A DNA stretch of 64,000 bases, taken from assembly GCA_951828235.1 (NCBI GenBank), contig OX639965.1:1385191-1449190 (forward strand), written 5' to 3'. Each line of letters opens with the position of its first letter. The first letter of the stretch is position 1. Below, piece after piece: positions 1-64,000 of this stretch. This DNA is from an uncultured Gammaproteobacteria bacterium. Its GTDB lineage: Bacteria > Pseudomonadota > Gammaproteobacteria > Steroidobacterales > Foliamicaceae. The position numbers were made by a program, and so were the translations under genes. Below the pieces are notes generated by a model. It saw only the letters and a program-made list of their open reading frames with translations. It made no database searches and had not been told where the DNA came from.

Positions 1-246
1 ATGCCGGGCTACAACTCGCATTAACGGCAGTAAATTGGGGATGGAGGCACGTAGGTGAACGGAACAATAAGCGCATTTTTATCAATGGCTTACGGCGTTC
101 CTTTCGCCGACTTGGGTGATCGTCGGCAAGGTATCGGGCGTGTGCTAAGAGCCTGCAATGGGCGCCCGCCAACCAAGGCTATAACAGGTCAGTTCTGATC
201 GTAAGCATATGAAATTTAGTGGAATTTCTACACGGAGGAATGGGAG
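1..246. other. Leader region with no recognisable gene
   Basis: No convincing coding sequence is seen in the stretch before the integrase promoter. A short open frame starting at ATG 85 has no recognisable product and no ribosome binding site that stands out. Base composition is somewhat more AT-rich than the genes to the right. The window begins in the middle of something unknown, so this could be the tail of an intergenic region. Confidence 0.4.
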
Positions 247-283
247 TTGACAAGGGTTTTCTAATACCTATAATGCGAGGTAT
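247..283 (+). promoter_or_regulatory. Consensus sigma70 promoter with a dyad over the -10 box
   Basis: TTGACA lies at 247-252 and TATAAT at 269-274, a perfect match to both sigma70 boxes with a 16-nt spacer. The inverted repeat ATACCT (264-269) / AGGTAT (278-283) encloses the -10 box, which is where a repressor would sit. Transcription would start near 281 and read into the recombinase at 354. A purine-rich AAGGAGA follows at 310-316. The boxes are seen; repression through the dyad is inference. Confidence 0.7.
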
Positions 284-353
284 CATAAATAAAGGCGGGC
301 GTGAATCGTAAGGAGATAACAAACTCACGGCGCTATCCTTCTCCGGCGATGAG

Positions 354-1283
354 TTGCGGGGCCTGTCGGGAGGGGATGTGGGAAACCAGGCCGTTTCGGA
401 TCGAGCGTATATCCTGATGCAGCAATCCAACGCTCTCAATACTCGCCGTGCCTATGCGTCCATGCTTAAGGGTTTTGACGCTTGGCGGAAGGGCCGGCCG
501 GTGGACGATGCGGGGATAGCGGATTATCTTGCTCATCTTCAGGAGTCCGGCAAGGCAGTGGCTACGGCGCGCATTGCATTGGCGGCAATCCGCTATCGCG
601 CCCGCCACAACGATGAGTCTCGCCCGGACGGCGCGCTCACTGCCAAGGTGCTGGCAGGTTATGGGCGCGCCGGAGCGAACCGGGGTCGCGGTCAGGTTGC
701 GGGAGTGACATGGGAACAGGCGGACGCCATGGCCTCTCTCGCCGCCCAGGGCGGGCGCTTATGGGATTTGCGGGATGCGGCGCTGATCACGGTGATGTCG
801 GATGGTTTGCTGCGGGTCAGCGAAGCTGCCGCCGTACGCGTGGCGGACGTGAACCCTGCGCAAAATGGCGCCGGCACGCTTCTGGTGGCTCAGAGCAAGA
901 CGGATCAGCAGGCCGCGGGCGCCGTTTTGCATTTGCGTGCTGTCACGATGCGCCGGGTTTCAGCCTGGAAGGAGGCGGCAGGGATTGACTCCGGGCCGCT
1001 GCTTCGGCGGATCCGAAAGGGCGGACGGGTCGAGGACACGCCGCTGACAGCCACGTCCATCCGCGCCATCATTCAGCGTTGGGCGAAGGCGGCAGGCGTA
1101 TCCGGGCGTGTGTCCGGGCACAGCCTGCGGGTGGGCGCCGCGCAGTCGCTGGTTTCGGCGGGCGCCACCGTGCCGGAACTGCAGCAGGCGGGCCGCTGGC
1201 TGTCGCCGGAAATGCCGGCGCACTACGCAAGAGGGCTGCTTTCAGGGCAAGGCGCCGTGGCGCGCCTGAGGCCGGATTCATGA
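354..1283 (+). CDS. Tyrosine recombinase (phage-integrase family)
   Basis: A 309-aa site-specific recombinase. An N-terminal SAM-like DNA-binding domain (about residues 20-105) precedes the catalytic domain (about 115-300). The catalytic set is visible: R154 in LLRVSE, K182 in QSKTD, H256 and R259 in GHSLR, W282 in the slot that is often the second His, and the nucleophile Y291 in AHYAR. The start is uncertain. The only start codon near the front is TTG 354, but the frame is open and coding-like from the stop at 309-311. An AAGGAGA at 310-316 has no standard start codon at the usual distance, so initiation may be unusual. It stands alone, without an excisionase or phage genes, so it may mark an old integration or act as a lone integrase. 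Confidence 0.85.
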   Translation: MRGLSGGDVGNQAVSDRAYILMQQSNALNTRRAYASMLKGFDAWRKGRPVDDAGIADYLAHLQESGKAVATARIALAAIRYRARHNDESRPDGALTAKVLAGYGRAGANRGRGQVAGVTWEQADAMASLAAQGGRLWDLRDAALITVMSDGLLRVSEAAAVRVADVNPAQNGAGTLLVAQSKTDQQAAGAVLHLRAVTMRRVSAWKEAAGIDSGPLLRRIRKGGRVEDTPLTATSIRAIIQRWAKAAGVSGRVSGHSLRVGAAQSLVSAGATVPELQQAGRWLSPEMPAHYARGLLSGQGAVARLRPDS

Positions 1284-1310
1284 TCGAATCCTTGCCTTGA
1301 AATACCGCAG

Positions 1311-1339
1311 TTGACTTGCGGATTTTCAAGGCATATCAT
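1311..1339 (+). promoter_or_regulatory. Sigma70 promoter giving a leaderless transcript
   Basis: TTGACT at 1311-1316 and TATCAT at 1334-1339 are separated by exactly 17 nt. A start about 7 nt downstream falls at 1346, which is the A of the ATG of the following ATPase gene. No Shine-Dalgarno sequence could then be in the message. The boxes are seen directly; leaderless translation is inference. Confidence 0.55.
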
Positions 1340-1345
1340 GGGCGA

Positions 1346-2527
1346 ATGATCAAACGTCCAGGCACGATCGAGCGGATTGACGCCGCTTTCGCCGTGCATC
1401 CGGCGGTTGCGCTGGTGGGTCCCCGGCAATGCGGCAAGACCACCCTGGCCCGTATGTACGCCAGCAAGGAAGGAGATGCGACTTTCTTTGACCTTGAGCG
1501 GACCATGGATCAGCGCCGGCTGGAAGCGCCCGAACAGGCCTTGGCGCCGTTGCGCGGACTGGTGGTGATTGACGAGGTGCAAAGGGCGCCCTCGCTGTTC
1601 GAGGCCTTGCGCGTGCTGCTGGACCGGCCCGGCGCGGACGCGCGATTCCTGCTGCTGGGCAGCGCATCTCCGCGATTGCTCAGGAATACCTCGGAAACGC
1701 TCGCCGGCCGCGTGGGGATCGTTGATCTGGCCGGTTTCGACATGACGGAGACGCCTTCGCAGGATTGGCGGACCCTGTGGGAGCGCGGCGGCTTTCCGCG
1801 CAGCTACCTGGCCCGCAGCGCTTCCGCCTCCGCGCTGTGGCGGGAGAATTTCATCCGCACCTTTCTGGAACGGGACATCCCGCAACTGGGCATCGGCGTG
1901 CCCGCCGAGTCGCTGCGGCGATTCTGGACCATGATCGCCCACTATCACGGGCAAATCTGGAACGCGTCCGAGTTCGCGCGCGCCATGGGGACCAGCGAGG
2001 GGACGGCGCGCAGGTATCTGGATATTCTGCAGGGCGCCTACATGGTGCGGGCTCTTACGCCGTGGCATGAAAATATCAGGAAGAGGCAGGTCAAGTCGCC
2101 CAAGATATACGTGCGCGACAGCGGGCTGCTGCACGCCTTGCTTGAGCTGGCCTCCTTCGGCGCCATTGCGGGGCACCCGAAGATCGGCGCATCCTTTGAG
2201 GGCTTCGCTATTGAACAACTCCTGTCCTGCTTCAACACGCGCTCGGCCAGCTTCTGGGCCACGCACGGCGGCGCGGAACTGGACCTGCTGGTGAATTGCG
2301 CCGGCAGGCGTTACGGTTTCGAGTGCAAGTACGGCGACGCGCCGGGCGCTACCCGCGCCATGCACAGCGCTGTCGAAAGCCTTGGCCTGGAACGCCTCTG
2401 GGTGGTGTATCCGGGTGACGAACCCTATGCCTTGACGGAGCGCATTTCCGTGTTGCCGGTGGGCAGCGTTCCGGCGCATGTGCGGCGCATGAGAAACATG
2501 GCGCTACCGCGAAGTCCTGGAAGTTGA
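1346..2527 (+). CDS. ATP-binding protein, AAA_14 / DUF4143 type
   Basis: A 393-aa protein of the widespread AAA_14-DUF4143 family, whose physiological role is not settled. The Walker A motif is GPRQCGKTT (K31) and Walker B is VVIDEVQRAP (D76, E77). A DUF4143 helical region and winged-helix-like part follow. The C-terminus carries a PD-(D/E)xK-like signature, ELDLLVN then FECKYG. An upstream TTG at 1316 is in frame, but the well-formed promoter at 1311-1339 overlaps it, so ATG 1346 is preferred. A second, distant paralogue lies at 19524-20783. Some family members resemble nucleases or act as toxin-like stress genes; no partner gene is adjacent here. Confidence 0.85.
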   Translation: MIKRPGTIERIDAAFAVHPAVALVGPRQCGKTTLARMYASKEGDATFFDLERTMDQRRLEAPEQALAPLRGLVVIDEVQRAPSLFEALRVLLDRPGADARFLLLGSASPRLLRNTSETLAGRVGIVDLAGFDMTETPSQDWRTLWERGGFPRSYLARSASASALWRENFIRTFLERDIPQLGIGVPAESLRRFWTMIAHYHGQIWNASEFARAMGTSEGTARRYLDILQGAYMVRALTPWHENIRKRQVKSPKIYVRDSGLLHALLELASFGAIAGHPKIGASFEGFAIEQLLSCFNTRSASFWATHGGAELDLLVNCAGRRYGFECKYGDAPGATRAMHSAVESLGLERLWVVYPGDEPYALTERISVLPVGSVPAHVRRMRNMALPRSPGS

Positions 2528-2680
2528 GGCAGAAGGCGAGCCGGATGCGTGGTTGCACTTTCCGGCCGTTGATCCGCCTTCTTTGCGTCAGCCGGCTTCG
2601 AGGGACTGATAGAGGCCGACGATGAACGAGGTGAATGCTCCTGCGTATGGAGCGCTGCAATCATGCGAATACCAGCCCGG

Positions 2681-3691
2681 TCACAACGCGGCCGGCTCGT
2701 TCTCCTTCATGTAGACCTCGAACGAAGACTCGCTCGGCTGGTCTTCGTTGATCTCCTGGATCAGGTACTCCGGATAGTTCTTCTCCGCGTAGGCCAGGAT
2801 GTTCGGCGGAAGCTGTTCGAGATTGTCCAGGCCCCTGGTGGTGCAGCGGTAGAACAGGCGGCCTTCGTGCCGGCCCATCATCTGCCACGGCAGCCAGGGC
2901 GCCAGGCGGATCCAGGAACCGCTGTGCTTTATCCGATCCAGGGCGGGATTGCGAAGATCGTCGTCGTTGCAGACGTATTCGAACATTTCGCACACAGGCA
3001 GGATTTCGCCGGTGGACTCGCGCACCCACACCTCGGGGTCGAGCAGGTTGGGCACCATGCCGCGGAAGTCCAGCCACACGGACGTCTGGTTGCCGATGGT
3101 CTGCCAGTTGAGGACAAAGGGATTGCTGGGGTCGTCGGACGCCCGGTAGTTGGGGAACTTGAAGAACATTTCGCCGGTCTGGTCCCCGACCGGCGCCTGG
3201 GAGCGGAACTGGGGCCCGAACACGCCCTTGACCATGCGGTTGTGGATGTGCATGACCTTGTTGGTCTCGCCGGTGTACGGGTTCTCCCAGGTCTCGATGA
3301 TCTCGTTGGTCCTGAGGTCCTTGTAGAAGCCCACTTCCTTCCAGAAGCTGGCGAAGGCGCCGTTTTCCTGGCGCACCGTGTATCCCATCCCGAAGCCTTC
3401 CAGGCCGAACAGCGCGTCCGGCGTGTTGTTCGGCAGCATTCCGAACACCAGGCCCGAATACCAGCCCTGCACCCAGTCGCGATCCTTCAATGAATTCGTC
3501 AGCTTGAAATACGCTTCAAGGTTGTCCATCGGGTTCATCCAGTCGTAGTCGATCCGGTCCTGGGCCGGCTCCTGCGCCTGTTCCTGTTCCTGGCTTCCGC
3601 CGCATCCAGGCAATGCCGAAGCGGCCGCAAGAGCGGCACCCCCGACCAGGACATTGCGGCGGCTTAAGGGTGAGTCGAAGTGGTGCGGCAT
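2681..3691 (-). CDS. DUF1838-family exported protein (paralogue A)
   Basis: A 336-aa protein with a twin-arginine signal (LSRRNVLVGG) ending in a lipobox-like LPGC, so probably a Tat-exported lipoprotein. The start is supported by GGGAG upstream. It shows the two motifs shared by six proteins of this window: an aromatic plus D-L-x-T-x-E followed by N-P-Y-T-G-E (about residues 120-145), and a W-x-x-M-G segment followed by a leucine-proline helix near the C-terminus. I assign DUF1838 from memory of the family; no enzymatic role is established. It is divergent from the amine oxidase at 3832, and the two may share a control region. Confidence 0.7.
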   Translation of the reverse strand: MPHHFDSPLSRRNVLVGGAALAAASALPGCGGSQEQEQAQEPAQDRIDYDWMNPMDNLEAYFKLTNSLKDRDWVQGWYSGLVFGMLPNNTPDALFGLEGFGMGYTVRQENGAFASFWKEVGFYKDLRTNEIIETWENPYTGETNKVMHIHNRMVKGVFGPQFRSQAPVGDQTGEMFFKFPNYRASDDPSNPFVLNWQTIGNQTSVWLDFRGMVPNLLDPEVWVRESTGEILPVCEMFEYVCNDDDLRNPALDRIKHSGSWIRLAPWLPWQMMGRHEGRLFYRCTTRGLDNLEQLPPNILAYAEKNYPEYLIQEINEDQPSESSFEVYMKENEPAAL

Positions 3692-3831
3692 GGCGGGTCT
3701 CCCGGTTGATGCGCGTATTCCCAGCCCACGAGTCTAGACAGCCCGAAGGCGGTTTGCAATTGGCGCGACACGACACTGGGGCCTTTCGGCTGCATGCTAG
3801 AGTCTCGTGCGGGCAGTGAGGTCATTTTTCC

Positions 3832-5298
3832 ATGTTGAGCCGGCGGGCCTTCAGTACCGGTGCGCTTGCGCTGGCGGGTTTTGCCGGGTTCGCTGCCCGG
3901 GCGCCTTCAGCAGGCGCCAGGCAGTCGGAACGAACCAGCGGGGGGGATTCGGCTGCGACCGACGTGCTGATTGTCGGCGCGGGACTGTCCGGGCTCTACA
4001 CGGCGCTGCTGCTGGAGGAACTCGGTGCGTCGGTACAGGTCATCGAGAGCCGCTCGCGGGTCGGCGGGCGCGTTCACACCCTCTATGATCTTCCCGGCCA
4101 CCCGGAGGTGGGGGGCAACACCATTGCGAGCGGCTATGCGCGGATGATCGCCATGGCGCAAAGGCTTGATGTGCGACTGGTGGACTACGCCGCGCGCCTG
4201 TTCGGCGGACCGCCGCCGGAACTGGTCCATGACGGCGCGCTGCTGAGCCGGGCCGAGTGGGCGGAGTCGCCGGACAACCCATTCGCCGAAGAGTCCCGCG
4301 ACAGGATGCCCTGGGAGTTGATCGCGTCGCGGACCCCGTCGGGCAATCCTCTGCCGGTGTCCTCCGATTGGCTGAACCCCCAATTCGGCTCTCTGGACGT
4401 CCCTCTGCACGACTACTTCCTGGACCAGGGCCTGAGCGACGGCGAGGTCCGCACGGCGTACGACACAAACCCCTACTACGGGACGTCCGCCTGGGACGTC
4501 TCGGCGCTGATGTACCTGTTCAACGAGCGCTGGATACGAGAGCAGACCGCGATCGGACCTGCCGCCTACGCCGTCGAAGGCGGCAATCAGCGCCTGCCGG
4601 ATGCCATGGCGGGCGCACTCAATCGGGAAATCCGCTTCGGACAGGAAGTCGTGAGTATCGAGAACCGTGGCAACGGCGTTCGGGTGAGTTGCCGTGGCGG
4701 CGACTCGTTCCACGCACCCTTCGTGGTGTGTTCGGCGCCGTTCTCGAAGGTCAGGGACATGGCGCTCTCGCCGCCGCTTAAGGGCGTTCAGCGGCAAGCG
4801 GTGGGCACGCTTGCGTATATGCGCAATACCCTGGTTTTTCTGGTGCCCAAACGCCCGTTCTGGGAAGATGACGGGCTGTCTCCTTCCATGTGGACCAACG
4901 GCCGGCTGGGCATGGTGGCCGCGCAGCGCTTCGCCGAGGACCCTGCCGAAGTCACCGGCCTGGTGGTCAACACCCGCGGTTGGGTGGCGGATCAGCTCGA
5001 TCGCCTGGGGCCCGCCGATGCGCAGTCCTGGGTGATCCGTGAAATCGAGCGGCTGCGTCCGGCCGCAAAGGGGGCGCTGGAACCGGGCGGTTTTCACTCC
5101 TGGTGGCTGGATCCTCACAATGCGGGCGATTGGGCGATCTTCGCGCCGGGGCAGGTGCAGGGCCTGCTTCCGGGCATGGCGCGGCCTCATGGCCGGATCC
5201 ACTTCTGCGGCGAGCACACCGCCACCATGAACCGCGGCATGGAGGGCGCGATGGAGTCCGCCGAGCGGGTTGCGCTGGAGGTGGCTGACCGGCTCTGA
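3832..5298 (+). CDS. Exported FAD-dependent amine oxidase
   Basis: A 488-aa flavin-containing monoamine oxidase-type enzyme that would oxidise an amine (or related C-N or C-C bond) using FAD. It begins with a Tat-like signal (LSRRAFSTGALALAGFAG). The FAD-binding motif is VLIVGAGLSGLYTALLLEE (about residues 44-62), followed by ESRSRVGGRVHT. The C-terminal FAD-contacting segment is IHFCGEHTATMNRGMEGAME. Its length is normal for the family. It precedes a DUF1838 gene, hydrolase and nitrilase on the same strand, which suggests a shared pathway for a nitrogen-containing substrate. Substrate unknown. Confidence 0.85.
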   Translation: MLSRRAFSTGALALAGFAGFAARAPSAGARQSERTSGGDSAATDVLIVGAGLSGLYTALLLEELGASVQVIESRSRVGGRVHTLYDLPGHPEVGGNTIASGYARMIAMAQRLDVRLVDYAARLFGGPPPELVHDGALLSRAEWAESPDNPFAEESRDRMPWELIASRTPSGNPLPVSSDWLNPQFGSLDVPLHDYFLDQGLSDGEVRTAYDTNPYYGTSAWDVSALMYLFNERWIREQTAIGPAAYAVEGGNQRLPDAMAGALNREIRFGQEVVSIENRGNGVRVSCRGGDSFHAPFVVCSAPFSKVRDMALSPPLKGVQRQAVGTLAYMRNTLVFLVPKRPFWEDDGLSPSMWTNGRLGMVAAQRFAEDPAEVTGLVVNTRGWVADQLDRLGPADAQSWVIREIERLRPAAKGALEPGGFHSWWLDPHNAGDWAIFAPGQVQGLLPGMARPHGRIHFCGEHTATMNRGMEGAMESAERVALEVADRL

Positions 5299-5424
5299 CG
5301 AACGCAGGCTGGCGTCCGGGGTCGGGACGCTACATTCGGTATAGGATGCAAGGGGGCCTGCAGGTGACCGTGTGATGCTCACGCGTTCATCGGCATTGGC
5401 CTTCGGCAATTCGGGAGAGAAGAA

Positions 5425-6270
5425 ATGAAACGCAGAACGGCGCTCGGTCTTATCGGAGCTGCCGCCGCCGCGCCCCTGGTGAGGGTTCCGGCGGCGCGCG
5501 CGCAGATGCTTGATCTCGATCCATCGAATCCGGATCACACGCTCATGATCACCCGCAAGCTGGCGCACACCATGGACGACAGCATTGTCTACTGGTGGGC
5601 GAATCTGCGGCGGATGGCCGTGGTCGACAAGATCGCCACGCCCGTGTGGAACGTCCATGTCGCCGCATTGCTCAGGACCCGGGACATCGACGAGTCCGGC
5701 GCATACGAGGCGACGGCCATCAGCATGGTTTTCTATACCGATCTGGAAACCGGCGAATACCTGGAATCGATCAGGAACCCGTTTACCGGCCGGGAGGTCG
5801 AGATCGGCTATTTCCCGGCAATTCCGTCGAAGCGCGTGGCCAGCACCGACGAGTCCCCGGAGGAAGGACCGGGCCGGGAAGGGTTCAGGAGCATAAGAAT
5901 CCATCCGCTAGGGCCCGCAATGATCGAGGGTGACGATGTCTGGGTACGGGACGACGATATATTCCGCTCGGAACCTGAATCGCCCGAGGCAGGCCTGCCT
6001 TTTCGCGGCAACGACTGGAGTACGTATCACGGTTCGGTCGCCGACGTGGCCAACCCCGAAGTCCCGAACGCCCCCGCCACCTGGCATTTCAACGACATCC
6101 TGAGCTACCCGCCCTGGCTGGGCATGGGTGACCTGCCCGGCGACTTCGTCTCCCGCGGTTTCGGGCGCAAGGTTTCGTCGTTCGACGCCATGCCCGTCAG
6201 GTGGCAGGAACTCATCAGGATGCGGCACCCGGATATCTACGAGGACCCAACGGGCGCGCTGGATGGCTAG
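5425..6270 (+). CDS. DUF1838-family exported protein (paralogue B)
   Basis: A 281-aa protein with an N-terminal signal (KRRTALGLIGAAAAAPLV, then a RAQ cleavage region), likely Tat. GGGAGAG precedes ATG 5425. The family motifs are clear: FYTDLETGEYLESIRNPFTG in the middle and PPWLGMGDLPGDF followed by MRHPDIYEDP at the end. The stop overlaps the start of the next gene by 8 nt, so it is translationally coupled to the alpha/beta hydrolase. Function unknown; the operon suggests a periplasmic catabolic role. Confidence 0.75.
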   Translation: MKRRTALGLIGAAAAAPLVRVPAARAQMLDLDPSNPDHTLMITRKLAHTMDDSIVYWWANLRRMAVVDKIATPVWNVHVAALLRTRDIDESGAYEATAISMVFYTDLETGEYLESIRNPFTGREVEIGYFPAIPSKRVASTDESPEEGPGREGFRSIRIHPLGPAMIEGDDVWVRDDDIFRSEPESPEAGLPFRGNDWSTYHGSVADVANPEVPNAPATWHFNDILSYPPWLGMGDLPGDFVSRGFGRKVSSFDAMPVRWQELIRMRHPDIYEDPTGALDG

Positions 6271-7282
6271 AAGCATGACGCCGCGCCGCAACTGGCCCGC
6301 GCTGCTGGCCTGTGTTGCGGCCCTTGGCGCGATGGCGCCATTCGCGGGGTCATCCCGGGCCGCCGCCGGGCCCGAATCGGCCGGCACGATCACGCATGAG
6401 GAGCTCGTGGCCAGGTATGCGGACGAGGACTCCCGGTTCGTCGTGCTCGAGGGAAACGACGGCATAAACGTCCACTACAAGGACCAGGGATCAGGCCCCG
6501 CGGTCCTGCTGGTGCACAGTTCGACCGGCGATCTCAAGGATTACGACGGCTGGGTGGAGATTCTCGGCGATGACTACCGGGTCGTGCGCTTCGATCTGCC
6601 GGCCTTCGGCCTGACTGGCCCGGTACCCAGCGGCAACTACTCCATCGACCGGTTCCTGGCGCTGGTGGACAGCCTGATGGACCACCTGGGCATCGACCGT
6701 TTCGCGATCGCCGGAACCTCCTATGGCGGCCTTGTGGCGTTCCGGTACGCCGGCACCCGCACCGATCGCGTGACCGCCCTGGTGCTGCAGAACTCGGCGG
6801 GCGTGGAATACGGCGGCCGTGGCGGCACCACGGAGCGGGTGCGCGATACGTCGGCCGTGTTCGTGCCGAAACGTTTCACGACCGAGGAGATGGGCGCCAA
6901 TCTTCGCCTGTCGGTAAACGACGACAGCAACATTACCGAGGAACTGATCCGGCGAAAGACCGACTACTGGAACATGATCGGCCGCGACCGCGAAGGGTTC
7001 ATTGCCTGGCAGATGTACGAACGAGGGAACCCCCAGCGCGTGCTCGCCCGGGTGCGCGCGCCGGCGCTGGTGATCTGGGGCGGCGCGAGCAGGGCGCTAT
7101 CGCCCGAAACCGCCCAGCTCTTCGTGGATGCGATGAAGAACGCCGAGAGCACGGAGAAGATCATCTTCGAGGGCGGCGGGCACTTTCTGCATATCTCGAT
7201 GCCGGAAGCCACAGGCCGGGCCGTAAAGGACTTTCTGGACCGCAAGATCGGCCCTTCAAGCGAATACAACGAAAGGGAGTAA
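6263..7282 (+). CDS. Exported alpha/beta hydrolase
   Basis: A 339-aa alpha/beta-fold hydrolase with an N-terminal signal sequence (WPALLACVAALGAMAPFAGS). The oxyanion region is LLVHSSTGD, the nucleophile elbow is GTSYGG with S153, and the C-terminal GGGHFLHI supplies the His. ATG 6263 overlaps the upstream stop; ATG 6275 is an alternative. It lies between a DUF1838 gene and the nitrilase gene, 3 nt before the latter. Hydrolysis of an ester, lactone, amide or C-C bond is possible; sequence alone does not choose. Confidence 0.8.
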   Translation: MARSMTPRRNWPALLACVAALGAMAPFAGSSRAAAGPESAGTITHEELVARYADEDSRFVVLEGNDGINVHYKDQGSGPAVLLVHSSTGDLKDYDGWVEILGDDYRVVRFDLPAFGLTGPVPSGNYSIDRFLALVDSLMDHLGIDRFAIAGTSYGGLVAFRYAGTRTDRVTALVLQNSAGVEYGGRGGTTERVRDTSAVFVPKRFTTEEMGANLRLSVNDDSNITEELIRRKTDYWNMIGRDREGFIAWQMYERGNPQRVLARVRAPALVIWGGASRALSPETAQLFVDAMKNAESTEKIIFEGGGHFLHISMPEATGRAVKDFLDRKIGPSSEYNERE

Positions 7283-7285
7283 ACC

Positions 7286-8452
7286 ATGAGTGCCAAGCTC
7301 GACAGGAACGATTCTCCGCAGTCCCCGCGGCGCCGGGAGATACTGGCGGCCGGTTCGGCCGGCGCGATGGCGCTGGCGTTGGGAAGCGGGGCTGCGAGGG
7401 CCGAGGACGCCGCGGCAGGCGGCGGAGCCGTCGGCGTGGCCGCGGACGGCAACTACGAGCGCGTGCCGCTGCGCAAGGACACGCTGCGCGTGACCGCCGT
7501 GCAGTCCATCATGCGCGCGGTGCGCGACACGGCAAATCCCGCACGCGAGATGAAGGCGAACCTCGATCACATGCTCGATCTCATTGACAAGGCAAACGGA
7601 TTTGGGGGGCCGCAGGACCTCGTGTGCTTCCACGAGCAGCCCATCATGGGTTGGAATCCATGGACGCGCGAAGAAGTGCTGCGCGTGGCCATCGAAATAC
7701 CGGGGCCGGAAACCGAGGCGCTGGGCAGGAAAGCGAAGGAATACGGCTGCTACATCACCTTCGGCACCTATGCAATAGACCCGGACTGGCCGGGCCACCT
7801 GCTGCTCAACGGCGTGCTGATCGGCCCCGAGGGCAACGTGGTCGCCAATCATTGGAAGACCAACAATATTCGCGGTTTCATTCCCGGCTGGGACATCTTC
7901 ACCACCGGGATTTACGATGTGCTCGACCGCTACCGCGAGATGTACGGAGAGGATGCCGTGCTGCAGGTGGCGCGCACCGACATTGGCAATATTTCCTGCT
8001 CGATCACGCCCGGCCAGCCGGACGTGATCCGCGCGCTGGCCATGAAGGGCCTGGAGATCCGCCTGAGCTCGTCTTCGGGGGGTTACAGCCTTACCGAGGC
8101 CCAGACCATCGCGCGGCACAACCGGCTCTGGAGCGTGGTCTGCAACCAGTCCGTCTCGCCGGAGCAACCGGGCTTTCCGGAGTTCTCGGGTTCGGGCGAC
8201 ACGGCCATCTTCGATCCGCGCGGAACCATCGCGGCGCGGGCCCGGTCGGTGCATGAGGAGTTCGTGCGGACAACCATTCCGATGGCGGCATTCCGCCGTT
8301 CACGCACGATTCCGCCCGGCGTCCCGATTGAGATGCTGCGGCCGGTGCACGAGCGGTACGTGCCACGCGACGGTCCGAATTCCCAGGCGTCCTATCAGCC
8401 CGTGGATGCCGCTGACGCATCGCGCCATTTCAAGAACATCCGGAACTGGTAA
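7286..8452 (+). CDS. Tat-exported carbon-nitrogen hydrolase (nitrilase superfamily)
   Basis: A 388-aa member of the nitrilase/amidase superfamily. The Glu-Lys-Cys triad is visible as E117 (CFHEQPIMG), K191 (NHWKTNN) and C238 (NISCSITPGQP). The sequence after the Cys is not the usual one of aliphatic amidases or nitrilases, so the substrate is unclear. An unusual feature is the Tat signal SPRRREILAAGSAGAMALAL, since most relatives are cytoplasmic. GGGAG lies just upstream and the gap to the hydrolase stop is 3 nt. It ends the amine oxidase / DUF1838 / hydrolase run and is closed by a strong hairpin at 8496-8524. Confidence 0.8.
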   Translation: MSAKLDRNDSPQSPRRREILAAGSAGAMALALGSGAARAEDAAAGGGAVGVAADGNYERVPLRKDTLRVTAVQSIMRAVRDTANPAREMKANLDHMLDLIDKANGFGGPQDLVCFHEQPIMGWNPWTREEVLRVAIEIPGPETEALGRKAKEYGCYITFGTYAIDPDWPGHLLLNGVLIGPEGNVVANHWKTNNIRGFIPGWDIFTTGIYDVLDRYREMYGEDAVLQVARTDIGNISCSITPGQPDVIRALAMKGLEIRLSSSSGGYSLTEAQTIARHNRLWSVVCNQSVSPEQPGFPEFSGSGDTAIFDPRGTIAARARSVHEEFVRTTIPMAAFRRSRTIPPGVPIEMLRPVHERYVPRDGPNSQASYQPVDAADASRHFKNIRNW

Positions 8453-8495
8453 TTCCGGACGATCGCTGGAACGCGAAGCCGGCGGGCTAGAGTGA

Positions 8496-8524
8496 AACGG
8501 GCGGCTGCAATCCAGCCGCCCGTT
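8496..8524. terminator. Bidirectional hairpin terminator
   Basis: AACGGGCGGCTG (8496-8507) pairs perfectly over 12 bp with CAGCCGCCCGTT (8513-8524) around the 5-nt loop CAATC. It sits between the convergent nitrilase and TonB receptor genes. There is no long T run, but the stem flanks are A-rich on one side and T-containing on the other. Confidence 0.7.
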
Positions 8525-8546
8525 ACGTGAGTCAGGCTGCCATTTG

Positions 8547-10937
8547 CTAAAGGCGGGCCTGCACGGTCACGCCGACCTGCCGCGGGTCCGGCAGGGTTAA
8601 CGTAAAGCCAATGGCGCCCGTGGCGAAACTGCTGGTGAAACGCCGCGCCGCCAGCACGGCGTCGCTGTCGGTCACATTCTCGATCCAGACGGTAACCGTG
8701 TAGCGTTCATTCCGCCAGCCGCCGCGCAGGTTGCTGATTACCTCGGATTCGGTCTGGGCCAGGTTATGCACCCAGGCAAAGGTGCTGTCCTGATAGAACG
8801 AGTCCAGGCGGCCGAACCACTCACCACCCCAGGCGGCGGGCATGTTGAATACCAGGGAGAACGCCGCGGAGTTGTTCGGATTGCGGGACAGCTCCCCGTC
8901 CTTGGCGTCGTAATACCCGAAGACCTGCGAAAACGGGGCGTCCAGGTATTCCTTGATGTCGGTCTCGTTGTAGTTGTAGGAATAGTTAACCAGCCACATG
9001 TCGTTAAGCGCATAGCCCGCGCTCAACTCCACGCCCCGAATGTCGGTATTGCCCGCTCCCGAGAAATCGATCTGCCGGCCGAGAATGTCGTTATCGTCGA
9101 AAACGCCGTCGCCATTGCTGTCCACATTGGTCAGGAAGGTCTGGAAGCGCTGGTTGGTCCATTTCATGAAATAGACGCCTGCGTTGACGAAACCCCGGCC
9201 GTTGGCGAAGCTGTGCTTGATACCGAACTCGTAATCCTTCAACTCTCCCTCCGGAACTGTCGGGCCGACTCCGAAGTTGTCCTGGAAGAACTGCGCGGAG
9301 GAGGGCGCCATCCCCACGATCTCCTGATTGAAGGCGCCGGGGTTGTTCCCCTCGGCATAGCTCGCAAAGATCATGGTGCTTTCGTTCAGCTTGTAGTCCA
9401 GAATCACCCGCGGCGTGGTTGAACTGAAGGTATTGTTGAGCGAAACCTCGGCGCCCGTCATGCCCGGCGGCGCCTCCTGAACAATCGTTTCCCCGAAATC
9501 CAGCTCTTCGTCCGCTCGGCGCACTTCGACACTGAGCGTCAGTTGCTCGGTAAGGTCATAGGCGATGCTGCCAAACAATGCCTTGTTAGTCACCGTGGTG
9601 TCCGGATCAAGCAGTGTGCCTATGCCAAAAATTCCGTCGAAGGCGCCCCGCGCCGAGGCGCCGTGAAAGAAGGGACCGCGGAACGGGCTGCAGTAAAAGC
9701 TCTGCGTGGACGAACAGCCGAAGCCGCTGCGGCGCTTGCCGTAGGTGAGATCGAGGTAATAGGCGCCGATCATCCAGCGCAGCCGTTCCTCCTGGGGCGA
9801 GGTCAGGCGCAACTCCTGCGAGAAGGTGGTGTCCTCCCACTCCGCGTAGACCAGCAGCTCACCGGGCAGGAGTTCCCGCATGTCCCTGGTGCGGTCCTTG
9901 AAGGCGCCGGTCACGGAGCTCAATGTATAGTCGCCGATGTCAACGTTGACTTCGAGGCTGTTGAGGTTGATCTCGCGCTCCAGACCCATGTCGTCCTTGG
10001 GCCAGGAGGCGCCTGGCGTGGACAGGTCCACGGACGTATCCAGCGCCAATCCCGTAAGCCCGGCGCGGGTGATGGTGCCGCAGTAATAGGTCTTGGGGGT
10101 TATCCCGGGTGAACTCTCCCGGGTGAAAAAGGGCCCGCAGTTGTTCTCGGCGGCGAGTTGCAGGAACCGCACGCCCGCCCCATCGTCGTCTTCGGAATAA
10201 ACCGAGCGGAACCGGATGGACACATTTTCCGAAGGCGTTGCATACAGGGTAAGGCTGAGAGCCCGGGTTTCCTGGGCGCCCAGCTTGTCGCCGCCCGGCC
10301 ACTCGTTGTCCCAGCCGCCGTCGTAGCTGTACAAACGACCGGTTAATCGGTACGAGAACTTGCCGTCCACGATCGGGCCCTCCACGCTGCCCTCCAGATC
10401 CATGCGGCCGTCCTGACCGGCGACCAACTGGAGGTCGGCCGCCCACTCATCGCCTGGTGTCTTGGTGATGTAGTTCACTGCGCCGCCAAAGGTGGCCCGG
10501 CCGAAGAAGGCGCTCTGGGGACCTTTCACCACTTCGACCCGCTCAATATCGTTCATCGACACCCACTGGCTGGTGCCGCTGAGGTAGATGCCATCCACGA
10601 AAGCCGATGCAAGCTGCTGATCGCGCTGCGTGTTGCTGTTGTCCATGCCCCGGAATCTCAACGCCGGATCGTTGCGGGTGGCGAGAACGTTGCTCATGTG
10701 CAGACCCGGCGTGAAGTTGGCGATGTCCTCGATGCCGGTGATCGCCTGAGCCTTGATGTCCTCACTTGTAAAGGCCGTAATACTCAGTGGAATATCCTGT
10801 ATGGACTCGCCGATCTTGCGGGCCGTAACCGTGATCTCCTCCATCAGGGGCAGTTCGTCCTGGCCGAAGGATGTGGCCGGGGCGGCAAGCCCCAACGGTA
10901 CGAACATCATTGTTGCGAGAGCTCGCCGCATGAACAT
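8547..10937 (-). CDS. TonB-dependent outer-membrane receptor (1)
   Basis: A 796-aa outer-membrane receptor for energy-dependent uptake. The signal peptide is MFMRRALATMMFVPLGLAAP, followed by the TonB-box-like region MEEITVTARKIGESIQDIPL, a plug domain (about 45-160, ending VKGPQSAFFGRATFGGAVNY) and a beta barrel. GAGGAG is well placed before ATG 10937; a longer frame reaching 11120 would start inside the insertion sequence and is rejected. The insertion sequence ends only 74 bp upstream, so the native promoter may be displaced. Ligand unknown. Confidence 0.9.
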   Translation of the reverse strand: MFMRRALATMMFVPLGLAAPATSFGQDELPLMEEITVTARKIGESIQDIPLSITAFTSEDIKAQAITGIEDIANFTPGLHMSNVLATRNDPALRFRGMDNSNTQRDQQLASAFVDGIYLSGTSQWVSMNDIERVEVVKGPQSAFFGRATFGGAVNYITKTPGDEWAADLQLVAGQDGRMDLEGSVEGPIVDGKFSYRLTGRLYSYDGGWDNEWPGGDKLGAQETRALSLTLYATPSENVSIRFRSVYSEDDDGAGVRFLQLAAENNCGPFFTRESSPGITPKTYYCGTITRAGLTGLALDTSVDLSTPGASWPKDDMGLEREINLNSLEVNVDIGDYTLSSVTGAFKDRTRDMRELLPGELLVYAEWEDTTFSQELRLTSPQEERLRWMIGAYYLDLTYGKRRSGFGCSSTQSFYCSPFRGPFFHGASARGAFDGIFGIGTLLDPDTTVTNKALFGSIAYDLTEQLTLSVEVRRADEELDFGETIVQEAPPGMTGAEVSLNNTFSSTTPRVILDYKLNESTMIFASYAEGNNPGAFNQEIVGMAPSSAQFFQDNFGVGPTVPEGELKDYEFGIKHSFANGRGFVNAGVYFMKWTNQRFQTFLTNVDSNGDGVFDDNDILGRQIDFSGAGNTDIRGVELSAGYALNDMWLVNYSYNYNETDIKEYLDAPFSQVFGYYDAKDGELSRNPNNSAAFSLVFNMPAAWGGEWFGRLDSFYQDSTFAWVHNLAQTESEVISNLRGGWRNERYTVTVWIENVTDSDAVLAARRFTSSFATGAIGFTLTLPDPRQVGVTVQARL

Positions 10938-11011
10938 GGTTTCTCCTCTCGGGAAAATTTTGCACGCGCATCTTACCTGACAGCCGCGTGCTGATTCAAA
11001 TTTCAGCGCAA

Positions 11012-11077
11012 TCCAATACGGACATGAGCCTGAAGCGTTGTGTTGGTTGTAAGCGGTCGGCGTGTTTGGGATTATTG
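11012..11077. repeat. Left terminal repeat of the insertion sequence
   Basis: It matches the reverse complement of 12594-12671 in blocks: TCCAAT (11012-11017), GACATGAGCCTGAA (11021-11034) and GGCGTGTTTGGGATTATTG (11059-11077). It is about 12 nt shorter than the right end and seems to lack the second copy of the CATGAGCCTG-type motif. Confidence 0.7.
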
Positions 11078-11170
11078 TTGAAAGGGTCTGTATCTTGAGG
11101 TCTGTGCGATGGGTGTTCAAGGGTTGTGCGCCGGGTTTTTTCTTCCTGATCCAAGATCATTGGTGGCGGG

Positions 11171-11305
11171 TCCTGTGGAGTTGTGGTCGAGAGGCTCGCG
11201 AGTGGGGTCAGGCGGTGGGTAACGCGGTCGCGTTATCCACGGGCTGACCCCACGTCCCGTAAGGGCGCGGGCCGTTCCGCAGGACTCGTCCACAACTCCA
11301 CAGGA
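11171..11305. repeat. Nested palindrome within the insertion sequence
   Basis: The outer arms TCCTGTGGAGTTGTGG (11171-11186) and CCACAACTCCACAGGA (11290-11305) are a perfect 16-bp inverted repeat. Inside, TGGGGTCAG (11203-11211) pairs with CTGACCCCA (11244-11252). Inside that, GTGGGTAACGCG (11215-11226) pairs with CGCGTTATCCAC (11229-11240) with one G-T pair and a 2-nt loop. It lies just beyond the 3' end of the transposase gene. It could be a terminator, an insulating structure or a binding region; no function is established. Confidence 0.75.
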
Positions 11306-11326
11306 CGGGCTTTAAAGGAAAGGCGC

Positions 11327-12589
11327 TCAGGCCGCGGTGGCGATGGCCTTGCCGATCTGCTGGAACAGGTGATTGCGTGCGCGGGTCACGGCTTGCGCGG
11401 CTTCGAAGTCGCTGATCTTGAGGGCCACGGCGTCGAGCTGTTCGAAGGTGACGCCGGGGCGCAGGTGCTGTTCGGCGTTGTCCAGCGACTTCAGCTTCTG
11501 GTAGGGCGTCATTACGTTATCGTCGCGGTAGCGCTTGCGCACCCGGCCTTTGGCGTCGATGACCTCGATGGGGAACAGGCACGGGCGGTGGTGGTTGAGA
11601 AACGGCGACAGTGAGTCCCGGTTGAAGGCGTTTACCGCTTCAACGAAGCGTATCGGGATATGGCTGTAGCCGAGCCACTTGCGGATCACCGAGGCGTTCT
11701 TGCTCTCGACCAGGGCGTTGTCGTGGGATTGGCGGGCCCGGGACTTGGTGAAGTCGCCGATGTGCAGCTTCTCCAAAAGCGCCGCGACCTGGTGGTTGAT
11801 GTACTCGGAGCCGTTGTCGGCGTGGAACCCCATAACGTCAAAGGGAAAGGCCTCGATGAGGTCTTCAAGCGCCGGGATCAGGAAGGCCTCCGAGATCGCC
11901 GCCATACTGCCCACATGCTGGTATTGCGTGATCTCATCCACCACGTTGATGTGATAGATCCCCTTGACGCCGTCCTGATCGCCCTGGTGCACGGTGTCTA
12001 CGCGCAAGAACCCCGGCCGGCCCCTGGGCTCGGGCCGCCGCCGCACCCCGATGGCCACCGCACTGGGGCGGGTGCGCTCGAAGACCTGGCGCACGTTGCG
12101 GTAGGTCAACGACTTGCGCAGGTTATACAGGTGCCCATTGGACAGTTTTGACAGGCGCTCAAAGCGCCGGTCGCCGAACATCTCCCATTGGCGGCGCAGC
12201 ACACAACGCGTGGCGGCGCCGGACATCTGGCCCAGGGCGGCGTCGACCTCCGCCAGGCGCCGGATGTCGGCGCGCGTGTACCGGCGCGCAAACGGCTTCG
12301 CCGGCGCCCCGCCGCGGCGGTCCTCGATCCGGCCGGTCACCCGGTGCTGGGCGATCAGGCGCGTCAACTGCGCCCGCGACAGCCCCGTCACCTTGCCCAG
12401 GTAGCGCTTCACCAGCCCCTTGTCCGCCTTGCCCAAACAGGGATAATCCAGCCGCACCAGCGTGCGACGAATCAAGCGGTAGATCCCCTCGCGGTCGGAG
12501 ACGGCAAAGTCCACCGCCTCGCTGCCCTCAACAAAGGCGCGAACCTCTTCCAAAGTCCGAACCCGTTCGGTGTGTAGCGTCACGATCAT
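11327..12589 (-). CDS. DDE transposase / integrase-core protein
   Basis: A 420-aa transposase. The first 170 residues are helical and include helix-turn-helix-like stretches (LSRAQLTRLIAQHRVTGR). The rve catalytic core follows with D198 (LRVDTVHQGD), D258 (GFHADNGSEY) and E295 (ALVESKN), a D-D-(36)-E spacing. The reading frame is complete, so the element may be active. It reads leftwards between the terminal repeats. The C-terminal part (about 360-420) is helical and unassigned. Confidence 0.85.
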   Translation of the reverse strand: MIVTLHTERVRTLEEVRAFVEGSEAVDFAVSDREGIYRLIRRTLVRLDYPCLGKADKGLVKRYLGKVTGLSRAQLTRLIAQHRVTGRIEDRRGGAPAKPFARRYTRADIRRLAEVDAALGQMSGAATRCVLRRQWEMFGDRRFERLSKLSNGHLYNLRKSLTYRNVRQVFERTRPSAVAIGVRRRPEPRGRPGFLRVDTVHQGDQDGVKGIYHINVVDEITQYQHVGSMAAISEAFLIPALEDLIEAFPFDVMGFHADNGSEYINHQVAALLEKLHIGDFTKSRARQSHDNALVESKNASVIRKWLGYSHIPIRFVEAVNAFNRDSLSPFLNHHRPCLFPIEVIDAKGRVRKRYRDDNVMTPYQKLKSLDNAEQHLRPGVTFEQLDAVALKISDFEAAQAVTRARNHLFQQIGKAIATAA

Positions 12590-12593
12590 CCTC

Positions 12594-12671
12594 CGATGAT
12601 CCCAAACGCACGCCTACAGGCTCATCTCTCGTTGGATCTACGTCACTCGTTCAGGCTCATGTCTCATTGGA
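12594..12671. repeat. Right terminal repeat with two tandem sub-repeats
   Basis: Two 20-nt direct copies, 12617-12636 and 12652-12671, both begin CAGGCTCAT and match at 18 of 20 positions with a 35-nt period. Such tandem motifs at an end are typical transposase binding sites. The segment 12594-12614 matches the inner part of the left end in inverted orientation. Confidence 0.65.
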
Positions 12672-12916
12672 CAAGGCTATTTCCAATCCGATGTCCGGAT
12701 GCTTAGACCAACGCTTTCTTGCGGCAGAGTCGGATATCGAAGGCTGACCTGTCGAACGCATGCTCGTTGCGGCGAGTGGTGGTATCGTGAATCGACGGAG
12801 TGTTTGGGCACGTTTCGGAGGAGGCGGCGCCCAACTGGGGAGTCCGGGGAGCTACCCGGAGGATTTTCAATCCGAATTGATATCGCTGGATTCGGAATTC
12901 ATTAGGGAGACAGCCC

Positions 12917-13846
12917 ATGAGATTGCGAAGGCTCTTGCCCCTGCTTGCCATGCTGTTTGCGGCGCTGCCTCCGCAGCACTCGCTGGCAGACTGGGACTAC
13001 CGAACGGTAGAAGGTGCGGGCGGCGTCCCCTTGAACGTGGTCACGGCTGGCGATCCGGCCTCCCCCGCGATTCTGCTTATCCATGGCTTCGGTCAAAGCC
13101 ACTACAGTTTCGTCCGGCAAATGGACTCCGATCTCGCCGATGATTACTACCTCGTGTCCTTCGACCTCAGGGGGCATGGGGCATCCGGCAAACCGTGGAC
13201 CACGGAGGCCTACAGCGAGTCCGGGGTTTGGGCCAGGGACGTGGCCGCCGTGATGGCGGCCACCGGCCTGGACCGGCCGGTGGTGGTCGCCTGGTCGTAC
13301 GGCACGATGGTGGCGATGGACTACATCCGCGAGTTCGGCGACAAGGGCATCGCGGGCATCATTCTGACCGGCGGCCAGGGCGCCCTGAGGCCCTTCCGGA
13401 TGCCCTCGGGGGACGACGATCCCGCCGCGGAGGAGTTTGCGCAGATCCGCGAACTGCAGAGCAGCCCGGACCTGATCGACTATATTCGCGCCGGCGAGCG
13501 GGTGATCCCCTTGCTTACGGCATCACCCCTGCCCGAACAAGAACTCCAGTTGTTTCGGGCCATCGGCCTGATGCTGCCGCCCTATGTCCGGCGCGCCATG
13601 GCGCACCGCCGGCTTGATAATCAGGACATGGTCGGGCAACTCTCCTTGCCGGTGCTGTTTTGCCTGGGAGAGAAGGACAATCCTTATCAGCTCGACGACG
13701 GGGCTGAACTCGCTGCAAGCCACGAGAACATGAGCCTTACCGTGTACGAAGGGGCCGGGCACTCGGTGTTTATCGAGCAGCCGGAACGCTTCAACGCCGA
13801 ACTGCGGCGCTTCGCGGAGGAAACGCTCACAATCAAGTCGCATTAG
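12917..13846 (+). CDS. Exported alpha/beta hydrolase (2)
   Basis: A 309-aa alpha/beta hydrolase with a Sec signal peptide (RRLLPLLAMLFAALPPQHSLA). The oxyanion segment is LLIHGFGQSH, the elbow is AWSYGT with S127 (the first Gly of GxSxG is Ala-Trp here), and GEKDNPY and EGAGHSVFIEQPE hold the acid and base. RGHGASGKP is typical of the fold. GGGAGA precedes ATG 12917. The 245 bp upstream, next to the insertion sequence, contain no gene I can support. A modest inverted repeat at 13873-13904 (7-bp stem) follows the gene and may terminate it. Confidence 0.85.
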   Translation: MRLRRLLPLLAMLFAALPPQHSLADWDYRTVEGAGGVPLNVVTAGDPASPAILLIHGFGQSHYSFVRQMDSDLADDYYLVSFDLRGHGASGKPWTTEAYSESGVWARDVAAVMAATGLDRPVVVAWSYGTMVAMDYIREFGDKGIAGIILTGGQGALRPFRMPSGDDDPAAEEFAQIRELQSSPDLIDYIRAGERVIPLLTASPLPEQELQLFRAIGLMLPPYVRRAMAHRRLDNQDMVGQLSLPVLFCLGEKDNPYQLDDGAELAASHENMSLTVYEGAGHSVFIEQPERFNAELRRFAEETLTIKSH

Positions 13847-13995
13847 CCCGGCGGCTGCCAGCGAGCGAAGGGTGCCGGGTCCCGGTTCGCGATCGCGCCC
13901 GGCATGCCGCCATACGCGCTGTGTATGAGGAATTGCGTCGCCGTGCAGGTTCCGTTAGATTCGGACAGGTGGCTGCTGTTCTGAAGGAGGGTTGT

Positions 13996-16329
13996 ATGTC
14001 TTGCACACAAAAACTTACGGGGGCTGCTCTGGTCCTGCTTGCAACAACCCTGGCGGCCCAGACCGGCGACGAGGCGGAGGTCTTCGAGGAAATCATCGTG
14101 ACCGCGCGCAAGGCGGAGGAGCGGCTGCAGGAAGTGCCGCTCGCGATCACGGCCTTCTCGGCCGAAGAGATAGCCCGCCGCAGCATGCGCGAACTGGAGG
14201 ATGTCGCCCATGCGACCTCCGGTTTTGCCTATGAAGATTATGGTGGCGGTTACGGAGTCGCGGTCATTCGCGGCGGCGCCCAGATGCGCATTCAGGACCT
14301 GGACCACACTACGTCGATCTATCTAGACGGCATTTATCTGCCGCGTCAGTACATGGTGGACCTCGGGGTGGGCGGCTTCGAGCGGATCGAAGTCGTGAAG
14401 GGCCCTCAAAGCGCCCTGTTCGGACGCAATGCCTTTCTGGGGGCCGTCAATTACGTCAGTGGAGGACCGGGCGAGGAATTGAGCGGATCGGTCCAGGTTA
14501 CCGCAGGTACGGATGAACGCCTGGACCTTTACGGCGAGGTCGGCGGGCCCATCATCGCCGATGTGCTCGGCCTGCGCTTGCTCGTGAGCGACAGCGAGTT
14601 CGACGGCACCTGGGCCAATGAGCATCCCAATTCCGCGGGCTACAGCGATCGCGGGACAGTTGGCAACCTGGGCGGCTGGGACAACCTGACGCTGGGCCTG
14701 AACGTCGAGTTCCGCCCGACGGAGCAGGTAGCGGTGGATCTGGATTACTACAGCGTGGAGCGCTTCCAGGAAACGAAGGGGAGCGTTCGCATCGAGGCGC
14801 CGGGTGATACCAACTGTTCGCGGACCTTCTTCGGTGGGGCGGCGGATCGCTTCTATTGCGGCGAGCTGCCCACCACGTTCTCGCCATTGCCGGGCGGCAG
14901 CCCGCCGGGAACGAAGGCGACTTCCGATCCGCGCGGCTATCTGCTGGATGTGGAGTCTGACTTCATCCACGCCGGCGTGATGGTCGACCTTAACGACAAC
15001 TGGCGCATCGCCTACCAGTTCGGGAGCGTGGATTCGGAGGTGATCGCGGCCGGCGCCGGCGATCGCGATCCGGCGCTCGGCTCGTTCAACTTTTTCAATC
15101 CCGCCTCGCCGGTGAACTACGTGAACGTTACGCCGGCGGGAACGAGCGAGTACGCGTCCCACGAAATCCGGATCGATTTCGAACAGGGTTCGTGGTCCGC
15201 ATCGCTGGGCGCCTTCCAGTCGGAAATCAAGGACTTCGACTTGTTCGACTTTGCGTTCGCGCCCTTGAACGGCACCGAGCCTTACGATGTCGATCCGAAC
15301 GACGGCATCAGCGGCATCGCCGCGCTGGCGCTTACACGGGCCCGGACCACTGTGGATACGGACGCGATATTCGGCCGTATCGGCTGGGAGTCTTCTGACG
15401 GTCTCTGGCGCGTGGGAGCGGAAGCCCGAATCACCGACGAGGGCAAATTCCTGGATTCCAATACGAGGCTCGCGGACAGCCCCAAATTCGAGGACAGCTG
15501 GTCGCCGTTCACGCCCCGTTTCACGGTGGATTACCGCATGAGCGAGGACCGGATGCTCTATGCGAGCCTGGCCAAGGGCGCCAAGTCCGGCGGGTTCAAC
15601 AATACCGTCTTCAACGAAGCGCAGCGCAGCTTCGAACCGGACGAGAACTGGACTTTCGAAGTCGGCAGCAAGAACACGCTGATGGACGGCCGCTGGCTGG
15701 CCAACGTGGCCGTCTATTACACGGACTGGACCAATCTGCAGATCAACACCTCGCCTACGGATCTCCCACAGGGCGTCCTGGCGCCCGCTATCGTGGGCAA
15801 TACCGGCGGCGCGAAAATCTGGGGAATCGAACTTGACGGCGCCTGGGCCGCGACGGACAACTTCACCCTGGACTATGCGGTCTCGTTTTCCAATGCGGAA
15901 TACGAGAGCGGCGCCGTGAGCGGCCGGATCGGTTCGCTGGGCGCCTGCGATAACGTCGCCTGTCCCAGCGACGGGTCGATCGGCGGCAACGATATCCAGC
16001 GCCAGCCGCCGTTTCAGCTCAACGTTGGGGCCACCTTCAGCGGGACGCTGCCGACGGGCTGGGACTGGTTCCTGCGCGGCGACGTAATTCACCAGACCAA
16101 GCAGTACATGGATGAGATGAATCTCGCCTGGCTGCCGGATCGCACGGTGGTGCATGCACGGTTTCAGGTCAGCAGCGGAGCGTGGAGCGCGGCGCTTTGG
16201 TCAAGAAACCTGCTGGACGAAGAATATGCAACCAGCGCATTTTTCATAGCAACGGGTTTTGGCACGTCCTATGTACCGATTTTCGCCGACAAGCAAACGC
16301 TGGGACTGACGCTGACATACGGGCTGTAG
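13996..16329 (+). CDS. TonB-dependent outer-membrane receptor (2)
   Basis: A 777-aa receptor. The short signal peptide (QKLTGAALVLLATTLAAQ) is followed by EEIIVTARKAEERLQEVPL, a plug domain ending VKGPQSALFGRNAFLGAVNY, and a beta barrel that ends in an aromatic-rich strand. AAGGAGG lies 6 nt before ATG 13996, so the longer frame from 13921 is rejected. The gene is followed by the beta-lactamase-fold gene and two DUF1838 genes on the same strand with short gaps, which suggests one transcription unit that imports and then processes a compound. Confidence 0.9.
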   Translation: MSCTQKLTGAALVLLATTLAAQTGDEAEVFEEIIVTARKAEERLQEVPLAITAFSAEEIARRSMRELEDVAHATSGFAYEDYGGGYGVAVIRGGAQMRIQDLDHTTSIYLDGIYLPRQYMVDLGVGGFERIEVVKGPQSALFGRNAFLGAVNYVSGGPGEELSGSVQVTAGTDERLDLYGEVGGPIIADVLGLRLLVSDSEFDGTWANEHPNSAGYSDRGTVGNLGGWDNLTLGLNVEFRPTEQVAVDLDYYSVERFQETKGSVRIEAPGDTNCSRTFFGGAADRFYCGELPTTFSPLPGGSPPGTKATSDPRGYLLDVESDFIHAGVMVDLNDNWRIAYQFGSVDSEVIAAGAGDRDPALGSFNFFNPASPVNYVNVTPAGTSEYASHEIRIDFEQGSWSASLGAFQSEIKDFDLFDFAFAPLNGTEPYDVDPNDGISGIAALALTRARTTVDTDAIFGRIGWESSDGLWRVGAEARITDEGKFLDSNTRLADSPKFEDSWSPFTPRFTVDYRMSEDRMLYASLAKGAKSGGFNNTVFNEAQRSFEPDENWTFEVGSKNTLMDGRWLANVAVYYTDWTNLQINTSPTDLPQGVLAPAIVGNTGGAKIWGIELDGAWAATDNFTLDYAVSFSNAEYESGAVSGRIGSLGACDNVACPSDGSIGGNDIQRQPPFQLNVGATFSGTLPTGWDWFLRGDVIHQTKQYMDEMNLAWLPDRTVVHARFQVSSGAWSAALWSRNLLDEEYATSAFFIATGFGTSYVPIFADKQTLGLTLTYGL

Positions 16330-16350
16330 AAACGGCCGGGGCCGATCCTG

Positions 16351-17529
16351 ATGCGCCGAGCAGCGGTATTCGCCGTAATCGCCGCCGTGATCGTCGTGCT
16401 GGCGGCGGCGCTGTTCGTTGACTGGCGTTTCTGGTATCGGTGGAACACGCTGCCGGAGGACCCCGGAGAGTGGCCGGCGAGCTACTACCAGCCGGTCGTC
16501 ACGGTCCCGGGCAGTCCGGGCGAGTTCTTTCCTGCGGCCGAAGGGGCGGCGCTCACGATAGATGCCGGGGCCCTGGAAGCGGCGGCGGACTGGGCGGAAC
16601 AACACAACAGCGTCGCGCTGCTGGTGCTGCACCGGGGGGTGATCCAGCTTGAGCGCTACTGGCAGGACATCGGCCCCGACTCGCTGTTCACCGGTCGCGC
16701 GATGACCCGGTCGCTGCTGCCCCCGCTGGTCGCGGTCGCAATGCAGGAAGGCGCGATTCAATCGCTTGACGATCCGGTCGGTCGCTATCTCCCCGAATGG
16801 CAGGATGACGCCCGCGGCGCGATCACCGTGCGCCAATTGCTGCGGAATCTCAGCGGGCTGGAGAACCCGCCCCTGGCCGGGGATCCGGACCCCTACGGCA
16901 AGAACGCCCGGATATCGCTGGGCTCCGATTTTCGCGCGGCGGCATTGGACCTCGATCTCGAGAACGTGCCGGGCGAGTTCTTCGCTTTCTCCAACGCCAA
17001 TGCCCAGCTTGTGGGCGCGGTGCTGGAAAGCGCGACCGGCGAAGCTTACGAGGACTACTTCAACAGCAGGCTCTGGGCCCCGTTGGGCGCGGGTCCCGCA
17101 CAGCTGTACATGGACCGGCCGGGCGGCATGCCGGCGGTCTATTGCTGCTATCGCGCCACCCCAAGGGACTGGTTGCGCTATGGCGACGCACTGGCCTCGG
17201 ATGGTCGTGTTTCGGGCCGCCAGCTCTGGCCTCCCGGCTGGGTGAAAGAGATGACCACCGGGTCGGCCGTCTATCCGAATTACGGCTATCAGATCTGGGC
17301 GGGCAATCCACCGGGCGGCATCCGGCTGTACGTGCAGGACAGGGACCAATCCGCTCCCCATGGGCCGCCGATCGAAGCGGATGGCGTCTTCTTCCTGGAA
17401 GGCGGCGGCTTCCGGACGATGTATGTCATCCCGGATGAGGAGCTCGTGATCCTGCGTCTGGGTTATTTCCATGCCGATTGGCTCACATCCACGCTGCCCA
17501 ACCTGATCCTGGCGGGGCTCGTAAACTGA
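16351..17529 (+). CDS. Beta-lactamase-fold protein lacking the catalytic Ser and Lys
   Basis: A 392-aa membrane-anchored protein (TM about residues 5-24) of the serine beta-lactamase / class C esterase family. In the SxxK slot it reads A117-M-T-R120, where the paralogue at 35447-37633 has S-L-H-K. The second motif, normally Y-x-N, reads F213-S-N215. The rest of the fold is well kept, including LDDPVGRYLPEW, the VYCCYR segment with NWLR-like DWLRYGD, and the C-terminal GGFRTMYV. Loss of both catalytic residues suggests a binding protein or pseudoenzyme rather than a hydrolase. The gap to the next DUF1838 gene is 9 nt. Confidence 0.8.
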   Translation: MRRAAVFAVIAAVIVVLAAALFVDWRFWYRWNTLPEDPGEWPASYYQPVVTVPGSPGEFFPAAEGAALTIDAGALEAAADWAEQHNSVALLVLHRGVIQLERYWQDIGPDSLFTGRAMTRSLLPPLVAVAMQEGAIQSLDDPVGRYLPEWQDDARGAITVRQLLRNLSGLENPPLAGDPDPYGKNARISLGSDFRAAALDLDLENVPGEFFAFSNANAQLVGAVLESATGEAYEDYFNSRLWAPLGAGPAQLYMDRPGGMPAVYCCYRATPRDWLRYGDALASDGRVSGRQLWPPGWVKEMTTGSAVYPNYGYQIWAGNPPGGIRLYVQDRDQSAPHGPPIEADGVFFLEGGGFRTMYVIPDEELVILRLGYFHADWLTSTLPNLILAGLVN

Positions 17530-17538
17530 GGAGACGTC

Positions 17539-18477
17539 ATGTCAAACATTCCGCACCCGTTTCGCCCCTATCCCCAACCGGTGTCCGGCGCGTCGCCGAC
17601 CCGCCGCCAGTTGTGCCAATCCCTGCTCGCGGGCGCCGCCCTGCTCGGCCCCGGAATGCTTCCGCTACGCGCCTCGGCGGCCGGAGCCCTGGACCTCGGC
17701 CGGGAACCGGACCTCCTTCGCGCCCTGGTCAAGATGCGCGGCAGCCTGGATTCCGAACTCGTGATCGGCTGGCTGCGGGCGAAGAGATTCTCCATATCAC
17801 AGGGACGTATCGAACCGCTTTGCGGACTCATCGCCGCGGCGTTCAGCCGCTTTCGGCAGGTCTCCGATGACCTGTTCGAAGCCGTTGTCCTGGAAATCAC
17901 CCATTACACGGATTTCGAGACCTGGGAACTGCTGGATACATTGGTGATGCCGTTCACCAACCGGGAAGTCGAGGTGCCGGCATTCCGTTTCGGCCCCACC
18001 ACCAGCCGGTTTGCCGTCAGCCTCGATGAGAGAGAGGAGTTCGAGCCGCAGGAGGGCACCACGCAGGAGGCCTTTTCTCCGGCCGCAACGGTGCGGATGA
18101 CCAAGTCCATTCACCCGGAGTATGTCCGGGACGGCACCCTGCTGCTGCGGCACGAGGAACACGGCCGGGTTCGGCCCACCGACAGCGACATACCCAACAT
18201 GTTCTACAAGGAATCCACGATCTGGTCCGCGCCGCTTGACGACGTTCTGGACCCGAACCTGACCCGGGTTGACGCCCTGGTCAACTACTCGGCGATGACC
18301 AGCTGGCGGCCGTGGATGCACATGGGCGACGTTCCGGGCCACACCTCCTCGAATGGCCACGGCGCCAGGGCCCGGTCGATCGACGAACTGCCGGAGGACT
18401 TTCTGGCTTACACGCGGCGGCTGCACCCCGACGTGTTGGAGGACCCGGACGCCGCGCTGGGCGGACTCGAAGAGTAG
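17539..18477 (+). CDS. DUF1838-family exported protein (paralogue C)
   Basis: A 312-aa protein with a Tat-type signal placed unusually far in (SPTRRQLCQSLLAGAALL, about residues 20-37). TGAGGAGA precedes ATG 17539. Family motifs: LVKMRGSLD near the N-terminus, ITHYTDFETWELLDTL followed by MPFTNREVEVP, and SWRPWMHMGDVPGHT followed by LHPDVLEDP. It is closest to the next gene, so the pair is a tandem duplication that has diverged. Function unknown. Confidence 0.75.
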   Translation: MSNIPHPFRPYPQPVSGASPTRRQLCQSLLAGAALLGPGMLPLRASAAGALDLGREPDLLRALVKMRGSLDSELVIGWLRAKRFSISQGRIEPLCGLIAAAFSRFRQVSDDLFEAVVLEITHYTDFETWELLDTLVMPFTNREVEVPAFRFGPTTSRFAVSLDEREEFEPQEGTTQEAFSPAATVRMTKSIHPEYVRDGTLLLRHEEHGRVRPTDSDIPNMFYKESTIWSAPLDDVLDPNLTRVDALVNYSAMTSWRPWMHMGDVPGHTSSNGHGARARSIDELPEDFLAYTRRLHPDVLEDPDAALGGLEE

Positions 18478-18506
18478 CGGCCGTCGTGGGAGTCCAGGGG
18501 ACCCGG

Positions 18507-19397
18507 ATGAGCACCCGCCGGCAGGTACTCAAGGGGCTTGCGCTGACCTCCTTCGGCCTGGCCGGCTATAGTCCCGCACGGGCCGCGGACTCGACGGCCG
18601 CGGGCGGTCTCGATCTCGGCACGCCCGCCAGTCTGATGCGAGCGCTGGTGCGGATGCGCGGCAGCCTGGATGAGCGCATTGCGTACATCTGGCTGCGCGG
18701 AATACGCTACACGCTGGTCGATGGCGAAGCGCTGCCGATGTGCGCCTACCTGGGCGGCTCGATCACGCGCTATCGGCGCCTGTCCGACGAGATGTACGAA
18801 TTCCTGATCTACGAGATCTCGTACTACACCGACATTGAAAGCGGCGAAATCCTGGAGACGCTGCGGATGCCGTATACGGACAGGGAAGTGTCCGTTCCGC
18901 TGTACCGCAGCGGGCCCGGCCGGCACGTCATCATGATGGCCAACGACGAGGAACTGGAATGGAGCCGCGAGAGCACCACCAGCGAGGAACTCGCGAGACA
19001 GATCGCGCCGGACGCGAAAATCTTCTACAGCTTCCGGGTGCGCCCCTCACAGGCGTTCGGCGGCAACGTGTGGATTCGCAGCGATTCCTTCACCCGGGTG
19101 GCGCCTTACGACCCCGGCGAGAAGGCCATGTTCTACAAGGAGGCCATCACCTACCGGGCGCGCGAGGCTGATCTCGCCGAGCCCGACGCGCCGCAGGTTG
19201 ACGCCACCATCTCCTTCGCCATCGCCACGGCCTGGCGCCCCTGGATGGAGATGGGGGATGTCGATGGACACACCGTTGCGGACGGCTTCGGCGGCAAGGT
19301 CTTCGATATCGGCGAAATGCCGGAGGATTTCGTCCGGTTCACCGCCGCCCATCATCCGGACGTGCTGGAAGATCCCGCGGCGCTGCTGAAGTCATGA
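18507..19397 (+). CDS. DUF1838-family exported protein (paralogue D)
   Basis: A 296-aa protein with the Tat signal STRRQVLKGLALTSFGLAGY. ATG 18507 is chosen over a longer frame from 18312 because the signal begins there. It shares LVRMRGSLDERI, ISYYTDIESGEILETL, MPYTDREVSVP and AWRPWMEMGDVDGHT ... HHPDVLEDP with its neighbour. It starts 29 nt after that gene and is followed by a small 6-bp hairpin (ATGCGC / GCGCAT, 19397-19411) that may be a weak terminator. Confidence 0.75.
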   Translation: MSTRRQVLKGLALTSFGLAGYSPARAADSTAAGGLDLGTPASLMRALVRMRGSLDERIAYIWLRGIRYTLVDGEALPMCAYLGGSITRYRRLSDEMYEFLIYEISYYTDIESGEILETLRMPYTDREVSVPLYRSGPGRHVIMMANDEELEWSRESTTSEELARQIAPDAKIFYSFRVRPSQAFGGNVWIRSDSFTRVAPYDPGEKAMFYKEAITYRAREADLAEPDAPQVDATISFAIATAWRPWMEMGDVDGHTVADGFGGKVFDIGEMPEDFVRFTAAHHPDVLEDPAALLKS

Positions 19398-19411
19398 TGC
19401 GCGTGGCGCAT
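19397..19411. terminator. Possible small hairpin terminator
   Basis: ATGCGC (19397-19402) and GCGCAT (19406-19411) form a 6-bp stem with a 3-nt loop directly at the stop codon of paralogue D and are followed by TT. The stem is short, so this is tentative. Confidence 0.3.
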
Positions 19412-19460
19412 TTCGCGAGGGCGCAATGCCGTTGCTTAAGGTGTGACGCTGGTGGGCATT

Positions 19461-19516
19461 CCGAATCAGACGGTGTTATAGTCCGAATCAGACGGAGAAA
19501 AATTCCAAATCGGACG
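19461..19516 (+). promoter_or_regulatory. Three direct repeats at an exact 22-nt period (operator)
   Basis: CCGAATCAGACGG occurs at 19461-19473 and again at 19483-19495. CCAAATCGGACG, a close variant, is at 19505-19516. Starts are exactly 22 nt apart, two helical turns, so a protein array would bind on one face of the DNA. A -10-like TATAGT (19477-19482) lies between the first two copies. The array ends 7 nt before the ATG of the DUF4143 ATPase gene, which suggests tight, perhaps autogenous, control. Confidence 0.65.
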
Positions 19517-19523
19517 AGACACC

Positions 19524-20783
19524 ATGCCGGACCGGGCGGTCAAAGTCGAATCATTTGTGAGGCGGCACGCCGAGGAGCCGATTCGTACGGCGCTAACGGA
19601 CACCCGCATCGTCGCCATCGTTGGACCGCGCCAGTCTGGCAAGACGACGCTCGCACAGCGTATTGCCCGTGACGAGAACCGTCCTTTCATCACCCTGGAC
19701 GATGTACAGTTCAGGCAGTTCGCCCGGAATGATCCGATCGGTCTCGTGCGAGGCCTGCCGTTTGCGGCGTTCGACGAGGTGCAACGTGCTCCGGAACTCA
19801 TTCTCGCTCTCAAGAAAAGGGTTGACGAAGATCCCCGCCCCGGAAGCTACCTGATTACGGGCTCTGTCGATCTCTTCAAGGGATCGATATCTCCCGATTC
19901 TCTGGCCGGCCGCGTTGAAACCATCGAACTGCTGCCATTCTCGCAAGCGGAAATTGCCGCCACCGGACCGTCCCGGTTTCTCGAGCGTGCGTTCTCCGGT
20001 GACTTTCCGGCCTTTGAGGCCAAGGGCGCGGCAAACGACCTGATCAAGCGGGTGGTCGCCGGCGGTTTTCCCGAAGCGCTGTCGCGCCCTGTGACTGCGC
20101 GCCGCCGGGCCTGGTTTCGCGCTTACGCGCGTTCGCTGGCTGAGCGCGATGTTTCCGACATCGCCGCTGTCACAAAGCTCGATGAAATGGTCCGGCTAGT
20201 CGATCATGCGGCCGTATCGGCTGGCCAGCTTCTTAACATGTCTCAACTCGGATCTCGGCTCGGCGTCGATAGCAAGACGGTGGAACGCTGGCTGGTCTTG
20301 CTTGAGCACATGTTTGTGGTGCGTCGCGTTCGCGCCTGGCGACGCAGCGGATTGAAACGGCTCGTCAAGGCGCCGAAGCTGCATTTTCTGGATTCCGGAT
20401 TGCTGGCTGCGCTCCGGCACACGGGGACCGCGGAAGTTGCGGGGGATCGCCAGTCGTTGGGTCCGCTACTTGAGTGTTTTGTCTTTGCGGAGCTTTCCAA
20501 GGCCGTCGCCCTGCGCGAAGAGAAGTCAACGATCAGTCATTATCGAGACAAGGATGGCGTGGAAGTGGACCTGGTCCTGGAACGCTCGCCCGGGACCATG
20601 GTGGGTATTGAAGTCAAAGCCGGCGCGACCTTGCGGCCTCGGGACTTCAGGGGACTGGAGCGGCTGAGGGAGGCTGCCGGCGAAAAATTCGTCTGCGGGA
20701 TCGTGCTGCATGACGGCGAGCAGGTTCAGCAGACAGGCTCCGGATTGTTCGGCATGCCGGTCAGCATGCTATGGGACGCCTAA
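19524..20783 (+). CDS. ATP-binding protein, AAA_14 / DUF4143 type (2)
   Basis: A 419-aa protein of the same family as 1346-2527 but clearly divergent. Walker A is GPRQSGKTT (K40) and Walker B is AAFDEVQRAP. ITGSVDLFKGS and LAGRVETIELLPFSQAE are the usual sensor region. A DUF4143 part follows, and the C-terminus has the nuclease-like pattern GVEVDLVLE ... GIEVKAG. It is preceded by the 22-nt repeat array and is convergent with the next gene. The biological role of the family is not settled. Confidence 0.85.
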   Translation: MPDRAVKVESFVRRHAEEPIRTALTDTRIVAIVGPRQSGKTTLAQRIARDENRPFITLDDVQFRQFARNDPIGLVRGLPFAAFDEVQRAPELILALKKRVDEDPRPGSYLITGSVDLFKGSISPDSLAGRVETIELLPFSQAEIAATGPSRFLERAFSGDFPAFEAKGAANDLIKRVVAGGFPEALSRPVTARRRAWFRAYARSLAERDVSDIAAVTKLDEMVRLVDHAAVSAGQLLNMSQLGSRLGVDSKTVERWLVLLEHMFVVRRVRAWRRSGLKRLVKAPKLHFLDSGLLAALRHTGTAEVAGDRQSLGPLLECFVFAELSKAVALREEKSTISHYRDKDGVEVDLVLERSPGTMVGIEVKAGATLRPRDFRGLERLREAAGEKFVCGIVLHDGEQVQQTGSGLFGMPVSMLWDA

Positions 20784-20810
20784 GCTCACGCTACGAACGA
20801 GGAACGCACA

Positions 20811-21686
20811 CTACAGGTCGAACGGGATCGGGCGCTCGAATTCGGCCCAGCGCGGCTCGAGCAGCTCCGGGTATTCGCGCTCCATGCGGTCGAGAAACTC
20901 GCGCGGCAGTTCGGATACCGAATTGACTTTCTTGCCGTCCCAGAATCCCGCCAGGTGGCCCATGCCTTCGGGCATCTTCAGCCACGCGGGATGTTCGAAT
21001 GCGTAGTGTCCGCAGAAGTGGGCGGGCAGGGACGTAATTGTCTCGTTCGCGAACAGGTCGAATTCCACCCAGTTGCAGGAATTCTCGATGTGCGTCGCCG
21101 GCCAGTCCGGCGGGGCGCTGCGGACCAGGTCCATCTTGATCAGGTCGTTCTCGATCCGGAACTTGCGGTAGGGAGCCTGGACAAAACCGTCGCCGGACAG
21201 GTTGCGAAAGCCGATGGGACTTCCGATTGTTCCCGGATCGGTCAGGAGCGGGGTCACCGGCACCTCGACAAGCTCGCCCGTGATGGGATTGGTCACGGAG
21301 TTCGTGAACGCGTTGGTCCTGAGGTCGCGCGGGAAGGACACATTGTGCGCATGGATGCGGTAGTTGTGATCGCCGAGATGCCGGAAGTAGCTGAACTCGA
21401 TTCCTTCGTACCGGATCAGGGGTTCCGGGCGCCGACCGCCGGGTATGACGAATACCAGCCAGTGGTACCAGGTCAGCGTCGTGCCCTGATCCTCGACCAG
21501 GTCCCGTTCCATCCGCATCTGCGCGCGAAACTCCTCCACGGGGTCATCGAAATGGAGGAATTCGGAAACGACCCGGCTAATCGGCGGATTAACCGATGCG
21601 GGGGCGGCAGCCTGAAGCGCCCGTGCGCCGAGAAAAGAGCCGGTTGCGCCGGCCGCCGCTGTGACGAAATTGCGTCTGTTGACCAT
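20811..21686 (-). CDS. DUF1838-family exported protein (paralogue E)
   Basis: A 291-aa protein with the Tat signal VNRRNFVTAAAGATGSFLGA. ATG 21686 is chosen because the signal starts there; GGGGA lies upstream. Motifs: SFPRDLRTNAFTNSVTNPITGELVEVP and HPAWLKMPEGMGHLAGFWDGKKVNSVSELP, ending YPELLEP. It is the most divergent from C and D and is nearer to A (DLRTN is shared). It lies 67 nt before the GMC oxidoreductase stop, so the two may be one leftward unit. Confidence 0.7.
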   Translation of the reverse strand: MVNRRNFVTAAAGATGSFLGARALQAAAPASVNPPISRVVSEFLHFDDPVEEFRAQMRMERDLVEDQGTTLTWYHWLVFVIPGGRRPEPLIRYEGIEFSYFRHLGDHNYRIHAHNVSFPRDLRTNAFTNSVTNPITGELVEVPVTPLLTDPGTIGSPIGFRNLSGDGFVQAPYRKFRIENDLIKMDLVRSAPPDWPATHIENSCNWVEFDLFANETITSLPAHFCGHYAFEHPAWLKMPEGMGHLAGFWDGKKVNSVSELPREFLDRMEREYPELLEPRWAEFERPIPFDL

Positions 21687-21753
21687 GGTTCGTTTTTCCC
21701 CTTGAAGTTCCTTTGGCACAGCGGCTATTGCCGTGGGCCCGTGGCGGTCGGCG

Positions 21754-23403
21754 TTATCGGCCATCACGGCTATTTTGTATGAGGTCCGCCGCGCGCTCGC
21801 CGATCATCATAGCGGTGGCGTTGGTATTGCCGCTGGTCAGACTGGGCATCACCGAAGCGTCGGCAACGCGCAGTCCGTCGATGCCGTGCACGCTCAGATC
21901 GGGCCGGGTGACCGCCAGCGCGTCTGTGCCCATTTTGCATGTACCCACGGGGTGGTAGCCCAGAAAGGCGGTCCGGCGCAGGTATTCGCGCCAATCGTCG
22001 CGGCTTTGCACGTCCGGACCGGGCAGCCGCTCGCCTATGCGGTACGGTGCGAACGCGGCGCCGTTCAGTATTTCGCGGACCCTCCGGCAACCCTTGATCA
22101 GCCGCTCCATATCGTCGTCGTCGGCCAGTAGCGCATGCGAAATGATTGGCGGCGCATCCGGATCGGCGCTGCGCAGCCGTATGCTGCCGCGCGAACGGGG
22201 ATAGGACACGTTGACCGCGGCTGAAATGGCCGGCTTGTCGTATGGGATGACGCCTTCTTCCGAAAAGCTGAAGGCGTAGGGACCCAGTTGCACCTGGATG
22301 TCCGGGCGGGGCTCATCCAGCGTGGAGCGGATGAAGGCCACCGCGTGCGGGTAAGGGCTGGTGGCCGGTCCGCGGCCGAACAGCAGCCAGTTCAGCCCGT
22401 GCAGGACGATCTTCCAGCTGTTGATCTCGGTGTTGTAGGTGGACACGTTCACGTCGATGCCCACCATGCCTTCGGGGTGTTCCTGGAGGTTGGCGCCCAC
22501 GCCCGGAAGGTCCCTGACGACTTCAATACCGGCCTCGCGCAACTGCTGCGCGGGCCCGACCCCCGACAGCATGAGAAGCTTGGGGGAGGCGATGGCGCCG
22601 GCGCACAGGATCACCTCGCGTGCGGCCTCGGCGCGATGCAGCCGCCCTCCCTGCCGATATTCCACGCCCACGCAGCGGCCGTTTCGGAACAATAGCCGGT
22701 GGCACGCGCTGCGGGTGCGCAGCACGAGATTGCGGCGCCGGCGCACGGGATGCAGATAGGCGCTGGCGGCGTTGTAGCGGCGGCCACGCTGCTGATTGAC
22801 CTCGGTATAGGCCACGCCTTCCTGGGAAGCGCCGTTGTAGTCCGGGTTGAGCGTCAGGCCCGTCTCGACGGCGGCCTGCACGAAGGTGTGCGCCAGCGTG
22901 TGCGTGGTGCGCAGGGCCGCGGTGCGTACCGGTCCGGTGCGGCCCCGATAACGGTCATCGCCCAGCGGCGAGGATTCCATCCGCCGGAAAAACGGGAGCA
23001 CGTCGGCGTAGCTCCATCCGGGGCAGCCTTCCGCGGCCCAGCGATCGAAGTCATCGGCCGCGCCGCGCACATAGAGCATGCCGTTGATTGAGCTGCTGCC
23101 GCCCAGGGTCTTGCCGGCCGGCCAAAGGTCGACCCGGTCGTTGCGGCTGGGATCGGGTTCGGCCTGATAGCACCAGTCGATTTTCGGATTGCCGATGGCG
23201 CGGATGATCGCCGCGGGCATGCGGATATACAGCGAGCGGTCGGCGCCGCCGGCCTCCAGCAGCAACACCCGCGTGTCCGGATTCTCCGTCAAGCGGTTGG
23301 CCACCGCGCAGCCCGCCGAACCGGCGCCAACGACGATGTAGTCGAAGGAGTTGACGGAGAGAAACCTCGCAAGTGAATTTGCACGGGGAATCATAAGAGA
23401 CAT
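21754..23403 (-). CDS. GMC-family FAD oxidoreductase (choline dehydrogenase-like)
   Basis: A 549-aa glucose-methanol-choline oxidoreductase that would oxidise an alcohol with FAD. The dinucleotide motif is DYIVVGAGSAGCAVANRL, the GMC signature is WPAGKTLGGSSSINGMLYVRG, and the catalytic His region is GYHPVGTCKMG with a C-terminal GNTNATAMMIGERAAD. The start is uncertain: ATG 23403, ATG 23394 and GTG 23493 are in frame and none has a strong ribosome binding site. No clear signal peptide is seen. It is divergent from the permease at 23510. Confidence 0.85.
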   Translation of the reverse strand: MSLMIPRANSLARFLSVNSFDYIVVGAGSAGCAVANRLTENPDTRVLLLEAGGADRSLYIRMPAAIIRAIGNPKIDWCYQAEPDPSRNDRVDLWPAGKTLGGSSSINGMLYVRGAADDFDRWAAEGCPGWSYADVLPFFRRMESSPLGDDRYRGRTGPVRTAALRTTHTLAHTFVQAAVETGLTLNPDYNGASQEGVAYTEVNQQRGRRYNAASAYLHPVRRRRNLVLRTRSACHRLLFRNGRCVGVEYRQGGRLHRAEAAREVILCAGAIASPKLLMLSGVGPAQQLREAGIEVVRDLPGVGANLQEHPEGMVGIDVNVSTYNTEINSWKIVLHGLNWLLFGRGPATSPYPHAVAFIRSTLDEPRPDIQVQLGPYAFSFSEEGVIPYDKPAISAAVNVSYPRSRGSIRLRSADPDAPPIISHALLADDDDMERLIKGCRRVREILNGAAFAPYRIGERLPGPDVQSRDDWREYLRRTAFLGYHPVGTCKMGTDALAVTRPDLSVHGIDGLRVADASVMPSLTSGNTNATAMMIGERAADLIQNSRDGR

Positions 23404-23509
23404 GGCTGCATTGCGGGACCCGGCCGAATTACCCGGAAACCCGACCGGCCCCGCCACGCGGCGGCGGCGATGGTCTATTCTTGCGGTCGACACAAGAGAT
23501 CAACGGGCG

Positions 23510-24718
23510 ATGTATTTCCTTGACGTTCTGAGGCAGGCGCTGGAATCGATCGGCGCCAACCTGTTTCGCGCTTTGCTGACCATGCTGGGCATGATCATCG
23601 GCGTGGCGGCGGTGGTGACGATGGTTTCACTGGGTACCGGCGCGCAGCGGGCCGTGGAGGAGCAGATGGAGGCGCTGGGGGCCGACATCCTGGCGGTCAC
23701 CAATTCCCAGCGCCGGTTCTGGGGCGTGTCGCTCGAGAACAGCAGCCTGGGCGTGGACGACGCCGCCGCGCTTCGGCGGGACGCGCGCCATCTTGAGAGG
23801 GTCGTGCCCAGGATCACGCAGCGTCTGCAGTTCGAGTTCGGCAACGGCAACACCCGCGTGGAGCTGATCGGGTCGACCTCCGAGTACCCGGTGCTGCACC
23901 GATACGAGATTGCCGCCGGGAGGATGTTCGTTCCGCAGGAAGAGGAAGCGCGCCTGCGCGTAGCGGTGCTCGGCAGCGAAGTGCCCGGAAAACTGGAAAC
24001 CACGGCGAGCGCTCTGCTTGGGCAAACGGCGCTACTGGGGGGCGTTCCATTTACCGTGATCGGCGTATTGGAGGAAACCGGTTCGGTCGGCATGCAGAAT
24101 CCCAATGACGACGTGCTGGTGCCGCTGTCCACGGCGCAGTACCGGGTGACGGGCAGTGACCGGCTGGAAAGCATGGACGTGCAGATCCGCTCCGGTTCGG
24201 CGGTGGAGCAGGCGCTGGTGGACGTCGAACGCATCCTGCGTCGCGAGCACCGCATCCGCCCGGGCGAGGACAACGATTTCGGGATCCTGGACCGCAAGCA
24301 GTTCCTGGAGGTTCGCGAGGAAACCACCCGCATCTTCGCCCTGCTGCTTCCGGCGATCGCCGGGGTCAGCCTGGTGGTGGGAGGAATCGGCATCATGAAC
24401 ATCATGCTGGTGACTGTGGCCGAGCGGACCCGCGAGATCGGCGTGCGCCGGGCGATAGGCGCTACCCGCACGGCCATCATGTCGCAGATCCTGGTCGAAT
24501 CCTCGCTGCTGTGCCTGCTGGGCGGCGTGCTGGGTGTGGCCGCCGGCTGGGGCGCGTCGAAGCTCCTGGCTCAGTTCTTCAACTGGCAGACGGTAGTGGC
24601 GGCGGAATCGATCGGTGTGGGGCTGGGTTGCAGTCTGCTCATCGGCGTCCTCTTCGGACTGTGGCCGGCCCGCCGCGCATCAACGCTCGATCCCATCGAA
24701 GCGCTGCGCCACGAATAG
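23510..24718 (+). CDS. MacB/FtsX-type ABC transporter permease
   Basis: A 402-aa permease. One N-terminal TM helix (LFRALLTMLGMIIGVAAVVTM), a periplasmic MacB core domain (about 50-260) and three C-terminal TM helices carrying the FtsX motif ERTREIGVRRAIGATR. ATG 23510 is chosen over a longer frame that would overlap the divergent gene. No ATPase or membrane-fusion gene lies beside it, so it must use components encoded elsewhere. It probably exports or extracts a hydrophobic compound or lipid-linked substrate. Confidence 0.85.
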   Translation: MYFLDVLRQALESIGANLFRALLTMLGMIIGVAAVVTMVSLGTGAQRAVEEQMEALGADILAVTNSQRRFWGVSLENSSLGVDDAAALRRDARHLERVVPRITQRLQFEFGNGNTRVELIGSTSEYPVLHRYEIAAGRMFVPQEEEARLRVAVLGSEVPGKLETTASALLGQTALLGGVPFTVIGVLEETGSVGMQNPNDDVLVPLSTAQYRVTGSDRLESMDVQIRSGSAVEQALVDVERILRREHRIRPGEDNDFGILDRKQFLEVREETTRIFALLLPAIAGVSLVVGGIGIMNIMLVTVAERTREIGVRRAIGATRTAIMSQILVESSLLCLLGGVLGVAAGWGASKLLAQFFNWQTVVAAESIGVGLGCSLLIGVLFGLWPARRASTLDPIEALRHE

Positions 24719-24731
24719 CCGGGGGGCGGTA

Positions 24732-25952
24732 TCAGGACGCGCCGGCCACCTTCGGCTGCGGAACCCGCGTCAGCCAGAGAAGGGTGGACAGTCCCAACAC
24801 AGCCGCCACCCCGCCCCAGTACACGGTGGCCGTGGTCAGGCCGATCGACTGGGCCCAGCCTCCAAGCGCTGCGCTGCCCAGGGCCACGCCGCCGAACGCC
24901 ACCACGCTCCACAGGCTCATCACGCGGCCCCGGTACTTTTCTTCCACGACGGTCTGGGTAAGCGTCTGCGATCCCACTCCGCAAATGGTCAGGATGCAGC
25001 CGAAGACCGGCAATTGCAGCATGGCGAGCCAAAAATTGCCGGTAAAGCCGAATACGATGATGAGCAGTCCGGTTAGCGCCGTGCAAACGACTGTCCACTT
25101 GCGAAGTTGCTGCAGCGACTTGTTACGGGCCACAAACAGGCCGCCCAGCACTGCTCCGACTCCGAAAGCCGAAATCAGCAGGGACATGCCGTCGCTGCCG
25201 CGCTGGAAAACCTCGTCCGCGTACGGCGCCATCAGTTCAAAAAGGGCGCGTCCGAAAGTGGCGCCGATCATTACCAGTACAAGGTAGAAGCGGATCGCGG
25301 GATGACTCAAGGTGTACTTGAGGCCGTCACGCATCAGGCGGGCCAGCCCGATCTGGCGCTCCAATTCACGCGTCACGGGCTGCAGCTTCAGGTCCCAAAG
25401 CACCCATGCCATGCCGAGAAAAGTGGCGGTGCTGAGCGCGAACGCCGGCGCCAGGCCAAAGAACTTGATGATGTAACCGCCGAGCACCGGACCGATGACG
25501 CGCGCGACGTTGAAGCTGACCGCCCCGAGTCCCACGGCGCTGGCCAATTGCATGGAGGGCACCAGGTTGGCCATCAGCGCAAGGCGCATGGGCGTATAGC
25601 CGCCGCTGAACACGCCGAATGACAATGCCAGCAGGAACAGCGCGGCCGGCGTCATCAGGCCGAGCGCCGCCAGGCCGAAAAGGCCGGCGGTGACGCCGAT
25701 ATTGAGTAGGTTGAAGACCTGCGCCGCCCGGCGCCGGTCCCAGCGGTCGGCGTAGGCGCCGAATACGGGACCCAGCACGGCCACCGGGAAATAAGCGGCA
25801 AACGCCACCGCCGCTACGAAGAACTCCGATTCGGTCAGCAGCCAGGCCTGCCATCCCAGCGACAGCCGCAGAATCCACAGCCCGTGCGTGGTGATGGTGC
25901 TGCCGATCAGAAAGCGGCGGTAGGCGGGCGTGGATAATGCGGAACTGGACAT
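24732..25952 (-). CDS. MFS transporter (MFS_3, enterobactin-exporter-like)
   Basis: A 406-aa permease with about 12 TM helices. The inter-helix motif GAYADRWDRRRAAQ (loop 2-3) is typical of the superfamily and the general pattern resembles the EntS-like MFS_3 group. It is convergent with the MacB-type permease (13 bp between stops) and divergent from metF. Export of a small hydrophobic molecule is likely; the substrate is not readable. Confidence 0.8.
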   Translation of the reverse strand: MSSSALSTPAYRRFLIGSTITTHGLWILRLSLGWQAWLLTESEFFVAAVAFAAYFPVAVLGPVFGAYADRWDRRRAAQVFNLLNIGVTAGLFGLAALGLMTPAALFLLALSFGVFSGGYTPMRLALMANLVPSMQLASAVGLGAVSFNVARVIGPVLGGYIIKFFGLAPAFALSTATFLGMAWVLWDLKLQPVTRELERQIGLARLMRDGLKYTLSHPAIRFYLVLVMIGATFGRALFELMAPYADEVFQRGSDGMSLLISAFGVGAVLGGLFVARNKSLQQLRKWTVVCTALTGLLIIVFGFTGNFWLAMLQLPVFGCILTICGVGSQTLTQTVVEEKYRGRVMSLWSVVAFGGVALGSAALGGWAQSIGLTTATVYWGGVAAVLGLSTLLWLTRVPQPKVAGAS

Positions 25953-26079
25953 GCCGGGCGAACGATTGCCCGGCGGAACTCACGGCCTGAAGCAGGCCGC
26001 TATGGGTAGCCGCCGGGGTAAATGGGCAAGCGAGTGAGTATGATGCGCGCAGCGTGAATTGTCCACGCCTGTGTTTTCC

Positions 26080-26942
26080 ATGAACCGACCCGCAAAAATA
26101 TCGCTGGAGTTCTTTCCGCCACGAACGGAAGAACTGACCGCGATGCTGGAGGCTACGCTGGCGCGCCTGTTGCCGTACGGCCCGCTGTACTGCACCGTCT
26201 CGTATGGCGCCGGCGGTTCGACGCGCGATGGCACGGCGCGCTGGGTGCGGCGTATCGGGCGCGAGTACGGCAGCGATTGCGCGCCCCATCTTACTCATGT
26301 CTCGCACACCCGGGAGGAGGTGCGGGAGATCGTGCGGGACTACGTGGAACAGGGCGTGCGGAGGATGGTTGCGTTGCGCGGCGACATCCCCGCGGACGGC
26401 GTTCCCGAGGAGGTGCGCGAGCGTGGCTATTCCTCGACGGTGGAGTTGATTGCCGACCTGAGGGCCTCCGGAATACGCGAGGTCATGGTGGGCGCGCACC
26501 CGGAGCACGGCGGCGGCGACAGCGCCGCTTTGCGTCAGCACCTGGAGTTCGTGAAGCAGAAGCTCGACGCGGGCGCCACCCTGGCCATCACCCAGTTCTT
26601 CCTCGATAACGACAGGTACTACCGCTTGCGCGATGTTTTCGCCGCCGCGGGCCTGGAGAAGCTTCTGGCGCCCGGCATCATGCCCCTGCACAACTTCAGG
26701 CAGGTGTTCTCTTTCGCAGGCAGGACCCACGTTGAAGTTCCGGCAGCGCTGCGATCGCGCTTCGAACAGGCCGCGGACGACGCCGATGCGGTACGGGAAA
26801 TCGGGGACGGTTTCACGCTGGACCAGGTTCGAGACCTGGCGGAGAACGGCGTGGAGCGTTTTCACATCTACACCATGAACCGGGCACCGTTGACCGCGGC
26901 CATCTGCGAGGCGCTCGGATTGAGCGCGCCGGGGGCGCAGTC

Positions 26943-26946
<4 letters not shown>
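26080..26946 (+). CDS. metF: 5,10-methylenetetrahydrofolate reductase
   Basis: A 288-aa FAD enzyme that reduces methylene-THF to methyl-THF, the methyl donor of MetH. The TIM-barrel signatures are [11 protein letters not shown] at the N-terminus, [20 protein letters not shown] and HPEHG, and a C-terminal [11 protein letters not shown] 26080 gives the usual family start ([11 protein letters not shown]); TTG 26059 is in frame but unneeded. It overlaps metH by 4 nt (GTGA), so the two are coupled and together make methionine. No SAH, SAM or cobalamin riboswitch was recognised in the 127 bp upstream. Confidence 0.93.
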
Positions 26947-30626
<3,680 letters not shown>

Positions 30627-30631
30627 CGGCG

Positions 30632-30764
30632 CGCTGGCTCCCTTACCTGGCCCTTCCGGGAGACGCATGAATCCATCCATGGAGCTTTGTTCCGCTGTGA
30701 GCGCCGGGTCATCGACGCTCACTGGCACACAAACTCCCGGAAGGGCCAGGCAAGGGAGCCAGCG
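30632..30764. repeat. 133-nt core-and-arms palindromic element, copy 1
   Basis: A 31-bp inverted repeat (30632-30662 with 30734-30764, one mismatch) encloses a 71-nt core (30663-30733). The core is 69/71 identical to that of copy 2 at 47390-47522 and contains an inner 7-bp hairpin, GTGAGCG (30697-30703) with CGCTCAC (30716-30722). Only CGGGAG/CTCCCG next to the core is shared between the arms of the two copies; the remaining 25 bp differ. It lies between the convergent metH and prmC genes and could also stop transcription from both sides. Confidence 0.85.
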
Positions 30765-30804
30765 AAAATCGTAGGTTGTCCATGTAAGCGAGGGCGTCCC
30801 GACC

Positions 30805-31650
30805 TCATCGAAGGCGGCCTGCGGTTACGCGCTCGTGGCCAGCCAGGTCGCGATGGGTAACGGGAGCGTCGAGTCCGGCGCTGCGCATCAGTGAGCGCAC
30901 CGGCGCGCCCTGGTCTGCGCCATGCTCCACCGCCAGCATTCCGCCGCGGTTCAGGTGCGCCGGCGCCCCGGCAATCGCCAGGTGCAGTTGCCGCACGCCG
31001 TCCGGGCCGCCGTCCAGGGCCTGGCGCGGCTCGAAGCACAGCGGCGGTTCGCCGCAGAGCCGCGATTCCACGTACGGCGGATTGCAGGCGATAGCGTCGA
31101 AGCGCCGGCCGTCCAGCGGACCGTACCAGGAGCCCTGAACGAATCGCACCCGGCCCGGCGCCATCCCGGCGGCGTTGCGCCGGGCAACGGCGAGCGCAGC
31201 GTGGGAAATGTCGGAGGCCACGACCCGCGATTCGGGCAGGATCCGCGCCAGCGCGACAGCCACCGCGCCGGAACCGGTTCCCAGGTCCAGTATCCGCGGA
31301 CTTCCGCCCTTCGCACGCATGTCCTCGCGAACGACCTCCACCAGCAATTCGGTCTCCGGCCGCGGCACGAGCACCTCGTCGGTAATCTCGAATTCCAGCG
31401 AATGGAACTCCCTGCGCCCGATGATCTGCGCCAGGGGCCTGCCGCGCATCCGTTCGGCCAGCAGCGTTTCGAAACGCTCCACCTCTCCGGACGGCAATGC
31501 TTCCGCCGCGTGCCCGTAAAGCGCGGCCCGGTCCAGGCCCAGCGCATGGGCCAGCAGCAACTCGCAGTCCAGCCGCGCAGTCTCACTGACGCGCGCAAGC
31601 CGCCTTGTTCCCTCCCGCAACAGAGACTCCGGATTTCGCGCGCTCGCCAT
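30805..31650 (-). CDS. prmC: Release-factor glutamine N5-methyltransferase
   Basis: A 281-aa AdoMet-dependent enzyme that methylates the GGQ glutamine of release factors RF1 and RF2. The N-terminal helical domain is followed by the SAM-binding motif ILDLGTGSGAVAVAL and the NPPY motif (ACNPPYVES) that binds the glutamine side chain. ATG 31650 is preferred to an upstream ATG at 31677. In many gammaproteobacteria prmC directly follows prfA; here prfA is about 11 kb away on the same strand, with an accessory block between. Confidence 0.92.
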   Translation of the reverse strand: MASARNPESLLREGTRRLARVSETARLDCELLLAHALGLDRAALYGHAAEALPSGEVERFETLLAERMRGRPLAQIIGRREFHSLEFEITDEVLVPRPETELLVEVVREDMRAKGGSPRILDLGTGSGAVAVALARILPESRVVASDISHAALAVARRNAAGMAPGRVRFVQGSWYGPLDGRRFDAIACNPPYVESRLCGEPPLCFEPRQALDGGPDGVRQLHLAIAGAPAHLNRGGMLAVEHGADQGAPVRSLMRSAGLDAPVTHRDLAGHERVTAGRLR

Positions 31651-31736
31651 CGCCCTATTTTCCCCGACACGCGCCACGGCGCGAGTATTGTGTTCTCGGC
31701 GCTTCCCGCCATAATGCGCCTTCAGGGTTCAGGACC

Positions 31737-32891
31737 ATGACCAAAAAGCAAGGCAATTCCACTCGCTGCGTGCACGCCGGCGACACCCACGACGCGGCCA
31801 CCGGCGGGGTCATGCCTGCGATCCATCAAAGCACCACCTTTGCCTACCCGGCCATGCGCGAGAAGCCGGAGCACATCTACACCCGCGAGTCGAACCCCAC
31901 GCGGGACGCCTTCGAGCGGGCCCTGACCGAACTGGAGGGCGGTTCGAGGACGCTTGCCTTCGCATCGGGAATGGCCGCCAGCACTGCCGTTCTGGAACTG
32001 CTGACCCCCGGCGACCACATCATCGGGCCGGCCAATGTCTACGGCGGTAGTTTCAATATGCTGCGGGTCGCGGGCGAAGGGCGTTTCGAGGTCAGCTACG
32101 TTCATCAGAACGAGGGCCCGCCAGCCTTGCGGGCAGCCTGGCGCAAGAACACCCGGCTGGTGTGGATGGAAACGCCTTCCAACCCGCTGATGCACATTAC
32201 CGACCTGAAGGCCCTTTCCGAATTGTGCGCGGCAAATGGCGCCTTGAGCTGTGTGGACAGCACCCTGGCCACCCCATTGGCTACCCGGCCCCTGGCCCTG
32301 GGCGTGGACATCTCCATGCACTCGATTACCAAGTACATTGCCGGTCATTCCGATGTATTGGGCGGGACGCTGACAGTCTCCGACAGCGATCTGGCTGGCC
32401 GCCTGATGCAGGTTCGCAATCGCACCGGGGGCGTGCTCGCTCCGCTCGATTCGTACCTGGCGCTACGGGGACTGAAGACGATGGAACTGCGGGTGCGGCG
32501 GCAATTCTCCAATGCCTCACGCGTGGCTGAGGAGTTGCAGGCGCACGGGAAGGTAGCGCAGGTCCACTACCCCGGTCTTGCGGATCACCCGCAACACGCG
32601 CTTGCCGACAAGCAGATGGATGGCTTCGGCGCGATCGTCTCGTTCCACCTTCACGGCGACGAGAATGCGCCGGAAAGATTGCTCAATGCCCTGGATCTGT
32701 TCACGATCGCGGAAAGCCTCGGCGGTGTCGAAAGCCTGGCAGGCTTTCCGCCGCTGATGAGTCACGCCACGATGACGCCCGAGGCCCGCCGGGCCGCCGG
32801 GATCACGGGCAACCTGGTGCGGCTTTCCTGCGGCATCGAAGACGCCGCCGACCTGGTCACCGACCTCCTTCAGGCGCTGGAGCAGGTCTAG
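31737..32891 (+). CDS. Cys/Met metabolism PLP enzyme (cystathionine gamma-synthase/lyase family)
   Basis: A 384-aa PLP-dependent trans-sulfuration enzyme. The PLP lysine is K199 in SMHSITKYIAGHSDVLGG. YTRESNPTRDAFE, ASGMAAS and GGVESLAGFP are family signatures. Residues that separate gamma-synthase, gamma-lyase and methionine gamma-lyase cannot be weighed safely by eye, so no symbol is given. A link with metF and metH in methionine synthesis or breakdown is plausible. It is divergent from prmC, with an 86-bp gap. Confidence 0.85.
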   Translation: MTKKQGNSTRCVHAGDTHDAATGGVMPAIHQSTTFAYPAMREKPEHIYTRESNPTRDAFERALTELEGGSRTLAFASGMAASTAVLELLTPGDHIIGPANVYGGSFNMLRVAGEGRFEVSYVHQNEGPPALRAAWRKNTRLVWMETPSNPLMHITDLKALSELCAANGALSCVDSTLATPLATRPLALGVDISMHSITKYIAGHSDVLGGTLTVSDSDLAGRLMQVRNRTGGVLAPLDSYLALRGLKTMELRVRRQFSNASRVAEELQAHGKVAQVHYPGLADHPQHALADKQMDGFGAIVSFHLHGDENAPERLLNALDLFTIAESLGGVESLAGFPPLMSHATMTPEARRAAGITGNLVRLSCGIEDAADLVTDLLQALEQV

Positions 32892-32934
32892 GAATCTTCC
32901 TTGCGATTGTTGGCGGCGCGCCTCTTTCCCGGGA

Positions 32935-35370
32935 TTACATCGAGTAGCTGAAGCGCAGTCCGGCCTGGCGCTTGTCCGGAGCGAAGATCACGGTCGCCAG
33001 GTTGCCCAGGGCGAAGAAGTCGCCCGAACTTTGCGCCGTGCGCACCGTATCGTCACCCGTTACGTTGTCCACGTAGGCGAACAGGCTCCAGCGTTCCGCC
33101 TGCAGGCCGATGCGTGCGTCGACGTTGACCCACGAGTCAAACACGTTGCGGCGTCCGACCGCGATGCCGCGCTCGCTTTGGTACTGCGCAAGCAGGTCAA
33201 CCTGGAAGTTCATGCCGTTGCCGACGGCACGGGTGTAGCTGGCCGAGATATTGAAGTTATGCTGCGGCACGCGCTCCATCTCTCGCCCCGATTGATCCAC
33301 CGAACAGAGGTAGAGCCCGGCGGGTGTCTGCTGCAGGGTGCAATCGTTTACCAGCCCGATGGTAAGCGCGCTGTTGGTGAGGCTCACATAGTCGGTGTAC
33401 TCGCTGTCCAGCCAGGTGTATCCCCCGCGAATCAGCAACTCTTCCGTGATTGCAAATGCTCCCTCCACTTCAAAGCCGCTGATTTCCGCGGCGCCCGCAT
33501 TGCCCACCACCAGATCGAAGCCGGTGGCCGCGGTTGCGCTGGGCTCAAGGCTGACCGTCTGTTTGCCCTCGTAGTCCATGAAGAAAACCGCAGCGTTGAA
33601 TGTCACGCGGCCATCCGCCAGCGTACTCTTGAATCCCGCTTCGTAGTTCCACAATTCCTCCGGCGCGAAGCGCGCGGTAACGGGGTTCGGGCTCGCTATC
33701 GTGGAAACGCCGCCGGGCTTGACGCCCTTGGAAATGGAAGCGTAGGTGAGTATGTTTTCGGAGTACTGGTACTCCAGCGTGAACCGCGGCGTGAAGAAAC
33801 TGTCCTCAGAGCCTCGCTGGACGGTCGGATTGTTGTTGACGGGGATGGGTCCCGCAAAAGCCGCGCCGATCATGCCGTTCCCGCCCACGGTCCAGTAGGT
33901 ATCCGTGGATTCGTCCGAGTAGCGGGCTTCCACTGAGCCGGTCAGCCTGTCGTTGAAGTCGTATTCGAGGATTCCGTACGCCGACCAGTGGTCGGTATCG
34001 CGGCCCTCGTCGCGCTTCGTGATGGGACTTTGCGCGGCCACGTTCTGGCCCGCGGAAATGAACGGAACGAACATCAGCACGATCAGGTTTCCGTTCTTCT
34101 GCCGCACTTCCTCGTTCCAGTACAGTCCGCCCACGGCCCAGCGGAATCCATCGGATTCCAGGTCGCCGAGCCTGACTTCGAGGTTGGTCTGGTCGATGTC
34201 CGTTTCAAGGTCGAAAAGGAATTGCGCGGGCAAGGGTTCGTTAACGCCGGGCGAGGGCAGGAAAACCGGTTGCCAGGGCTCTCCGTAGTAGTCCACGTCC
34301 ATGTTCTGGGTGGTTTCGGCGGAGGTGCCGCCCAGCCAGGCGTTCAGCTTCGCCCCGCCGAAGTCCCATTCCGCCCGTGCGTGTACCAGCAGCGAATCGA
34401 AGGTGCTTCCTTCGTAGTCCTCACCGGTATAAGGGTTCAGGCTGGCGGTAATCGTGTCCAGCGAAGTGATCGCCCCGGCCGGCGGCGCAAAGACATTCGC
34501 AGGGTAGGGAACCGGCCCGAATGCGCCCGGAGACAGGAGTCCGACCACATGCGACGGCAGGTACACAGGATCGGCGTGGCCGGTCTTGCTGGCCTGCTGC
34601 GCCTGCGGGCGGATTTCGTATTCGTCCGACGAATACGCCACGCGCAGGTCCAGGCGGAAGCTGTCGGACGGCTGCAATGCTGCGGACGCGGACACGCCCG
34701 TGGAGTCCGAACCGCCGATGCCTTCACCCGACACTTCGTTCTCGTAGTAGCCGTCGTGCTGCGCCGTTACCGCATTGATCCGCACGCCGAAGGTCTCCGA
34801 TACCGGGAAGGACACCCCTACGCGCGCTTCCATCTGCCCATACTGGCCAACGTCAGCCGAGAAATCCGCCTCGAGCTCGTCGCTGGGGGCCCTGGAAACG
34901 TAATTCACCGCGCCGCCGAAGGCCACCCGGCCGTACAGCGCGCTTTGCGGACCCTTGACGACTTCGATTCGCTCGATGTCCATGACCTTGAGGTTCATCA
35001 GCATTCCGCCGCCGGAGGTCAGCATCGATTCCGACGAGATGTCGATGCCATCCACCAGGATGCCGACCGGAGCGCGGCCGCGGTCGGTGGGCAGTCCGCG
35101 GATGTGCGGTCGCGTATCCTGCGGGATCCAGCCCTTGTCGAACACCAGGCCGGGCGTCAGCCGGGCGATGTCGTCGATGTCCCTGATGCCGGCCGCGGCG
35201 ATGGCTTCTTCGTCAAACACCGAGATGCTCAGCGGAATGTCCTGCACTGATTCGGTGCGTTTTCGGGCCGTGACCACGATTTCCTCGATGTCCTGCGCGG
35301 GCAGCGAGGTGGCAAGCAAACAAAGGGCGCCGAGCGCGATCGCCGGGCGCATGAAACGCGATAAGGTCAT
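32935..35370 (-). CDS. TonB-dependent outer-membrane receptor (3)
   Basis: An 811-aa receptor. Signal peptide RFMRPAIALGALCLLATSLPAQ, TonB-box-like IEEIVVTARKRTESVQDIPL, plug domain ending VKGPQSALYGRVAFGGAVNY, then a beta barrel ending AGLRFSYSM. AGGGGACA precedes ATG 35370. The stop of the two-domain hydrolase gene lies 76 nt upstream on the same strand, so receptor and hydrolase are probably co-expressed. Ligand unknown. Confidence 0.9.
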   Translation of the reverse strand: MTLSRFMRPAIALGALCLLATSLPAQDIEEIVVTARKRTESVQDIPLSISVFDEEAIAAAGIRDIDDIARLTPGLVFDKGWIPQDTRPHIRGLPTDRGRAPVGILVDGIDISSESMLTSGGGMLMNLKVMDIERIEVVKGPQSALYGRVAFGGAVNYVSRAPSDELEADFSADVGQYGQMEARVGVSFPVSETFGVRINAVTAQHDGYYENEVSGEGIGGSDSTGVSASAALQPSDSFRLDLRVAYSSDEYEIRPQAQQASKTGHADPVYLPSHVVGLLSPGAFGPVPYPANVFAPPAGAITSLDTITASLNPYTGEDYEGSTFDSLLVHARAEWDFGGAKLNAWLGGTSAETTQNMDVDYYGEPWQPVFLPSPGVNEPLPAQFLFDLETDIDQTNLEVRLGDLESDGFRWAVGGLYWNEEVRQKNGNLIVLMFVPFISAGQNVAAQSPITKRDEGRDTDHWSAYGILEYDFNDRLTGSVEARYSDESTDTYWTVGGNGMIGAAFAGPIPVNNNPTVQRGSEDSFFTPRFTLEYQYSENILTYASISKGVKPGGVSTIASPNPVTARFAPEELWNYEAGFKSTLADGRVTFNAAVFFMDYEGKQTVSLEPSATAATGFDLVVGNAGAAEISGFEVEGAFAITEELLIRGGYTWLDSEYTDYVSLTNSALTIGLVNDCTLQQTPAGLYLCSVDQSGREMERVPQHNFNISASYTRAVGNGMNFQVDLLAQYQSERGIAVGRRNVFDSWVNVDARIGLQAERWSLFAYVDNVTGDDTVRTAQSSGDFFALGNLATVIFAPDKRQAGLRFSYSM

Positions 35371-35446
35371 GGTTGTCCCCTGATGAAATTCAAGAAAAAT
35401 CCGCCTCCCCAAGCGGATTCAAGGGGAGTATAAACGCCGATTTCCG

Positions 35447-37633
35447 CTATTGCGACTGGCGCCAGGCCTGTGCCCGCAGCGACGCGTTCGCGCTTAGTGC
35501 GGCGTGAAACAGCGCCACGTCGTAGTAGTGATAGCTCGCCCCCGGCAGCAGCAAGGCATCGAACGGCGCGGCCGGGGTTCGGTCCAGGCGCAAGATGCCC
35601 TGGTCGCACCAGGCGCCGGTGACGCCCGGGATCGAGGCGCGCCGCCTCTGCCCCGGCAGTGCGGGCGCCACGGCGCCGGGATTGGCCGAGGCGGGCGTCC
35701 AATCGCCTGGCGCCGACCAGTTCAGCGGATTGCTGCACTGCACGTCCAGGCCGCCATCGTCGCGGCGATATTGGGGCATGCGCATGGCGGTGGCGAACTG
35801 AATCGCCCGCGCATCCCCGGTGGGCCCGTAGGTGATCCAGGACGCCACGCAACCCGTATCGTTGCTCTCGCGGCATGGCTGGAAATTCCTGAGCCGGTCC
35901 CCGTAGGAACCCAGCGGCACGGGTATTCCGGCAATGTAGGTGACGGCCATGCGGCTTGATAGCGCATCGTCCTGGGCGATGACATCACTCAGCAGGCGTT
36001 CGGCATGCAAGGCGCCCTGGCTATGGCCCAGCAGCACGATGGGGCGGTCGCCGGTGTGCTCCGCAAAGTGCGTGAAGGCCCGTGCGATATCGGTGAAAGC
36101 CAGCCCGTAGGCCGGATCCCGATTGCCCTTCTGGTCGAATACCGCGGCGGAAGCGGCCTGCCGGTAGCGCGGCGCGTACACCGCGCAGCAGGCATCCAGC
36201 ACGCTTGCCTGCGAAGCCACGACGGCATCCACGGCTGGCCGTGCCGCGGCGTCAGGCACGGTGGCGTTCCATTCGCGCCCCGGCCAGGTGGTGGGGTGAA
36301 TATAAAAACCGGCCGTATGTTCGGGCGCCAGCGCCGCTTCGTCCGGATAGCGGGCCCAGTTCTCCTGCTGCATGTAATCCGGCGCGCGCGGCGCCGGGCG
36401 TTCGCCGAAATCATGGTCCGGCCTGGCAATGTTCAGTGATACGGGGGCCGCCGGTTTAAGCGCCGCGATCAGCCCGTTCATCATCTTCGCTTCGTCCCAG
36501 TCCAGGCGGTCTGCGCCGAAGCGCACGACCACCAGCCCGAGCGACGGCACGACGTAGACGCGCTGCGAGAAGTGGCCTTCCATGTACCAGGCGTCGGCCG
36601 CCCCCAGCGCCGGGTCGCGCGGAACTTCCATGCGCGGCTTTGACATGCGCAGCTGGGTCGGCGCGTACGGTTCGTTGCGCCACAGTTGCATGCCGAAATT
36701 GGGGTTGGTGGACGCGCCTTGCGTCATGCGGGCGACCCAGCCGTCAGGAAGCAGGCGGCGGCCTTTCCAGATGCCGTCGCCGGCCAGCAACTCGCCAATG
36801 CGCAGCCAGTTGCGCCCGTTGGATATCAGGCAGCAGAACGATTGCGCGTTGCCGCCCGGACGGTCCAGCTGGACCCAGGCCTCGCCCGCCCCGATCGGCT
36901 CCCAGATCCAGTCCCGCAGCAGTTCCGCCCAGGGCCGGCCGGCGGCCCTCTCGATCGCGATGGAAAGCGCCTGCACGCCGGCATTGGACCAGATGTACTC
37001 GGCTCCCGGTTCGGCGGCCATTGGCGTGCCCAGGGCTTCACGGGCCAGGCGACCGGTCAGGAACAGCCGTGCGCCGGGGGCAAACGGACTGACGGCGAAG
37101 CGCCCCCGCTCCAGTCCCCCTTCCATGTAGGCCAGGTTCGCCAGGGTGATGCCCGAGCGCTGCGGATCGCCCGCCCACTCCTCCAGCCAGAACGAGGCCG
37201 GCTGGTGCTCGGATTCGATCGCGCCGTTGTAGATAGCGGCGCCCAGCATGATCGCGGTCAGGCTCTTGTGCAGCGACTGGGAATTGTAGGGAGTCCTGGA
37301 GTTCGCCCCGCGGTCATAGCGTTCGAACTGCAGTTCCCCGTTGACGGAAACGAGCAGCGCGTAGGACTGCTGGCTTTGCGCATAGTTCCAGGCTTCTTCC
37401 AGGACGTCCTGCGGAATCACGGGGTCCTGCGCGGTATCGGGAGCCGGGCTGTCGCCATAGCCGATGGGTACCTGCGGCGAATAACTACGGGCATTGGCCG
37501 GGTCGGACGCATCCTGCGGCCAGTTCAGGAACCTCACCCACAGGCGATAGTCGCTTGCCATCCAGCCAAGCGTTCCCATCAGCGCAACGAGGACGACCAG
37601 GGCCAGGGTCAGCCACACGCGTTTCTTTTTCAT
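35447..37633 (-). CDS. Two-domain hydrolase: beta-lactamase fold fused to DUF3089
   Basis: A 728-aa membrane-anchored fusion (TM about residues 5-25). Residues about 60-390 are a beta-lactamase/esterase domain with the SxxK motif intact (S120-L-H-K123) and the WSN second motif. Residues about 395-715 match what I know as DUF3089, an alpha/beta hydrolase-like domain, with FYIHPTTWPG, YAPRYRQA, the elbow LGHSQGA, and a late ASYHYYD. Its first half is a paralogue of 16351-17529 (shared FCC/YCC and NWLR/DWLR segments). Starts at 37633, 37645 and 37666 are possible; 37633 places the TM helix at the N-terminus. Probably a periplasmic enzyme acting in two steps. Confidence 0.8.
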   Translation of the reverse strand: MKKKRVWLTLALVVLVALMGTLGWMASDYRLWVRFLNWPQDASDPANARSYSPQVPIGYGDSPAPDTAQDPVIPQDVLEEAWNYAQSQQSYALLVSVNGELQFERYDRGANSRTPYNSQSLHKSLTAIMLGAAIYNGAIESEHQPASFWLEEWAGDPQRSGITLANLAYMEGGLERGRFAVSPFAPGARLFLTGRLAREALGTPMAAEPGAEYIWSNAGVQALSIAIERAAGRPWAELLRDWIWEPIGAGEAWVQLDRPGGNAQSFCCLISNGRNWLRIGELLAGDGIWKGRRLLPDGWVARMTQGASTNPNFGMQLWRNEPYAPTQLRMSKPRMEVPRDPALGAADAWYMEGHFSQRVYVVPSLGLVVVRFGADRLDWDEAKMMNGLIAALKPAAPVSLNIARPDHDFGERPAPRAPDYMQQENWARYPDEAALAPEHTAGFYIHPTTWPGREWNATVPDAAARPAVDAVVASQASVLDACCAVYAPRYRQAASAAVFDQKGNRDPAYGLAFTDIARAFTHFAEHTGDRPIVLLGHSQGALHAERLLSDVIAQDDALSSRMAVTYIAGIPVPLGSYGDRLRNFQPCRESNDTGCVASWITYGPTGDARAIQFATAMRMPQYRRDDGGLDVQCSNPLNWSAPGDWTPASANPGAVAPALPGQRRRASIPGVTGAWCDQGILRLDRTPAAPFDALLLPGASYHYYDVALFHAALSANASLRAQAWRQSQ

Positions 37634-37694
37634 GGCGCGAATCATAACGGCGCTTGTGCTTTCCATCCGCTGGAGCTTTCTGCAGCATTACTCT

Positions 37695-37709
37695 GCATTA
37701 GAATAATGC
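37695..37709 (+). promoter_or_regulatory. Dyad operator over the -10 box of the toxin-antitoxin pair
   Basis: GCATTA-GAA-TAATGC (37695-37709) is a perfect 6-bp dyad, and a third GCATTA half-site is at 37685-37690. The -10-like TAGAAT (37699-37704) lies inside the dyad. This is the standard layout for antitoxin autoregulation. Transcription from about 37711 would leave a 22-nt leader before ATG 37733. Confidence 0.6.
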
Positions 37710-37732
37710 AATCGACATTGGATGACTTCAGT

Positions 37733-37954
37733 ATGAGTCAGATTACCGCCCGACTTCCGGATACGGTCCTTGCCTCGCTCGATGCAGCGGCGCAGGCGTT
37801 GCGGCGCAGCCGGGCGGAAGTGGTTCGTCAGGCCATTGAGCGCTACCTGGAGGATTTCGAGGATCTGAGCGCCGCCATAGAGCGTATCCGCGATCCGAAT
37901 GATCCCGTGCTTGACTGGGAGCAGGTCAAGCGTGACCTACTCGATTCAGATTAA
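37733..37954 (+). CDS. Ribbon-helix-helix antitoxin
   Basis: A 73-aa CopG/RelB-like protein. SQITARLPDTVLASLDAAAQ is a ribbon followed by helix 1, and RRSRAEVVRQAIERYLED is the second helix. The C-terminal acidic tail (DPVLDWEQVKRDLLDSD) would bind and neutralise the toxin. ATG 37706 is in frame, but it lies inside the operator dyad, so ATG 37733 is chosen. It overlaps the toxin gene by 23 nt. Confidence 0.8.
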   Translation: MSQITARLPDTVLASLDAAAQALRRSRAEVVRQAIERYLEDFEDLSAAIERIRDPNDPVLDWEQVKRDLLDSD

Positions 37955-38186
37955 GCGCAGCGCGGCGAAGGAGCTTGCACGCGTCCCCGGGGCCGATCGG
38001 GCGCGTCTGGTGGAGGCCATTGACCGGCTGGCGCAGAATCCATTCTTGGGAGAAACACTCAAGGGCCGGCTGCAGGGCCTGAGAAGGCTGCGGTCGGGCG
38101 CTTATCGTGTGATCTACGAACTCCAGGAAAGGGCGCTGCTTGTCCTTGTAGTGCGTGTCGCACACCGCCAGGGCGCGTACCGCTGA
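37932..38186 (+). CDS. RelE/ParE-family toxin
   Basis: An 84-aa RelE-superfamily toxin: SIQIKRSAAKELARVP, LKGRLQGLRRLRSGAYRVIYEL and the C-terminal LLVLVVRVAHRQGAYR are characteristic. Relatives are ribosome-dependent mRNA interferases; gyrase poisoning (ParE) is the alternative. GTG 37932 is chosen because it has an AGG-containing leader, gives the family length, and keeps the usual toxin-antitoxin overlap; an ATG at 37899 would add 11 residues. Confidence 0.8.
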   Translation: MTYSIQIKRSAAKELARVPGADRARLVEAIDRLAQNPFLGETLKGRLQGLRRLRSGAYRVIYELQERALLVLVVRVAHRQGAYR

Positions 38187-38237
38187 CAGGCGGGTTGCGC
38201 GGCAGTCAAGGGTCCGCGAGCCTGTTTGGGTATCCCC

Positions 38238-39629
38238 TTACACCTGCACGGCGGCGCTTTCGCCCGCCAGCCTGCCGTAGGTGGTAGCGGTGAGCAGGCC
38301 GTTGCCGGCGATGTAGCCCCAGCGCGACGGACCCGAAACGCCGCGCGCCGCGCCGCCGCCGGCGAACAGGTTGGGGAAGGCGCTGCCGTCTTCGCGAAGC
38401 ACGCGGGCCCGCGAATCCACCCTCAGTCCTCCCTGCGTGTGAAACAGGGCGCCCGTGACGCGCACGCCGTACCAGGGCGCGGCGAGTTCCGGCCTGCCGG
38501 TGAAATCGCGGCCGAAGGGATCGGCCGTATCGCCCCGGGTCAGGGTGGCCGTCTCGGCCAGCGTCTCCTCAAGGGCATCGGCCGGCAGTCCGAACATTTC
38601 GGCAAGTTCTCCCGGGGTCGAGGCTTTTCGGACCGCGCCCGCGGTGATCGCTTCGCGGTAATCGTTGAACTCGTGCATCAGATCGTGCAGACGCTGGTCG
38701 TAGACCGTGATCGCAACGTGATCGGGCTGCGCCAGGACATTAATCGCCTGCTCGGAATAGCCCAGCGATTCGTCGGAAAAGCGCCGGCCGTCGAGGTTTA
38801 CCTGGATCCCTCCTTCCAGGATGACCGGCCACAGGATGGGCACGCCGTAACCCTTCGCGAGACCGCCGTGGCCCTGGTAGGAGCGGATGTCGGCAATCGC
38901 CGCGCCGAGTTCCCGGCCCCACTGGATCGCCTCGCCCTGGTTGCCCGGATGACCGAAGAACTCCGCGTCACGCAGTTCGGGGATATATTCGGCCACCATT
39001 TCCTGATTGCCGGCGAAACCGCAGCAGGCCAGGATCAGCGCTCCGCAGCCCAGGTCCTCGGTGCTGCCGTCCGGTCGCTCGCAACGCAGACCGCTTATGC
39101 GCCCTTCGGCATCGGCGTAGAGGTGGCTGACGCGGGCGTCAGTCAACAGGTCGGCGCCGGCGTCGGTGCAGGCGTCCAGCAGGCTGCCCATCAGTTCGGA
39201 CCCGGTGCGGTTGGGGCTGCCATGCAAACGCATGACGCTGTGACCCGAATACAGGAAGCTGTCGACCAGCGAAAGCGCCACGCCGCATTCATCCGCCAGC
39301 CACTCCACGGTGCGCGCGGACTCGCGGGCCAGCGCCAGCACCACGTCCGCGTCGGTCTGCTGCCTGGCCTTGGCGAGCATGTCGCCGGCGAACAACTCCG
39401 GCGAGTCCTCGATTCCCTTCTCGTGCTGCATCCGGGTTCCGGCGCCCGGGATCAGGCCGGTGGACATGCCGGTGGTGCCGATCGGCGCGGCGTCGCGCTC
39501 GAGTATGAGCACTTCGGCGCCAGCCTGGCGGGCGGCGAGACCGGCGCACAGGCCGCATCCACCTGCGCCCACCACGGCCACCGGGACATTCCATTCGAAA
39601 CGGGCGTCCTCGGCGGGTAATACGCTCAT
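38238..39629 (-). CDS. FAD-dependent oxidoreductase (fumarate reductase / ketosteroid dehydrogenase-like)
   Basis: A 463-aa flavoprotein. The FAD motif is VAVVGAGGCGLCAGLAARQAG followed by ILERD; the C-terminal FAD contact is NLFAGGGAARGVSG ... NGLLTATTYGRLAGE. It has no signal peptide, unlike its two paralogues at 52856 and 54477, so it is probably cytoplasmic. The substrate could be a fumarate-like acid, a 3-ketosteroid or another enone. It is divergent from the DUF1838 gene at 39733 across a 103-bp gap holding a perfect dyad. Confidence 0.8.
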   Translation of the reverse strand: MSVLPAEDARFEWNVPVAVVGAGGCGLCAGLAARQAGAEVLILERDAAPIGTTGMSTGLIPGAGTRMQHEKGIEDSPELFAGDMLAKARQQTDADVVLALARESARTVEWLADECGVALSLVDSFLYSGHSVMRLHGSPNRTGSELMGSLLDACTDAGADLLTDARVSHLYADAEGRISGLRCERPDGSTEDLGCGALILACCGFAGNQEMVAEYIPELRDAEFFGHPGNQGEAIQWGRELGAAIADIRSYQGHGGLAKGYGVPILWPVILEGGIQVNLDGRRFSDESLGYSEQAINVLAQPDHVAITVYDQRLHDLMHEFNDYREAITAGAVRKASTPGELAEMFGLPADALEETLAETATLTRGDTADPFGRDFTGRPELAAPWYGVRVTGALFHTQGGLRVDSRARVLREDGSAFPNLFAGGGAARGVSGPSRWGYIAGNGLLTATTYGRLAGESAAVQV

Positions 39630-39685
39630 CGGATCCTCGGTCGTTCGGCCTCGGTGACGAAAACCGGAATCATACGCGTCGGGTT

Positions 39686-39700
39686 GCGTTATCGTAACGC
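39686..39700. promoter_or_regulatory. Dyad in the divergent flavoprotein / DUF1838 intergenic region
   Basis: GCGTTA-TCG-TAACGC (39686-39700) is a perfect 6-bp dyad midway between two divergent start codons. A dimeric regulator could control both genes from it. No matching -35/-10 pair is clear. Confidence 0.45.
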
Positions 39701-39732
39701 GCTTCTGTTGGAACTTTCCCGGGAGAGGGCTC

Positions 39733-40623
39733 GTGAATCGTAGAGACCTGCTGCAGACTGCGGCCGTGATGGGTATCGGGGTCGGCGCGCCGCGAGTGCT
39801 GATGGCGCAAGAGACCGGCGCCGGCGCCGACGAGAAACTGACGCTGCCGGGCGATCCCCAGGCGCAGTGCCGCGCGATGATCCGCGCCTACGGAAACGAG
39901 GGCGGCGACCCCTGCGTGTGGAAGACCCGCGGAAAGGTCTTTGCTGTTCAGGAAGACGCCGTCACCCCCATGTACGGCTTTCTCGGCAGCGAAACCGGGT
40001 GGTGGAAGCAGGTGGAAGAGCACGTGTGGGCGCGCTATCCCTCCACGGTATCATTCTTCACCGATCTGGAGACCGGCGAGTTCATCGACCAGTACACCAG
40101 CCCCTTCAACGGCACCGCGGTTACCTTGCCGGCAAGTTTCATCCGCCACAAGGAAGGGCAGTACTACACGCCCATGGGGGTGTGGTTCGGCAGCATGAAG
40201 CGGGTATTTCCCGACCATTACGCCGAGAAACCCCTGCACCTGGACTGGACCGACGACAACGGCATACTGCGCCTGCAGGAAGGCTCGCGCTTTCCTCCCA
40301 TACTTCCGCAGCCTTCGCTGGAGTACGCTTCGCTTTTCGCAGCGACGCATGAAGTCCTCGGGGAGGAGCTGCGCCAGCCCACCGCCGCCGCCGGGGGCTG
40401 GAACATCTTTTCCGCCACCCGCCGGCCGTATAACGAAATGGGCATCCTGCCCGGCCACGTGATTTGGCATTTCGACGCGGTAAAGGTGCGGTCCTTCGAG
40501 GACCTGGACTCCGGCTATCTCGAGCGCGCCCGGGCCCTTTCTCCGGTATTCGAGCAGTCGCCCGAGCACGATGACGGCCCGTCGTTCTTCGAGCGCATCA
40601 TCGAGATGCGGGGATTCGGCTGA
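39733..40623 (+). CDS. DUF1838-family exported protein (paralogue F)
   Basis: A 296-aa protein with the Tat-like signal VNRRDLLQTAAVMGIGVG (GTG start, GGGAGAGGG upstream). Family motifs: VSFFTDLETGEFIDQYTSPFNG and RRPYNEMGILPGHVIWHFDAVKV followed by a LDSGYLERAR segment. It begins a three-gene run with the ornithine-cyclodeaminase-like and racemase-superfamily genes (gaps of 22 and 34 nt), the only copy here linked to amino-acid-like metabolism. Function unknown. Confidence 0.7.
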   Translation: MNRRDLLQTAAVMGIGVGAPRVLMAQETGAGADEKLTLPGDPQAQCRAMIRAYGNEGGDPCVWKTRGKVFAVQEDAVTPMYGFLGSETGWWKQVEEHVWARYPSTVSFFTDLETGEFIDQYTSPFNGTAVTLPASFIRHKEGQYYTPMGVWFGSMKRVFPDHYAEKPLHLDWTDDNGILRLQEGSRFPPILPQPSLEYASLFAATHEVLGEELRQPTAAAGGWNIFSATRRPYNEMGILPGHVIWHFDAVKVRSFEDLDSGYLERARALSPVFEQSPEHDDGPSFFERIIEMRGFG

Positions 40624-40645
40624 GCGTCCTTCTCTTAGCCCATTC

Positions 40646-41614
40646 ATGCGCATTCTCAACCGGGAGGCGGTCGCCGAAGCGCTCTCGCATGCCGAGTGCA
40701 TTGATGCGCTGGAGTCCGCCATGCGCGCGGTATCCCGCGGCGCCACCATCATGCCGCTGCGCAGATACATGGACATCCCGGAGCAGGGCGGCAAGTTCAC
40801 CCTGATGCCGGGTTACCTGGGCGAACCGTGCACATTCGGCGTCAAGATCGTGTCCAAGTATCCGCGCTCGGCGGACAGCCCGTACGGCTCCCATGTGGGC
40901 GCCGTAATGATCTTCGACAGCGAGGAAGGCATACCGCTTGCCCTGCTGGACGGCAGCGAGCTGACCGCGATCAGGACGGCCGCGGCCAGCGCGCTGGCCA
41001 CGCGTGTCCTGGCGCGCGCCGATGCCGCGTCGCTGGCCATACTCGGCACCGGCACCCAGGCTCGGCACCATGCTCAGGCACTGACCTGCGTGCGGGCGAT
41101 CAGCGAAATACGGATCTGGGGACGGACGGAATCCCACGCCCGGCGGATGGCGCAGGGGCTGCCCGCTTCCGCCTGCCTTGCCGGCAGCGCGCGTGAGGCC
41201 GTGGAGGGCGCCGACATCGTCTGCACCACCACGTCCGCCGCAACCCCGGTGCTTGAGGGCAAATGGCTGGCGTCCGGTTGTCACGTGAACCTGGTCGGGG
41301 CCGCCATCGCCAGCGCGGCGGAAGCCGATGTTGACGTAGTAACCCGCTCGCGCTTCTTCGTGGATTACCGCGCCTCCGCGATGGATCAGGCAGGAGAACT
41401 GCTCGCTGCAATCGAGGCAGGCATTGTTTCCGAATCGCACATCGCAGGGGAGATCGGCGAAGTGCTGGACGGCAAGGTTGCCGGGCGGCGCGGCGAAGCG
41501 GAAATCACCGTCTACAAGTCGCTGGGCGTCGCCGCCCAGGACCTGGCCGCCGCCATTGCCGCTTTTCGCAACGCCGAGAACAGGAACATCGGCGTGGACC
41601 TCACCTGGGACTAG
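40646..41614 (+). CDS. Ornithine cyclodeaminase / mu-crystallin family protein
   Basis: A 322-aa NAD(P)-dependent enzyme. The Rossmann motif is AILGTGTQARHHAQAL, preceded by DGSELTAIRTAAASALATRVLAR, which is typical of the family. Members cyclise ornithine, dehydrogenate alanine or reduce cyclic imines. ATG 40646 follows the DUF1838 stop by 22 nt; a longer frame from 40571 overlaps that gene and is rejected. The next gene suggests an amino-acid or dicarboxylate substrate. Confidence 0.85.
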   Translation: MRILNREAVAEALSHAECIDALESAMRAVSRGATIMPLRRYMDIPEQGGKFTLMPGYLGEPCTFGVKIVSKYPRSADSPYGSHVGAVMIFDSEEGIPLALLDGSELTAIRTAAASALATRVLARADAASLAILGTGTQARHHAQALTCVRAISEIRIWGRTESHARRMAQGLPASACLAGSAREAVEGADIVCTTTSAATPVLEGKWLASGCHVNLVGAAIASAAEADVDVVTRSRFFVDYRASAMDQAGELLAAIEAGIVSESHIAGEIGEVLDGKVAGRRGEAEITVYKSLGVAAQDLAAAIAAFRNAENRNIGVDLTWD

Positions 41615-41650
41615 ACAGGAGGGATTGACCATACAGGAGGAATTGACGAT
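41615..41650 (+). repeat. Tandem duplication of a Shine-Dalgarno leader
   Basis: The 18-nt unit at 41615-41632 is repeated at 41633-41650 with 16 of 18 bases equal; both carry ACAGGAGG followed by ATTGAC. The first copy ends in CATACA and so lacks the start codon, while the second leads into ATG 41649. Both are strong ribosome-binding sequences, giving a double docking site before one start. Confidence 0.7.
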
Positions 41651-42392
41651 GACCGATGCATTGGCATGGAGAAAGAAATTCGGGGTGCTGGGGCCCTCCA
41701 CAAACACCATCGTGCAGCCGGACTTCGACGACCTGCGCCCGCCGGGCGTCACCAACCATTACTCGCGCATCGTCATACAGGACGCCAACGCGATATCCGA
41801 CGAGACCTTCATGGCGGGCACCATCGAGATTTCGGAGAATACGGCCGCCGCTGTTCGGGGCGTGCTGACCTGCAAACCCGACTACCTGGTGATGGGCATG
41901 TCGGCGGTGACCTTCTACGGCGGCGTGAAGGGCGGCACGGAATGGAAGCGGAGAATAGAGGAAATCGCCGAACTCAAGCTGTCGGTCGGTTCCGAGGCGG
42001 TGGCCGACGCGCTCGACGCATACGGCTCGCGCAACGTGGCGTTCATGTCGCCCTACTTTCCGGTGGCCAACCGCGAAGTCAGTCGATACCTGTCGGATCG
42101 CGGCTTCAAGGTAGTGCGCGACTCCTGCCTGCGCTGCCCCTCATGGACCGCCATCGCGGAAGTGCCGGAATCGCGGGTCGCCCGGGAATTCCAGGAACTG
42201 GACGGCGACGACGTCGACGCACTGGTGCAGGTGGGCACCAATCTTTCCGCGATCCGTCTGGCGGCGGGCGCCGAACGGTGGCTCGGCAAGCCCGTGATCG
42301 CCATCAACACGGCCACCTATTGGCACGCTCTCAGGGCCAACGGCATCGACGACAGGGTCATGGGATTCGGGCGGCTGCTGGAAGAGTTCTAG
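41649..42392 (+). CDS. Asp/Glu racemase-superfamily protein (maleate isomerase / arylmalonate decarboxylase-like)
   Basis: A 247-aa protein. GVLGPSTNTIVQPDF, ALDAYGSRNVAFMSPYFPVANREV and VQVGTNLSAIRLA ... GKPVIAINTATYWHALR mark the maleate cis-trans isomerase / arylmalonate decarboxylase branch. The two Cys slots of classical racemases read MGMSAVTF and QVGTNLS here, so neither is Cys; the remaining cysteines (LTCKPDY, DSCLRCPSW) lie elsewhere. Enzymes of this fold isomerise or decarboxylate dicarboxylates. The chemistry therefore needs testing. It ends 5 nt before the convergent prfA stop. Confidence 0.75.
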   Translation: MTDALAWRKKFGVLGPSTNTIVQPDFDDLRPPGVTNHYSRIVIQDANAISDETFMAGTIEISENTAAAVRGVLTCKPDYLVMGMSAVTFYGGVKGGTEWKRRIEEIAELKLSVGSEAVADALDAYGSRNVAFMSPYFPVANREVSRYLSDRGFKVVRDSCLRCPSWTAIAEVPESRVAREFQELDGDDVDALVQVGTNLSAIRLAAGAERWLGKPVIAINTATYWHALRANGIDDRVMGFGRLLEEF

Positions 42393-42397
42393 TGTGG

Positions 42398-43483
42398 TCA
42401 GGCGGTGTCCAGCGCGGTGAGCTGTTCAGCCTCCATGTGCTGGCGCAGAGGCTCGATGATGCCGTCAAGGTCGCCTTCCATGATCTGCGGAAGCTTGTAG
42501 AGGCTTAAGTTGATGCGGTGGTCGGTAACCCGGCCCTGCGGAAAGTTGTAGGTGCGGATGCGCTCGGAACGGTCGCCGCTGCCTACCTGCGAACGACGCT
42601 CTTCGGCGCGCTCGCGCTCAAGGCGGCTCTGCTCGGCGTCCAGCAGCCGGGCGCGCAGCAGCGACATCGCCCGGGCGCGGTTCTTGTGCTGCGAGCGCTC
42701 GTCCTGGCACTCCACGACGATTCCGGTGGGCAGGTGCGTGAGGCGGACCGCGGAGTCGGTCTTGTTGACATGCTGGCCGCCGGCGCCCGAAGCGCGATAG
42801 GTATCGACCCGCAGGTCCCCGGCGTCGATCTCGATTTCTCCCGTCTCCTCGGCTTCCGGCAAGACCGCCACGGTGCAGGCCGAGGTATGGATGCGGCCCT
42901 GCGATTCGGTCTCCGGGACGCGCTGCACCCGATGGGCGCCGGACTCGAACCGCAAGTACGAAAAGACCCGCTTGCCGGCCAGCCGGCAGACGATCTCCTT
43001 GTAGCCTCCGTGCTCGCCTTCGCTCATCTGGATGATCTCCAGCGTCCAGCGGCGCGCCTCTGCATAGCGCGTGTACATGCGGAACAGGTCGCCGGCGAAG
43101 ATCGCCGCTTCGTCGCCGCCGGTGCCTGCGCGGATCTCCAGGTACACGTCGCGTGCGTCGCGCGGGTCGGGTTTGAGCAGGAAGCGGCGAAGCTGGCCTT
43201 CCAGGGCCTTGAGTTCGCGCCGCGCCTCTTCGGCCTCCTCCTGCGCCAGCTCGCGTAATTCCTGATCGTCCCCCGCGAGCATTTCCTCTGCTCCGGCCTC
43301 GGTTTCCAGCGCCCTCTCCAGGCGGACCAGCAGGCCGGCCAGAGGCTGAAGCCGGGCGTGCTCGCGGCCCACGTCGCGGCGGCGCACCGAATCCGAAAGC
43401 ACTTGAGGATCGGCCAGCGAGGCCTCAAGTTGTTCGAAGCGGGCCTTGAGGCCGCGGAGTTTTTCCAGCAGGGCGGGGTTCAT
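42398..43483 (-). CDS. prfA: Peptide chain release factor 1
   Basis: A 361-aa class I release factor that reads UAA and UAG. The catalytic GGQ is in [19 protein letters not shown], and [19 protein letters not shown] is the usual RF1 stretch before it. Length matches the family. Its modifying enzyme prmC is also in this window (30805-31650). It is divergent from the TPR lipoprotein gene with a 52-bp gap. Confidence 0.96.
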
Positions 43484-43535
43484 GGTTCTTTCCGCGCGGA
43501 GCCTGTTGACCCGGCACTGGGGCTATTATCGCAGT

Positions 43536-45185
43536 GTGGATCTTCATCCCCGCATCAGGCTGACCGCCATCGTTCTCGCAGGGTTCTCCCTGGCGGCCTG
43601 CGCGAGCACGCCGATGCGGCTGGCCGAGGCCGGCTGGCCGGCCTTCCCGGGCGAGGAGGCCCGGGCTCTGCTGGCTGACGCGCAACGCTCGACCGAGGAC
43701 GCCGCGGGAGCGCTGAAGGCCAGGGAGGCGGGCGAGTTCGCTTTCCGACGCGATCTGTACGCGCTGGCTCTGGAAGCGGCGTCTGTGTGGCGCGCCCGCG
43801 CGCCGGGCGATGTCGAAGCCCTGGCGCTGCTGGCGGCACTGCAGGCGGCTGCCGGAGACATAGAGGCTGCCTTTGATACGGCGCGGGCAGGTTATTCGGC
43901 AGGACAGAATGACGCCCGTTTTCTCGCATTTTTCGAGGAACGGCTGAACGGCATCAATTCCGACGCGCTGACCACGGCAGCCCTGGAGCCGCTGACCGGC
44001 CGACTCGCCGACGAGCATCCCGATTCGCCTGAAGTTCTGAGTCTTGCGGCCCGGGTTGCGCTTGCCGCGGGCGAAAATGCGCAGGCGGCCCGTCTGGCCG
44101 ACTCCCTGTTGCGCCACAATCCCGGGGACGACGACACGCATGTGCTCGCGGCCACCGCGCTCCTGCGCGCCGGCGAGCCGGATGCGGCGCTTGCCCGGCT
44201 GACCGAACAGCTGGCCATTCGCGAAAGCCTGGCGCTGGAGCAGAACTACGTGGTGCTGCTGCTGGAAGCGCGCCAGCCCAGAGAGGCCTTGAGCCGTCTG
44301 CGGAATCTCCGCGCGGCGGACCCGGACTCTCCCGATCTGGCAATGCAGGAGGCCAGGATTCTGCAGGCCCTGGGCGCCGGCAATTTTGCCGAAGCGATAT
44401 ATCTTGAGCTCTTTTCTCGCGGCCACCGGGCGGATTCCTGCCGCATGGCTTTGGCGCAGATCACAGCCGGCCGCGAAGAGTGGCTGGAATCGATCGAGTG
44501 GCTCGCCGGGATAGAGTCAAGCCGGCTTGCGCCGGCAGTCGCGGAGCTGCTGGTCAGGGCGTTCGTGGCGCGGGATGAATTCGACGAAGCTCTGGCTACC
44601 CTCCTGGAACATGTCCGGCGCTATCCGGAGCACGCGTTCGAGAGCCTTCCGCTTTTCGCCTTCGCAATGCGGTCCGCGGAGCGCGATGCCGAGGCGCTGG
44701 CGGCCTATGAGGAAGCCCTTCGCTACCGGCCGCAAAGCCGCCCGCTGAGGATGCAGCGGGCCCACTTGCTGCTGGACCTGAAGCAAGACCGCAAGGCGAT
44801 ACGGGCGATGGAAGGCCTGCTGGCCGACTACCCGCATGACTCGGAAGTGCTCAATGCCCTGGGTTATACGCTGGCGGATCGAGGCATACGCCTTGACGAA
44901 GCCCATGGGCACATCAGCCTGGCGCTGGAACTGGAACCCGGCTCGCCCGCAATCGTGGACAGCATGGGCTGGGTCCTTTACCGCCTCGGCAGGAAGGAGG
45001 AGGCGGCCGGGCTGCTGGAGCAGGCGCTTGAGAACTTTCCGCATCCCGAAGTCGCCGCGCACCTGTGCGAAGTCCTGTATGAACTGGGACAGGTCGAACG
45101 GGCCGACGAACTGCTTCGCGAATCGCTGGCGCAGTACGAGGACACGACTCTTCTGGAGGCCGTCCGCGAAAGGTATTCGCGGTGA
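43536..45185 (+). CDS. Tetratricopeptide-repeat lipoprotein
   Basis: A 549-aa TPR protein. GTG 43536 gives a clean lipoprotein signal (IRLTAIVLAGFSLAACAS, Cys at the LAAC lipobox); the longer frame from 43446 overlaps prfA. TPR-like helical pairs run from about residue 60 to the end, with the best consensus units at FDEALATLLEH, DAEALAAYEEALRYRPQSRP and HGHISLALELEPGSPAIVDSMGWVLYRLGRKEEAAGLLEQAL. A TPR lipoprotein next to lolB is a known gammaproteobacterial arrangement. It overlaps lolB by 4 nt (GTGA). Likely an outer-membrane scaffold. Confidence 0.85.
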   Translation: MDLHPRIRLTAIVLAGFSLAACASTPMRLAEAGWPAFPGEEARALLADAQRSTEDAAGALKAREAGEFAFRRDLYALALEAASVWRARAPGDVEALALLAALQAAAGDIEAAFDTARAGYSAGQNDARFLAFFEERLNGINSDALTTAALEPLTGRLADEHPDSPEVLSLAARVALAAGENAQAARLADSLLRHNPGDDDTHVLAATALLRAGEPDAALARLTEQLAIRESLALEQNYVVLLLEARQPREALSRLRNLRAADPDSPDLAMQEARILQALGAGNFAEAIYLELFSRGHRADSCRMALAQITAGREEWLESIEWLAGIESSRLAPAVAELLVRAFVARDEFDEALATLLEHVRRYPEHAFESLPLFAFAMRSAERDAEALAAYEEALRYRPQSRPLRMQRAHLLLDLKQDRKAIRAMEGLLADYPHDSEVLNALGYTLADRGIRLDEAHGHISLALELEPGSPAIVDSMGWVLYRLGRKEEAAGLLEQALENFPHPEVAAHLCEVLYELGQVERADELLRESLAQYEDTTLLEAVRERYSR

Positions 45186-45781
45186 GACGGGCAGCCGCGG
45201 TTGCCGGCCTTCTTGCTGCGGTCGTCCTGCTGCTGACCGGCTGCACGGTGGCCGGCAATCGCGCTCCCGCCGTCCTGGACGCGGCCGCGCTGGCGGAGCT
45301 TGAATCCTGGGGGCTGCGCGGCCGCGTCGCACTTAACCGGGAGGGCCGGGGTGCGCAGGCCAACGTGTTGTGGCGCCAGCAGGGCGCCTTGGCCCAGCTC
45401 GAACTGAGCGGGCCCTGGGGAGTGGGCGCCGAGCGCGTGCGGATCGAGGACGGGGACGTCAACCTGTTGAGCGAGGGCGACTGGGTTTCGATGTGTGCGC
45501 CCGGCATGCAGATCGACGAACTGGAAATGCTGTGCGAAAGTGCGCCTTTGACAAGCCTTCCCTATTGGCTGCGCGGGCTGCCGAATCCCGGTTCTCCGTT
45601 CACCGAATACAGCTCCGGTCAGGGCGCGGTACGGGAATTCCGGCAGGACGGCTGGCGCATCGAGGTAAATGCGCTGGCCCGCTCGGGCGACCTTGCCGTT
45701 CCCCGCAGGCTCAATATTTCCGGGCCCGGCGCCAGCATGAAGGTCGCCATCACGAATTGGGAGCTGCCGCCGGTTCGCTGA
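45182..45781 (+). CDS. lolB: Outer-membrane lipoprotein receptor LolB
   Basis: A 199-aa lipoprotein (lipobox LLTGC, Cys about residue 21) that accepts lipoproteins from LolA and inserts them in the outer membrane. ESWGLRGRVALNREGRGAQANVLWRQ, ELSGPWGVGAERV and LPYWLRGLPNPGSPFTEY are LolB-like. GTG start overlapping the TPR gene. The usual downstream ispE-tRNA-prs genes are absent here; a helicase gene follows 14 nt later instead. Confidence 0.9.
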   Translation: MRRAAAVAGLLAAVVLLLTGCTVAGNRAPAVLDAAALAELESWGLRGRVALNREGRGAQANVLWRQQGALAQLELSGPWGVGAERVRIEDGDVNLLSEGDWVSMCAPGMQIDELEMLCESAPLTSLPYWLRGLPNPGSPFTEYSSGQGAVREFRQDGWRIEVNALARSGDLAVPRRLNISGPGASMKVAITNWELPPVR

Positions 45782-45795
45782 ACCGGGCGGGGCGA

Positions 45796-47364
45796 ATGCA
45801 CGTGGACAGTCCCGCCCCGGACCTGGAGATCACCGAAGAATTCGCCCGCGCGCTTGACGGCATGGAGCAGGGCGGCCGGCACCTGCTGATAACAGGCAGC
45901 GCGGGCACCGGAAAGTCCACCCTCCTGGGCCACTTCTGCCAAAGCGTCGACTGGGACCCGGTGGTCCTGGCGCCTACCGGCGTGGCGGCGCTGAACGTGG
46001 GCGGTCAGACCGTTCATCGCTTTTTCGGTTTCGGAATCGACGTAACGCCCCAGGCAATCGCCGCGCGCCGCGGCAAGCCGCGCAACGCAAGTCTCTACAG
46101 GAGCCTGCGCACGCTGATCATCGACGAGGTATCGATGCTGCGCGCCGACCTGCTCGACTCCGTGGACCTGTTTCTGCGGCGCTACGGTCCGAGCCCGAAC
46201 GCGCGCTTCGGCGGCGTACACATGGTGTTCATCGGCGACCTTTACCAGCTGCCGCCGGTGGTTACCGGGCTGGAGCGGGAGGCGCTGGGCCAGGTCTACG
46301 ATTCCCCCCACTTCTTCAGCGCCCGCGCGCTCGAGGGCGTCGAGCTCGAGATCATCGAACTCACGCGCGTATTCCGGCAGCGCGACCGGGGGTTCGTGCA
46401 GCTGTTGAACCGCATTCGCAAGAAGTCGCTTGAAGACAGCGATCTCGATCACCTCAATCAGCGGGTGGATCCCCATTTCGAGCCGCCCGCTGACGGCGGC
46501 TACATCACGCTGACCGGCACCAACCGCAAGGCGGGCCTGATCAACCGCAACAGGCTGGACGGGCTCGCCGCGCCGGAGCATCAGTTCGATGCCGTGATTG
46601 AGGGGACCTTCGGCCGCGAGTACTACCCCACCGAAGCGCAGCTTCGCTTCAAGGCGGGCGCCCAGGTCATGCTGCTGAACAACGACAGCGCGCAGCGCTG
46701 GGTCAACGGCAGCATCGGCGTGATCGAGGGCGTGGAGATCGGCGGCGGCGAGGCCTATGTGCTCGTGCGCCTGGCCGATTCGGGACGCCGTGTTCGTGTC
46801 GAGCCCCACGAATGGGAGCTGATCCGTTTCGAGGCCCGCGAGGGGTCCATCGTCAGCAGCCCGGCGGGAACCTTCACCCAGTTTCCGTTCCGGCTGGCGT
46901 GGGCGGTGACCGTGCACAAGAGCCAGGGCAAGACCTTCGAGCGGATGGTGGTGGATCTCGACCGGGTGTTCGCCGCCGGGCAGGCCTACGTTGCACTGAG
47001 CCGCTGCACTTCCCTCGAGGGCCTGGTGCTGACCCGCCCGCTGACGGCGGGTTCCATTCGCTGCGACTGGCGGGTGCAGCGCTTCCTGACCGGCGAGCAG
47101 TACAAGCGCGCCGAACGCAGCCTGTCTGCCGATGCCAAGCTCGAAATCATCGAGAAGGCCATCGCCACGGACAGCGCTTTGGACATCGAGTACCTCAAGC
47201 GCAACGACGTGCGCACACGCCGCCGCGTTCGGCCGCTGGAAGTTGGTATGCGCTCCTATTCGAGTCGCGAGTTTCTGGGCATGCGCGCCTGGTGCATGCT
47301 GCGCCGGGACGAACGCACCTTCCGCGTAGATCGCATTCTCTCCCTCAGCGCTCCCGACTCCTGA
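45796..47364 (+). CDS. Pif1/RecD-like superfamily 1 helicase with C-terminal WYL domain
   Basis: A 522-aa protein. Walker A GSAGTGKST (K40), PTGVAALNVGGQTVHRFF (motif Ia), IIDEVSML (Walker B), IGDLYQLPPV (motif III) and WAVTVHKSQGKTFERM plus QAYVALSRCTSLEGLVL (motifs V and VI) define a Pif1-like 5'-3' helicase. The last 70 residues (LDIEYLKRNDVRTRRRVRPLEVGMRSY ... RTFRVDRILSL, written here in parts) look like a WYL ligand-sensing domain. ATG 45796 starts 14 nt after lolB. The WYL fusion may allow regulation by single-stranded nucleic acid or nucleotide. Confidence 0.85.
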   Translation: MHVDSPAPDLEITEEFARALDGMEQGGRHLLITGSAGTGKSTLLGHFCQSVDWDPVVLAPTGVAALNVGGQTVHRFFGFGIDVTPQAIAARRGKPRNASLYRSLRTLIIDEVSMLRADLLDSVDLFLRRYGPSPNARFGGVHMVFIGDLYQLPPVVTGLEREALGQVYDSPHFFSARALEGVELEIIELTRVFRQRDRGFVQLLNRIRKKSLEDSDLDHLNQRVDPHFEPPADGGYITLTGTNRKAGLINRNRLDGLAAPEHQFDAVIEGTFGREYYPTEAQLRFKAGAQVMLLNNDSAQRWVNGSIGVIEGVEIGGGEAYVLVRLADSGRRVRVEPHEWELIRFEAREGSIVSSPAGTFTQFPFRLAWAVTVHKSQGKTFERMVVDLDRVFAAGQAYVALSRCTSLEGLVLTRPLTAGSIRCDWRVQRFLTGEQYKRAERSLSADAKLEIIEKAIATDSALDIEYLKRNDVRTRRRVRPLEVGMRSYSSREFLGMRAWCMLRRDERTFRVDRILSLSAPDS

Positions 47365-47389
47365 TCCGTAGTTTTCTGCAAAGCCTTCC

Positions 47390-47522
47390 GGTGAGTGACG
47401 CGCCCCCTTCCTGTCGGGAGACGCATGAATCCATCCATGGAGCTTTGTTCCGCTGTGAGCGCCGGGTCATCGGCGCTCACTGGCTCACAAACTCCCGACA
47501 GGGAGGGGGCGCGTCACTCACC
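47390..47522. repeat. 133-nt core-and-arms palindromic element, copy 2
   Basis: Same size and layout as copy 1: a 31-bp inverted repeat (47390-47420 with 47492-47522, one mismatch) encloses the 71-nt core 47421-47491. The core differs from copy 1 at two positions only. The arm GTGAGTGACGCGCCCCCTTC shows no relation to the copy 1 arm. It lies 25 nt after the helicase stop and just upstream of a -10-like box at 47569, in the same orientation to the upstream gene as copy 1. Confidence 0.85.
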
Positions 47523-47568
47523 TCTGATCCTGCGCGGAAGTAGGAAAAACGAGGCGCAAACGAGGTTC

Positions 47569-47574
47569 TATAAT
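47569..47574 (+). promoter_or_regulatory. Likely -10 box for the methyltransferase/PQQ operon
   Basis: TATAAT at 47569-47574 lies 33 nt before ATG 47602. No good -35 box is found at 16-18 nt; the corresponding bases are A-rich. An activator, or a -35 function within the upstream A-rich stretch, would be needed. Confidence 0.4.
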
Positions 47575-47601
47575 CAAAGGTTCAGCATGGGGGAGATAAC
47601 C

Positions 47602-47961
47602 ATGAGTGACAATCCCGGCTACACGGCCGATTTCATCAAGTCCGACACGGACCAGGCCACGTTCATGAAGGATCCGGCGATGGATCACCTGATGACGGCC
47701 CTGGTATCGATCAGCACCGAGCTTTGGGTCCAGGCCCGGCGCACGAAGATCACCGAGCGCCTGCTGGAGGACCACGGCAAGGTAACCCGCGAGATGATCG
47801 AGGGATATAAACCCAGCGCCGAGGAGGAGGCCGCCTGGCGGGCCGAGCGCGACAGCTTCATCGAGCGGACCTTCGGTTCGATCACGGTGGGCGCTTCGCG
47901 TTCGAACCAGACGCCGCCCCTGGATCGCGAACTTTTTGACATGAGAAGGAGGCAGTCATGA
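47602..47961 (+). CDS. Unknown 119-aa protein, first gene of the methyltransferase/PQQ operon
   Basis: I do not recognise this protein. It is mostly helical and charged, with no signal peptide and no TM helix: DHLMTALVSISTELWVQARR then TKITERLLEDHGKVTREMIEG and EEEAAWRAERDSFIERTFGSI. GGGGGAG precedes ATG 47602; ATG 47587 is in frame but has no leader. The stop overlaps the next start (ATGA), so it is translationally coupled to the methyltransferase gene. It could be a small subunit or a chaperone for an exported partner. Confidence 0.75.
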   Translation: MSDNPGYTADFIKSDTDQATFMKDPAMDHLMTALVSISTELWVQARRTKITERLLEDHGKVTREMIEGYKPSAEEEAAWRAERDSFIERTFGSITVGASRSNQTPPLDRELFDMRRRQS

Positions 47962-49142
47962 TGAATCGACGCACGATTCTGGGCGGCCTGGCCGCGGCCT
48001 TTTCCGCTACGGCCGCGGCGGCTACGCGCAAGGCGCGCGCGTCCACGGTTACTCCGCCTTCACCGCCGTACGACTTCGAGCCGCGCGGCAACATTGGCAA
48101 GCTGGAGCGCCTGGCCAACCTCGATCTTGAGAGCCGCCAGGACTTCCTGACCGGCTTCAGGGTCTGGTCGAACGGTCCCTTAGGCCGTGCCGCCCAGGTT
48201 CGCGCCGAGGACATCTTCAAGGAAGAGGGCATCGATCCAACGAGCGACATTTCGATCGAGGCGTTGCGCGAGATTCTGGAACGCGACCCGGTGATCGGCG
48301 CCAGCATGCGCTACTGGATCAGCGGCCAGCTCATCAGCTGGAAGATCCTGCAGGAAGAGTTCCACGGCAAGGCCGAAACCTACCTGGCCGAGCTGGACGC
48401 CGCCGACAAGGCCGGACCGGGAACGGTGAAGCTGGACCCCGAGCTCGAGGTTCCGGAATACGCTTCGCACGAAATCCACATTCAGCCCGGCGGCTACGTG
48501 GGCGATCCCTTTGCCGGCCACATCTATCACTACGGCACCAACCACTTCTACATGGGTCATAACGACCAGGACGAGGTGCATGCGCAGCTGGCGGCGGCGG
48601 TCGAGCCTCCGGCAGATGGCAAGGTCAAGCGCATTCTCGATCTGGCCTGCGGACCCGGCCAGCTGACCCTGGCGCTCAAGGACCGTTTTCCCGATGCCGA
48701 GGTGTGGGGACTGGACGTGTCCGCCCCGATGGTGCGTTATGCGCACATGCGCGCGGTCGAGCTCGGCAGGGAGTTGCACTTCGTGCAGGCGCTGGGCGAG
48801 AAAACGGGCTTTCCGGACGGTTTCTTCGACTTGGTTGCTTCGTACATCGTCTTTCACGAGACCCCGGCGAGTATCACCAGGGACATCATTGGCGAGGTGC
48901 GGCGCATTACGCGTCCGAAAGGCGTGTTTCAGCCCTTCGATTTTCCGACCGACGAGCACCCGCCCACGGGCTATCGCCGTTTCAGGCGCTGGTGGGACCA
49001 TCGCTGGAACCAGGAAGTGTGGCGCAACGAGTTCGCGAGCATCCATTTTCCCAACGAAATCGAGAAGGCCGGATTTACGGTGCGCGAGGCCAGGAAGGGC
49101 GTGCTGTTCTTCGGGCGGGTTCACGCAACGCGCAACGCTTGA
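47958..49142 (+). CDS. Class I SAM methyltransferase with a Tat-type signal
   Basis: A 394-aa protein. The N-terminus reads MNRRTILGGLAAAFSATAAAA, a twin-arginine signal. An unassigned helical region (about 35-200, with YASHEIHIQPGGYVGDPFAGH) is followed by a Rossmann methyltransferase: motif I ILDLACGPGQLTLAL, then WGLDVSAPMVRYA and GFFDLVASYIVFHETP. AGGAGG supports ATG 47958. AdoMet is not known to be plentiful in the periplasm, so either export occurs after cofactor loading or the signal is not used. It overlaps the PQQ dehydrogenase gene by 4 nt. Confidence 0.8.
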   Translation: MMNRRTILGGLAAAFSATAAAATRKARASTVTPPSPPYDFEPRGNIGKLERLANLDLESRQDFLTGFRVWSNGPLGRAAQVRAEDIFKEEGIDPTSDISIEALREILERDPVIGASMRYWISGQLISWKILQEEFHGKAETYLAELDAADKAGPGTVKLDPELEVPEYASHEIHIQPGGYVGDPFAGHIYHYGTNHFYMGHNDQDEVHAQLAAAVEPPADGKVKRILDLACGPGQLTLALKDRFPDAEVWGLDVSAPMVRYAHMRAVELGRELHFVQALGEKTGFPDGFFDLVASYIVFHETPASITRDIIGEVRRITRPKGVFQPFDFPTDEHPPTGYRRFRRWWDHRWNQEVWRNEFASIHFPNEIEKAGFTVREARKGVLFFGRVHATRNA

Positions 49143-51103
49143 ACGCACCCAAAGGGGCGGCCCTCTTGCGGGGCCTTCGGGTCGCGGCATGTTTGCTGAT
49201 GGCCGCGACGGCCCAGGGCGCCTATGCGCAGGCGGCGCCGGAAAGTTCCGACGCTGCGGGCGAATGGAGCAATTTCGGACGCGACCCCGGCGGCAGCCAG
49301 TATTCCCCGCTGGATGAGATAAGCCGGGAGAACGTTCGCGGGCTCGAACAGGCCTGGATACATCACAGCGGCGACTATGCTGAAGGCCCCCAGGGCGTCG
49401 GCTCGTCCCACGAAGCGGTGCCGCTGATGGTTAACGGGCTCTTGTATTTCTGCACGCCGTTCAACCGGGTGTTCGCAATCGACGCGGCCACCGGGCAGGA
49501 GGAGTGGGTCTACGATGCGCATGCCGCGTTGCAGGGCGGCGAGGCCGAACGCGCAGGCGATCGCCGCCCGAGTACCTGCCGCGGCATCGCCTATTGGGAA
49601 CAGGCGGAAGAATCCTCCGAGCGCTGTGCCAAGCGCATCTTCAAGGGCGATTTCACGGGCGCCATCCATGCCATCGACGCGCTGACCGGCGAGGCCTGCC
49701 TCGATTTCGGCGCCGCCACGGCGCACCCCGGGTATGTATCGCACTGGGACTATGAGGGTTACGGAGAGGGACAGGTGCGCGGCATGTCTTCGCCGCCGGC
49801 CATTCTGGGCGACCTGGTCGTTGCCGGCAGCGGCTCGGACGACGGGGTGGCGGACGCAATCGACGGGGTAGTGCGCGCCTTTGACGTGCGTTCCGGCGAA
49901 ATGGCCTGGGAGTTCAATCCGATTCCGCCGGAAGCGAGCGCGCTTACCGGGGCGGCCAACGTCTGGACGACGATGAGCGCCGACCCGTACCTCAACCTGG
50001 TTTTTCTGCCCACTACCAGCCCCTCGGCGGACTACTACGGCGGCGGGCGGCGCGTGGACATGCCGCTGGTCAACGCGGTGGTGGCCGTTGACGGCGCCAC
50101 CGGCAAGCCGCGCTGGTCGTTCCAGACCACCCACCATGACCTGTACGACTACGACCTGCCCGGCCATGCGCTGCTCGTGACCATACGCAAGGACGGCGAG
50201 CTGCGTGACGTCGCCATTCAGCAGACCAAGAGCGGCCACCTGTTCGTGTTCGACCGCGCGACCGGTGATGCGGTGTTTCCCATCGAAGAGCGTGCAATGC
50301 CGCCCTCCGACCTGCCGGAGGACATCGCCTCGCCCACCCAACCCATTCCCGTGGGCATCGCCACCTTCGCCCGCATCGAACTGGACCGCGAGAGCCTTTT
50401 CGGGATTACCGCGCTGGACCGTAACTGGTGCCGCAAGCGGTTTGACCAGTCGCGCTACGAAGGTCTCTATACGCCGCCCAGCCAACGCGGCAGCATCCTG
50501 TTTCCTTCGGCGCTGGGAGGCGGCAACTGGGGCGGCGCCGCCTACGATCCCGGCACCAACCTGCTGGTGATCAAGGCGGAAAACCTCGCCACCTGGATTC
50601 GCTTCGTGCCGACGGACGAGGGTCAGTCCGAGGGCCCGATGGACTACCTGAACCGTCCCCTGCGCGGAACTCCGTACCGGGTGGAGGGCGAAGTCTGGAT
50701 GTCGCCGTCCGGCTTCCCCTGCACGCCGCCGCCCTGGGGAACCTTGAGCGCCATCGACATGGACAGCGGCGAAATGCGCTGGCAGATCCCGCTCGGCCGC
50801 TTGCGGGCCATGGGTATTACGCTGCCGGCGGCTTTCGCCTGGGGTTCGCCCAGCGTGGGGGGTCCGATCGCGACGGCCGGCGGCCTCGTGTTCGTGGCGT
50901 CAACGCTGGATCACAACCTGCGTGCCCTCGATATCGAGACCGGCGAGGAACTGTGGACCGGCAGGCTTCCCGCGCCCGGGATGACGGTGCCGATCACCTA
51001 CCGCGCCGGCGGCCGGCAATTTGTTGTGATCGCCGCCGGCGGTAACGCGCGCGTCGGCACGGCGCAGTCCGACGCGCTGGTCGCGTTCGCGCTGTCCGAG
51101 TAA
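49139..51103 (+). CDS. PQQ-dependent dehydrogenase (quinoprotein, no cytochrome domain)
   Basis: A 654-aa beta-propeller quinoprotein that would oxidise an alcohol or sugar in the periplasm. Signal peptide GLRVAACLLMAATAQGAYA, then WSNFGRDPGGSQYSPLDEI (typical first blade), VVAGSGSDDG, LPTTSPSADYYGGGRR and QTTHHDLYDYDLPGHALL, which resemble the glucose/quinate dehydrogenase branch. There is no CxxCH heme motif, so electrons go to a separate carrier. The start is probably TTG 49139, overlapping the methyltransferase stop (TTGA); the longer frame from 48704 lies wholly inside that gene. No PQQ synthesis genes are in the window. Confidence 0.85.
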   Translation: MNAPKGAALLRGLRVAACLLMAATAQGAYAQAAPESSDAAGEWSNFGRDPGGSQYSPLDEISRENVRGLEQAWIHHSGDYAEGPQGVGSSHEAVPLMVNGLLYFCTPFNRVFAIDAATGQEEWVYDAHAALQGGEAERAGDRRPSTCRGIAYWEQAEESSERCAKRIFKGDFTGAIHAIDALTGEACLDFGAATAHPGYVSHWDYEGYGEGQVRGMSSPPAILGDLVVAGSGSDDGVADAIDGVVRAFDVRSGEMAWEFNPIPPEASALTGAANVWTTMSADPYLNLVFLPTTSPSADYYGGGRRVDMPLVNAVVAVDGATGKPRWSFQTTHHDLYDYDLPGHALLVTIRKDGELRDVAIQQTKSGHLFVFDRATGDAVFPIEERAMPPSDLPEDIASPTQPIPVGIATFARIELDRESLFGITALDRNWCRKRFDQSRYEGLYTPPSQRGSILFPSALGGGNWGGAAYDPGTNLLVIKAENLATWIRFVPTDEGQSEGPMDYLNRPLRGTPYRVEGEVWMSPSGFPCTPPPWGTLSAIDMDSGEMRWQIPLGRLRAMGITLPAAFAWGSPSVGGPIATAGGLVFVASTLDHNLRALDIETGEELWTGRLPAPGMTVPITYRAGGRQFVVIAAGGNARVGTAQSDALVAFALSE

Positions 51104-51119
51104 AGCGGCTACCCGCGCT

Positions 51120-52748
51120 TTAAGAGGCGAGCTGTTCCTCGAGGAGTTTTCGCGCGATACCGCGCGCCTGGTCGAGCCTGCTCACCACCCGATCCCCGGG
51201 CACGCCCCGCAGCACGTCCAGAGCATCGATCATCTCCGCGACCCCGCCCGACAGCCCCACCACAATCACGCTCGTGTCGGCGTCGCCGGCCACGTTGAGC
51301 AACTGCTCGATAACCATGGCGGCGCTGTCGTCGAGGAACCGGGCTTCGGAAAAGTCGAATATCACGACTTCGTGGTCCTTGATGTCGGCGCCGATCACGC
51401 TGACCAGATTGCGTGAAGATGCCACCGTAAGGGTGCCGCGCAGGGCCACCATCCCCACGCGCGCCTGCAGCGGGTCGCTGATCTCCATGCCTTCCTCGCC
51501 GGCGAAAAACGTCCGGTCCAGCACCGGCACCGAAACCACGCGGTCGAGTTCCAGGCCCTTCAATTGCCGGGCGTGATTCATGCCGGCAACGATGAGGCCG
51601 ATCGCGACGGCGGTGACGAGATCGACCACCACCGTCAGCAGCAGGGTCATCAGCATGACCACCAGGTGGTCGCGGCGCAGGCGATGAATGCGTCGCAACA
51701 GCCGCCAGTCGACGATGTCCCAGCCGATCTTCATCAGGATGCCGGCCAGCACGGCATGCGGAATCGGCTCCACGTAGTCGCCGAATCCCAGCAACAGCGC
51801 CAGCAGGAACAACGCGCGTATAACGCCGGATACCGGTGTGCTGCCACCTGCCCGGATGTTGGTGACGGTCCCGATGGTGGCGCCCGCTCCCGGCATTCCC
51901 TGGAACAGCCCCGAAACGATGTTGCCGATGCCCTGACCTACCAGTTCCCTGTCCGGCCTGTGCCGCGTGCCGGTCATGGAATCCGCCACCAGCGAGGTAA
52001 GCAGGCTGTCCACTGCGCCCAGCAGCGCGAGGATGATGGCCGGGTGCAGGGCGCTCAGCAGGAAGTCGGCATTCGGGAGTTGCAGCGTGAAGTTCGGCAA
52101 TCCCTCGGGGATCGATCCGATCGAGGGCGCCCCGGTCAGCCAGAGAATTCCCATTGTCGATCCGGCAACCAGCGCAATCAGCGGAGCCGGGGCCAAGCGC
52201 TCCAGCCGCCGTGGCCAGAAAATCGAAATGGCGAGCGCGAGGAGGGCGATGGCCAGCGCGCTTGGGTTCAACCCGGCGATGGCGGCCGGCAGCGCCCGCA
52301 CCGCTCCCATGGGACCTTCGGGCGAAGTAGGCGCGCCGAGGAACGGCAGTACCTGGATCAGCATGATGATGATGCCGATCCCGGACATGAATCCGGACAC
52401 GACGACGTGCGGCGTGTAGACCACGAAGCGCCCGATCCGCAGTACGCCGAGCAGCACCTGTATCACCCCGGCCAGCACCACAATGATCAGTGCCTCGCCC
52501 AGGCTGTTCGCGTGGGTCGAGATGATCACGGCCATCGCGACGGTCATCGACGGCGTGGGCCCCGAAATCTGCGACCGCGTGCCGCCGAACACGGAGGCAA
52601 AGAAGCCGACCGCAATCGCGCCGTAGATCCCCGCTTCGGCTCCCAGGCCGGAGGCGATCCCGAATGCCAGGGCCACCGGCAGAGCGACTACGGCGGAGGT
52701 AACGCCGCCGAACAGGTCGCCCTGAAGGGTCTTCAGGTCGTATTTCAT
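51120..52748 (-). CDS. SulP-family anion transporter with STAS domain
   Basis: A 542-aa SLC26/SulP transporter. LQGDLFGGVTSAVVALPVALAFGIASGLG and GGTRSQISGPTPSMTVAMAV are the family's N-terminal helices and substrate loop; about 11 TM helices follow. Residues about 430-540 form a STAS domain (EVVIFDFSEARFLDDSAAMVIEQL). Sulfate, bicarbonate or dicarboxylate are the usual substrates. It is convergent with the PQQ dehydrogenase gene (16 bp apart). Confidence 0.88.
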   Translation of the reverse strand: MKYDLKTLQGDLFGGVTSAVVALPVALAFGIASGLGAEAGIYGAIAVGFFASVFGGTRSQISGPTPSMTVAMAVIISTHANSLGEALIIVVLAGVIQVLLGVLRIGRFVVYTPHVVVSGFMSGIGIIIMLIQVLPFLGAPTSPEGPMGAVRALPAAIAGLNPSALAIALLALAISIFWPRRLERLAPAPLIALVAGSTMGILWLTGAPSIGSIPEGLPNFTLQLPNADFLLSALHPAIILALLGAVDSLLTSLVADSMTGTRHRPDRELVGQGIGNIVSGLFQGMPGAGATIGTVTNIRAGGSTPVSGVIRALFLLALLLGFGDYVEPIPHAVLAGILMKIGWDIVDWRLLRRIHRLRRDHLVVMLMTLLLTVVVDLVTAVAIGLIVAGMNHARQLKGLELDRVVSVPVLDRTFFAGEEGMEISDPLQARVGMVALRGTLTVASSRNLVSVIGADIKDHEVVIFDFSEARFLDDSAAMVIEQLLNVAGDADTSVIVVGLSGGVAEMIDALDVLRGVPGDRVVSRLDQARGIARKLLEEQLAS

Positions 52749-52855
52749 ACCCGGGAGGGAGCGCGGCGCGCTTTGGAAAGAGGGCGTCCCGGCCTCACCC
52801 GCGGGAACGCGCGCTCACCCGGAGCGGCCCCACGCGCGCCGTCCACGCTCGGCGG

Positions 52856-54397
52856 TCAGGCGAAAACACGCTCTCCGATCATGCGCCCGAATACCAGAGC
52901 CGGCGTCAGCAGCATCCCGTTGACGATACCGAAGCCGGTAGTCGCTCCCGCGCCCAGTACTTCACCGGCGGCGTAGAGATTGGGGATGGGATCGCCGTTT
53001 CCGTTCAGCACTGCAAGATTGGTGTTCACGTTCAAGCCCGCAAATGACAGCAACTGACTGCCTTGCATGCGAATGGCGTAATACGGCGGCTTGCCGACCG
53101 GCAGAGGCATGTGCTCGCGGCCGAAATCGGAATCCTGGCCGCTTGCCTGCCCGGAGTTGTAGCACTCAAGGGAGGCAGCCAGTCCGTCGCCGTCGATGCC
53201 GGCCCAATAGGCCAATTCCGCCATGGAATCGCCGCGCGAGAAGAAGTGATACTTGTCGAAGGCCCAGTCCAGCCGCGCGCGATCCCAGCCGATGACCATG
53301 GACGGCGCCGCTTCCATGATGGCCTGGTCGAAGACGATCCAGTAGCGGTGGTCTTCCTGTCCGAGCAAAGAATGTTCACGCGCGTCCACACTGGGATGGT
53401 CTTCACGCACGAAGCGTTGTCCCGCGGTATTGACATAGACCTCCCAGGGCATGCGCCGTTCGGGAGTTGTAATTACGGGCACCGGGGCCGGCGTGCTCGG
53501 TATGTTGAAGTCGTTCAGCACCATCCCGAAAAAGGTCTGGAAGAGTTCCGCGCCGCGCAGCGTGCCGCCCGCCGCCACACCCATTTCCAGTCCGCCGCCG
53601 AGATTGAAAGGATAGGCCAGGCTGGCGTACAGCGGCGTGCCGTGCAGTTTCTCGAACATCTCCGGGTTGGCCGCGCAGCCACCACTGGTAAGCGCCACCT
53701 TGCGGCCAAGCAGGTCCATTTTTCGCCCCATTGCATCGCGCACCATGACGCCGTTCACGACCCCGGAGTTATCCTGAATCAATTCCAGCGCGTCCGTGCG
53801 GATCAGGAATTCGATGGACCCTTTGCGAGCCAGATCAAGGACTTGCGTTAACAGGATTTTCAGGATCGCGACTCCATTCTGCTCCGCCCACTGGTAGCGC
53901 CGCGCCGTGTAGGGTTCATGCCCTCCGGTCATGACCGGATGGCCATCCAGGGGCGTGAATCCCTGTTCGCCCAGCCAATCCACCGTCCTGGCCGCTTCCC
54001 TGACGAAAACGCCGATGAGCTCGGTATCGACCTTCCCCTTGCTGATGCGCATGATGTCGTCAAAGTGCGCTTCGGGCGAATCCTCAATGCCCTGCTCGGC
54101 CTGGAGTCGCGTCCCCGCGGCTGCAATCTGGCCAAAGGACCGGTCCAGCGTTCCGCCCAGGCGGTGCGCCTTTTCCACAACGAGTACCCGGGCGCCTTGC
54201 TGGGCGGCGAAGATCGCGCAAGGGAGTCCCGCCGATCCCCCACCAACCACGATCAGGTCCCAGGTTTCGCTGGCCGCCCGGCTGATGCGCGGCATCAGTG
54301 CCATTGCCGCCGCAGCGCCGGCGCCGGCGAGCAGTTCCCGCTTGTTCAACCGAAGTGCCGCAGTTTCCGTCGGGGCATCAGAGTGAATCCTGCCCAT
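52856..54397 (-). CDS. Exported FAD-dependent oxidoreductase (fumarate reductase-like), tandem copy 1
   Basis: A 513-aa flavoprotein with the Tat-like signal NKRELLAGAGAAAAMALMPRISRA, in which KR replaces the usual RR. The FAD motif is DLIVVGGGSAGLPCAIFAAQQG, the substrate domain contains AYPFNLGGGLEMGVAAGG, and the C-terminus has PNLYAAGEVLGAGATTGFGIVNGM. It has no heme-binding motif. The next gene upstream is a paralogue of equal length. Possible substrates are fumarate-like acids or enones such as steroids. The leader contains the conserved TAGAAT box described at 54425. Confidence 0.85.
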   Translation of the reverse strand: MGRIHSDAPTETAALRLNKRELLAGAGAAAAMALMPRISRAASETWDLIVVGGGSAGLPCAIFAAQQGARVLVVEKAHRLGGTLDRSFGQIAAAGTRLQAEQGIEDSPEAHFDDIMRISKGKVDTELIGVFVREAARTVDWLGEQGFTPLDGHPVMTGGHEPYTARRYQWAEQNGVAILKILLTQVLDLARKGSIEFLIRTDALELIQDNSGVVNGVMVRDAMGRKMDLLGRKVALTSGGCAANPEMFEKLHGTPLYASLAYPFNLGGGLEMGVAAGGTLRGAELFQTFFGMVLNDFNIPSTPAPVPVITTPERRMPWEVYVNTAGQRFVREDHPSVDAREHSLLGQEDHRYWIVFDQAIMEAAPSMVIGWDRARLDWAFDKYHFFSRGDSMAELAYWAGIDGDGLAASLECYNSGQASGQDSDFGREHMPLPVGKPPYYAIRMQGSQLLSFAGLNVNTNLAVLNGNGDPIPNLYAAGEVLGAGATTGFGIVNGMLLTPALVFGRMIGERVFA

Positions 54398-54424
54398 TGA
54401 AGAACCCTCCCAAGTGTTGTTGCC

Positions 54425-54430
54425 ATTCTA
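54425..54430 (-). promoter_or_regulatory. Conserved -10 box of flavoprotein copy 1
   Basis: On the minus strand TAGAATGGCA preceded by GTGCT is shared with the leader of copy 2 at 56048-56053. The TAGAAT start is 33 nt before the ATG (35 nt in copy 2) and a TTGGGAGGG leader follows in both. No clear -35 box is seen. Confidence 0.45.
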
Positions 54431-54476
54431 AGCACTAAATGTCCCGTTACTCCGGGATCAATCGCTGCAACGGGTC

Positions 54477-56018
54477 TCAGGTAAACACGCGCTCCCCGAT
54501 CATCCGTCCGAATACCAGCGCCGGCGTGAGCATCATGCCGTTGACGATGCCGAAACCGGTGGTCGCTCCGGCCCCCAGCACTTCGCCTGCAGCGTAGAGG
54601 TTAGGAATGGGCTCGCCGTCCTGTGTGAGCACTTCGAACTGCGGATTGACGTTAAGCCCCGCAAACGTCAGCAATTGCGTGCCCTGCATGCGGATCGCAT
54701 AAAACGGCGGCTTGGCGACCGGCAAGGGCATGTGCTCGCGGCCGAAATCCGGGTCCCGACCGCCCGCCTGCCCGGCGTTGTAGCGATCGACGGCCGCCGC
54801 CAGGCCCTCCGCGTCAATGCCCGCCCAGAAGGCCAGTTCCCCCAGCGTCTCGCCGCGCGAGAAGAAGTGGTACTTGTCGAAGGCCAGGTCCAGTCGCGCG
54901 CGGTCCCACCCCAGCGCCACCGGCGGCGCGGTATCCATGATCTCCTGGTCGAAGATCATCCAGTAGCGATGATCTTTCTGCGCAAGCAGCGCGTGTTCGC
55001 GTTCGTCCACGCTCGGATGGTCTTCGCGCACGAAGCGCCGGCCGGCGGAGTTCACGTACACCTCCCAGGGCATGCGCCGTTCCGGGTAGCTGTTGACCGG
55101 CACTCCGGCGGGAGTGCTGGGCACGTTGAAATCGTTCAGCACCATGCCGAAAAAGGTCGTGAACAGTTCCGCGCCCCGCAAGACGCCGCCCGCCGCCACG
55201 CCCATTTCCAGGCCGCCGCCTAGATTGAACGGATAGGCCAGGCGCGCATACATGGGAACGCCGTGCAGCCGCTCGAACATCTCGGGATTGCCCCCTGCGC
55301 CGCCGGTGGTGATCGCGACCTTGCGCGCCTTAAGGTCCATCTTGCGGCCCAGGGCGTCTTCCACCATCACGCCCTTCACGGAGCCTTCAGCGTCCTGAAT
55401 GAGTTCCTTTGCGTCGGTGCGGATCAGGAATTCGATCGAGCCTTTGCGAGCCAGATCCAGAAACTCGGGCAGGAGCGCCCTTAAGATCGCCACTCCGTTC
55501 TCCGCCGCCCACTGGTAGCGCCGCACCCGGTAGGGCTCATGGCCCCCGGTGGTCACCGGGTGGTCGGGCAACGGGGTGAAACCCCGGTCGCACAGCCAGT
55601 CCACCGTCCGGGCCGCCTCCGTCACGAACACGCGGGTCAGCTCGGGATCCACCTTGCCGCGGCTGATGCGCATGATGTCGTCGAAATGCGCCTGGGGCGA
55701 ATCCTCAATCTCGTGCTCCGCCTGAAGCCGCGTTCCGGCAGCCGCAATCTGCCCGGATGAGCGGTCCAGCGTTCCGCCCAGGCGGTGCGCCCGGTCCACC
55801 ACCAGGACCCGGGCGCCCTGCTGGGCGGCGAAGATCGCGCACGGCAGTCCCGCGGATCCTGCTCCCACCACGATAAGGTCCCAGGTCTCGCTGGCCGCGC
55901 GGCTGATCCGCGGCATCAGAGCCAGCGCCACCGCCGCGCCCGCGCCCGTGAGCAATTCCCGCTTGCTGACCTGCACTTGCCCGGCTTCGGCCAGGAAATC
56001 GATTGACTTGTTGCGCAT
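54477..56018 (-). CDS. Exported FAD-dependent oxidoreductase (fumarate reductase-like), tandem copy 2
   Basis: A 513-aa paralogue of the preceding gene with the same signal (SKRELLTGAGAAVALALMPRISRA), FAD motif (DLIVVGAGSAGLPCAIFAAQQG) and C-terminal motif. Most residues agree over the full length, so the pair is a tandem duplication; differences cluster in the middle (for example LPDHPVTTGGHEPYRVRR against LDGHPVMTGGHEPYTARR). GGGAGGGG supports ATG 56018, and a longer frame from 56132 is rejected. Differing substrate ranges are possible. Confidence 0.85.
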   Translation of the reverse strand: MRNKSIDFLAEAGQVQVSKRELLTGAGAAVALALMPRISRAASETWDLIVVGAGSAGLPCAIFAAQQGARVLVVDRAHRLGGTLDRSSGQIAAAGTRLQAEHEIEDSPQAHFDDIMRISRGKVDPELTRVFVTEAARTVDWLCDRGFTPLPDHPVTTGGHEPYRVRRYQWAAENGVAILRALLPEFLDLARKGSIEFLIRTDAKELIQDAEGSVKGVMVEDALGRKMDLKARKVAITTGGAGGNPEMFERLHGVPMYARLAYPFNLGGGLEMGVAAGGVLRGAELFTTFFGMVLNDFNVPSTPAGVPVNSYPERRMPWEVYVNSAGRRFVREDHPSVDEREHALLAQKDHRYWMIFDQEIMDTAPPVALGWDRARLDLAFDKYHFFSRGETLGELAFWAGIDAEGLAAAVDRYNAGQAGGRDPDFGREHMPLPVAKPPFYAIRMQGTQLLTFAGLNVNPQFEVLTQDGEPIPNLYAAGEVLGAGATTGFGIVNGMMLTPALVFGRMIGERVFT

Positions 56019-56047
56019 TTGAACAACCCCTCCCAAACGAGAATGCC

Positions 56048-56053
56048 ATTCTA
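56048..56053 (-). promoter_or_regulatory. Conserved -10 box of flavoprotein copy 2
   Basis: Minus-strand TAGAATGGCA preceded by GTGCG, matching copy 1. Each copy therefore carries its own promoter, kept after duplication. Confidence 0.45.
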
Positions 56054-56115
56054 CGCACGGTGGTTTGCGTTCGGCTGCCGGCTCTACAATGCGCGCCTGC
56101 CCGCCGGAGGAGATC

Positions 56116-56808
56116 ATGGGAATCAAGGCCATCAGCTTTGACTGTTACGGAACGCTGATCGACTGGGAAAGCGGCATTGCCGAAGCTCTGTCGGATTGGT
56201 CGCGGCGCCGGGGCGCAGAGCTGGAACGCGCCGATTTGCTGGCGGCGTTCTCCGAGGTCGAGCCCCTTGTGCAGTCCGCCCATCCGGGAATGGCCTATCC
56301 CGAGGTGTTGGGCAGGGTTGCGCGAGGGATAGGGCGCAAGTTTGCCTTGCCGGTGAGCGATGCGGAGGCTGGCGAGTTTGCCCGTTCGATTCGCCGATGG
56401 CCGCCATTTCCCGATTCGTCGAATGCGCTGGCCGAGTTGCAGAAGCGCTATCGGCTTGCGGTGCTTTCGAACGTCGACAAGGAATCCTTCGCGGCGAGCG
56501 AACGGGCCCTGGGGATTCGCTTCGACCTGGTTTGCACCGCCGAGGAGATCGGCTCGTACAAGCCCGATGCCAGCAACTTCCGATTCCTGCTGGCCAGGCT
56601 CTCGGAAATGGGCATTGCCCGGACGGAACTGCTGCACGCCGCGCAAAGCCTTTATCACGACATTGAGCCCGCCGGCGCGCTGGGAATCCGCACCGCCTGG
56701 GTGGATCGCTATGCCGGCACGGGCTCCGGCGCGGCGCGGCCTCCGCAAGGCGCAACCGAGGCGGACCTCTGCGTGTCCGGACTGGCCGAACTTGTCGAGT
56801 CGCTCTGA
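56116..56808 (+). CDS. HAD-superfamily hydrolase (2-haloacid dehalogenase-like)
   Basis: A 230-aa HAD enzyme. The nucleophile motif is ISFDCYGTLIDWE (D9), LAVLSNVDKE is motif II and GSYKPD is the Lys motif. The pattern fits haloacid dehalogenase type II or a phosphatase; the two cannot be told apart here. GGAGGAG precedes ATG 56116. It is divergent from the flavoprotein pair and followed by the MATE gene 69 nt later. Confidence 0.85.
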   Translation: MGIKAISFDCYGTLIDWESGIAEALSDWSRRRGAELERADLLAAFSEVEPLVQSAHPGMAYPEVLGRVARGIGRKFALPVSDAEAGEFARSIRRWPPFPDSSNALAELQKRYRLAVLSNVDKESFAASERALGIRFDLVCTAEEIGSYKPDASNFRFLLARLSEMGIARTELLHAAQSLYHDIEPAGALGIRTAWVDRYAGTGSGAARPPQGATEADLCVSGLAELVESL

Positions 56809-56877
56809 AAGGCAAGGAACTTATGGGACAGCACACCAGGACAGTGCAATAGGGCCGTCCCGTATCATGCGCGGGTC

Positions 56878-58248
56878 ATGGAAGCGCGCCTGACCGAAGG
56901 GCCTGTCGGCCGCCATATCTGGGACCTGATGGTCCCGATGATGGTCGGTCTGTTGGCCATGATCTCGTTCGGGTTGGTGGACGCCTGGTTCGTCAGCCGT
57001 CTGGGGCCGCTGCCGCTGGCCGCGGTCAGTTTTACGCAGCCCGTGGGCTTCGTGGTGGCGGCCGTAACAATGGGCATCGGCGTGGGCGCCAGTTCGGTGA
57101 TCGCGCGCTTGCTCGGCCAGGGCGCCAGGCGCCGGGTGCGGCGCATCGCCACCCACGCGTTCATGCTGAGCGGAATGCTGGCCCTGGTGCTGCTGGCGGT
57201 GGGTTGGGTCTTCATGGAAGACATCTTCAGCCTGATGGGCGCCGACGAGACCACCATGCCGATGGTTCGGGACTACATGGAGATCTACCTGGTCGGCCTG
57301 ATCTTCGTGGTGGGGCCCGCAATCGGCGGATCGATACTTCGGGCCCTGGGCGACGCCAAGTCGCCGGGCGTCCTTCTCGCCTTGACTGCTGTCGTCAATG
57401 CGATCCTGGATCCGATTCTGATCTTCGGCCTGTTCGGCTTTCCGCGGCTGGAAGTGCAGGGCGCGGCGCTTGCGACGGTGATCGCCAACCTTATTTCGCT
57501 CGCGGCCATGCTGTTTATCGGTATCCGCCGCGACAAGTTTCTTACCCTGCGCGGCATGAAGCTGATTCTCGATTCGTGGAGCCGTATCCTGCATGTGGGC
57601 CTGTCCGCCACGGCCTCGGGGCTTATGGCGCCGTTGACTTCCGCGTTCGTGGTAGCGATGGTGGCGCGCTTCGGCCAGACCGCGGTGGCCGGATTCGGCG
57701 TCGGTATCCGCACCGAGGCGCTGGCGCTGTTGCCCTTCATGGCGCTGGGCGCGGCGATCGGACCCTTCGTGGGCCAGAACGCGGGAGCGGAGCGAATGGA
57801 CCGGGTGCGTGCGGCCCACAACTGGTGCCTGCGATTTGCCTGTATCTATGGTCTCGCTGTTGCCGCTTTGCTTACCATCTTTGCGGAGCCCATCGTCGGA
57901 CTCTTTACCAGCGACGAGGGCGCCATGCGGGCGGCGGTGACACAACTGCGCATCATTCCCTGGACCTATTGCCTGCTGGGCATGACGATTATCGCCAATA
58001 CCTCCCTGAATGCGCTCGGCAAACCCCTGGCGGCGATGATGGTGTCGCTGTGCCGAACGCTGCTGGTGTATGTGCCGCTCTCATGGCTGCTGGGCCTGTG
58101 GTTCGGGCTGATCGGGGTGTTCTTTGGCGGGGCTCTGGGCAACCTGGTATCCGCTGCCGTTGGCTTTCTGCTCCTGCGGCGCGGGCTGCGTCAGATCGAT
58201 TTGACCGGCGTCCTGCCGGAGGGAATCCGTGGCAAGGCACGCGCATAA
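56878..58248 (+). CDS. MATE-family efflux transporter
   Basis: A 456-aa multidrug and toxin extrusion permease with 12 TM helices in two halves. VGRHIWDLMVPMMVGLLAMISFGLVDAWFVSRLGP is the usual first helix region and HVGLSATASGLMAPLTSAFV starts the second half. It exchanges cations or protons for organic cations. The TRAP binding-protein gene begins inside its last 20 nt, so all four genes to 61032 may be one unit. Confidence 0.88.
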   Translation: MEARLTEGPVGRHIWDLMVPMMVGLLAMISFGLVDAWFVSRLGPLPLAAVSFTQPVGFVVAAVTMGIGVGASSVIARLLGQGARRRVRRIATHAFMLSGMLALVLLAVGWVFMEDIFSLMGADETTMPMVRDYMEIYLVGLIFVVGPAIGGSILRALGDAKSPGVLLALTAVVNAILDPILIFGLFGFPRLEVQGAALATVIANLISLAAMLFIGIRRDKFLTLRGMKLILDSWSRILHVGLSATASGLMAPLTSAFVVAMVARFGQTAVAGFGVGIRTEALALLPFMALGAAIGPFVGQNAGAERMDRVRAAHNWCLRFACIYGLAVAALLTIFAEPIVGLFTSDEGAMRAAVTQLRIIPWTYCLLGMTIIANTSLNALGKPLAAMMVSLCRTLLVYVPLSWLLGLWFGLIGVFFGGALGNLVSAAVGFLLLRRGLRQIDLTGVLPEGIRGKARA

Positions 58249-59224
58249 GGCGCTCATCGCCGCGCTTGCGCTGGCAGCGTGTGCGCCGGCCGGCGGCGAG
58301 GAAACGCTGACCCTGGTCAGTTCCTGGAACCGGCAGATCAATTTTTCGCAGCACGCCCAGCATTACATCGACGCGGTCAACGAACGCGGCCGCGGCGTGG
58401 TGCAGATCAAATTCATCGGCGGCCCCGAAGTCATACCGCAGCGGCAGCTCTTTTACGCCCTGCGGCGCGGCGTGATCGACATGGCGCTGGGGGGCATCAC
58501 CTACTACCTTGGGCTGCTGCCCGAGGGCGATGCCATATTCGCCTCGAACATCGACCCCATGCAGGCGCGTGCCAGCGGCGCGCTGGAGGCCCTGCAGCCC
58601 TACTGGAAGAAGCGCGCCAACGCCCACCTGATCGGCTGGATGCAGTCGGGCATCGGCATCAGCATCTATCTGGCCCGCCGCCCCGAATTCACGCCCGAGG
58701 GAATGCCCGACCTGCGCGGTCTGAAGCTCCGCACCTCGCCGTCCAACCGGGAACTGCTGTACGCGTTCGGGGCCCGCCCGGTGCAGATTGCCCTGCGCGA
58801 AACCTATACCGCCCTGCAGCGCGGCATCGTGGATGGTCTGGCCTTTACCAGCGTGGGTCTTGCGGACCTCGGCGTGGAGGAGTTCGTGCGCTACCGGATC
58901 GATCCGGAGGTGCTCAACCTTTCCATCTGCCTGCAGATCAACCTGGACCGCTGGAACGCCCTTAGCGACCAAGCGCGCCACATCCTGACCGACGAAGCGA
59001 AGAAGTACGCGGTGGAGGCGAATGACTGGTTCCGCGATCTGCGCATCCGCGAATACGCGGAACTGGCCGAGACCGGTTTTGAGGGCGTGCCGGCGCCCGA
59101 TCCGGAGGCCTTTCGCGACCTTGCCCACCAGGTGGTCTGGGAGCGGATGCGCAAGCGGGCGCCGGAATCGGTCGAGGCCCTCAAGCCGCTGTTTTACCCG
59201 GAAGACCGGGGAGGGGAGCGGTAA
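58229..59224 (+). CDS. TRAP transporter substrate-binding protein (DctP family)
   Basis: A 331-aa periplasmic binding protein. The N-terminus has a lipobox-like ALAAC, so it may be a lipoprotein. LRGLKLRTSPSNRELLYAFGARPVQIALRETYTALQRGIVDG is the characteristic ligand-binding stretch (read in parts), with the carboxylate-binding Arg expected in KLRTS. GTG 58229 overlaps the MATE gene by 20 nt and has GGAGGGA upstream. With the next two genes it forms a complete TRAP system for a carboxylate. Confidence 0.88.
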   Translation: MARHAHKALIAALALAACAPAGGEETLTLVSSWNRQINFSQHAQHYIDAVNERGRGVVQIKFIGGPEVIPQRQLFYALRRGVIDMALGGITYYLGLLPEGDAIFASNIDPMQARASGALEALQPYWKKRANAHLIGWMQSGIGISIYLARRPEFTPEGMPDLRGLKLRTSPSNRELLYAFGARPVQIALRETYTALQRGIVDGLAFTSVGLADLGVEEFVRYRIDPEVLNLSICLQINLDRWNALSDQARHILTDEAKKYAVEANDWFRDLRIREYAELAETGFEGVPAPDPEAFRDLAHQVVWERMRKRAPESVEALKPLFYPEDRGGER

Positions 59225-59227
59225 GGC

Positions 59228-59746
59228 GTGTCCGGGGGGATGATCTCCAGGGCCTGGAATGCGCTGGTGAACGGGCTGGTGCTGTTCGCCTGCGCGCTGA
59301 TCGCCGCCGACTGCCTGCTTATCGTGGTGGACGTGACCCTGCGCAATTTCGGGCGGCAGCCGCCCGCGTACACGGTCGCCCTCACCGAGTATTCGCTGCT
59401 CTACATGACGATGGCCGCCGGGCCCTGGCTGGTGCGCGAGCGCGCCTGGATCGTGGTCGAAGTGATTTACCGGCGGACCGCACTCCCTTTGCGGACCAGG
59501 CTGGACAGGCTGATCTTCGGCATCTGCACCCTGGTCAGCGTGATCGTGGCGGTGCTGGCCGGCATCCTTGCGGTGGAAGGCGCCCTGCGGGGCGAAGTGG
59601 AGATCCGTTCTCTCGACATGCCGCGCTGGGCGCTGTTCGCGCCGCTCGCCCTGGGATTCGGCATGATGACCGTGGAGTTTCTGCGCTGTCTGCTGCGCGG
59701 CGACAGCATGGCGCAGACCGAAGCCGACGTGGAGCAGGCGTTCTGA
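59228..59746 (+). CDS. TRAP transporter small permease (DctQ family)
   Basis: A 172-aa membrane protein with four TM helices (for example LVLFACALIAADCLLIVVDVTLRN and LDRLIFGICTLVSVIVAVLAG). GTG 59228 has GGGGAG upstream and follows the binding-protein stop by 3 nt. The stop overlaps the large-permease ATG by one base. DctQ proteins scaffold the transport subunit. Confidence 0.85.
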   Translation: MSGGMISRAWNALVNGLVLFACALIAADCLLIVVDVTLRNFGRQPPAYTVALTEYSLLYMTMAAGPWLVRERAWIVVEVIYRRTALPLRTRLDRLIFGICTLVSVIVAVLAGILAVEGALRGEVEIRSLDMPRWALFAPLALGFGMMTVEFLRCLLRGDSMAQTEADVEQAF

Positions 59747-61032
59747 TGACGGCGGGGATTGCCGTTTTCTTCCTGGTCATCGCCTTCATGGCGATGGGCG
59801 TGCCCGTGGCGTTCGCCTTCCTGGCCGCCAACCTGCTCGGCGCCTGGATGATCATGGGCGACTTGTACGGGCCGCTGCAGGTCGTCGACAACTCGACCAG
59901 CCTGATCACCAGCTTCACGTTGGTGGCCGTGCCGATGTTCGTTTTCATGGGCGCGCTGCTGTTCCATTCCGGGCTGGCGCTCAGGGTGTTCGATGCGCTG
60001 GAGACGCTGTTTGGCCGGCTCCCGGCGCGTCTGAGCTACATCACGGTCGCCGGGGGCTCCACCTTCTCCACGCTGACCGGTTCGACCATGGCCAATACCG
60101 CGATGCTCGGCTCACTGATGATTCCCGAGATGACTCGCCGCGGCTATGCGCCGCACATGTCGATCGGCCCCATCATCGGCACCGGCGGACTGGCCATGCT
60201 GATCCCACCGTCCTCGCTGGGCGTGCTCCTGGGGAGTCTTGCGGGTCTGAACATCGGCGCGCTCCTGATCGCAGGGATTATTCCCGGACTCGTGCTTGCG
60301 GTCGGCTACAGCCTGGTCATTTATCTTCAGGCGCGACTGAACCCGTCCAGCGCGCCCAGTTACGGCGTGCAGCGGGTCCCCGTGCGCCAGCGCCTGCGGC
60401 TGCTGGTGTTCAACATTCTGCCGCTGGGCCTGGTCGTGTTCTGCGTTGTGGGCTTCATCGTGCTCGGATGGGCCACGCCGTCGGAAGCGGCCGCCTTCGG
60501 GGCGCTCAGCGTGGCCGCCCTGGCCGCGCTGGCGCGCAAGCTGACAATCAAGGCACTCCGGTCCGCCCTGACGAGCACCGTCCGCATTTCCGGCATGGTG
60601 TTCCTGCTGATCCTGAGTTCGTCGGTGTTCAGCCAGCTGATGGCGTTCTCGGGCGCCAGCACCGCGGTCGTGGACTGGTCGATAGGAATGGAGGCCGGTC
60701 CGTACGCCAAGCTGTTGATGATGTTCGCCCTGATGCTGGTGCTGGGCATGTTCATGGACCAGATCTCGATTCTGCTGCTCACGATCCCGGTGTTCTTTCC
60801 GCTGGCCGCGTCGATGGGTTTCGATGCAGTCTGGTTCGGGGTTGTGGTGCTGTTGGCCCTGGAGATGAGCCTGACCACGCCGCCCTTCGGGCTTTTGCTG
60901 TTCCTGATGCAGAGCGTCGCGCCCAGGGGGACTACGCTGGGGCAGGTGATCCGCGCCGCGCTTCCCTACCTGGCCTGCGATGCCCTGCTGCTGGGCGTGC
61001 TGATCCTGTTCCCCGCCATCACCCTGCGCTGA
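59746..61032 (+). CDS. TRAP transporter large permease (DctM family)
   Basis: A 428-aa permease with about 12 TM helices and reentrant loops, the sodium-coupled transport subunit. MGVPVAFAFLAANLLGA, GGSTFSTLTGSTMANTAMLGSLMIPEM, IIGTGGLAMLIPPSS and MDQISILLLTIPVFFP are family hallmarks. It ends 2 bp before the convergent methyltransferase stop. Confidence 0.9.
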   Translation: MTAGIAVFFLVIAFMAMGVPVAFAFLAANLLGAWMIMGDLYGPLQVVDNSTSLITSFTLVAVPMFVFMGALLFHSGLALRVFDALETLFGRLPARLSYITVAGGSTFSTLTGSTMANTAMLGSLMIPEMTRRGYAPHMSIGPIIGTGGLAMLIPPSSLGVLLGSLAGLNIGALLIAGIIPGLVLAVGYSLVIYLQARLNPSSAPSYGVQRVPVRQRLRLLVFNILPLGLVVFCVVGFIVLGWATPSEAAAFGALSVAALAALARKLTIKALRSALTSTVRISGMVFLLILSSSVFSQLMAFSGASTAVVDWSIGMEAGPYAKLLMMFALMLVLGMFMDQISILLLTIPVFFPLAASMGFDAVWFGVVVLLALEMSLTTPPFGLLLFLMQSVAPRGTTLGQVIRAALPYLACDALLLGVLILFPAITLR

Positions 61033-61034
61033 CG

Positions 61035-61763
61035 CTATTCGGCAGGCTTGGTGAGCTTGTAGAGCACCCGGTCGGTCTTGCCGCGGATCGCGGGGTCGAA
61101 CACCATGATGGTGTGGTCATCGTCCGGGTTGCGCAGCAGGTCCGAGCTTTCCATCTCAAAGCCGGCGGCCTCGATTATCGGCAACGCTCGCGCCACATCG
61201 AGACGATGCAGGCTGGTATTGTCCCTGTCGGAGTCGCCGTAGTGGTCGACCACGCCGAGTACCCCGCCGGGCTTCAGCAAGGCCTTCACCGCGGCCAGCA
61301 ATTCCGCAACGTCCTCGTCGCTTCCGAAATTGTGGCGGTCGTGCAGGTTCAGGGCGGTAAGTGCGGCATCCAGCGAGCCGGGCTCAAGGCCGGTGTCATT
61401 CTCATCGCGGTCGAGGCGGATCACGTTCGGCAGACGGTTGTCCGCGAGCCGGGCCGTAATGGCCTTGTCGTAGGCGCCGTCATTGAAGCCCAGGAGCATG
61501 GGAGGGTTCTGGGCATAAACAGTGCCTTCCGGCCCCACGGCCACTGAGAGCACCTCGGTGTACCAGCCGCCCGATGCAAGCAGGTCCATAACGGTCATCC
61601 CGGGTTCAACGCCGAGAAAGGCAAGCACTTCGGCCGGCCTCCGGGCCGTGTCCCGCGCCTTGTCTTCATAGGCACGGCCGCTCGCGGCCAATTGCTCCGC
61701 CAGGTCTGCGGATGCCGACATCGAGATCAGGGTCATCAGGGCCACCCCAAACAACTTCTTCAT
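61035..61763 (-). CDS. Exported methyltransferase-like protein (COG4798 type)
   Basis: A 242-aa protein with a Sec signal peptide (KKLFGVALMTLISMSASA). VEPGMTVMDLLASGGWYTEVLSVAVG is a SAM-binding motif I region, and LLKPGGVLGVVDHYGD fits the later strands. Such exported methyltransferase-like proteins are known (COG4798); their substrates and cofactor source are not. AGGAGGAA precedes ATG 61763. It is the second exported methyltransferase-like protein in the window. Confidence 0.8.
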   Translation of the reverse strand: MKKLFGVALMTLISMSASADLAEQLAASGRAYEDKARDTARRPAEVLAFLGVEPGMTVMDLLASGGWYTEVLSVAVGPEGTVYAQNPPMLLGFNDGAYDKAITARLADNRLPNVIRLDRDENDTGLEPGSLDAALTALNLHDRHNFGSDEDVAELLAAVKALLKPGGVLGVVDHYGDSDRDNTSLHRLDVARALPIIEAAGFEMESSDLLRNPDDDHTIMVFDPAIRGKTDRVLYKLTKPAE

Positions 61764-61926
61764 TACGGTTCCTCCTACCCCGGATCGGGGGCTGCAGAGT
61801 GTAACGCGATCATGACGCGCTCCGGGAAGTGGGATTTTTTCTGCATTTGCGTACGCACGCTCGTATTGAAGACATGCCTTCCCCTTTTGATCCTGGTTAC
61901 CTATGGAAGACGCCTGTACTTGCGAC

Positions 61927-62070
61927 ATGAGCGAGATAACCATGACGGAAATCGGCGCTCGGCTAGCCGCCGTCGAGCGATTGCAGTACTGGACGCTTGG
62001 CTTGATCGGCGGCCTGATACTGGCTCTTTTGACCGGTGCTTTCGCGGTGATAGCGGGCTTACTGCAGTAG
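61927..62070 (+). CDS. Small single-pass membrane protein, 47 aa
   Basis: SEITMTEIGARLAAVERLQ is a short amphipathic helix, followed by one TM helix (YWTLGLIGGLILALLTGAFA). I do not know its function. ATG 61942 (TEIGARL...) is an alternative start with a GAGCGAG leader. The first 30 nt recur with 26 matches at 63751-63780, in front of the broken HigB gene, so this start region has been copied. About 160 bp upstream hold no other feature. Confidence 0.5.
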   Translation: MSEITMTEIGARLAAVERLQYWTLGLIGGLILALLTGAFAVIAGLLQ

Positions 62071-62086
62071 TAGCAGCGCGGCCCGC

Positions 62087-62194
62087 TCAGGGCTGCATGA
62101 GCTGGCGGACGAGGTCGGCGTTTTCGAAGGTTGAGACATCCTGGTTGATTTCCTCGCCGCGGGCGATTGAGCGGAGCAGGCCTCGCAGGGACTG
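62087..62194 (-). pseudogene. In-frame coding-like tail after the Fic stop codon
   Basis: Directly after the Fic TAG stop (62195-62197) the same minus-strand frame stays open for 35 codons and reads LRGLLRSIARGEEINQDVST then FENADLVRQLMQP before TGA. It looks like the C-terminus of some other protein. It may be a relic of a deleted gene, or a readthrough extension. I do not recognise the family. Confidence 0.3.
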
Positions 62195-63592
62195 CTAATG
62201 CCAGCCCTGCCGCCACGTCCGGTATTTGGCCGGCCGCAAGCGGTAGCGCGCGATGTTGCCTTCGTGGAGGCTCATCAGCTCGGTCTCCACGACTTCGACG
62301 AATCGCGCCTGCTCCGCCGGTGACACCTGCTCTGCAGCACGTTGCCGCGCCAATGCAGTCGCAGCCCTTTTGGCCATTCCCGTGCGCACCACCGACGCCA
62401 CTAGTTCGGCGATCAGCGACCGGTAACGCAAGCGGAACGGGTCCGGCTCACCCAAGGACTGGCGCACTGCCGAGTATCGGGCGCTGGAACGCTCGTAGGC
62501 CCAGACGAACACGTCGCGCAGCAGTTCGACGCTATTCAGCTCGTAAATGGCCAATACGCCGTCGATGTAGGCTCGCACCGGCACGTCCACGAAGGACAGG
62601 GGGCAGAGATTGCCGCGGATCAGCGGGACATTCGCCGCGAGGCGGGAGACCCGCTTGTTGACGTCTTCGAAGCCTCGCAGGTAGGCGAGGTGTACGAGGG
62701 CGAAGAAGGCCTGCTCGAAGGGGTCCGTGATCATGCCCGCGGTATCCAGGATTCTGTCGAAGCATTCATCGATGAGTTGCGGTACTTCCAGCGGTTGGTA
62801 AACCGTGCGGCCGATGCCTACCGGAATGCGCCGCAGGCGCCCGCCCGCCTGCGGGTCGGCAAGCAGGTTGTCTGCGAGCAGGGCGTGCAGATTCAGGACG
62901 GTATACCGATTGAGGCCGATCTCGTCGGCCTGCTCAACGAGCAGCTCAACAGCCGCCTTGTGATTCAGGATCATCTGCGCTTCCAGCGCATCCTTGCCGT
63001 CGGCGGGCTCCCCTAGCTCGAGCAGCCGCTGGGTTTCCAGCAGGGAGTAGGTATTGCCTTCCAGACGGCTGGAGTTCCAGGACAGATCGATCAGCAGGCG
63101 GTTGTAGATCGTTCGCGCGTAGGTTCCGGCCGGGCGCTCGCTGCCGGGCGGGCGACCCATGGCGAGCAGGCGTTGGCGCGTTTCCGCCGGCAAGTAGTGG
63201 GTAACGTTGGGCCGGTAGTCATCGAGAAAGGCGCGCTGGTAGCCCACCGGCCGCCGTTTCTGGATCGGAGCGCGAATCGCTTGCCTGATCGCCTCCGCCT
63301 CTGCCGAGATCGGCACATAGACCTCACCACGCGCCTCGGTGGTCGGCCTGCCCGCGACCGCAGTGAAGCTGCCGGTTTGCGTGACGGGCACGCGATAGCG
63401 ACGGCCCTTGCGCTCCCCTTCGGCGATCAGCCGCTTCTGTTCCACCAGCAGGGCGAGGCGGCGCTGCAGCATCCGCGGCGGCAACTCGAATGACAGTCCC
63501 TCGCGGATGACACTGACCCGCACGCCTTGCGGATGGGCTGCCACGACGGTGAGAATGGCGTCAAGCTCGGGTTCGGGGATCCGCTTCGGCAC
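62195..63592 (-). CDS. Fic-family protein with N-terminal winged helix and an altered catalytic motif
   Basis: A 465-aa Fic protein. Residues about 1-70 look like a winged helix-turn-helix. The inhibitory helix S174-S-R-L-E178-G matches the (S/T)xxxE(G/N) rule. The Fic motif, normally HxFx(D/E)GN(G/K)R, reads R306-G-F-E-D-V-N-K-R314, so the catalytic His is Arg; H301 is nearby. Relatives I recall with LxPFxDVNKR also depart from the consensus, so this may be a subfamily feature. The start is GTG 63592, about 7 nt from the minus-strand -10 box, so the message may be leaderless. AMPylation activity is doubtful. Confidence 0.82.
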   Translation of the reverse strand: MPKRIPEPELDAILTVVAAHPQGVRVSVIREGLSFELPPRMLQRRLALLVEQKRLIAEGERKGRRYRVPVTQTGSFTAVAGRPTTEARGEVYVPISAEAEAIRQAIRAPIQKRRPVGYQRAFLDDYRPNVTHYLPAETRQRLLAMGRPPGSERPAGTYARTIYNRLLIDLSWNSSRLEGNTYSLLETQRLLELGEPADGKDALEAQMILNHKAAVELLVEQADEIGLNRYTVLNLHALLADNLLADPQAGGRLRRIPVGIGRTVYQPLEVPQLIDECFDRILDTAGMITDPFEQAFFALVHLAYLRGFEDVNKRVSRLAANVPLIRGNLCPLSFVDVPVRAYIDGVLAIYELNSVELLRDVFVWAYERSSARYSAVRQSLGEPDPFRLRYRSLIAELVASVVRTGMAKRAATALARQRAAEQVSPAEQARFVEVVETELMSLHEGNIARYRLRPAKYRTWRQGWH

Positions 63593-63599
63593 GTGGCCA

Positions 63600-63677
63600 A
63601 TTATATGTCGCTAAAAGCTCGTATACGACACATAAACTCATTTATACGACGTTAAGAACGTCATAGTGTCGTATAAT
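63600..63677. promoter_or_regulatory. Fic promoter region with repeated TATACGAC sites
   Basis: TATACGAC is at 63622-63629 and 63643-63650 (21-nt period), and its inverse GTCGTATA is at 63668-63675. Between them GACGTT-AAG-AACGTC (63648-63662) is a perfect dyad. On the minus strand TATAAT (63605-63600) is the -10 for the Fic gene, and the first TATACGAC covers its -35. On the plus strand another TATAAT is at 63672-63677. The Fic winged helix is a candidate binder; this is inference. Confidence 0.6.
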
Positions 63678-63750
63678 CTGCTCTTCCAGTCGTAAACGCG
63701 CCCGCCATTTCGGACCTCTGTCCCAGGTTTCTGTCACTTATACTTTCCGC

Positions 63751-63780
63751 ATGACCGAAATATCCATGACGGGAATCGGC
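63751..63780 (+). repeat. Copy of the start of the small membrane-protein gene
   Basis: 26 of 30 nt match 61927-61956, including the double ATG layout (MTEISMTGIG against MSEITMTEIG). Here the frame ends at TGA 63781-63783 and runs out of phase into the HigB remnant. It seems to be a duplicated gene start spliced onto a truncated toxin gene. Confidence 0.5.
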
Positions 63781-63902
63781 TGAAAGCGCTCAAGGGGGAT
63801 CGAAGAGGGTTGTATTCGATCCGAATAAACGATCAGTGGCGCATTGTGTTTCGTTGGCGACATGGGCAGGCGAGCAGTGTGCAGGTCGTTGACTATCACT
63901 GA
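63774..63902 (+). pseudogene. HigB toxin remnant (C-terminal 42 codons)
   Basis: The frame NRLKALKGDRRGLYSIRIND and QWRIVFRWRHGQASSVQVVDYH is the C-terminal half of a HigB/RelE-type mRNA interferase. About 50 N-terminal residues are missing and no in-frame start exists, since the sequence upstream is the copied start region at 63751. The toxin is therefore probably dead, while the antitoxin gene follows 12 nt later. Confidence 0.75.
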
Positions 63903-63914
63903 CCGGAGAAAAAC

Positions 63915-64000
63915 ATGAGCAATCAGCCTTCAAATCCGTTTCATCCAGGCGAAATACTTCTGGAAGAATTCATTGAACCCAAGGGCCTGACTCAGGCGGC
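63915..64000 (+). CDS. higA: HigA-type antitoxin, cut by the window end
   Basis: The first 28 residues, SNQPSNPFHPGEILLEEFIE then PKGLTQA, are the classic start of HigA/XRE antitoxins, just before the helix-turn-helix. CCGGAGAA precedes ATG 63915. It follows a truncated higB, so it may be an orphan antitoxin. Confidence 0.8.
   Translation, partial: MSNQPSNPFHPGEILLEEFIEPKGLTQA

Follow-up and report, generated by a model that had tools for sequence, protein, structure and literature searches.

YPAL (RU-2) is a mobile, intergenic repeat that has been described as confined to Yersinia and Erwinia (PMC2229807). Its 168-bp sequence has been treated as one repeat family, and about 100 sequences fit a 168-nt model (PMC2267715). 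The elements reported here resemble YPAL/RU-2 in being multi-copy, mobile and intergenic, in lying near genes, and in containing internal inverted repeats that form a long stem (PMC2759123, PMC2229807). They also have a homologous core, ACGCCGTAAATACATCCATGTAGGCTCGA..GCC-ATCC-..GACG: when the RU-2/YPAL sequence of Y. pestis given in PMC2759123 is aligned with the consensus of our class-wide cores, the score is 65, whereas 2000 shuffles reach at most 41. On the strength of this core homology, the family is an unrecognised wide extension of YPAL. It differs from the described repeat in that no unit of about 168 bp is conserved from end to end, the units in the genus studied here being 112–133 bp long plus short flanks, and in that the cores are conserved throughout the class whereas the arms are unrelated between many copies.

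Other bacterial repeats offer partial parallels. The REP, BIME and REPIN sequences associated with RAYT proteins, including the GTAG- and CGTC-tagged REPs, are likewise small, palindromic and multi-copy, and they too follow stop codons, with an enrichment between convergent genes (PMC3733652). Some REP dimers have been reported to lie inside long palindromes that do not occur without the REP. However, REPs are hairpins of 20–40 bp, whereas the present elements form a three-way junction with long, variable arms and have no GTAG-tag architecture. Mobilisation of the RAYT/IS200 type was rejected, since no match to PF01797 (Y1_Tnp) was found in nine genomes of the genus (G000–G008). ERIC, NEMIS/Correia, RUP and other bacterial miniature inverted-repeat elements (MITEs) are also short, non-autonomous, intergenic and able to form stem-loops (PMC2229807), but in them the terminal inverted repeats are conserved and the ends are mostly TA, whereas here the terminal arms are the variable part.

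A third parallel is mutational. Template switching between the inverted repeats of quasipalindromes homogenises the arms, produces multi-base compensated changes and inverts the spacer (PMC8604942, PMC8794818), and a transversion bias is mentioned for bacterial data (PMC8604942). Such events have been reported at single loci; here they would have shaped a whole dispersed repeat family. Neither a class-wide family nor concerted arms of this kind were reported in the literature searched, outside which most subscription journals lay.

In this article we describe two copies of the element in a 64,000-nt stretch of gammaproteobacterial DNA (the window, to which all coordinates refer) and their relatives across the class. 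Both loci are likely to be old, dispersed copies of a YPAL-like, non-autonomous mobile hairpin element whose arms have been homogenised after insertion.

Anatomy of the two copies

A reading of the window made from its sequence alone (hereafter the sequence-only reading) had described two 133-nt units, each with 31-bp arms around a 71-nt core, and this description is confirmed: the arms are 97% complementary, with 71 nt between them. Copy A consists of a left arm (30632–30662), with an outer part of about 25 bp that is variable and a conserved inner GGGAG, a core of the long type (30663–30733), placed by its likeness to copy B and by the family alignment, and a right arm (30734–30764) that is the reverse complement of the left with one mismatch. 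In copy B the left arm (47390–47420), the long-type core (47421–47491) and the right arm (47492–47522) follow from the inverted repeat, and the core also from comparison with copy A. All arms and cores are given on the forward strand. The single mismatch in each stem, also described before, is A.C in copy A and T.G in copy B.

Two hairpins are formed by the reverse strand of each core. The first, P2, lies at 30672–30683 in copy A, where it reads TCC-ATGGAT-GGA with an ANGGAY hexaloop and is supported by class-wide covariation, and at 47430–47441 in copy B, where the ATGGAT loop is supported by the family alignment and the class-wide loop census. The second, P3, is extended in the long-core type and is without a GGA loop; it occupies 30686–30733 in copy A, as judged from folding and from its register with the inverted repeat of copy B, and 47444–47491 in copy B, as judged from that inverted repeat and from folding. 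Folded as single-stranded DNA, both units score 12 sd better than dinucleotide shuffles.

The two cores are identical at 69 of 71 positions, differing at core positions 53 and 65. As had been claimed, the outer 25 bp of the left arms are unrelated, agreeing at 8 of 25 positions, which is the chance level; the inner 6 bp are identical (6/6). The pair is not a chance occurrence, since a 23-nt piece of the core has exactly these two matches in the window, against a mean of 0.00 in shuffles. The nearby stop codons are also as described: a TGA ends at 30626, 5 nt before the left arm of copy A, and another ends at 47364, 25 nt before that of copy B. Copy A lies between convergent genes and copy B between genes of the same direction.

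Spurious open reading frames cross both elements (28173–30728 on the minus strand and 47395–47961 on the plus strand), and would be annotated as proteins or N-terminal extensions with element-derived peptides such as SMDGFMRLP. Elsewhere in the window, positions 11170–11306 hold nested inverted repeats, with 22-bp arms around a 25-bp palindrome, which are unrelated to the core of the element.

Family size and distribution

The genome that contains the window (3.11 Mb) gives 43 BLAST matches to the core, some of which are fragments of a single copy, and 47 matches to a covariance model built from 57 copies. Each of eight congeners has between 28 and at least 62 matches, and some matches are found in other genera of the order. 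An exact 23-mer search places the same genus among public metagenome-assembled genomes labelled 'Gammaproteobacteria bacterium', for example SB0673_bin_2 and COS2_bin_9. In a sample of the class, 43 of 274 genomes, spanning 38 genera, have matches at E <= 1e-4.

About 62 complete copies were located in the genus by core sequence alone, and all but a handful are flanked by complementary arms of 27–32 bp with 0–2 mismatches. The genus thus has a conserved arm length, with most arms measuring 28–31 bp, and the intact arms cannot be ascribed to ascertainment. In a genome of another genus (G294) the arms reach 27–49 bp and are near-perfect, and those of most copies are unrelated to each other.

Some elements stand head to head in close pairs, with about 30 nt between them, in the manner of REP dimers (L084, G004:C43, G004:C30, G004:C6). 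Two loci from two different families, L207 (G388) and L281 (G423), have homologous arms and outer flank (CATTrACAAAGCCTCACG, TTACTAAGG), and the outer part resembles the YPAL end TTGACAAAG.

Origin of the arms

Both window sites are empty, with no remnants of the arms, in every alignable congener. Presence/absence polymorphism of the kind that marks YPAL as mobile is seen more widely: in pairs of filled and empty sites with flanks 84–96% identical, some of whose empty members may be secondary deletions, the arms match the empty sequence at chance level, apart from a few bases common to one border of one site. The inserted DNA takes in about 10–25 bp outside the arms. Unit ends sharp enough to reveal target-site duplications, which measure 3–26 bp in YPAL, were not found, the intergenic DNA being too diverged for base-level placement, and a search of plasmids, phages and viral contigs for near-identical filled/empty pairs gave none.

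Paralogous copies point the same way. In several subfamilies, copies at different loci have both arms and outer flanks in common (e.g. GCCCTTCGTTCGTCCCCCTCCTCGTTGGAG), and therefore the arms arrive with the element. This bears on the first of three explanations offered in the sequence-only reading, according to which each insertion makes a new, fixed-length inverted copy of the flanking DNA, by snap-back or target-primed copying, so that the target specifies the arms. Such a process would account for the many paralogous copies in which near-identical cores have unrelated arms, and for the presence of arms around every core examined, but against it stand the empty sites without arms, the arms and outer flanks common to paralogous sites, and the paired changes through which orthologous arms drift after insertion (see below). 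We regard it as very unlikely. The earlier contrast with ordinary repeats, which copy their arms along with the core, also falls away, because these elements do so too. What stands of the proposed 're-specified arms' is the difference between copies; its cause is less exotic, in that the arms travel with the element and then drift.

One site had first looked like an inverted copy of a flank: at L245/L293 (G363/G423), the G423 insertion lies between inverted REP sequences. It is better read as an insertion beside ordinary REPs, because the two REPs differ in sequence.

A second explanation in the sequence-only reading was insertion into hairpins that already existed. Congeneric DNA (0.93 Mb) contained 49 long inverted repeats; the core is the spacer in 45 of them, and none is an empty palindrome from which the core is missing, which leaves the idea unsupported in that form. 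The remaining four represent a different repeat type, whose spacer is about 200 nt long. Repeats of this second type (G006:C9, G005:C50, G007:C19) have arms of 32–38 bp whose outer ends are common and whose middle differs (e.g. AGTGCCGTGTCAAGC...GCATCAG), and they possibly evolve in the same concerted way as the element described here.

Inversion and exchange of the core

At five orthologous sites the core is inverted relative to its flanks (G001:118040 compared with G003 and G005; G005:101430 and G005:105693, each compared with G006; L035 compared with L051; and one site in G363 compared with G423), and the arms around the inverted cores are unchanged or related. At several of these sites core types have also been swapped within the same arms. 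At G005:105693/G006:201358 cores of 70 and 50 nt are enclosed by identical outer arms, and at a site in G363/G423 the cores measure 52 and 139 nt, with flanks beyond the palindrome that are nearly identical.

Orthologous sites with the same arms and different or inverted cores are what would be expected if the core were a small cassette, able to enter hairpins that already exist or to be exchanged between them, and YPAL targets have been reported to span or adjoin dyad symmetry (PMC2229807). Against this, 0.93 Mb of DNA yielded no long palindrome without the core, and at empty sites both arms and the core are missing together. A cassette of this kind is, in our judgement, highly improbable.

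Concerted drift of the arms

Related arms were compared in 37 independent pairs. In these, 111 double changes preserve Watson-Crick pairing, compared with 14 single changes and 628 unchanged pairs. The double changes comprise 63 transversions and 48 transitions, and because transversions make up 63 of the 111, they did not arise mainly via G.U intermediates. Mismatches are rare in the outer arms, at 48 of 2883 pairs (G.T 11, A.C 21), and the core hairpins have 1.1% G.T and 2.3% A.C, whereas in tRNAs from the same contigs G.U makes up 5.5% and A.C is absent. Within one genus, blocks in the middle of the arms have been replaced symmetrically. The paired arm changes are a record of DNA copying, and not of selection for RNA pairing. 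The predominance of double over single changes, together with spacer inversion at the orthologous sites described above, corresponds to the two effects reported for template switching.

Between orthologous copies the cores are about 99% identical, the outer arms about 88%, and the flanks, 25–150 bp away, about 93%. Among copies, core identity and arm identity are nearly uncorrelated (r = 0.14).

Core structure and a possible RNA role

Cores from across the class are plainly homologous, with the consensus GAC-ACGCYGTRAATAC-ATCCMT-GTANGCTCGNNGGCNGC-ATCCMT-GCNGCCRACG-GTC. They form a three-way junction, in which the long arm stem meets two small hairpins. When this structure is imposed on the class cores, 93.7% of cells are paired and 157 have changed on both sides; the corresponding values for shuffles are 68% and 43. 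Read on one strand, almost all of the loops fit the pattern ANGGAY. Two core types coexist, a short one (48–50 nt) and a long one (about 71 nt, as in the window); in the latter the GGA loop of the enlarged second hairpin has been lost, and a single GGA loop remains.

Searches of Rfam at gathering-level and e-value thresholds, made also with a suspicion of the TwoAYGGAY motif, gave no gathering-level match. The best e-value matches were long-stem microRNA models, which were judged spurious; mir-4716, for example, scored as high as 40.7 bits against the long stem (L069, L084), a false match that arises because the palindrome forms such a stem.

Several of these features would suit a structured RNA under selection, acting as a decoy for CsrA/RsmA or as a 3′-end element of mRNAs, with a stem that covaries through selection for base-pairing. 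Covariation in the core hairpins is strong, and both loops contain GGA in 37 of 37 class-wide cores. P2 often matches RUACARGGAUGU, which is the SELEX consensus for CsrA and is listed for this protein in the literature, and a CsrA gene is encoded in the window genome. The median distance from a stop codon to the element that follows it is 25 nt, and positions between convergent genes are over-represented: they account for 43 of 114 elements (38%), compared with 57 of 306 background gaps (19%), as counted from crude ORF calls. However, G.U pairs are nearly absent from arms and core alike, and the strand of the element shows no bias relative to neighbouring genes (21 vs 29, again from crude ORF calls) and flips between orthologues. 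The paired ANGGA loops that characterise CsrA/RsmA sites are present class-wide but are reduced to a single GGA loop in the long-core copies of the window, and selection on RNA would leave the perfect 27–49-bp arms unexplained. An RNA role as the cause of the variable stem is therefore unlikely, although the double ANGGAY hairpin does resemble CsrA sites, and binding by CsrA might be entertained as a hypothesis. The third suggestion of the sequence-only reading, a structured RNA with a variable stem, fits the anatomy, but the stem is kept at the DNA level, as its few G.U pairs and many transversions indicate.

A model for insertion and arm homogenisation

According to the model that we favour, that of a mobile hairpin element with arms homogenised after insertion, the mobile unit would comprise the conserved core (71 nt where the second hairpin is enlarged, otherwise about 50 nt), inverted arms of about 30 bp and an outer flank of about 10–25 bp. 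It would move by transposition, and insertion would bring the arms along with the element; no mobilising transposase for it was found. After insertion, template switching by DNA polymerase, or short-range gene conversion, would copy one arm onto the other. Because the arms would keep being copied onto each other, a mutation in one arm would be either erased or made symmetric. The arms could then drift at approximately the rate of neighbouring DNA while keeping their complementarity, which would lead to unrelated arms at different sites, and copying that takes in the spacer would leave an inverted core. Template switching is put forward as an agent that would act on every copy after insertion by analogy with the quasipalindromes discussed above.

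Slow change of the core could reflect constraint, conversion between copies, or both. The core is probably conserved through recognition of its two ANGGAY hairpins by a protein, for example a transposase or CsrA. Template switching alone leaves it unexplained that the arms stay near 30 bp; the hairpin may therefore need to be under some selection if its arms are not to erode. The unrelated, near-perfect arms in G294 are explained by drift only if those copies are old.

A further mechanism is that the core directs the writing of its own arms, with an ANGGAY-recognising protein or copying reaction actively restoring a perfect inverted arm from its partner, so that the core would be more than a passive spacer. 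This would be compatible with the lack of long core-less palindromes, with the unrelated, near-perfect arms that enclose near-identical cores in G294 and with the symmetric replacement of mid-arm blocks, but we think it quite improbable. If it were true, the element would rewrite its own stem and could count as a self-repairing palindrome.

Implications

Since the paired changes in these elements come from DNA copying, perfect covariation of a stem is no proof of RNA function, and RNA discovery based on covariation would be misled by paired changes of this origin. With its ANGGAY loops, the element also makes the hypothesis of a mobile CsrA site directly testable. More broadly, YPAL, hitherto an isolated repeat of Yersinia, is joined to a family found across many Gammaproteobacteria and gains an anatomy, that of a conserved double-hairpin core on variable arms. 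The homogenisation of arms and the inversion of loops, otherwise known from scattered loci, can also be measured in this family, which supplies hundreds of natural replicates.
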